A stretch of 24,221 nucleotides of DNA, from positions 1 to 24,221 of IMG/VR virus record IMGVR_UViG_3300042384_000438. One strand, 5' to 3'. The first letter of the stretch is position 1. Each line of letters begins with the position of its first letter. The notes under the pieces were generated by a model. The model had not been told where the DNA came from. It did not search any database and saw nothing but the letters and a program-made list of their open reading frames with translations. This DNA is from a virus. This document shows positions 1-24,221 of the stretch, in pieces. The position numbers and the translations under genes are program-made.

Positions 1-41
1 CTTACAAAAGATATAACTGATAACTAGACTCTTTAAAACAC

Positions 42-73
42 AAAGCCCAGCGCTCAAAACGCTGGGCTTTTTT
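42..73 (+). terminator. Intrinsic terminator at left edge
   Basis: An 11-bp perfect stem (AAAGCCCAGCG at 42-52 pairing with CGCTGGGCTTT at 60-70) with a 7-nt loop runs into six T residues (68-73). This is a classic rho-independent terminator for transcription entering from the left, so the operon upstream of the window probably ends here. The A run before the stem makes it partly bidirectional. Confidence 0.85.
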
Positions 74-93
74 CGTTTCTCCACTTCTAATTT

Positions 94-150
94 AACCCGT
101 TCGGGTTCCAGTACTGCCGCAGTCGTACCAGTCGTACCAGAGTAGTACCA
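94..150. promoter_or_regulatory. Short-repeat cluster, possible operator
   Basis: This stretch has an inverted repeat AACCCG-TT-CGGGTT (94-107), an 8-bp palindrome CAGTACTG (109-116) and three direct copies of GTACCA (125-130, 134-139, 145-150), the first two inside a tandem 9-mer GTCGTACCA (122-139). There is no ORF here. Such spacing is typical of protein-binding sites in phage control regions. The protein that binds is not known; the HTH protein encoded at 295 is one candidate. I see no convincing -35/-10 pair; a TGGTAAATA stretch near 160-168 is a weak extended -10 at best. Confidence 0.4.
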
Positions 151-235
151 CAGTATGCTTGGTAAATAATTTCAAATAGTGAAGATTACCCCGTGTCCTG
201 AGTGTTTCCGATATTCGCACTCGGGATGAGATAAG

Positions 236-273
236 GCGACGCAGTTTATCCTTTTTTACTGCGTCGCTTTTTT
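236..273 (+). terminator. Terminator in the leader of the early operon
   Basis: GCGACGCAGT (236-245) pairs perfectly with ACTGCGTCGC (258-267) and is followed by TTTTTT (268-273). It lies only about 20 bases before the first gene (295). An upstream hairpin (197-204 with 218-225, eight pairs, one of them T-G) precedes it. Either transcription from the left ends here and an unseen promoter sits in the last 20 bases, or the terminator is an attenuator that early transcription must read through. Confidence 0.8.
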
Positions 274-294
274 AACACGAGGATTTAACTACTA

Positions 295-591
295 GTGGCA
301 CGCATCATAATTCCAAAACGACCTGTGTCTGTGCGAGAGCTCTCAGAGCTTTTCAGTGTGAACCTGCAAACAGTCTACCGCTGGGAGCGCCAAGGCATCG
401 TCATTGATGGCCGCATTGTGCGCCTCCAAACTTACCGAATCGGCGGGTGCAAACGCATCGAGCCTGAGATGGTGGCGCAGTTCTACGACGAACTTAACCC
501 GCCACCCGTAGAGCGTCGGCTCACAAAGAAGAAAGAAACCAAGCTCGTCTCTGACGCAGTGGAGCAGGCGAGAGCCTGGCTTAACCAGTAA
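295..591 (+). CDS. Small helix-turn-helix DNA-binding protein
   Basis: A 98-residue protein that starts at GTG with a GAGG-type ribosome binding site about ten bases upstream. Residues about 10-60 read as an HTH_17/MerR-like fold: SVRELSELFSVNLQTVYRWE looks like a helix-turn-helix, followed by a short wing-like segment ending in KRIEPEMVAQF. Excisionases and small phage regulators share this architecture. The C-terminal third is Lys/Arg/Glu rich and lacks a recognisable domain. It is the first gene of the early operon and overlaps the next gene by one base (TAATG). Its role could be control of the repeat cluster at 94-150, excision or replication initiation; the sequence does not distinguish these. 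Confidence 0.75.
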   Translation: MARIIIPKRPVSVRELSELFSVNLQTVYRWERQGIVIDGRIVRLQTYRIGGCKRIEPEMVAQFYDELNPPPVERRLTKKKETKLVSDAVEQARAWLNQ

Positions 592-785
592 TGCCGATCA
601 AAGAGAACTACATCGAATATGTTCGTGACCTTCTCTTGCGCATGATTGATCACGCTCAAAGTGCAGACGCACCGAGCACCAAATTTCAACACGGGATCTA
701 TGACGCACGCACAACGGCGCTCATCAACCATATGCTCGAGACCCTCGCGGACGCGATTCTCGAAGACGAGCCACCCCGCTCCTAA
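591..785 (+). CDS. Small acidic protein of unknown function
   Basis: A 64-residue protein whose ATG shares a base with the stop of the upstream HTH gene (TAATG), the same coupling used by several capsid-region genes in this window. It is predicted mostly helical with an acidic C-terminus (LEDEPPRS) and no cysteine, signal peptide or membrane segment. I do not recognise a family. Translational coupling to the HTH protein is the only functional hint. An overlapping ORF in another frame (646-843) lacks a ribosome binding site and is less likely. Confidence 0.55.
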   Translation: MPIKENYIEYVRDLLLRMIDHAQSADAPSTKFQHGIYDARTTALINHMLETLADAILEDEPPRS

Positions 786-788
786 CAC

Positions 789-857
789 CATCGGACACAC
801 GACCGATGCAGTCTCGTCGACTGGTGGAGCGGGAGGGATTTAACAAGGAGGTTTCTC
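789..857 (+). promoter_or_regulatory. Structured GGA-rich leader of csrA
   Basis: Two adjacent hairpins, CATCGG/CCGATG (789-794 with 803-808) and CAGTC/GACTG (809-813 with 819-823), are followed by a purine-rich single-stranded stretch carrying GGA at 826, 832, 836 and 847. The last is inside the AAGGAGG ribosome binding site. A further GGA at 793-795 lies at the edge of the first hairpin loop. CsrA proteins bind ANGGA motifs near ribosome binding sites, so this is a reasonable candidate for autoregulation. The GGA count is partly explained by ordinary purine-rich Shine-Dalgarno context. Confidence 0.45.
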
Positions 858-1040
858 ATGCTTAATTTTACCCGCAGAAGCGGCGAGTCTCTCAGGTTTA
901 TTTCAGGTGAACACACCGTCATCGTGCATCTCACGATGGACGGGCCAAGGATGAAGGTTGCAATCGATGCACCCAAAGCCGTGAAGATCTACCGCGAAGA
1001 ACTGATGATCAAAGAAGCAACTCTGAAAGGGGCGATTTAA
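858..1040 (+). CDS. csrA: CsrA/RsmA-family RNA-binding regulator
   Basis: A 60-residue CsrA-like protein. CsrA dimers bind GGA motifs in mRNA leaders and block or stimulate translation. The hallmarks are present: the first strand MLNFTRRSGESL (1-12) with the TRR-GE-L core, the APKAVKIYREEL segment (38-49) and an Arg at position 46 that aligns with the RNA-contacting Arg44 of E. coli CsrA. Relative to the E. coli protein there are two extra residues in the strand 2/3 region, and the short C-terminal tail ends at residue 60. ATG at 858 has an excellent AAGGAGG site. It sits among early phage genes, so it could act on host mRNA, phage mRNA or its own leader. The host presumably has its own CsrA, which this could mimic or titrate; that is inference. 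Confidence 0.9.
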   Translation: MLNFTRRSGESLRFISGEHTVIVHLTMDGPRMKVAIDAPKAVKIYREELMIKEATLKGAI

Positions 1041-1041
1041 T

Positions 1042-1470
1042 ATGGCAGCGATTCCGAACGACATAAGAGAAGGCATCGAGGCAGCGATCACTCGTGGTCT
1101 GCAAGATGATGTGGTCTGCACTTCCTCCGAGAGGAAGCGCAGGGAGGAATACTTCGCCTCTCTCCCGCCTTGGATGGCCCAGTGTCATCGTCAGGACTAC
1201 GAGTTTGACCCGACCTACGACATCGCCAGTGCGACCTTTGCGCTACCCGGTGGCGAGAAGATCTCAGTAAAGCGGGCGTGGGGCACACTCTATTCAAAGC
1301 CCGGTGAGGTTAGCACCTCGATGCACTTCAAGTATTGGGTACATAACCAATCACGCTGGGCGAAAGCCGACACCTTAGATCATGCAATCTATTGCGCAAC
1401 CGAGCTCACCCGCGAGGACATGATTGCGAAGGCGAAGAAGGAACTCGATGCCCAGGAGGAGTCGGCATGA
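1042..1470 (+). CDS. Phage protein of unknown function (142 aa)
   Basis: A 142-residue soluble protein beginning one base after the csrA stop, with AAAGGGG as ribosome binding site. It has a charged N-terminal helix with ERKRREE at about 30-36, a Trp/Tyr-rich centre (residues about 43-110) with strand-like segments such as SATFALPGG, and a C-terminal Lys/Glu helix. No cysteine motif, membrane segment or catalytic signature is visible, and I recognise no family. Its 3' end overlaps the next gene (ATGA at 1467), so it is translated as part of the early operon. Codon use matches its neighbours. Confidence 0.65.
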   Translation: MAAIPNDIREGIEAAITRGLQDDVVCTSSERKRREEYFASLPPWMAQCHRQDYEFDPTYDIASATFALPGGEKISVKRAWGTLYSKPGEVSTSMHFKYWVHNQSRWAKADTLDHAIYCATELTREDMIAKAKKELDAQEESA

Positions 1471-1769
1471 GAAACTTTATGACCTGCGACAAGTGCGGGA
1501 AGGCAGTGGTTAAAAAGTATGGGTATAAAGATCTCTGCAATCTTTGCTACACCAAAAGCCTGAACCTCTCAGCCCGCCAAACTTTGGAAATGCAGAAACT
1601 AAAAGACGAATTGAAGCAGGTCAAGGCCATGCTGAAAACTCTCCGAACGACATTAGGAAACCACAAGCTATCCCTTCAGACCGCTGCACGAAAAAACGAA
1701 AAGCTTAAGGCTACAAACAAGGAACTCGAATCTTATTCCAGTCACTTAAAAAAAATAGGAGATCGATGA
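1467..1769 (+). CDS. Zinc-ribbon/coiled-coil protein A
   Basis: A 100-residue protein. I place the start at ATG 1467, in an ATGA overlap with the upstream stop and behind AGGAGGA, rather than at earlier in-frame positions that lie inside the upstream gene. Residues about 7-31 carry two CxxC pairs (CDKC and CNLC), a probable zinc knuckle. The rest is a long Lys/Glu/Leu helix predicted to form a coiled coil. The gene is more A-rich than its neighbours. The same layout recurs in the protein at 5850. Likely an adaptor or nucleic-acid-binding accessory factor; function unknown. Confidence 0.65.
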   Translation: MRNFMTCDKCGKAVVKKYGYKDLCNLCYTKSLNLSARQTLEMQKLKDELKQVKAMLKTLRTTLGNHKLSLQTAARKNEKLKATNKELESYSSHLKKIGDR

Positions 1770-2137
1770 TGAACCTTCCCGAAACGAAACCACGGGTGAC
1801 GATCATCTCGCAACTCTGCACCCGTCAGGGCAAGACCGACATAGGCAAGCCGTATGTGGTCTACCTCAGTGATGGTAGGTGGTGGTTACAGCAAGAGCAA
1901 TCACTCTGGCCCGATCGTGAGCTTACCTTCCTTGAGATGTGGACGCTTCTCAAAGGAGAGAACCACTACAACCTGACGAGACAGGGCACAGCCATGCGGA
2001 TCGATAAGCGCTGGGAAACCCTGCACAGCAAGGCCGAATTCGACAACATCGATCGCTGGGATGAGACCGGCAACATGATGCGGGAAGTCAAAGAAACGCT
2101 CGAGCGACTCATGAAAGAACTGGAGTTGATGAAATGA
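1766..2137 (+). CDS. Phage protein of unknown function (123 aa)
   Basis: A 123-residue protein just before the primase. Two adjacent ATG codons (1766 and 1769) are possible starts; AGGAG at 1757-1761 is better spaced for 1769, so the protein may be one residue shorter. Residues 10-60 contain strands and an aromatic motif (GRWWLQQEQSLWP). The C-terminal 30 residues are a Glu/Lys/Met helix. No known domain is recognised. It overlaps both neighbours by four bases, suggesting it is made together with the primase. Confidence 0.6.
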   Translation: MMNLPETKPRVTIISQLCTRQGKTDIGKPYVVYLSDGRWWLQQEQSLWPDRELTFLEMWTLLKGENHYNLTRQGTAMRIDKRWETLHSKAEFDNIDRWDETGNMMREVKETLERLMKELELMK

Positions 2138-4179
2138 CCGCTAAAGAATGCGCCCTTAAATATCTGGCAATGGGTCTCTCGGTAATCGCTATCGCACCCA
2201 ACGGAAGCAAAGGCCCGGCAACCGTGGTCGGGTCGTGGTTACCCTTCATGACAGGCGCTCGGGCAACCCCGCAGCAGGTCGATGCGTGGTGGCCAGAAGG
2301 AACGAGGAACGGTGTGGCTATCGTGGGCGGGATACTCAGCAACGATCTCGCTGTCATCGACATTGAAACCGGTGACGCTTATGCCCAGTACCGCCAAGAC
2401 TGTCAGCAAGAAGGCTTGCTCTACGCTTTGGATTCGTGCCCTATCGTAGTCACCCCGAATGGCGGCAGGCATATCTATTGCTTTGGTGTTCAGCGTAAGA
2501 ACCTCAAGCTAGCCAAGTCTACCGAGGGCAAGACCTTAATCGAGATTAAGGGATCGAATGGCTATGTCCTGGCACCGGGCTCAACGGAAGAGTGCCACCC
2601 GACTGGGCTACTCTATAGGTGGGAAAACAATTCGCTCTTGGATCTACCTGCACCCGCTCTGCCTGTGGACTCGGACGACTTCGATCTAATGGTCACCGTC
2701 GCAACGATACAAAATGTAGGAAAGTTTCCGGAGAAGTTTACACTTCCGATACAAGCTGGCGAAATCAGAGACAACCGCAAGAGGCCCGGCGATGACTACA
2801 ACGAACGAGCCGAGTGGGCAACGATCTTGCAAGGCGCTGGCTGGGAGATCTCCCGCATCGGTCAGGATAAAATCTACTGGCGCAGGGCTGGTAAAGACGA
2901 TGGCATCTCAGGCACGACCGGGCACTGCCGCACTGATGGCTCTGGCGATATGCTTTATGTCTTCTCATCGAACGCTGCACCCTTTCAAGAAGCCAAGGCC
3001 TACAGCAAGTTTGCAGCCTACACCTTGTTATCCCACGACGGCAACTTCACCGCAGCAACCAGAGCTCTTGCGGGTGCAGGTTTCGGCGAACCGGAAGTGG
3101 AACTTAACTTTCTGCATAAGGCGAAGGCGCCCATCGAAGCGACTATCGTGGAGGCAACCCCAGACCCAGCAACCGGGAGAAGGTTTAAGTGGGGCCGTGA
3201 GATCAAGGCCGCAAACATCGACGGGGTCTGGCACTGGCACGGGTATGTTCGCCCTGGTTGCGTGACCATGCTTTCCGCTTTGTGGAAGGCTGGCAAGACA
3301 ACACTCATCTCACAGCTTCTTCGTGCGTGGGAAACTCAGGAAAGCTTTCTCGGGCAGAAGATAGCCAAGACCCGAGCGCTCTACATCAGCGAAGAAAACG
3401 ATTCAACATGGGAACCAAGGGCCAAGAATTACGGGCTCAACATCAACGATCATCACGGGTGGATCATGCAACCGTTCTCAGGAACGCCGAGCATGGCACA
3501 GTGGCAAACCTTTCTGGGTGAGTGCAAGGCAGACATGGTGGAGCACGGGTTTGATTGTCTTGTTGTAGACACCCTCTCTTCGGTCTGGCCGGTCAAGGAT
3601 GAGAACTCAGCCAGCGAGGTGGGGGCAGCATTTCAAGCCCTCAAGTACTTTGCCAAGGATGGCAAGCATAGCGTCTTGGTTGTTCATCACATGAGGAAAA
3701 GCCAAGGCGCTGATTTTACAGCGGCCCGAGGTTCTGGCGCAGGGTCTGCGGCAGCGGATTTGCTGATGGAGTTCTTTAGAGAGGAGGCTGGTTTTGGTCA
3801 GCGGTCAAAAACGAAACGCGTAATAAAAGGTTCCGGGAGATTTAATGAAGTCACCCCGGACGAGATGATCATCGACTTTGTCGAGGGTGATCTGGTTTGC
3901 CTCGGAGCGAAGGATGAACTCGACCACGAATCGAGAAAGAAATCCATCATCGAGGTACTGAGCGAGGGCGAGTTTATGACACTCGAACAAGTTCAGATCG
4001 CATCAGGTCAGCGAAGAGACACGGTGATCAAGCAACTCGAGGAACTCGTGCGGGGTGGCGAAGTCGAAACCACGGGCGCAGGTACTCGGGGCAGCAAAAA
4101 GAAATTCAGAAAAGTTACTATTCAACAACCGATTCAGAAAAATCTAGGAGATTTCAATGGCGATGGTCAAAGTCTGTGA
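2134..4179 (+). CDS. Primase-polymerase fused to RepA-type ATPase
   Basis: A 681-residue replication protein. The N-terminal part (about 1-180) resembles bifunctional primase/polymerase (Prim-Pol): DIE at 76-78 as metal-binding residues, TPNGGRHIY near 107-115 and KGSNGYVLAPGS near 138-149. The second part (about 350-590) is a RecA-fold, RepA/AAA_25-like ATPase with a P-loop ending AGKTT near 387-391, a Walker B-like CLVVDT near 474-479 and VLVVHHMRKS further on. The P-loop has Ala where the first Gly of GxxxxGKT is expected. Residues about 605-660 look like a winged helix. Such fusions prime and unwind DNA at phage origins. ATGA overlap with the upstream gene; the last 23 bases overlap the next gene. 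No DNA polymerase is encoded in this window. Confidence 0.85.
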   Translation: MTAKECALKYLAMGLSVIAIAPNGSKGPATVVGSWLPFMTGARATPQQVDAWWPEGTRNGVAIVGGILSNDLAVIDIETGDAYAQYRQDCQQEGLLYALDSCPIVVTPNGGRHIYCFGVQRKNLKLAKSTEGKTLIEIKGSNGYVLAPGSTEECHPTGLLYRWENNSLLDLPAPALPVDSDDFDLMVTVATIQNVGKFPEKFTLPIQAGEIRDNRKRPGDDYNERAEWATILQGAGWEISRIGQDKIYWRRAGKDDGISGTTGHCRTDGSGDMLYVFSSNAAPFQEAKAYSKFAAYTLLSHDGNFTAATRALAGAGFGEPEVELNFLHKAKAPIEATIVEATPDPATGRRFKWGREIKAANIDGVWHWHGYVRPGCVTMLSALWKAGKTTLISQLLRAWETQESFLGQKIAKTRALYISEENDSTWEPRAKNYGLNINDHHGWIMQPFSGTPSMAQWQTFLGECKADMVEHGFDCLVVDTLSSVWPVKDENSASEVGAAFQALKYFAKDGKHSVLVVHHMRKSQGADFTAARGSGAGSAAADLLMEFFREEAGFGQRSKTKRVIKGSGRFNEVTPDEMIIDFVEGDLVCLGAKDELDHESRKKSIIEVLSEGEFMTLEQVQIASGQRRDTVIKQLEELVRGGEVETTGAGTRGSKKKFRKVTIQQPIQKNLGDFNGDGQSL

Positions 4180-4786
4180 TTCTACCGATCAGTTCAGCGT
4201 GCCTACTGGCACCTTCACCGCTAAACTTTTGGGCTATAAAGAGATGCAACCCAGTGCGAAGTTTCCCGACTCAGGTACTTCCTACGCTTGGGAGTTCGAG
4301 ATTATCGAGGGGCTACACGCTCGCAAGACAACAAGCAGGTGGACACCAACCAAGCTCACGATGTCTAACAACTTCGGCAAGCTCATTAGGGAGATGCTCG
4401 GCAGGCCACTTATCAACGGTGAAGATATCGACCCAGATACTTTCATCAACAAGAAGTTCACGATCACCGTGGGGCCAAGCGCGGACGGGCTGAAGACTAA
4501 GGTCATCATGTGCGCACCGCTCACCGCATCCCCAGCGATGACTCCTCCTCCTCCTCCTCCTCCCGGAGCTCCGGCAGCGAAGCCCGCACCCGTGATCGCG
4601 GCGCCCGTTGCGGAAGACAAAGCCCGGAAGGTGTTTGTCAGTCGTGATGGCGTCGAGCAGGGAACCTTCTGGGATTATGACCTCGCTTACGCTGAACTCG
4701 GCAATCCAACCTGGGCAAATGCTGTGGTCTATGACACAGCAAAGAAATCGTATGTACCTGCAAGGGATTATCTCTTGCCATTCTAG
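4157..4786 (+). CDS. Putative ssDNA-binding-like protein with polyproline linker
   Basis: A 209-residue protein. ATG 4157 lies inside the primase gene but has a good AGGAG site. Residues about 10-120 are strand-rich (TGTFTAKLLGY, SYAWEFEIIEG, KKFTITVG) and resemble the compact OB-like proteins that many phages encode next to recombination or replication genes. A Pro/Ala linker follows at about 128-150, with seven prolines in a row. The C-terminal domain (about 155-209) has aromatic strands and ends in LLPF. E. coli SSB also ends in an aromatic/acidic tip, but this tail is not clearly acidic. Position next to the primase supports a role in DNA replication or recombination. Family assignment is tentative. 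Confidence 0.55.
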   Translation: MAMVKVCDSTDQFSVPTGTFTAKLLGYKEMQPSAKFPDSGTSYAWEFEIIEGLHARKTTSRWTPTKLTMSNNFGKLIREMLGRPLINGEDIDPDTFINKKFTITVGPSADGLKTKVIMCAPLTASPAMTPPPPPPPGAPAAKPAPVIAAPVAEDKARKVFVSRDGVEQGTFWDYDLAYAELGNPTWANAVVYDTAKKSYVPARDYLLPF

Positions 4787-4837
4787 ATGTGACCACCTCT
4801 GCGCCTGGCAATGTGTCGGGCGCATTCTAAAAAGCTT

Positions 4838-5542
4838 ATGAAAGGTCAAACTTCTGTGAACTACGCTTTAACACCAATCGAAACTGTTTATAAAGGTTAC
4901 AAGTTCAGGTCAAGGCTAGAGGCCCGATGGGCAGTATTCTTTGAGGAAATGGGCCTCGACTGGTCTTATGAGGTAGAAGGGTTCAACCTTCCTAGTGGTG
5001 CAAGGTATCTCCCAGATTTCTTAGTTAAGGGGCACAAAAACGGGTGGGATTATTATTACGAAATAAAGCCGAAAGGGACTGATCCATGTAGGAAAGTTGA
5101 AGAGCTTAAATCCGTTCTTAGGTGCAATCAAAGCAGGGAAACAAGTTGGACTATGTCTTTTGGAACCTCTTCTATAGGTCAACAAATCCGTCAGCTTAAT
5201 GGCGACCCAGTCGATTGCGTTACTGGAATTTGCCCTCGATGCAAACTAATAAATAGCGTTGAATTCCTTAACTTCCGTGGCGAGCTTAACGACTATTTCA
5301 TGTGTGATAACTGTGATGAATCTAAAGGATTCTATGATCATTTTGTTGAGATAGACGAATGTGAAATAGGCGGGGCGTACTACAACTTGGAATGGGATAA
5401 GGGGTCGATAAGGACAAAACACGGCTATGACGGCAGATGGCTAACACCGCTTTATATTATGACCAACGAGGCTTGCCTTGCGGCCCGCCAAGCTCGATTC
5501 GACGGAAGGTCGGGTGGTAACACGATCATCCAGTACGTATGA
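4838..5542 (+). CDS. PD-(D/E)XK-fold endonuclease-like protein
   Basis: A 234-residue protein from ATG 4838. Alternative in-frame starts are ATG 4811 (no ribosome binding site) and GTG 4856 (AAAGG at 4841-4845). The N-terminal half has the ordered motif set of a restriction-endonuclease fold: SRLEARWAVFF with Glu28, YLPDF with Asp60, and EIK (Glu75, Lys77). This fits the small phage nuclease family with a KFRSRLEARWA-type N-terminus. A CPRC and CDNC pair (about 135-165) adds a zinc finger. The gene is visibly richer in A+T and uses different codons from its neighbours, suggesting a later acquisition such as a free-standing endonuclease. Its stop codon lies inside a perfect hairpin (5536-5569). 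Substrate unknown. Confidence 0.75.
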   Translation: MKGQTSVNYALTPIETVYKGYKFRSRLEARWAVFFEEMGLDWSYEVEGFNLPSGARYLPDFLVKGHKNGWDYYYEIKPKGTDPCRKVEELKSVLRCNQSRETSWTMSFGTSSIGQQIRQLNGDPVDCVTGICPRCKLINSVEFLNFRGELNDYFMCDNCDESKGFYDHFVEIDECEIGGAYYNLEWDKGSIRTKHGYDGRWLTPLYIMTNEACLAARQARFDGRSGGNTIIQYV

Positions 5543-5569
5543 TCACGAAACCAATTTCGTGATCATACG
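5536..5569. repeat. Perfect 15-bp inverted repeat, 4-nt loop
   Basis: CGTATGATCACGAAA (5536-5550) and its exact reverse complement (5555-5569) flank the loop CCAA. The stop codon of the nuclease gene is inside the left arm. No T tract follows on either strand, so it is not a standard intrinsic terminator. It could protect the 3' end of the nuclease mRNA, bind a protein, or mark the edge of an inserted element. Confidence 0.85.
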
Positions 5570-5587
5570 AAAATGGTCACCTAAAAC

Positions 5588-5624
5588 ACAGCGCATGAAG
5601 CGGCCCTTCAGTGCGCTGTTTCCT
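5588..5624 (+). terminator. Weak terminator-like hairpin
   Basis: ACAGCGCATGAA (5588-5599) pairs with TTCAGTGCGCTGT (5607-5619) with one bulged G and a 7-nt loop, followed by TTTCC. The stem is good but the U tract is short and broken, so termination would be partial. It separates the nuclease gene from the next small ORF. Confidence 0.4.
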
Positions 5625-5655
5625 TTAACACTAGATAACTTAGGAGATATAGATA

Positions 5656-5853
5656 ATGGCAAGTATTCAGTTTCCTTATTCAGTTCCCCCTATAGTCATA
5701 GGAATTACGGAACTTATTCAGTACCTAGAAAGAAAGACTCGTAAACTCGTCTTTGATATACTAAGAGTCTCTTTAACTCTTAGTTATATAAGCACTTATG
5801 CATTTAGTTCCTTGATTCCTCTCTCTATAGAGGGAACGGAATACGAATCATGA
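5656..5853 (+). CDS. Small hydrophobic protein, tentative
   Basis: A 65-residue ORF in the A+T-rich island. Evidence for translation is an AGGAG site at 5642-5646 with normal spacing and an ATGA overlap with the zinc-ribbon gene at 5850. The protein has a hydrophobic stretch at about 30-56 (LVFDILRVSLTLSYISTYAF) that could be one membrane helix. Codon use (ATA, AGA, CTA, AGT) differs from the rest of the window. The DNA also folds into short hairpins, such as CTAAGAGT/ACTCTTAG (5761-5768 with 5776-5783), so the region may act as RNA or DNA rather than as a gene. No family recognised. Confidence 0.45.
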   Translation: MASIQFPYSVPPIVIGITELIQYLERKTRKLVFDILRVSLTLSYISTYAFSSLIPLSIEGTEYES

Positions 5854-6176
5854 GCAACCTTTGCAAGCAGTGCGGGAAGTCGATCACCCGTGGTGGCTAC
5901 CCCATAGGACGAGGTTCTAAGGCGTATGCGTGCCGCTTCTGCGCGGTGCGTGCGACCGGGTTAACCACAACCGCACTCAGGGCCGCACACGGGGCCCGTA
6001 TTGCGGGCGAGAACTACCGGAGGGTGATTAAGCGTCTTAAAGCGAAGGTCGCAAAATACGAGGAGATGGAGGCCTCGAGACGCGAACGGGTTGAATACCT
6101 CGAAGATCAAATCGCAGAGATGTTAAACGATAAAGCAACCTACGAACGGGAGATGGCAAAACATGGAGACAAATAG
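5850..6176 (+). CDS. Zinc-ribbon/coiled-coil protein B
   Basis: A 108-residue protein starting in an ATGA overlap. It has CKQC (5-8) and CRFC (about 28-31) as a probable zinc ribbon, then an Arg/Ala-rich segment, then a long charged helix from about residue 55 to the end (KRLKAKVAKYEEMEASRRE) predicted as a coiled coil. The layout matches the protein at 1467 although the residues have diverged. It may bind DNA or RNA through the ribbon and form dimers through the helix. Function unknown. Its last 14 bases overlap the next gene. Confidence 0.65.
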   Translation: MSNLCKQCGKSITRGGYPIGRGSKAYACRFCAVRATGLTTTALRAAHGARIAGENYRRVIKRLKAKVAKYEEMEASRRERVEYLEDQIAEMLNDKATYEREMAKHGDK

Positions 6177-6447
6177 CCAGGACATTCTCGCCCAGGTTGA
6201 TGGCATCATCTCGGAGCGAGGCATCAACTACGGCGACCCGCGCGAGAGCTTTACCCAGATCGCTGAAATTTGGACAACTCTCCTCCGCGGGAAACTTGCA
6301 CCCGGTCAGCGGGTGAGTGCGAGCGATGTGGGATTGTTGATGGCAGCACTTAAGATCGTGAGGCAGTCGAACACCCACAAACGGGACAACCTCGTTGACG
6401 CGATCGGCTACCTGACGATTGTGTCACGACTGGAGGAGCGACCATGA
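6163..6447 (+). CDS. DUF6378-like phage protein
   Basis: A 94-residue protein. The pattern ERGINYGDPRESFTQIAEIW, then DVGLLMAALKIVRQ, then HKRDNLVDAIGYL matches the conserved core of DUF6378, a small helical family common in phage genomes. The YGDP-x-E and HKRDN-x-D motifs recall the acidic helical MazG-like NTP pyrophosphatase fold, but I cannot confirm activity. The start at 6163 has CGGGAG ten bases upstream. It lies between the zinc-ribbon and HNH genes, with a 4-base overlap into the latter. Confidence 0.75.
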   Translation: METNSQDILAQVDGIISERGINYGDPRESFTQIAEIWTTLLRGKLAPGQRVSASDVGLLMAALKIVRQSNTHKRDNLVDAIGYLTIVSRLEERP

Positions 6448-6767
6448 GTGTAATCAAAACAATCAGCGAATACTTTGCCGGGTTGCCTGCCCGCTCACCG
6501 AGATGGGCAGCGGTGCGAGGGGCGCACCTCAAACGCAACCCGACCTGCGCAGCGTGTGGGACTAAGGACAAGCTCGAGGTACACCATATTCACCCATTCC
6601 ATCTTTTCCAAAATCTCGAGCTCGAGCCCTCGAACCTTCTGACCTTGTGCGAGACGGGTGGCAACTGCCACATCATGCTCGGACACCTCAAGAACTGGAA
6701 GAGCTACAACCTCGGTGTAAGAAAAGATGCGGAGGTTTTATTACAGAAAATAAAAGCCAGACCGTGA
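6444..6767 (+). CDS. HNH endonuclease 1
   Basis: A 107-residue protein with a complete HNH signature: His47-His48 in EVHHIHPFH, Asn64 in SNLLTLC, and His76 in NCH. Cys35/Cys38 (CAAC) and Cys69/Cys75 probably bind a structural zinc. HNH nucleases make nicks or double-strand breaks and occur in phages as homing enzymes, packaging factors or recombination aids. This copy is not next to the terminase (a second HNH gene is), so a recombination or homing role is more likely. It starts in an ATGA overlap and its stop TGA overlaps the proposed GTG of the next gene. Confidence 0.85.
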   Translation: MSVIKTISEYFAGLPARSPRWAAVRGAHLKRNPTCAACGTKDKLEVHHIHPFHLFQNLELEPSNLLTLCETGGNCHIMLGHLKNWKSYNLGVRKDAEVLLQKIKARP

Positions 6768-7597
6768 GGTCTGCTTATTACCTTAAGTCCCCCTCGGTGA
6801 TATCTTTCTCGGGTGGTAGAACTTCAGCCTTCATGCTGGCCAAAGTCCTTGAAGCGCATGAAGGCAAGCTCCCTGATTATGTCAAGGTGGTGTTCACCAA
6901 CACCGGGCTTGAGCATCCGAAGACCCTCGACTTCATCGAGCAAATATCAAAAGAGTGGGGCGTTGATATCGTTTGGCTTGAGTACGCAGGCAAAGCTACC
7001 ACCCCACGATGGAAGCTTGTCACCCACGAAACCGCATCACGCAACGGCGAACCCTTCACCGTGTTAATAAAAGAGAGGCAGTACTTACCGAACCCGGTGG
7101 CTAGGTTCTGCACGGTCGAGCTCAAGATTCTCCTTCTTGACCGATGGGCGAAAGATACTCTCGGGGCTGAGTTCCGCAAGCATGATCAGCTTATCGGTCT
7201 GCGCTACGACGAGCCGAGGCGAGTATCAAACATCAAGAAGAACAGGAGGCGAAATCCTGCCGTTACTCCTTTGCATGAAGCAAAGCACACCCTTCAAGAT
7301 GTGACGAACTTTTGGGCAAAGCAATCCTTTAGCTTAGATATCCCGATGCACCAAGGAAACTGCCAAGGGTGCTTTTTAAAAAGCCGTTACAGAACCGACC
7401 TTGTCGCACGGGAAACCCCAGAAGCTTTGAACTGGTGGATCGAGCAAGAGAGATCGATGCTCGGGGTGGCAACAGCAAAGAACCACACCTTCAGGAAAGA
7501 TCGACCCAGTTATGAAAACATCTTGAAGCAATCCAGAATGCAACTCCCAATGTTCCCCGATTTCGATGACACCGTTAGCTGTCATTGCACCGATTAA
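6764..7597 (+). CDS. PAPS reductase/DndC-like PP-loop protein
   Basis: A 277-residue protein from GTG 6764, which forms a GTGA overlap with the HNH stop. Earlier in-frame codons would put the N-terminus inside the HNH gene, and GTG 6797 is another option. The PP-loop SGGRTS (16-21) starts an ATP-pyrophosphatase domain. RFCTVELK (114-121), LRYDEPRR (146-153), NCQGC (199-203) and a terminal CHC (273-275) are the features of the phage PAPS-reductase family. Cys116 with Cys200/Cys203 and a terminal Cys could hold an iron-sulfur cluster as in DndC. Known relatives reduce PAPS or move sulfur onto nucleic acids. A role in phage DNA or RNA thiolation is possible, but no partner Dnd genes are seen here. 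Confidence 0.8.
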   Translation: MRSAYYLKSPSVISFSGGRTSAFMLAKVLEAHEGKLPDYVKVVFTNTGLEHPKTLDFIEQISKEWGVDIVWLEYAGKATTPRWKLVTHETASRNGEPFTVLIKERQYLPNPVARFCTVELKILLLDRWAKDTLGAEFRKHDQLIGLRYDEPRRVSNIKKNRRRNPAVTPLHEAKHTLQDVTNFWAKQSFSLDIPMHQGNCQGCFLKSRYRTDLVARETPEALNWWIEQERSMLGVATAKNHTFRKDRPSYENILKQSRMQLPMFPDFDDTVSCHCTD

Positions 7598-7605
7598 GGA
7601 GGCTG

Positions 7606-7998
7606 ATGGCAGATAAAATCGCAACTGTAGTAAGGCTCGAGGTTCCGATACCGCCCTCGACTAACCAACTCTTCCGCGCCTCGGGTCGGCGTGGCAAATT
7701 TTATAAAGCCCGCTGTTATATGGCATGGCTCGCCGAGGTAGCGATCCTCATCCCGAGGGGGAAAGCTCTTGAAGGGCTGGCAGAGATCCTAATCGAGATA
7801 CATGGTGGCGAAGGCTGGACGCACCGGCGCGATTTGGACAACACGAATAAAGCGGTCATCGATATGTTGGTGAACAAGGGTTACCTTCATGATGACAACA
7901 CCAAATATGTGAGACGCATCACCACCTCTTATCACCCCCCAACCCAAGCTAAAGTGCGAGCGATTTGCGTTGTTTACTTAAGGCGCACACAATCTTAG
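7606..7998 (+). CDS. rusA: RusA-family Holliday junction resolvase
   Basis: A 130-residue RusA-like resolvase that cuts four-way junctions during phage recombination and before packaging. It has the N-terminal PIPPSTNQLFR signature and the acidic motif DLDNTNKAVID, with Asp76, Asp78 and Lys82, then Asp97 in HDD. These align with Asp70, Asp72, Lys76 and Asp91 of E. coli RusA. ATG 7606 follows AGGAGG at 7597-7602 with an unusually short 3-nt spacer. An earlier in-frame TTG at 7585 lies inside the upstream gene and has no ribosome binding site. Length is normal for the family. Confidence 0.88.
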   Translation: MADKIATVVRLEVPIPPSTNQLFRASGRRGKFYKARCYMAWLAEVAILIPRGKALEGLAEILIEIHGGEGWTHRRDLDNTNKAVIDMLVNKGYLHDDNTKYVRRITTSYHPPTQAKVRAICVVYLRRTQS

Positions 7999-8021
7999 AT
8001 AGTTTTTTTAGGAGCTTGCAT

Positions 8022-8897
8022 TTGGCAAAGCCAAAACAGCGCTGGTCATGTGGGACTGTTACAGATCGAGTCCATGAACTCCGTGTCAGCTTTCCGAAAT
8101 CGGGAAGCCGATTCAGATTTCTCGCTTTGACCGATCTCCACTGGGACTCAGCGCACTGCGACCGAGCCTTCTTGAAAAAGCATCTTGATTACGCATTGAA
8201 CGAGAACGCCCCCGTGATAATCGTGGGCGATCTCTTCGATGTGATGCAGGGAAAATACGACCCGAGATCAGACCCGAAGACGCTGAGACCCGAGCACCGT
8301 GGAAGCAATTACTTTGACCTTATAAGCAGCACCGCACTCGAATGGTTCAAGCCTTATGCAAGCATCCTTGCACTAATTACGCCTGGTAATCATGAGGCCT
8401 CAATCATCAAGAGAAACGAGATCGACCTGATCGATAGACTCACCCACTCACTGAGAACGCAACATAACAGCCCCGTGATCTACGGTGAAGACTGGTGCTA
8501 TCTATTGCAAAAGAACGACCGCACGACAGGTAAAGCCGATGTGCGAACCAAGCGCATCTTCCTTCATCACGGCTATGGTGGTGGCGGCGAATCAGGCAGA
8601 GGCATTCCCCAGCATCAAGCAACCCGATCGCAATGGCAGGCTGATGTCTTCATCAGTGGGCACATCCATCGTCGCAACACCGACCACAATGTCATCACCA
8701 GCGTCAGCGGTAAAGGGAACATAGAGACTACTGATCAATGGTTCGTTCGCTGCGGATCTTACAAACAAGAATTAGATTGCGGGTGGCACATCTCCCGAGG
8801 TGCCGCAGCTCGGCCGCTTGGTGGCTGGTGGATCACGACCGAGATGACTAGGTCGAACTCGCACACCGAGTACAACACTTTTCCGGAGCAACCATGA
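8022..8897 (+). CDS. Calcineurin-like metallophosphoesterase
   Basis: A 291-residue protein. I place the start at TTG 8022, seven bases after AGGAG (8010-8014); the reading frame is open further upstream but without a site. The five phosphoesterase motifs are in order: DLH (38-40), GDLFD (69-73), GNHE (122-125), HHG (182-184) and GHIH (212-215). The family includes Mre11/SbcD-like nucleases, phosphatases and phosphodiesterases. There is no SbcC-like ATPase here, and no capping domain is obvious. Next to RusA and HNH genes, a nuclease or DNA end-processing role is plausible; a nucleotide phosphodiesterase that removes a defence signal is an alternative. Its stop overlaps the next ATG. Confidence 0.82.
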   Translation: MAKPKQRWSCGTVTDRVHELRVSFPKSGSRFRFLALTDLHWDSAHCDRAFLKKHLDYALNENAPVIIVGDLFDVMQGKYDPRSDPKTLRPEHRGSNYFDLISSTALEWFKPYASILALITPGNHEASIIKRNEIDLIDRLTHSLRTQHNSPVIYGEDWCYLLQKNDRTTGKADVRTKRIFLHHGYGGGGESGRGIPQHQATRSQWQADVFISGHIHRRNTDHNVITSVSGKGNIETTDQWFVRCGSYKQELDCGWHISRGAAARPLGGWWITTEMTRSNSHTEYNTFPEQP

Positions 8898-9217
8898 GAA
8901 GCCACAAGCCCCCTAGGCATGAGGTCAGGTTTCATGATGCGCCTGGGTGCAAGCCGCCTAGGCTTTGCCCGTCCAAGCGTGGCTACGGTTACCAATGGCG
9001 ACAACTCCGCAAGCTAGTCTTTGCTCGTTCTCCGCTCTGCGTGCGATGCGCAGCGCCTGCAACTGATGTTGACCACATCATCGCAAAGAGTCACGGCGGC
9101 ACCGACTCCCTCGACAACTTGCAGACGCTTTGCCACAAGTGCCACGCCCTCAAAACATGGCATGAAGACAAGGTCGGCGGTGGTTTCGTCAAGCTCTCAG
9201 CGAGGCCTCAAAAATGA
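8894..9217 (+). CDS. HNH endonuclease 2, terminase-associated
   Basis: A 107-residue HNH protein located directly before the small terminase, the usual position of HNH enzymes that help terminase cut DNA in cos-type HK97 phages. Motifs: zinc pairs CVRC (49-52) and CHKC (80-83), Asp60-His61 in DVDHI, Asn75 in LDNLQTLC and His84. RGYGYQWRQLRKLVFA before the zinc site is typical of this group. It starts in an ATGA overlap with the phosphoesterase stop. Its stop lies in a short A/T inverted repeat (9209-9226). Unlike HNH 1, its partner is probably the packaging motor. Confidence 0.88.
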   Translation: MRSHKPPRHEVRFHDAPGCKPPRLCPSKRGYGYQWRQLRKLVFARSPLCVRCAAPATDVDHIIAKSHGGTDSLDNLQTLCHKCHALKTWHEDKVGGGFVKLSARPQK

Positions 9218-9346
9218 CCATTTTTGGAGCGAAAAAGGGGAGGGGGGTCTTTTTTGTTTCAAGAGGGGTCAGTTCACCTCGCGTGGTATGCGTGGACAAA
9301 GATTCACGATTTTGGGCCTTTTTCATGATGTTTATGGAGTAGTGGT
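9218..9346. other. Gap before terminase, possible cos region
   Basis: A 129-base stretch without a gene between HNH 2 and the small terminase. It has G runs (GGGGAGGGGGG at 9237-9247), T runs, and a repeated GGGGTC near 9244 and 9265. Position beside HNH and terminase genes is where cos sites are often found. No sequence feature proves it, and the genome ends are not visible. No promoter is clear. Confidence 0.3.
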
Positions 9347-9820
9347 ATGAAAGGTAGAAAAAAAACACCGACGGCGATACTAAAAATGCGAGGGTCGTGG
9401 CGTGCGAAGACGCGCCCAGGCGAACCCGCTCCGAGCGCATCGCAACTCGACTCGCCTGAGTTTCTCGGGCCTCGGGAAAAGATTATCTTCGACCAGATGA
9501 GCGAGGCGTTGTTCCGCGTTGGCGTTCTCACCGAGATCGATGGTTCAAGTCTTTCCCGTTATGCGATCTGTCTCGTCCGATGGATCGATGCCGAGGCCGC
9601 TTTGTCTGCTGGAACTCCCACGCACATCGAGATCATGGGTGATGACGAACGCCCGAAGGGTTACAAAGAGACCCCGCCTTACATGGTCTCATGCAAAATG
9701 CACGACCAACTCTTGAAGTTGGAATGCCAGTTCGGCCTAACGCCTGCATCGCGCCCTAATCTCCAAAGCACGAACGGCGGCAAAGACGGTATCATCGACA
9801 TCATGAGGGCGATCCAATAA
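9347..9820 (+). CDS. terS: Small terminase subunit, P27 family
   Basis: A 157-residue DNA-recognition subunit of the packaging motor. The N-terminal KKTPTAILKMRGSWRAKTRPGEP is characteristic of the P27 (phage terminase small subunit) family, and FGLTPASRP near the C-terminus is another family hallmark. The central helical part (about 40-125) would form the ring. The ATG at 9347 is preceded by a purine-rich GGAG stretch. Its stop TAA overlaps an ATA that I propose as the start of the large subunit, suggesting coupled synthesis. Confidence 0.9.
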   Translation: MKGRKKTPTAILKMRGSWRAKTRPGEPAPSASQLDSPEFLGPREKIIFDQMSEALFRVGVLTEIDGSSLSRYAICLVRWIDAEAALSAGTPTHIEIMGDDERPKGYKETPPYMVSCKMHDQLLKLECQFGLTPASRPNLQSTNGGKDGIIDIMRAIQ

Positions 9821-11394
9821 CCACCCGAGCGCCAAGGAAAAAGAAGCCTGCACCCGCCAAAGATCACCCGATCGTTCGGTTCTTTGGTGACCACTTGCGC
9901 CATACGAAAGGCGAGTGGGCGGGTACGGGCTTCGTGTTGGCTGAATGGCAACGACAGTTTCTCAATGAACTTTTCGGCACGGTGCGCAAGGATGGCCTGC
10001 GCCAGTACCGCACCGCCTACCTCGAGGTTCCACGCAAGAACGGTAAGTCAACTCTCGCAGCGGGCATCGCCTTGTTCTTGCTCTGCCTTGATCGTGAAGA
10101 AGGTGCTGAGATCTACTCGGCAGCGAGCGACAAAGATCAGGCCAGCATCGTGTTCGACCAAGCCTGCCAGATGATTGAAGAAAACCCAAACCTCTCAACA
10201 ATGCTCCGCATCTATCGCAACAAAACCATCGAGCATAAAAGCTCGAACTCGTTCTATAGATCGCTATCCTCGGACGCATTCACCAAACACGGGCTCAATG
10301 CTCATGGAGTCATCGTGGACGAGGTGCACGCTCAGCCGAATCGAGAGCTATGGGATGTGTTGACAACCTCAACGGGTGCCCGCAGGCAACCGCTCACGCT
10401 CGCATTGACTACCGCTGGGCACGATCGCCAGAGCTTATGCTGGGAGCTTCGCCAGTATGCCGAGGGTGTGAACGATAAGCTCATTCACGACCCGACTTTC
10501 TATAGCAAAATCTACACCTCAACAGGCGATTGGAAGTCTGAATCAACTTGGAAACAAGCCAACCCGAACTATGGCGTGACCGTGAAAGAGGATTACTTCG
10601 TGAAGGCAGTCGCTGAAGCCAGCGCCAACCCTTCCCGAGAGAACGCTTTCCGCAGGCTACATCTGAACCAGTGGACATCGCAGGAGACGAGATGGATCTC
10701 GCTCGAGCGCTGGGATGCGTGCTCCCGCGATCTCCCTGACCTTTCCGGGAGGATGGCGTTCGGGGGTCTTGATCTCAGCAGTACCTTAGATCTCACGGCG
10801 TTCGTGCTTCTCTTCCCGCCTATCGAACCGAATGAACCCTACTGGATCGTGCCGACCTTCTTCGCACCTGCGGACGCAGCGAGGGAACGAGAGCGCAATA
10901 ACAAGCACCGGCTCGATGACTGGGAACGCCAAGGCTTGATCGTGACTACGCCAGGGCGATCGCTCGACTATAGGGCAGTCGTGGCGGTGATCGATGGACT
11001 GGCCCGAAAGTACAACATCCAAGAGATCGCAGTGGACAGGTGGAACATCAACCAGATCAGTAAGGATCTCGAAACGCTCGGCAAGAATAACGGGCGGCCC
11101 GATTGGCTTGTTGGCTTCGGTCAAGGCTTCGCAGCGATGACCGCACCATCAAAAGAGTTAGAAGTCTTGGTTCTCTCTGAGAAGATTGCACACGACGGCA
11201 ACCCGGTGCTGCGTTGGATGTTCAGCAATGTTCAGGTGGAACGAGACAATGCAGGCAACATCAAAATGCACAAGGGAAAAGCGGTCGAGAAAATCGATGG
11301 CATCGTGGCAACTATCATGGCCCTCGGACGGGCGCAAGTAAGCAGCTTAAACGCAACCAACATATACGACACCCAAGGAATAACACTACTATGA
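9817..11394 (+). CDS. terL: Large terminase subunit, apparent ATA start
   Basis: The packaging ATPase/nuclease, Terminase_1 family, 525 residues if initiated at ATA 9817. The Walker A-like PRKNGKS (about 72-78), Walker B VIVDEVH (about 169-175) and nuclease-region acidic motif GGLDLSSTLDLTAF show a complete motor and nuclease. The first canonical start in frame (TTG 9895) would remove the segment DHPIVRFFGDHLRHTKGEW, which looks like the conserved N-terminus of this family. ATA 9817 has AGGG at 9806-9809 seven bases upstream and overlaps the small-subunit stop (ATAA), where neighbouring genes use ATGA. Either ATA is used, or a point change or sequencing error altered an ATG. The in-frame stop upstream is at 9757. 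Confidence 0.9.
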   Translation: MTTRAPRKKKPAPAKDHPIVRFFGDHLRHTKGEWAGTGFVLAEWQRQFLNELFGTVRKDGLRQYRTAYLEVPRKNGKSTLAAGIALFLLCLDREEGAEIYSAASDKDQASIVFDQACQMIEENPNLSTMLRIYRNKTIEHKSSNSFYRSLSSDAFTKHGLNAHGVIVDEVHAQPNRELWDVLTTSTGARRQPLTLALTTAGHDRQSLCWELRQYAEGVNDKLIHDPTFYSKIYTSTGDWKSESTWKQANPNYGVTVKEDYFVKAVAEASANPSRENAFRRLHLNQWTSQETRWISLERWDACSRDLPDLSGRMAFGGLDLSSTLDLTAFVLLFPPIEPNEPYWIVPTFFAPADAARERERNNKHRLDDWERQGLIVTTPGRSLDYRAVVAVIDGLARKYNIQEIAVDRWNINQISKDLETLGKNNGRPDWLVGFGQGFAAMTAPSKELEVLVLSEKIAHDGNPVLRWMFSNVQVERDNAGNIKMHKGKAVEKIDGIVATIMALGRAQVSSLNATNIYDTQGITLL

Positions 11395-13244
11395 TCGAAC
11401 GCATAAAAGGCTTTATCTCTCGGGCGCTTTCCCTCAGTGGTGGCAACCTGAAAGACCCTCGCTTGAATGAACTCTTCGGGGGCGCATCGACTGACTCGGG
11501 CGTCAGCGTCACACCCGATACTGCCCTCACTTACTCCGCCGTGTATGCCGCGGTAAGGTGTATTGCCGAGTCCGTGTCCTCGCTTCCGCTCAACTACTAC
11601 GAACGCCTACCGGGTGGTGGCAAGGCACACGCAAAAGCGAACCCGCTGCACACGCTTCTGCATGATGAACCTAATCCCGAGATGAGCTCGCTGCAATGGC
11701 GTGAGGCTTCGATGGCGCACTTGCTTCTTCATGGAAATTCTTACTCTGAAATCGTGCGTGACCTCGAGGGCAATGTGGTCGAGCTCTGGCCGATCGACCC
11801 GACTATGGTAACGCCCAGGCGCACCGACTCGGGAGAGCTTTACTACGAACTCAACCGGGGAAAGTCTTTCATCACCGCTGGCAATATGTTGCACATACCC
11901 GGTCTATCATTCGATGGCATCTCGGGCATCAGCGTGATCGGCCTTGCTCGTCAGTCGATCGGATTATCAATGGCGATTGAAAGCTTCGGTGCTGGATACT
12001 TTGGTCGTGGTGCGAGGCCCGGTGGCGTGTTAACTTTCCCTGGTCAACTCTCACCCGAAGCGAGGCAGAACCTTCGCAGATCGTTTGAGGAACTTCATGC
12101 AGGCGGTGCAAACAGTCACAGGGTCGCCCTCTTGGAAGCGGGCCTTAAGTGGGAAGCGATTGGCGTGCCTCCTGACGATTCGCAGTTCTTGCAGTCGAGA
12201 GAGTTCCAGATCATCGAAATCGCTCGCTGGTTCAACCTGCCACCCAACAAGCTCAAGGACTTGTCAAAGACTTCGTACAACTCCCTCGAACAGATGGAGA
12301 TTAGCTTTGTGGTGGACACCCTGCGCCCTTGGCTAGTTCGTTGGGAACAGCAACTCAACCGCAAGATTATCAGACCGAAAGACAAAGGCACTTTCTTTTT
12401 CGAGTTTAATGTCGATGGGAAATTGCGGGGCGAGATCGCTGCCCGTTACCAGTCGTACTCGGTCGCTCGCAACTGGGGCTGGCTCTCGGTGAACGAGATC
12501 CGAGAAAAAGAAAACATGAACCCGATCGAGGGTGGCGATGTGTATATGCAGCCAATGAATATGCAGTCGATCAACACCGCACCCACGGCAGCGCCTGCAA
12601 CCGATCCAAGTTTGATGGCAGTACCCACACCCGAGGCCCAAGACCCGACAGCGATCGCAGCACCCGCAGCAGCAGCGGGGGCAGATGTCGCCAGCACCGC
12701 ATTGAACGGCGCACAGATCACCAGTCTTGTTGACTTGGTTACTCAGGTAGGCATGAAGCTCATCCCGATCGCATCGGCCAAGGCGATTGCAATTGCCTCG
12801 TTCCCATTCCTCTCGCAAGCGGTGGTCGATCAAATCTTCAACGGGCTCGACAGTGTGCCAACTCCACCAACCTTACCAAACCCTCCAGCGGACACACCCG
12901 CTCGCTCTCATGAGTCGATCATCTTGCGCCTGCTTGATGATGCAGGCGAGCGCCTGCAAAATGTGGAGTGTTCAGCCGTGAAGCGCTTTGCCAACAAACC
13001 AGCAGAGTTCTTAACCAAGCTCGACCACTTCTGCGCCGAGCATCGGGCCCGCGTCGTGTCCGCCTACTCACCCGTCTTGGAAGCGTTTGGCTTGACCACC
13101 GATCTCGATGGCCATGTCCAGCGCCACCTCGACCAGTTCAGATCAACCTGGTTGGACTTCAGCGGATCAGTGACCGCAACGAAACTTGCCGAAGCAGTTT
13201 CGCTTAAGATTCAAAACATGAAAGGGGTCAAAGATGAAAACTAA
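11391..13244 (+). CDS. HK97-type portal protein with long C-terminal extension
   Basis: A 617-residue portal. ATG 11391 forms an ATGA overlap with the terminase stop; earlier in-frame codons lie inside terminase. The first 400 residues match the HK97 portal: TYSAVYAAVRCIAESVSSLP, LLHGNSYSEI, WPIDP, and ARWFNLPPNKL. After an Ala/Pro/Thr linker (about 400-435) an added region of roughly 200 residues begins with LNGAQITSLVDLV, a motif I associate with C-terminal parts of other phage portals, and continues with a helical segment (about 505-580) rich in Arg/His/Glu. The protein is therefore much longer than the common HK97 portal. The dodecameric portal joins head and tail. Confidence 0.9.
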   Translation: MIERIKGFISRALSLSGGNLKDPRLNELFGGASTDSGVSVTPDTALTYSAVYAAVRCIAESVSSLPLNYYERLPGGGKAHAKANPLHTLLHDEPNPEMSSLQWREASMAHLLLHGNSYSEIVRDLEGNVVELWPIDPTMVTPRRTDSGELYYELNRGKSFITAGNMLHIPGLSFDGISGISVIGLARQSIGLSMAIESFGAGYFGRGARPGGVLTFPGQLSPEARQNLRRSFEELHAGGANSHRVALLEAGLKWEAIGVPPDDSQFLQSREFQIIEIARWFNLPPNKLKDLSKTSYNSLEQMEISFVVDTLRPWLVRWEQQLNRKIIRPKDKGTFFFEFNVDGKLRGEIAARYQSYSVARNWGWLSVNEIREKENMNPIEGGDVYMQPMNMQSINTAPTAAPATDPSLMAVPTPEAQDPTAIAAPAAAAGADVASTALNGAQITSLVDLVTQVGMKLIPIASAKAIAIASFPFLSQAVVDQIFNGLDSVPTPPTLPNPPADTPARSHESIILRLLDDAGERLQNVECSAVKRFANKPAEFLTKLDHFCAEHRARVVSAYSPVLEAFGLTTDLDGHVQRHLDQFRSTWLDFSGSVTATKLAEAVSLKIQNMKGVKDEN

Positions 13245-13791
13245 TATTGAACGCAGGTTCAGCACCGAACTCCGAGTCGATGTCGCAGCGCAGAAGATCA
13301 TCGGCTATGCAGCGAAATACGACTTATCCTCAGAAGACCTCGGCGGCTTTCGTGAGTTCGTTCGCCCTGGTGCATTCCAGAGGTCGCTCGACTCCAACCC
13401 CGATGTGAGGGCGCTCATCGACCACAACCCGAGCCTCATCCTCGGGCGCACCGTCTCGGGCACCCTAAGACTTGAGAGCGATGCGACAGGGCTCAAGGTT
13501 ACCATCGACCCGCCTGACACCCAGTACGCTGCCGACTTGATGGCGGTCATGGCTCGGGGTGATGTCTCGCAGATGAGCTTTGCTTTCACCACCAGTGAAG
13601 ACGCTTGGGATCTTGTTGATGGCAAACGGGTGCGCAGTCTTCTCGCCGTGGAGCTCCACGATGTCTCGGTGGTGACTTATCCCGCCTACCCTGACACGAC
13701 TGTGGCAGTTCGCTCCTTATCGATCTACACCCAGGACGCAATCAGGTCAGCGCAACGCATCCGAGAGCTTCGCCTGCGTGGTGATCGGTAG
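13234..13791 (+). CDS. HK97-type prohead protease
   Basis: A 185-residue serine protease that trims scaffold and capsid during head maturation. Signature residues are His64 in LIDHNPSLILG, Ser115 in DVSQMSFAF and Glu141 in ELHDVSVVTYPAYPDT, consistent with the catalytic set of the HK97 family. IIGYAAKYD and REFVRPGAF are also typical. It starts inside the portal gene (11-base overlap) with AAAGGGG as ribosome binding site. It precedes a 240-base non-coding stretch rather than running directly into the capsid gene. Confidence 0.92.
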   Translation: MKTNIERRFSTELRVDVAAQKIIGYAAKYDLSSEDLGGFREFVRPGAFQRSLDSNPDVRALIDHNPSLILGRTVSGTLRLESDATGLKVTIDPPDTQYAADLMAVMARGDVSQMSFAFTTSEDAWDLVDGKRVRSLLAVELHDVSVVTYPAYPDTTVAVRSLSIYTQDAIRSAQRIRELRLRGDR

Positions 13792-14031
13792 TCCAGCAAC
13801 TTGGACTAAGGACTCGCCTTAGTTCACGAAAACGCCTTTCCGTGGACTAGGGGTGGGGGAATTCCTCCACCCTATAAAAGCCCTAGGAAAATTGACTTTC
13901 TGGAAGCTTTCTAACCAACCATATCGTGATTATCCATAATAAAGTGCGTGCTCCCACGAACAATAGGCTACGATAGCAATACGGCGACCGGCGTTTGCCC
14001 GGTTGAATGGATCGAAAAAAGGAGCAGAAAC
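13792..14031. other. Structured 240-base intergenic region
   Basis: There is no convincing ORF. Several hairpins are visible: AGTCCA/TGGACT (13790-13795 with 13802-13807), overlapping the alternative ACTAAGG/CCTTAGT (13805-13811 with 13817-13823); a strong nine-pair GGGTGGGGG/CCTCCACCC stem (13851-13859 with 13864-13872, one G-T pair); and ACCGG/CCGGT (13987-13991 with 13999-14003) shortly before the next gene. A TTGACT at 13892 resembles a -35 box, but no good -10 follows at normal spacing. None of the hairpins has a T tract. Confidence 0.5.
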
Positions 14032-14355
14032 ATGGACAGTAAGACAAAGATCAACCTCTTGGTTGCAGCGGTGGCGTGCCTGACAGTAACTTTGATCGTG
14101 GCGGGTGTGGTCGTGGTGGTCGTAGTGAAGGGTGGTAACCAGCAAGTAATTCAGGAAGCCGCAGAGAAAAGCGTGAGTGACATGGCAGCGGCGATGAAGA
14201 AGAACGCCCTCGAGGCCGAGGCCCGTGCCGAGGAGCGCAAGAAAGTAGAGGATGCGAAAGAGGAGTCCCGTAAGAGGGGCGCAGAAATAACGGCGATCAT
14301 GAAAAAAACTGATGACGAGATCAGCGCAATCCGAGCTGGAACCTTTAAGAAGTAA
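14032..14355 (+). CDS. Membrane-anchored coiled-coil protein inserted before capsid gene
   Basis: A 107-residue protein from ATG 14032, with AAGGAG nine bases upstream. A short positive N-terminus (DSKTK) precedes one strongly hydrophobic helix (about 8-32, with six Val in a row), followed by a long Glu/Lys/Ala helix predicted as a coiled coil. The topology is N-in with the helix outside the cytoplasm, as in Rz-type i-spanins, but the position between prohead protease and capsid is not a lysis locus. It is bounded by non-coding regions and followed by a strong terminator, so it resembles a separately expressed cargo gene (moron). Other options are a membrane-bound exclusion factor. Unrecognised family. 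Confidence 0.65.
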   Translation: MDSKTKINLLVAAVACLTVTLIVAGVVVVVVVKGGNQQVIQEAAEKSVSDMAAAMKKNALEAEARAEERKKVEDAKEESRKRGAEITAIMKKTDDEISAIRAGTFKK

Positions 14356-14378
14356 CCCCTTCCCCCCCGCTCTCCCTA

Positions 14379-14409
14379 GGCTCGCCTTCACCGGCGGGCC
14401 TTTTTTTTT
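14379..14409 (+). terminator. Strong intrinsic terminator
   Basis: GGCTCGCC (14379-14386) pairs with GGCGGGCC (14393-14400) around the loop TTCACC, with one T-G pair, followed by nine T residues (14401-14409). It closes the upstream transcript ending with the membrane protein and isolates the capsid gene. Confidence 0.85.
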
Positions 14410-14419
14410 GGCACGATTG

Positions 14420-14447
14420 TTGACGAATCGCAGATCCGTGGTTTAAT
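14420..14447 (+). promoter_or_regulatory. Sigma-70-like promoter for capsid transcript
   Basis: TTGACG (14420-14425), a 16-base spacer and TTTAAT (14442-14447) form a good -35/-10 pair right after the terminator at 14379-14409. Transcription should start near 14454. The position, between a strong terminator and the major capsid gene, supports its use. Confidence 0.6.
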
Positions 14448-14474
14448 CGGTCTATCGAAATCAGTGCAGTCTTT

Positions 14475-14513
14475 ACGCACAGTTTCCCGAACAAGGGGCC
14501 TGTGCGTTTTTTT
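14475..14513 (+). terminator. Terminator inside the capsid leader (attenuator candidate)
   Basis: ACGCACAG (14475-14482) pairs with CTGTGCGT (14500-14507), with further possible pairing of the inner CCC and GGGG, and is followed by seven T residues (14507-14513). It lies about 50 bases after the predicted transcription start and before the capsid ATG (14573). Most transcripts from the promoter might end here as an RNA of about 60 bases unless read-through occurs. Confidence 0.7.
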
Positions 14514-14541
14514 ATGTCTCTCACCGAGACTGATGCACTGC

Positions 14542-14565
14542 CCTAATACCGCAAATATTAGGAAG
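14542..14565 (+). promoter_or_regulatory. Hairpin overlapping capsid ribosome binding site
   Basis: CCTAATA (14542-14548) pairs with TATTAGG (14556-14562) around the loop CCGCAAA. The right arm includes the first bases of the AGGAAG ribosome binding site (14560-14565) of the capsid gene at 14573. Folding would partly hide the site, and the GGA at 14561-14563 is a possible CsrA contact. No direct evidence for regulation. Confidence 0.45.
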
Positions 14566-14572
14566 AAATCCA

Positions 14573-15940
14573 ATGACCGAAATCGAAACCCTGCGCAACC
14601 AGCGCACCGCAAAACTTGCCGAAGCCCGAGCCATACACGCTAACGGCACCACCGAAAAGCGAGAACTAACACCCGAAGAAGCTACCGCTTTTGAAGCCTT
14701 GGTTTCTCAGGTTGATGAACACGAAGCCCGCATCACCGAGATTGAAGGCGGCGCAGCAGCTCCCGCAGAAGAAGCCGCTCCCGAAGAAGCTGCCTCCGCT
14801 CGCAGCAATAAGCTTGCAAGCTTGGAAGCTTCCTCCAAAAGACCCGCAGCACGACGATCATCCCCGATCGAAGCGCCTGCGTTTGTGCGCGATTTTGGCG
14901 ATCGTCAAAGCACTTCAGACCGAGCATTGGCCTTACGAGGATGGCTCGGATTTCATAGCGTGAACGGTGCCTCCAATGAACAAAGAAACGCTGCACAGCG
15001 CTCTGGCCTTGAACTTGGCAACAATCGCTTGAGCTTCAAGCTCAACGCTAAAGCTCCTAAGTCACAAGCCGAAGCTCGTGCGCAATCCTTGACCGCTGCC
15101 GCTGGTGGTTACACCGTGCCACAGGGTTTCATCAATCAGCTCGAAGCTTCTTTGCTAGCCTTCGGTGGGATGCGAGAAGTCGCAACCATCCTGAGAACAG
15201 CAGAAGGCAATGACCTGCCAATTCCTACCGTGAGTGATCACAGTAATGTTGGCGCAATCCTTGCAGAAAATACTCAAGTTGCTGAGCAAGATATCACTTT
15301 TGCCCAGATCACCTTGAAGGCTTACAAGTACTCCAGCAAGCTCATCCGAGTTTCGTCTGAACTCTTGCAAGATTCTGCGATTGATTTGGAATCTTTCATC
15401 GGCGGCGCTTTGGGTGAGAGGATCGCAAGGATCTTTAATACTCACGCAACCACTGGTGACAATTCCTCAAAACCACAGGGGATCTCGGCATCCGGTGCAG
15501 GTAAAACTGCTGCCGCTGTTGACGCAATCACCTTCGCTGAGTTGCTTGATCTTCAGCACTCGCTCGATCCAGCTTATCGTGCTAATGCTAAATTCATGAT
15601 GCACGACTCGACCTTCAAGCTTGTGCGAAAACTTGTGGATGATCAGAACAGGCCGATCTTCATGAACGACCTTTCTGCGACTTCCCCTGGTACTTTGTTC
15701 GGCGTGCCTGTCGTGATCAACCAAGATGTGGCAACAGTTGCGGCTGGCGCCAAGGCTATCTACTACGGTGATTTTTCCAAGTATATCATTCGAGATGTTC
15801 AGGACTTCACACTCTTGCGCCTTGAAGAACGATACGCTGATTACCACCAAGTTGGCTTCGTAGGTTTCTCCCGTCATGACGGAAGAATCCTCGACGCTGG
15901 CACTGATCCGATTAAGCATTTGATCATGGCAGCTAGCTAA
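14573..15940 (+). CDS. HK97-fold major capsid protein
   Basis: A 455-residue capsid protein. Residues about 1-110 are helical and Glu/Ala-rich (EIETLRNQRTAKLAEARAI), the scaffold-like delta domain expected to be removed by the prohead protease. An Arg/Ser linker follows. The mature HK97 fold starts near 165 with TAAAGGYTVPQGFINQL, then LPIPTVSDHSNVGAILAENTQ, KYSSKLIRVSSELLQDS and, near the end, YADYHQVGFVGFSRHDGRILD. The ribosome binding site is AGGAAG. Its own promoter, leader terminator and hairpin fit the need for a high and separately set dose of capsid subunits. Confidence 0.95.
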   Translation: MTEIETLRNQRTAKLAEARAIHANGTTEKRELTPEEATAFEALVSQVDEHEARITEIEGGAAAPAEEAAPEEAASARSNKLASLEASSKRPAARRSSPIEAPAFVRDFGDRQSTSDRALALRGWLGFHSVNGASNEQRNAAQRSGLELGNNRLSFKLNAKAPKSQAEARAQSLTAAAGGYTVPQGFINQLEASLLAFGGMREVATILRTAEGNDLPIPTVSDHSNVGAILAENTQVAEQDITFAQITLKAYKYSSKLIRVSSELLQDSAIDLESFIGGALGERIARIFNTHATTGDNSSKPQGISASGAGKTAAAVDAITFAELLDLQHSLDPAYRANAKFMMHDSTFKLVRKLVDDQNRPIFMNDLSATSPGTLFGVPVVINQDVATVAAGAKAIYYGDFSKYIIRDVQDFTLLRLEERYADYHQVGFVGFSRHDGRILDAGTDPIKHLIMAAS

Positions 15941-15942
15941 AC

Positions 15943-16149
15943 ATGAAAGTTAAATTTCATACTTCTGTAGCGGGCCTGTCGTTCACCTATGATGCAAATC
16001 TGGTGTACGACCTCCCGCTCGATGAAGCGGCTAATTGCATCCGACTCGGCTGGGCGAGCGCTGAAGAAGCGCTCGTTCCTCCGGTCTCGGAAACCCGAAC
16101 AACCAAGGCTGAGAAGGCAACCTCGAAAAAACAAAAAGAGAAACGCTAA
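15943..16149 (+). CDS. Small capsid-adjacent protein
   Basis: A 68-residue protein two bases after the capsid stop. Residues 1-45 form a strand-turn-helix pattern (MKVKFHTSVAG, YDLPLDEAANCIRLGWA) seen in many short phage proteins located at this point; the tail is Lys/Thr-rich. It overlaps the next gene by one base (TAATG). The role is unknown; a decoration or assembly factor is possible. A clear ribosome binding site is not seen, so translation may depend on the capsid gene. Confidence 0.65.
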   Translation: MKVKFHTSVAGLSFTYDANLVYDLPLDEAANCIRLGWASAEEALVPPVSETRTTKAEKATSKKQKEKR

Positions 16150-16718
16150 TGTTGACAGTTGTCACTCCTCCAGCGACGGAACCGATCACCCTTGCAGAAA
16201 TGAAACTGCACAGCCGTATCGATGGCAACGACGATGACGCTCTAATCAATACGCTCATCACCGCAGCACGGCAGCAGCTCGAGCAGATGGCCAGTCACAA
16301 AATGGTGACGCAGACTCTTGCGCTTTCGATTGACGACTTCCCCGACTCTGGCATCCTCTACCTCGAAGGCCCAGTGCAATCGGTGAGCTCAATCCAATAT
16401 TACGACCTTGATGGCAACCTTCAAACTTGGGATGACGAACTTTATCAGGTTGACATCACCTCGAACCCCGGCCGTGTAATGCCCGCCTACGATGAGGACT
16501 GGCCTGATTACTTAGACGATTACAACTCCATCGTGGTGACTTATGTCGCAGGTTGTGGCAACGCAGCAGCGGTGCCAGCGATTTTAAAACAAGCGATCAA
16601 GATGCTGGTGGCGCACTGGTACAACCAGCGCGAGACAGTAGGAGAAGCGCAGGGCTACGAAGTGCCATACGCGGTCGATAACATCGTTAAAATGTTCAGT
16701 CGAGGCATTGTGAACTAA
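16149..16718 (+). CDS. Head-tail connector, gp6-like
   Basis: A 189-residue adaptor that binds beneath the portal. PPATEPITLAEMKLHSRIDGNDDDALINTLITAARQQLE is the helical start of the phage gp6/gp8-like connector family (DnaT-like N-terminal pattern), followed by strands including YLEGPVQSVSSIQYYD and IVVTYVAGCG, and a helix AILKQAIKMLVAHWYNQRE. Length and position after the capsid genes are typical. It starts one base inside the preceding stop (TAATG). Confidence 0.88.
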   Translation: MLTVVTPPATEPITLAEMKLHSRIDGNDDDALINTLITAARQQLEQMASHKMVTQTLALSIDDFPDSGILYLEGPVQSVSSIQYYDLDGNLQTWDDELYQVDITSNPGRVMPAYDEDWPDYLDDYNSIVVTYVAGCGNAAAVPAILKQAIKMLVAHWYNQRETVGEAQGYEVPYAVDNIVKMFSRGIVN

Positions 16719-17044
16719 TGCTCAAAGCAGGCGAATTAACCCAGAGAATAAGCTTTCAGCGGGATGAATCAACCACCGTGGATGATTACGGTCAGGTGAC
16801 CCGAAGCTGGTCTACCTACTACACGACCTGGGCGAGTGTTCGCCCGCTCTCAGGCAGGGAGCAAGAGCAGGGCATGGCGAGGCAGGCTTCCATCTCGCAT
16901 CGTGTGCGTGTGCGTTTTAAAGATGGCATCCTTCACGGTGATCGCATCTCGATGGGTAGTCGCACGCTTGAGATCGTGAGCATCCGCAACATTGATGAGG
17001 GCTCATGGGAACTCGAGATCGATGCGATTGAAAGGGGGGCGTAA
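16718..17044 (+). CDS. Head closure/head-tail adaptor protein
   Basis: A 108-residue SPP1 gp16-like protein that closes the portal channel. AGELTQRISFQRDEST, DDYGQVTRSWSTYYTTWASVRPLSG, RVRFKDGILHGDRI and LEIVSIRNIDEG are the hallmarks of this beta-barrel family. TAATG overlaps at both ends imply tight coupling with the connector and the gp10-like protein. Confidence 0.9.
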   Translation: MLKAGELTQRISFQRDESTTVDDYGQVTRSWSTYYTTWASVRPLSGREQEQGMARQASISHRVRVRFKDGILHGDRISMGSRTLEIVSIRNIDEGSWELEIDAIERGA

Positions 17045-17661
17045 TGGGAAGACCACGATCAACATCCATGGCAGGCAAACGAGGAAGCAAGATATTCATC
17101 GAAGCTGGTGCATTAGAAGGCATCCTCAAAAACATGGAACACATTGATAAGTATATCAAGCGGGTTGCCCTTGCCGATGCTTTGGAAGCTGGTGGCGAAA
17201 TCATTCTTCAAGCGGCAAGAGCGAAGGCAAAACGCAAGAGCGGTCACCTTGCAAACTCTTTGGGACTAAGAAAGAAAATCGTACTTCAGAAAAACGCACA
17301 GTACAGCTACGCAGTGATCGGCCCGCTCCGCAGAAGTTACGCAGCAACGATCAAGAGGCTGCACATGAACCGCTCACAGAAAAGACAGCAAACAAGATCC
17401 GGCACCGAAGCGGTCAACAGTGCTACCCAGTACGCTCACTTTGTCGAGTACGGCACCGCAGCGCATCCGATAGGAAGTGGCGACCTCACCAACGAAACTT
17501 TGCTCGGCCGCAAGGGTGCTGTGCGAAAAGCGCAGGGTGCGAATCATCCAGGCGCAAGGCCACAACCTTTCTTGAGGCCTGCTTATGACGAAACAAAAGA
17601 TCGGGTCATTAAAGTTATGGGTGACATTCTCGCCGATGGCGTGGAAAGGGGCTCATCATGA
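17044..17661 (+). CDS. HK97 gp10-like neck protein
   Basis: A 205-residue protein of the HK97-gp10 family. The core AGGEIILQAARAKAKRKSGHLANSL is followed by AVIGP and, after a basic insertion of about 30 residues (RRSYAATIKRLHMNRSQKRQQT), by YAHFVEYGTAAHP and ARPQPFLRPAYDE. The insertion makes it longer than many family members. It belongs to the head-tail junction and overlaps the next gene by four bases. Confidence 0.85.
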   Translation: MGRPRSTSMAGKRGSKIFIEAGALEGILKNMEHIDKYIKRVALADALEAGGEIILQAARAKAKRKSGHLANSLGLRKKIVLQKNAQYSYAVIGPLRRSYAATIKRLHMNRSQKRQQTRSGTEAVNSATQYAHFVEYGTAAHPIGSGDLTNETLLGRKGAVRKAQGANHPGARPQPFLRPAYDETKDRVIKVMGDILADGVERGSS

Positions 17662-18065
17662 GTGCTAGCAAAGCCCTTCGGGCCCGACTAATCGACGATG
17701 CTACGATGTCTGGTTATGTGGGAACTCGCATTTATCCCGGTCGTGCACCACAAAAGCCGGTCATGCCGTACATTGTTTACCACAGAATCAGCACCATAAG
17801 GTCAGCAACACTTGACTCAGGCAACACCAAGGTGCCCGAAGTGCGAATGCAGTGCGATGTCATCGCAACAACACAATCGGAAGTCGAAACCATCATGAAT
17901 CAAATGCGAATCGTGATGGACAACTTTCGCGGCACCTCCTCTGGGGTGGTCGTTCTCGGCGTTAGCGTGAGTGATGAGCAAGACCAGCCCGAGTTTTTTG
18001 AAGGCTCGGACACCGTGTTTTATCATTCTTCTTTGGATTTTTCCATCATCTATAGGGAGTCTTAA
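17658..18065 (+). CDS. Tail completion/terminator protein, DUF3168-like
   Basis: A 135-residue protein. The pattern of an N-terminal helix, GTRIYPGRAPQKPVMPYIVYHRIS, then VRMQCDVIATTQSEVETI, and a final strand YHSSLDFSIIYR, fits the DUF3168/gp17-like family that ends tail-tube growth. It starts in an ATGA overlap and ends two bases before the tail tube gene. Confidence 0.82.
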   Translation: MSASKALRARLIDDATMSGYVGTRIYPGRAPQKPVMPYIVYHRISTIRSATLDSGNTKVPEVRMQCDVIATTQSEVETIMNQMRIVMDNFRGTSSGVVVLGVSVSDEQDQPEFFEGSDTVFYHSSLDFSIIYRES

Positions 18066-18067
18066 TT

Positions 18068-18475
18068 ATGGCTGCAGTCTTAACCCAAGGCACGGCAATC
18101 TCGATCGGCGGCACCACCCTCACCGGTGTTACCGATATCACACCACCCAGTGCGACCCGTGGCACCGTTGATATAAGCAATCTACTTAGCCCAGATCACG
18201 CTAAGGAATACGCAGGCGGGATGATCGATGGTGGCGAGATGTCTGCCACCGCCATCGTAGGTGTGGGCAACGCAGCACTCGGCACGATCAGCGCTTACAT
18301 CGAAGATTACGGCGCAGCTAAACCCTGCGTGATAACCCTCGCCGATTCATCGACCGTCTCTTTCGATGGCATCATCACGAAGTTTCAAGTCGATGGCGTT
18401 GCAACGGGCGACAATACGGTCAAAGCTACCGTGGGCGTTAAACCAGTAGGCAAAATAACCTACGCTTTTGATTAA
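18068..18475 (+). CDS. Major tail tube protein
   Basis: A 135-residue protein with a strand-rich, Gly/Thr-rich sequence (TAISIGGTTLTGVTDITPPS, then VDISNLLSPDHAKEYAGGMIDGGEMSATAIVG, then FDGIITKFQVDG) typical of the short lambda gpV/tail-tube family. AGGGAG supports ATG 18068. It lies directly before the tail chaperones and tape measure, the standard order for siphophage tails. Its stop codon region supplies the ribosome binding site for the next gene. Confidence 0.85.
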   Translation: MAAVLTQGTAISIGGTTLTGVTDITPPSATRGTVDISNLLSPDHAKEYAGGMIDGGEMSATAIVGVGNAALGTISAYIEDYGAAKPCVITLADSSTVSFDGIITKFQVDGVATGDNTVKATVGVKPVGKITYAFD

Positions 18476-18485
18476 GGAGTTTCTC

Positions 18486-18833
18486 ATTTTAGATAAAGCT
18501 AAGTTACTAAGTGCAGGCAGTGCGTACAAGCTCGGGGAGATCGAGATCCCCGAGCTCGGTGGCAAAGTATTCTTGCGAGTGATTAGCTCCCGTGAGCGTG
18601 ATCAACTTGAAAGCGAAATCTCAGCGGGCTCGAAGTCGGGCAACTTATCCAACATCCGAGCCAAGCTCGTGGTGAGATCTATCGCAGATGATCAAGGCAA
18701 GCGGATCTTTACCGATGCCGAGGTTGAGGCTGTGGGCGAGATGCCTGCGCCTCTTGTTGGCATCTTGTTCGATGCGTGCGCCCGTCATAACGGCATGAGT
18801 GGCGGTGCAGTCGAGGAAGCAAGAAAAAACTAA
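18486..18833 (+). CDS. Tail assembly chaperone (gpG-like), apparent ATT start
   Basis: A 115-residue chaperone for tape-measure and tube assembly. LDKAKLLSAGSAYKLGEIEIPELGGKVFLRVISSRERDQLE matches the N-terminus of this family. The ribosome binding site AAGGAG (18474-18479) is correctly spaced from ATT 18486, and no ATG is present; by comparison csrA has AAGGAGG-tttctc-ATG with the same spacer. The nearest canonical start (TTG 18468) has no ribosome binding site and overlaps the tube gene. ATT start, a mutated ATG or a sequence error are all possible. The gene ends at a stop immediately after a slippery heptamer. Confidence 0.8.
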   Translation: MLDKAKLLSAGSAYKLGEIEIPELGGKVFLRVISSRERDQLESEISAGSKSGNLSNIRAKLVVRSIADDQGKRIFTDAEVEAVGEMPAPLVGILFDACARHNGMSGGAVEEARKN

Positions 18834-18875
18834 TCGAGCGCCCGGGGAGGCGGTTTCTATTCCGTCTGGCTGGGC
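18824..18875 (+). other. Programmed -1 frameshift signal
   Basis: A AAA AAC (18824-18830), the ideal X XXY YYZ heptamer in the chaperone frame, is followed at once by the TAA stop. Nine bases downstream a two-part stem starts: GCCCGG with CTGGGC (18840-18845 with 18870-18875) and AGGCGG with CCGTCT (18848-18853 with 18862-18867) around an 8-base loop, separated by a GG/GG internal loop. Slipping back one base opens the frame that continues to 19153. This is the gpG/gpGT arrangement of lambda-like tails. Confidence 0.9.
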
Positions 18876-19153
18876 ACTTAAAGAAAACCGTCTCGGAGCT
18901 CCTAGACGGCATGGACGCCCAGGAGTTGACCGAGTGGATGGCTTTCTCCACGATCGAGCCGCTTGACGCTGATAGATCCGACATTCACGCAGCGCAGGTG
19001 TGCTCAACGACAGCGAATGTGTGGCGAGGTGCAGAGTCGAAAGTGCTCGAGGTGAAGGATTTTATCCCGGACTGGTACGGGGAAAACAAGAAAGCCGACA
19101 ACTTCGCAGGGCTCAAGGCGTGGGCGCAAGCGATGGGCACCAAGAAAACTTAA
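18830..19153 (+). CDS. Frameshift extension of tail chaperone (gpT-like)
   Basis: Reached by -1 slippage at 18824-18830; the fusion would have about 222 residues. The extension begins LIERPGRRFLFRLAGHLKKT, then SELLDGMDAQELTEWMAFSTIEPL, the usual C-terminal part of tail chaperone fusions, and ends near GLKAWAQAMGTKKT. An ATG at 18911 is in frame but lacks a ribosome binding site and would cut the conserved start, so it is unlikely to be used. The product probably binds the tape measure while the short form is more abundant. Confidence 0.87.
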   Translation, partial: LIERPGRRFLFRLAGHLKKTVSELLDGMDAQELTEWMAFSTIEPLDADRSDIHAAQVCSTTANVWRGAESKVLEVKDFIPDWYGENKKADNFAGLKAWAQAMGTKKT

Positions 19154-19165
19154 AGGGGAGTCGTG

Positions 19166-22100
19166 ATGGCAAAAACTATCGGATCATTAAATGTTTCGAT
19201 GGGCCTGTCGATCACCGACTTCGTCTCAAACTTGGATAAGGTCAAGGATGACCTAGGCGGCCTCGAGGCGATCACCTCCGAGGCCTCCAAGCATTTCGAG
19301 GAAGATGTCGCTGGGATCATGGGCGACGCGCTTCACAAGTTCGCCAAGACTTCTAAGCTCGGTGCAGACGATGCGCTTGCCTTTGCGGTCTCGCTCAAGA
19401 AGCTCGGCCTCGATGCGGACACGATTACCAGCACCCTGGACAAGTTCGGTAAAGGTATAGGGAAGTTTGCGAAAAACGCAGGCGAAGCGTCGAAAGCATT
19501 TGCTGGCATCCTCGGAAAGATCGGCGAGTCTGATAAAGTCTTATTGAAAGATATCCAAGCGCTGGAAAGCATGGGCGTGAAAGCGTTCGATGCACTAGCG
19601 AAAGAACTTTCCAAGGTCGAAGGCAAAGCAGTCAGCACCGCAGAAGTCATGAAGCGGATCGCCTCGGGGTCGCTCTCCGGTGCGGATGCGTTGAAAGCCT
19701 TAACCTCGGGCCTGACTGCGGTTGCCGAAAAGATCACGGACACGAACACCGCTGAATACATCGCCAACTCTAAAACCCTAAAAGCTACAACCGATCTCGC
19801 TACAAAGTCACTCGAGCTACAAGCACGGCAGATGAATGTTGACAGCGGTGCGACTAAGCAACTTTTTGAGGACATGAAGAAACTCGAAGCGCAAGAGCTA
19901 GCTATCATCGCTCTAGAGAATAAAGCGAAGGGTATTGTTACGCCTCCGAAGGTTGACACGAATACGGCAGAGTTTGTTAACGAGCAAATGAACTTGAAGT
20001 CGCAAACCGACCTCGCCTCTAAAGCTTTAGAGTTGCAAGCTCGGCAGATGAATGTTGACAGCGGTGCGACTAAGCAACTTTTTGAGGACATGAAGAAACT
20101 CGAAGCGCAAGAATTAAAGCTCATCGAAGCCGAGAACAAGGCCCGCGGCATCCCGCCCCCACTTCCGATCATGCCTCCCCCGATCCCCGTCAATAAAAAT
20201 ACCGCTGATTATGTGCTCAACGCTAAAAAGATGGCGAGCGAAACGGACATCCTCAACAAGTCGCTCGACCTGCAAGCTCGCCAGATGATGATCGACTCGG
20301 GTGCGACCAAGCAACTCTACGAGGACATGAAGAAGCTTGAGATGCAAGAGAAGAAGCTGGTCGATGCTGAGAACAAAGCCAAGGGTATCGCCTCACCAGT
20401 AGCCGCAAAAGAATCGCAAGCCAAGTCAAAGCTCGCATCGTTCCTCACCCATGTCGAAACTAAAATCAAGTCCGCTGCCAGTTCGATCTTCTCCAAAGTA
20501 ACCAACCTCATCATGAACCCGGTCACCGCGATCGGGGGCGCTCTCGCCTCTTATGGCGTGTACAAAATCTATGACCGTGCGGTGATGGCCTTTGCGAACA
20601 CCGAGGAAATCCTGACTAGAATCAAGGGGCTCGCTGGCGAGGCCAACGCAGAGCGCTTGGGTGGCGTGATGGGCGAGATCGCCAACCAGGGGCGCATCGC
20701 ACAAGATGCGGTCGGCAAGCTAGCCACGGGCTTTCTAGGGCTCGGGGTCTCGGGCGCAGACGCAGCACGCATGATCGAAAGCTTCGGGCGCACAAGCTTA
20801 GTCGCTGGCTCAGGTGCCACCGATGTGTTTAATAAATTAGGGGAAGTCGCCCAGAACATGACCCGCACCGGGCAAGTTTCCAAAGATGATTTTGCAACAC
20901 TCTTTTCAATGGGCTTGCCGGTTTACGATGCACTGGCACAAAGGTTGTCAATAGTGAAGGGCAGAGCGATCAGCGCACAAGAAGCGATGGGGATGCTAGC
21001 TAACAATGAAGTCGGGACTGCGACAGCACTCAACGCATTAAACAATATGCAAAGCAACCCCGAGGTGATCAAGCAAGCAGAAGCGCAAGCGGGAACCCTC
21101 AAAGGTATTTACGCCCGCCTCGCTGGCGAGGTCGAAGGGTTCTTCACTGAGTTCGGTGGCAAGATTGTGGAAGCTTTGGATTTGAAAGGATTCTCGAATG
21201 GTCTCATTGGGTTCGTGCAGAACTTCCGAAACAATTTTGAATCACTCGTTCCAGCGATCAAGAACATCGGGACGGTTCTCTCGGTGGTTCGGGATGTGTT
21301 ATTTCAAGCGTTCTCGGGTCTGGTAGACTTCTTCACCACGATGGGTGGATCGAGTGAAGTTGTTGGCAACATCGACAACATTAGGGCTGTGGTTGTTTCC
21401 TTTGCACAGGGCGTAATGGTAGCAATGCAGTCGGTGATGAGTGGGGCAATCACGGTGATTAACGAAATCATCAACGCAGTGGGCGGGCTCAAGAAGTTTG
21501 CAGCCATCTTTGCAGGTGTGGTAGCAGGCGCCAAGGTTGGAACGCTCGCTGGTTCGTTTGGTGGCGTTACTGCTCTTCCCGCTGCGATCATTGGTGGTGT
21601 TGCGGGTGGCCTTTACGCTAATAGCAAGGTAAGTGGTGGTGGCCCTCAGATCGACGCAGAAGCGATCAAAGCAAAAATGAATGAGGCTTTTAAATCAATC
21701 GCTGATTCGATTGGAGCAACAGGCACAGACACGGCAAAGGGTATCGTCGAAAAGTTCGTAGGTTCCTTCAATCAATATATGTCAGAGTTTAACGATGGAT
21801 CTGCAACCATCGGGGGAACACTTCTGAAAATTGCAAATTCTTTCCAGAGTCTTTTTGATAACCTTGAAATTGGGATGGAGAACGGCACGATAGGTCACAC
21901 TGCTTTTCTTAGACAGTTGGCTGGTGGCACCGCAAGCGGTATTGCGATGTTTCAACGGCAGATGGCGCTTGGTAAGATATCGACAGAGCAGTTCGAGGCG
22001 GCAATGGCCAAGCTAAGTAAGGGAGCCTTTGACGCTCTTGAGAACCAACTCATCGCTGGCACCATCACCAACGAAGAGTATGTCAACACGATCGTGGCGA

Positions 22101-22555
22101 TTCAAAACCAGTTCGACTCCCTCAAGCCCCCCGACCTTGCAGGCCTCAACGCATTTATGGGTGGTGACAATATGCCCGCATGGATTCGCGAGCTTTCCAA
22201 CATAGAAAGCCCGCTCGAAACCTATCGCAGAAAAATGGAAGAGCTCAAAATGACCCTTGCGGATCGGCCCGATCTTTTCGCAGCGGGTGCAGCGCAACTA
22301 ACTGCGGAGCTCGAAAGATCCGTGGGAGCGATGGAAGAACTCAAGAACCCCGGCGCATTGATGCAGGGCTCGTCGGCAGCATTCTCGCAAGTGCTCAAGA
22401 TTCAGAACGCAAACGGCGGGGAGAGCGCAGCGGAAAGGCTTCTAAGAATCCAACAGCAGGCCTTTGAAATGCAAAGGGTTCAAACTGAGTACGCAAGAGC
22501 AACCGCAGCAGCGGCAGCAAACCAAGGCAATATAGCTAACTGGGCAATTAACTAA
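19166..22555 (+). CDS. Tape measure protein
   Basis: A 1129-residue tail-length protein. ATG 19166 follows GGGGAG at normal spacing; GTG 19163 is another option. Residues about 40-190 form a helical tape-measure N-terminal-type domain, including a SMGVKAFDALAKELSKVEGK motif. Three tandem repeats of about 72-79 residues follow (about 194-415), with Pro-rich joints. A second copy of the first domain (about 490-630) contains SMGLPVYDALAQRLSIVKGR. Hydrophobic segments occur at about 450-470 and 765-830 (AAIFAGVVAGAKVG, LPAAIIGGVAGGLYA), as in proteins that enter the membrane during DNA ejection. The rest is mainly helical. Length normally sets tail length. Confidence 0.93.
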   Translation: MAKTIGSLNVSMGLSITDFVSNLDKVKDDLGGLEAITSEASKHFEEDVAGIMGDALHKFAKTSKLGADDALAFAVSLKKLGLDADTITSTLDKFGKGIGKFAKNAGEASKAFAGILGKIGESDKVLLKDIQALESMGVKAFDALAKELSKVEGKAVSTAEVMKRIASGSLSGADALKALTSGLTAVAEKITDTNTAEYIANSKTLKATTDLATKSLELQARQMNVDSGATKQLFEDMKKLEAQELAIIALENKAKGIVTPPKVDTNTAEFVNEQMNLKSQTDLASKALELQARQMNVDSGATKQLFEDMKKLEAQELKLIEAENKARGIPPPLPIMPPPIPVNKNTADYVLNAKKMASETDILNKSLDLQARQMMIDSGATKQLYEDMKKLEMQEKKLVDAENKAKGIASPVAAKESQAKSKLASFLTHVETKIKSAASSIFSKVTNLIMNPVTAIGGALASYGVYKIYDRAVMAFANTEEILTRIKGLAGEANAERLGGVMGEIANQGRIAQDAVGKLATGFLGLGVSGADAARMIESFGRTSLVAGSGATDVFNKLGEVAQNMTRTGQVSKDDFATLFSMGLPVYDALAQRLSIVKGRAISAQEAMGMLANNEVGTATALNALNNMQSNPEVIKQAEAQAGTLKGIYARLAGEVEGFFTEFGGKIVEALDLKGFSNGLIGFVQNFRNNFESLVPAIKNIGTVLSVVRDVLFQAFSGLVDFFTTMGGSSEVVGNIDNIRAVVVSFAQGVMVAMQSVMSGAITVINEIINAVGGLKKFAAIFAGVVAGAKVGTLAGSFGGVTALPAAIIGGVAGGLYANSKVSGGGPQIDAEAIKAKMNEAFKSIADSIGATGTDTAKGIVEKFVGSFNQYMSEFNDGSATIGGTLLKIANSFQSLFDNLEIGMENGTIGHTAFLRQLAGGTASGIAMFQRQMALGKISTEQFEAAMAKLSKGAFDALENQLIAGTITNEEYVNTIVAIQNQFDSLKPPDLAGLNAFMGGDNMPAWIRELSNIESPLETYRRKMEELKMTLADRPDLFAAGAAQLTAELERSVGAMEELKNPGALMQGSSAAFSQVLKIQNANGGESAAERLLRIQQQAFEMQRVQTEYARATAAAAANQGNIANWAIN
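19745..20410 (+). repeat. Three tandem repeats within tape measure gene
   Basis: Repeat starts at 19745, 19961 and 20198 encode units opening NTAEY, NTAEF or NTADY and containing LQARQM, DSGATKQL and EDMKKLE, then ENKA(K/R)GI and a Pro-rich linker. Unit lengths are 72 and 79 residues, with the third ending near 20410. Adding or losing a unit would change tail length in steps. Confidence 0.9.
19826..20112 (+). repeat. Two exact 71-bp copies inside repeats 1 and 2
   Basis: Bases 19826-19896 and 20042-20112 are identical over 71 positions, including third codon positions, while the flanking parts of the same repeats differ and the third repeat has many synonymous changes. This points to recent duplication or gene conversion limited to this block. 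Confidence 0.92.
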
Positions 22556-22564
22556 GGAGCCCTC

Positions 22565-23515
22565 ATGGCAGTCGTGAACACCTATGAAACTTTTGAAGGC
22601 CGAACCGGTAGCGATGACAGCAAGCGCCAGGTCTCGCTTGTGCGCTCGTTCATTGTGCAGACGAACGATGTGGCAGACGATGTCCCCAATCTGTTCGGCG
22701 AGAACCTGCCCGCCATGTTCTCAGTGCACCCAAAATATGATAAAGCCTTCTGTGTCGGTAGGACTGCCTCGCAGATGGAAGACCCGCACTTCTGGAAAAT
22801 CACTTGCAGTTACAACTCCAATATCGACACCGTGGCGCCGAGCTCTACGCCAAGCGCAGCGCAGCCCCCAGAGGTTGCGAGTCAGAACAAGGGGGCAAGC
22901 CCCGAAGAGAAGGCCAGCGAGGCGAACGAGAACCCGCTGACTCGGCCCACGGACATCGACTTTTCCACGGGCGACAAGGAATGGGTACTCGACAAAGACT
23001 TCAGCGACCCACGCAAGCCGATGGTGAATGGGAACGGCGAGCGCTTCGACCCTCCGGTGATGTCTCACAAGCCGTTACTCACTATGAAGCTAGAATTTAA
23101 CAGTGCCACCTTCGTCGCTCTCACATGGATGGCACGGGTCAAGTGCGTCAATACGGATGCGTTCTCGGGTTTCCCTGCGCGCAGTATGCTCCTCGATAAA
23201 GTCACCGCAAAGAGGGTCTATGAGAACGGCGTCAAGTACTGGAGGATCTCGCTTGAATACCTACTAGATAAAGAAAGCTGGGATGCGTTAGTCCTGAATC
23301 ATAGCTACACCGAATGGAACGGCACCCAACTGATCACGGCTCGAGATGTTGCGGGTAATGTTCTCCCGAATGGGGTAGTCATCATAGGTGACACTGGCAT
23401 TCCTCTCGATCATGGGGTCTTCCCTACTGAGGCGAACGAAGGCTTCCTTCGCTTCCGTATTTACGACGACATTGATTACTCCTATCTGACCCCCATCTAC
23501 AGAAAGATTCTCTAA
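22565..23515 (+). CDS. Unrecognised tail protein after tape measure
   Basis: A 316-residue protein starting behind AAGGAG. It occupies the place of distal tail or tail-tip proteins but shows no Dit or lambda-like motif that I recognise. An N-terminal strand-rich part (1-90), a Pro/Ala/Glu linker (about 91-125), and a second strand-rich part with GERFDPPV (about 157-164), NGVKYWRISLEY (about 223-234) and YDDIDYSYL near the end. The GE-FDPP and NGV-YW-V/I patterns remind me of a hypothetical family in Planctomycetota-type phages; that is recollection and not a search result. It ends one base inside the next start (TAATG). Confidence 0.75.
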   Translation: MAVVNTYETFEGRTGSDDSKRQVSLVRSFIVQTNDVADDVPNLFGENLPAMFSVHPKYDKAFCVGRTASQMEDPHFWKITCSYNSNIDTVAPSSTPSAAQPPEVASQNKGASPEEKASEANENPLTRPTDIDFSTGDKEWVLDKDFSDPRKPMVNGNGERFDPPVMSHKPLLTMKLEFNSATFVALTWMARVKCVNTDAFSGFPARSMLLDKVTAKRVYENGVKYWRISLEYLLDKESWDALVLNHSYTEWNGTQLITARDVAGNVLPNGVVIIGDTGIPLDHGVFPTEANEGFLRFRIYDDIDYSYLTPIYRKIL

Positions 23516-24221
23516 TGTCCAGCGCATATGGCTTCACTGAAGACTCAGCAAGACGGATCGCCCGCGTCGTGAAAGCGGTCGAGGGCGACACGACCACGCC
23601 GACACGGATCGGGCCCATGCTCGGCGGTTCCACGATGTCGGTGGTGAAGGTGACGGCACTAGGCTCGCCACTCAACACCGGGCAGCGGGTGGACTACCAC
23701 GCCAGCGCAAACACCATGAATGACATTAACGAAGTAAAGATCCGGGAACTCAACGGCGCCGCGCTCACCGTGGGCTCTCGCTACATGGGGCAATTCTCTG
23801 GCTACACCGAAGCAGGGTTGCCGGTGTTTGTGGTGAAGACGAGCACCGCCTCGGGTGGTTCCGCAGTGATCGATGTGGTGACTGATGTTGTCGTAACTCC
23901 AACTGGTTTGGATGTGACATACGCCACCTTCTCGGGAGCAGACTACGATAACGCAGTGATTAAGCAATTTCTTGCGCTTTCAGATGTTACTCCATCCAGT
24001 TATATTGGCAACCAGAACCGATGTGTAAAAGTAAACAATGCTGCAACAGGTTTAGAATTTGGTGCAATAACAGATGTAACCGCATCCACCTTCATTGCTT
24101 TGACTGACACCCCATCTGTTTGGGGAACTAATGCCTACAAGACACTTACAGTTTCAAGCACAAACAATAGCGTAGTATTCTCCTTAAACAATGTAGCAAC
24201 CGCAGGCTCAATCGAAGGGGG
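23515..24221 (+). CDS. Tail fibre-like protein, 3' end outside window
   Basis: An open frame of 235 codons without a stop by the window end. It starts in a TAATG overlap. The first part (about 1-150) begins GFTEDSARRIARVVKAVEGD, then strands rich in Gly/Thr. From about residue 147 the pattern LALSDVTPSSYIGNQNRCVKVNNAATGLEFG, then ALTDTPSVWG, appears, a repeat style (LTDTPSSY-type) known from phage tail fibres. The DNA becomes clearly richer in A+T from about 23960 on, suggesting that the fibre part has a different history. Confidence 0.8.
   Translation, partial: MSSAYGFTEDSARRIARVVKAVEGDTTTPTRIGPMLGGSTMSVVKVTALGSPLNTGQRVDYHASANTMNDINEVKIRELNGAALTVGSRYMGQFSGYTEAGLPVFVVKTSTASGGSAVIDVVTDVVVTPTGLDVTYATFSGADYDNAVIKQFLALSDVTPSSYIGNQNRCVKVNNAATGLEFGAITDVTASTFIALTDTPSVWGTNAYKTLTVSSTNNSVVFSLNNVATAGSIEG

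Follow-up and report, generated by a model that had tools for sequence, protein, structure and literature searches.

Gene content and context of the csrA locus

The DNA analysed (the window), 24,221 bases long, comes from IMG/VR as a linear fragment, and the interval studied is also covered by a near-identical longer contig (L003/L085, 35.4 kb) and by eight further related contigs. An open reading frame on the plus strand at positions 858-1040, with an ATG start and a TAA stop, encodes a CsrA-like protein of 60 aa (MLNFTRRSGESLRFISGEHTVIVHLTMDGPRMKVAIDAPKAVKIYREELMIKEATLKGAI). The gene is located at the start of a replication-side block, whose first gene (295-591, plus strand) encodes a small HTH protein of MerR/BldC/excisionase-like type. 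In all relatives csrA is adjoined upstream by a gene for a conserved 64-aa protein (591-785, plus strand) and downstream by a gene for a conserved 142-aa protein (1042-1470, plus strand), the ATG of the latter lying at 1042, 2 nt after the csrA stop. The same block includes a primase-polymerase/AAA helicase (2134-4179, plus strand), and the genes found 3' of csrA on this single strand encode the primase/helicase, nucleases, terminase, HK97-type capsid and tail proteins. The earlier note had assigned csrA to an early operon. The placement in the replication-side block was borne out, whereas "early" follows only from the order of the genes (after the integrase and before the primase).

No clear sigma-70 promoter was detected for the block. 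A strong intrinsic-terminator-like hairpin (233-275, plus strand, z -4.5) is found just 5' of it, formed by GCGACGCAGT...ACTGCGTCGC followed by T6 and lying ahead of the first gene, so the operon may need read-through or antitermination. A second terminator, bidirectional in appearance, lies at about 42-70. Moreover, three direct repeats (AGTCGTACCAG / AGTAGTACCAC) with spacings of 9 and 11 nt occupy positions 121-151, in the otherwise empty region 5' of the HTH gene, and could possibly be an operator or iteron. In the relative L083, a TTGACT promoter-like element and a palindrome (GTCTACAACTGTAGAC) are found at 9050-9110, directly 5' of its divergent csrA, and this element is possibly a repressor-controlled promoter. 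Further along the window, a gene at 6749-7597 encodes a PAPS-reductase-like protein with PADLOC matches to SspD/DndC-type phosphorothioation proteins (E 5e-17). Some relatives have it, whereas others, L006 among them, lack it between HNH1 and RusA, and it may be a DNA modification or anti-restriction gene.

In the longer contigs, both near-identical and related, a tyrosine integrase gene lies upstream of the csrA block. Beyond it, a 43-nt stretch is identical in L085 (about 6885-6930) and L083 (about 6285-6330), two contigs with a TerL identity of 89%. This stretch can be read as the 3' part of a tRNA-Pro(GGG) and is likely an attP core; ARAGORN found no whole tRNA there. Since the longer contigs carry an integrase and an attP-like core upstream, the phage is probably temperate.

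The host was sought in two ways. A TerL search of genome contigs for a prophage gave a best match of 51% identity, with matches spread over phyla. With up to 3 mismatches allowed, the attP core had no match among the genomes sampled from Acidobacteriota (247), Pseudomonadota (399), the class of an Anaerolineales genome (120) or Omnitrophota (117). In the phylum to which a Pirellulaceae genome belongs, 4 of 343 sampled genomes had it with 2-3 mismatches, and their order gave no better match. These matches may lean, at most weakly, towards this phylum as the host.

A divergent phage lineage of the CsrA family

The protein matches the Pfam CsrA profile (PF02599) with E 3.3e-11 and 43.4 bits against a cut-off of 27, residues 1-50 aligning with profile positions 1-48, and it also matches the PHROG family phrog_9500, "CsrA-like regulator" (E 6.7e-9). 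A phmmer alignment with E. coli CsrA (1y00) showed T5-R6-R7, G9-E10 and L12 in place, R46 at the position of Arg44 and exactly two residues added between strands beta2 and beta3; alignment with 16 chromosomal CsrA proteins placed this insertion identically. Hence, the profile search supports the CsrA homology proposed in the earlier note, and its description of a complete CsrA-like protein with the TRR-GE-L residues, the Arg44 equivalent and two extra residues was confirmed by both alignments. The likeness to CsrA/RsmA further extends to the length and to the predicted order of the strands and C-terminal helix.

On the other hand, the scores against the NCBIfam CsrA equivalog models TIGR00202 (33 vs 70.1 bits) and NF002469 (40 vs 73 bits) fall below their cut-offs. 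As these are far under the level set for orthologues, the protein is regarded as a member of the CsrA family and not as a CsrA orthologue. Leu4 in strand beta1 is a key residue of known CsrA; here it is replaced by Phe, and in the relatives by Ile, both of them hydrophobic. R6 and the G-E pair are preserved in the window protein, and Arg7 is replaced by Lys in most relatives. The Arg44 equivalent in beta5 is invariant across 23 sequences, and the surrounding PKAVKIYREEL does not vary among close relatives. Even the most divergent copy (L083) reads VVREEI, which retains the RNA-binding arginine and its neighbourhood. Several relatives carry N-terminal extensions (MLTEG, MSTEG, MSEG, MAEG) ahead of the first CsrA strand (L005/L006 7983-8000, L011 3204-3218, L012 5807-5821), which is unusual for CsrA.

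An AlphaFold monomer model (pLDDT 86) included beta2 to beta4 and the C-terminal helix, with beta2 at residues 11-16 and beta3 at 19-28, and puts the two extra residues in a predicted lengthening of the beta2-beta3 hairpin. A Foldseek search of the PDB with this model returned no CsrA structure and is uninformative, since CsrA is an intertwined dimer. The +2 insertion is not unique, as the CsrA proteins of Vibrio phage VvAW1 and Xanthomonas phage PhiXhv-12 carry additional residues at roughly this point of the hairpin. Genomes of the Pirellulaceae (planctomycete) phylum encode several ordinary CsrA paralogues without the hairpin insertion.

Concerning the reality of the gene, csrA is flanked by the 64-aa and 142-aa genes in 9/9 other spanning contigs, that is, in 10/10 phages with the window. 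The copy of G005/L083 is much more diverged, yet it keeps the same position, and the TerL of L083 is just 89% identical; this G005 relative, considered with its frame neighbours, also exceeds the PF02599 cut-off, with a score of 27.8. Nei-Gojobori dN/dS values were 0.02-0.28 in every csrA pair for which they could be computed, and L005 and L006 have identical CsrA cores despite a dS of 0.62. The csrA is therefore a real gene under strong purifying selection, not a chance ORF, and none of the related phages that could be examined lacks it.

A tree was built from 31 sequences and 59 columns, a length at which deeper placement is not resolved. One clade (96/86), set on a long stem of 0.9 changes per column, unites the window protein with its relatives; its weakly supported neighbours are two planctomycete paralogues. 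Most of the phage CsrA proteins sampled cluster instead with the gammaproteobacterial CsrA, those of Pseudomonas, Vibrio, Providencia and Xanthomonas phages grouping with E. coli CsrA. Identity to any CsrA found outside the group is at most 45%; no close kin of the clade was found among 50,697 phage records, and a search of bacterial genomes by peptide patterns confirmed no relative. Judged by its sequence, the window csrA is a divergent, phage-specific and so far undescribed lineage rather than a csrA recently copied from a host.

The view in the earlier note of CsrA as a protein normally belonging to the host has been superseded. A csrA was reported in 30 of 2517 phages in 2020 (PMC7366521), IMG/VR was surveyed for it in 2021 (PMC8450108), and tblastn with E. 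coli CsrA detected it here in 85 of the 50,697 phage records. Phage csrA being already documented, its presence in the window is less surprising than the earlier note stated. RsmM of the Pseudomonas F116 group and the homologues of Vibrio phage VvAW1 and E. coli phage PTXU04 are likewise carried by phages (PMC7366521, PMC11879866), PTXU04 being likened here by description only. Knockdown of the PTXU04 homologue gives smaller plaques (PMC11879866). The 2021 survey came with an anti-CRISPR proposal, and RsmA is a repressor of CRISPR-Cas in Serratia (PMC8450108); the likeness lies in host immunity as a possible target of a phage CsrA. A further likeness, also by description, is with CsrT, a divergent paralogue of csrA that has become fixed on mobile elements, the integrative conjugative elements of Legionella (cited in PMC7366521), although the carrier there is a conjugative element and here a phage.

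The csrA leader and the mosaic of csrA alleles

The csrA leader (786-857, plus strand) is predicted to form two small hairpins and a weak hairpin over the Shine-Dalgarno sequence (loop AACAAGG). The Shine-Dalgarno region, ACAAGGAGGT (843-852, plus strand), is a candidate autoregulatory site present in all relatives. SELEX gave the CsrA consensus RUACARGGAUGU, in which ACA and GGA do not vary (PMC7652899), and ACAAGGAGGU agrees with its core ACARGGAUGU at 9/10 positions, which makes autoregulation of csrA plausible. Unrelated leader alleles are present in the relatives, and this motif is unchanged in 8/8 distinct leader sequences, even where the remainder of the leader has been exchanged. A second GGA (836-838, plus strand), 11 nt before that of the Shine-Dalgarno, could be a second CsrA contact. 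It is kept in the relatives at 10-13 nt, the lower end of the bridging range of 10-63 nt reported for CsrA (PMC7652899). Furthermore, among the 33 leaders of the window, that of csrA is the only one with four GGA within 36 nt, a density reached in 0.05% of 36-nt windows.

These features suggest that csrA probably limits its own synthesis through ACAAGGAGGU, the Shine-Dalgarno sequence of the csrA mRNA. Other factors bear on the conservation of the site: AAGGAGGU is simply a perfect Shine-Dalgarno, which alone explains most of the motif, and recombination at the leader could likewise keep it conserved. Predicted folding gives autoregulation no clear support. Part of the Shine-Dalgarno GGA lies in a predicted stem, and the classic AC/GU-closed SELEX hexaloop hairpin was rejected for this site, with a predicted probability of 0 to 0.38. 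A conserved structured leader was also discarded, as folding was no better than that of shuffled sequences in 2 of the 3 alleles tested (z -1.2 in the window, -0.1 in L002 and -2.5 in L083).

Regarding other possible targets in the phage, ACARGGA occurred in leader position before no other gene among the 33 leaders examined, and most of them have zero or one GGA, accounted for by the Shine-Dalgarno. An Rfam search gave no match near the gathering score. The earlier note had pointed to two leaders as possible targets. The capsid leader at 14454-14572 is indeed strongly structured (z -3.9), its main element being a GC-rich hairpin followed by a U run, but it was rejected as a CsrA target because its only GGA is in the Shine-Dalgarno and none lies in a loop. 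Conversely, the leader at 789-857 folds no better than its shuffles (z -1.2) but holds the best CsrA-type sequence site of the window.

The csrA gene itself is a mosaic. When the window is compared with L006 from codon 2 onwards, identity is 55% over the first 108 nt and changes sharply to 90% over the last 72 nt, and the proteins of the flanking genes are 95-100% identical; the same pattern is seen against L005/L006 together (55% in the first 108 nt, 90% or more afterwards). Leader alleles are shuffled independently of the csrA alleles, since the window has the leader type of L006 but a different start of csrA, and the window and L002 show the reverse. The mosaic of gene and leader indicates that recombination exchanges beta1-beta4 while beta5 and the helix stay fixed.

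Possible role of the phage CsrA

The reading that we favour, with some confidence, is that the gene encodes a working dimeric, GGA-binding regulator of the CsrA family in a probably temperate tailed phage, acting mainly on host mRNAs and probably self-limiting. Family membership, the key residues, purifying selection, synteny and the nearby integrase are observed, whereas the binding of RNA, the formation of a dimer, the targets, the timing and the autoregulation are inferred. The protein would be expressed from the early block beside the lysogeny genes, and its dimer would bind GGA sites in the leaders of host, and possibly phage, mRNAs, which would change the translation of these targets during infection or lysogeny. 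By binding ACAAGGAGGU it would also limit its own production. As few phage leaders qualify, it would act mostly on host mRNAs, and post-transcriptional control of these appears to be its most likely role. The CsrA homology and the phage origin stand, host-directed control as proposed in the earlier note is plausible, and the interpretation given there is supported in part.

The protein could instead regulate mainly phage mRNAs, for instance the timing of early genes or its own synthesis, and hardly touch those of the host. The best CsrA-type site of the window being in the leader of csrA itself would fit this, as would the strict retention of the gene in its block position with the next gene 2 nt after its stop, but the scarcity of ACARGGA and GGA in the remaining leaders and the lack of a loop GGA in the capsid leader make it rather unlikely. 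Less probable still is a decoy or dominant negative that pairs with host CsrA or occupies Csr-type RNAs, releasing the control exerted by host CsrA. A small, divergent protein whose position 4 and beta2-beta3 hairpin are altered could work in this way, and the RNA-binding surface of CsrA is generally shared between both subunits (PMC7652899); nevertheless, a pure decoy would not need the Arg44 equivalent and most of beta5, which are invariant in close relatives.

The retention of the RNA-binding arginine and its surroundings, even in L083, also argues against a domesticated CsrA fold with another function (structural or protein-binding, for instance) that no longer reads GGA RNA. The long stem branch, the scores under the orthologue cut-offs and the N-terminal extensions of several relatives would agree with such a change of function, which we consider very improbable. 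A bolder version of the favoured regulator, to be taken as speculative and rather doubtful, is a phage-specific CsrA with altered RNA recognition, in which alleles of beta1-beta4 are swapped against the fixed Arg44 strand and helix, and which controls itself through the Shine-Dalgarno and rewires translation in an uncultured host while the phage infects it or persists as a lysogen.

The csrA genes of phages, though known, mostly lack an explanation: there is one knockdown phenotype, and no targets were found in the literature. The group described here brings together a divergent csrA, a candidate site in its own leader and natural allele swaps, in probably temperate phages. The retention of csrA, the own-leader site and the allele swaps would make the use of CsrA by phages testable with one protein and one short RNA.
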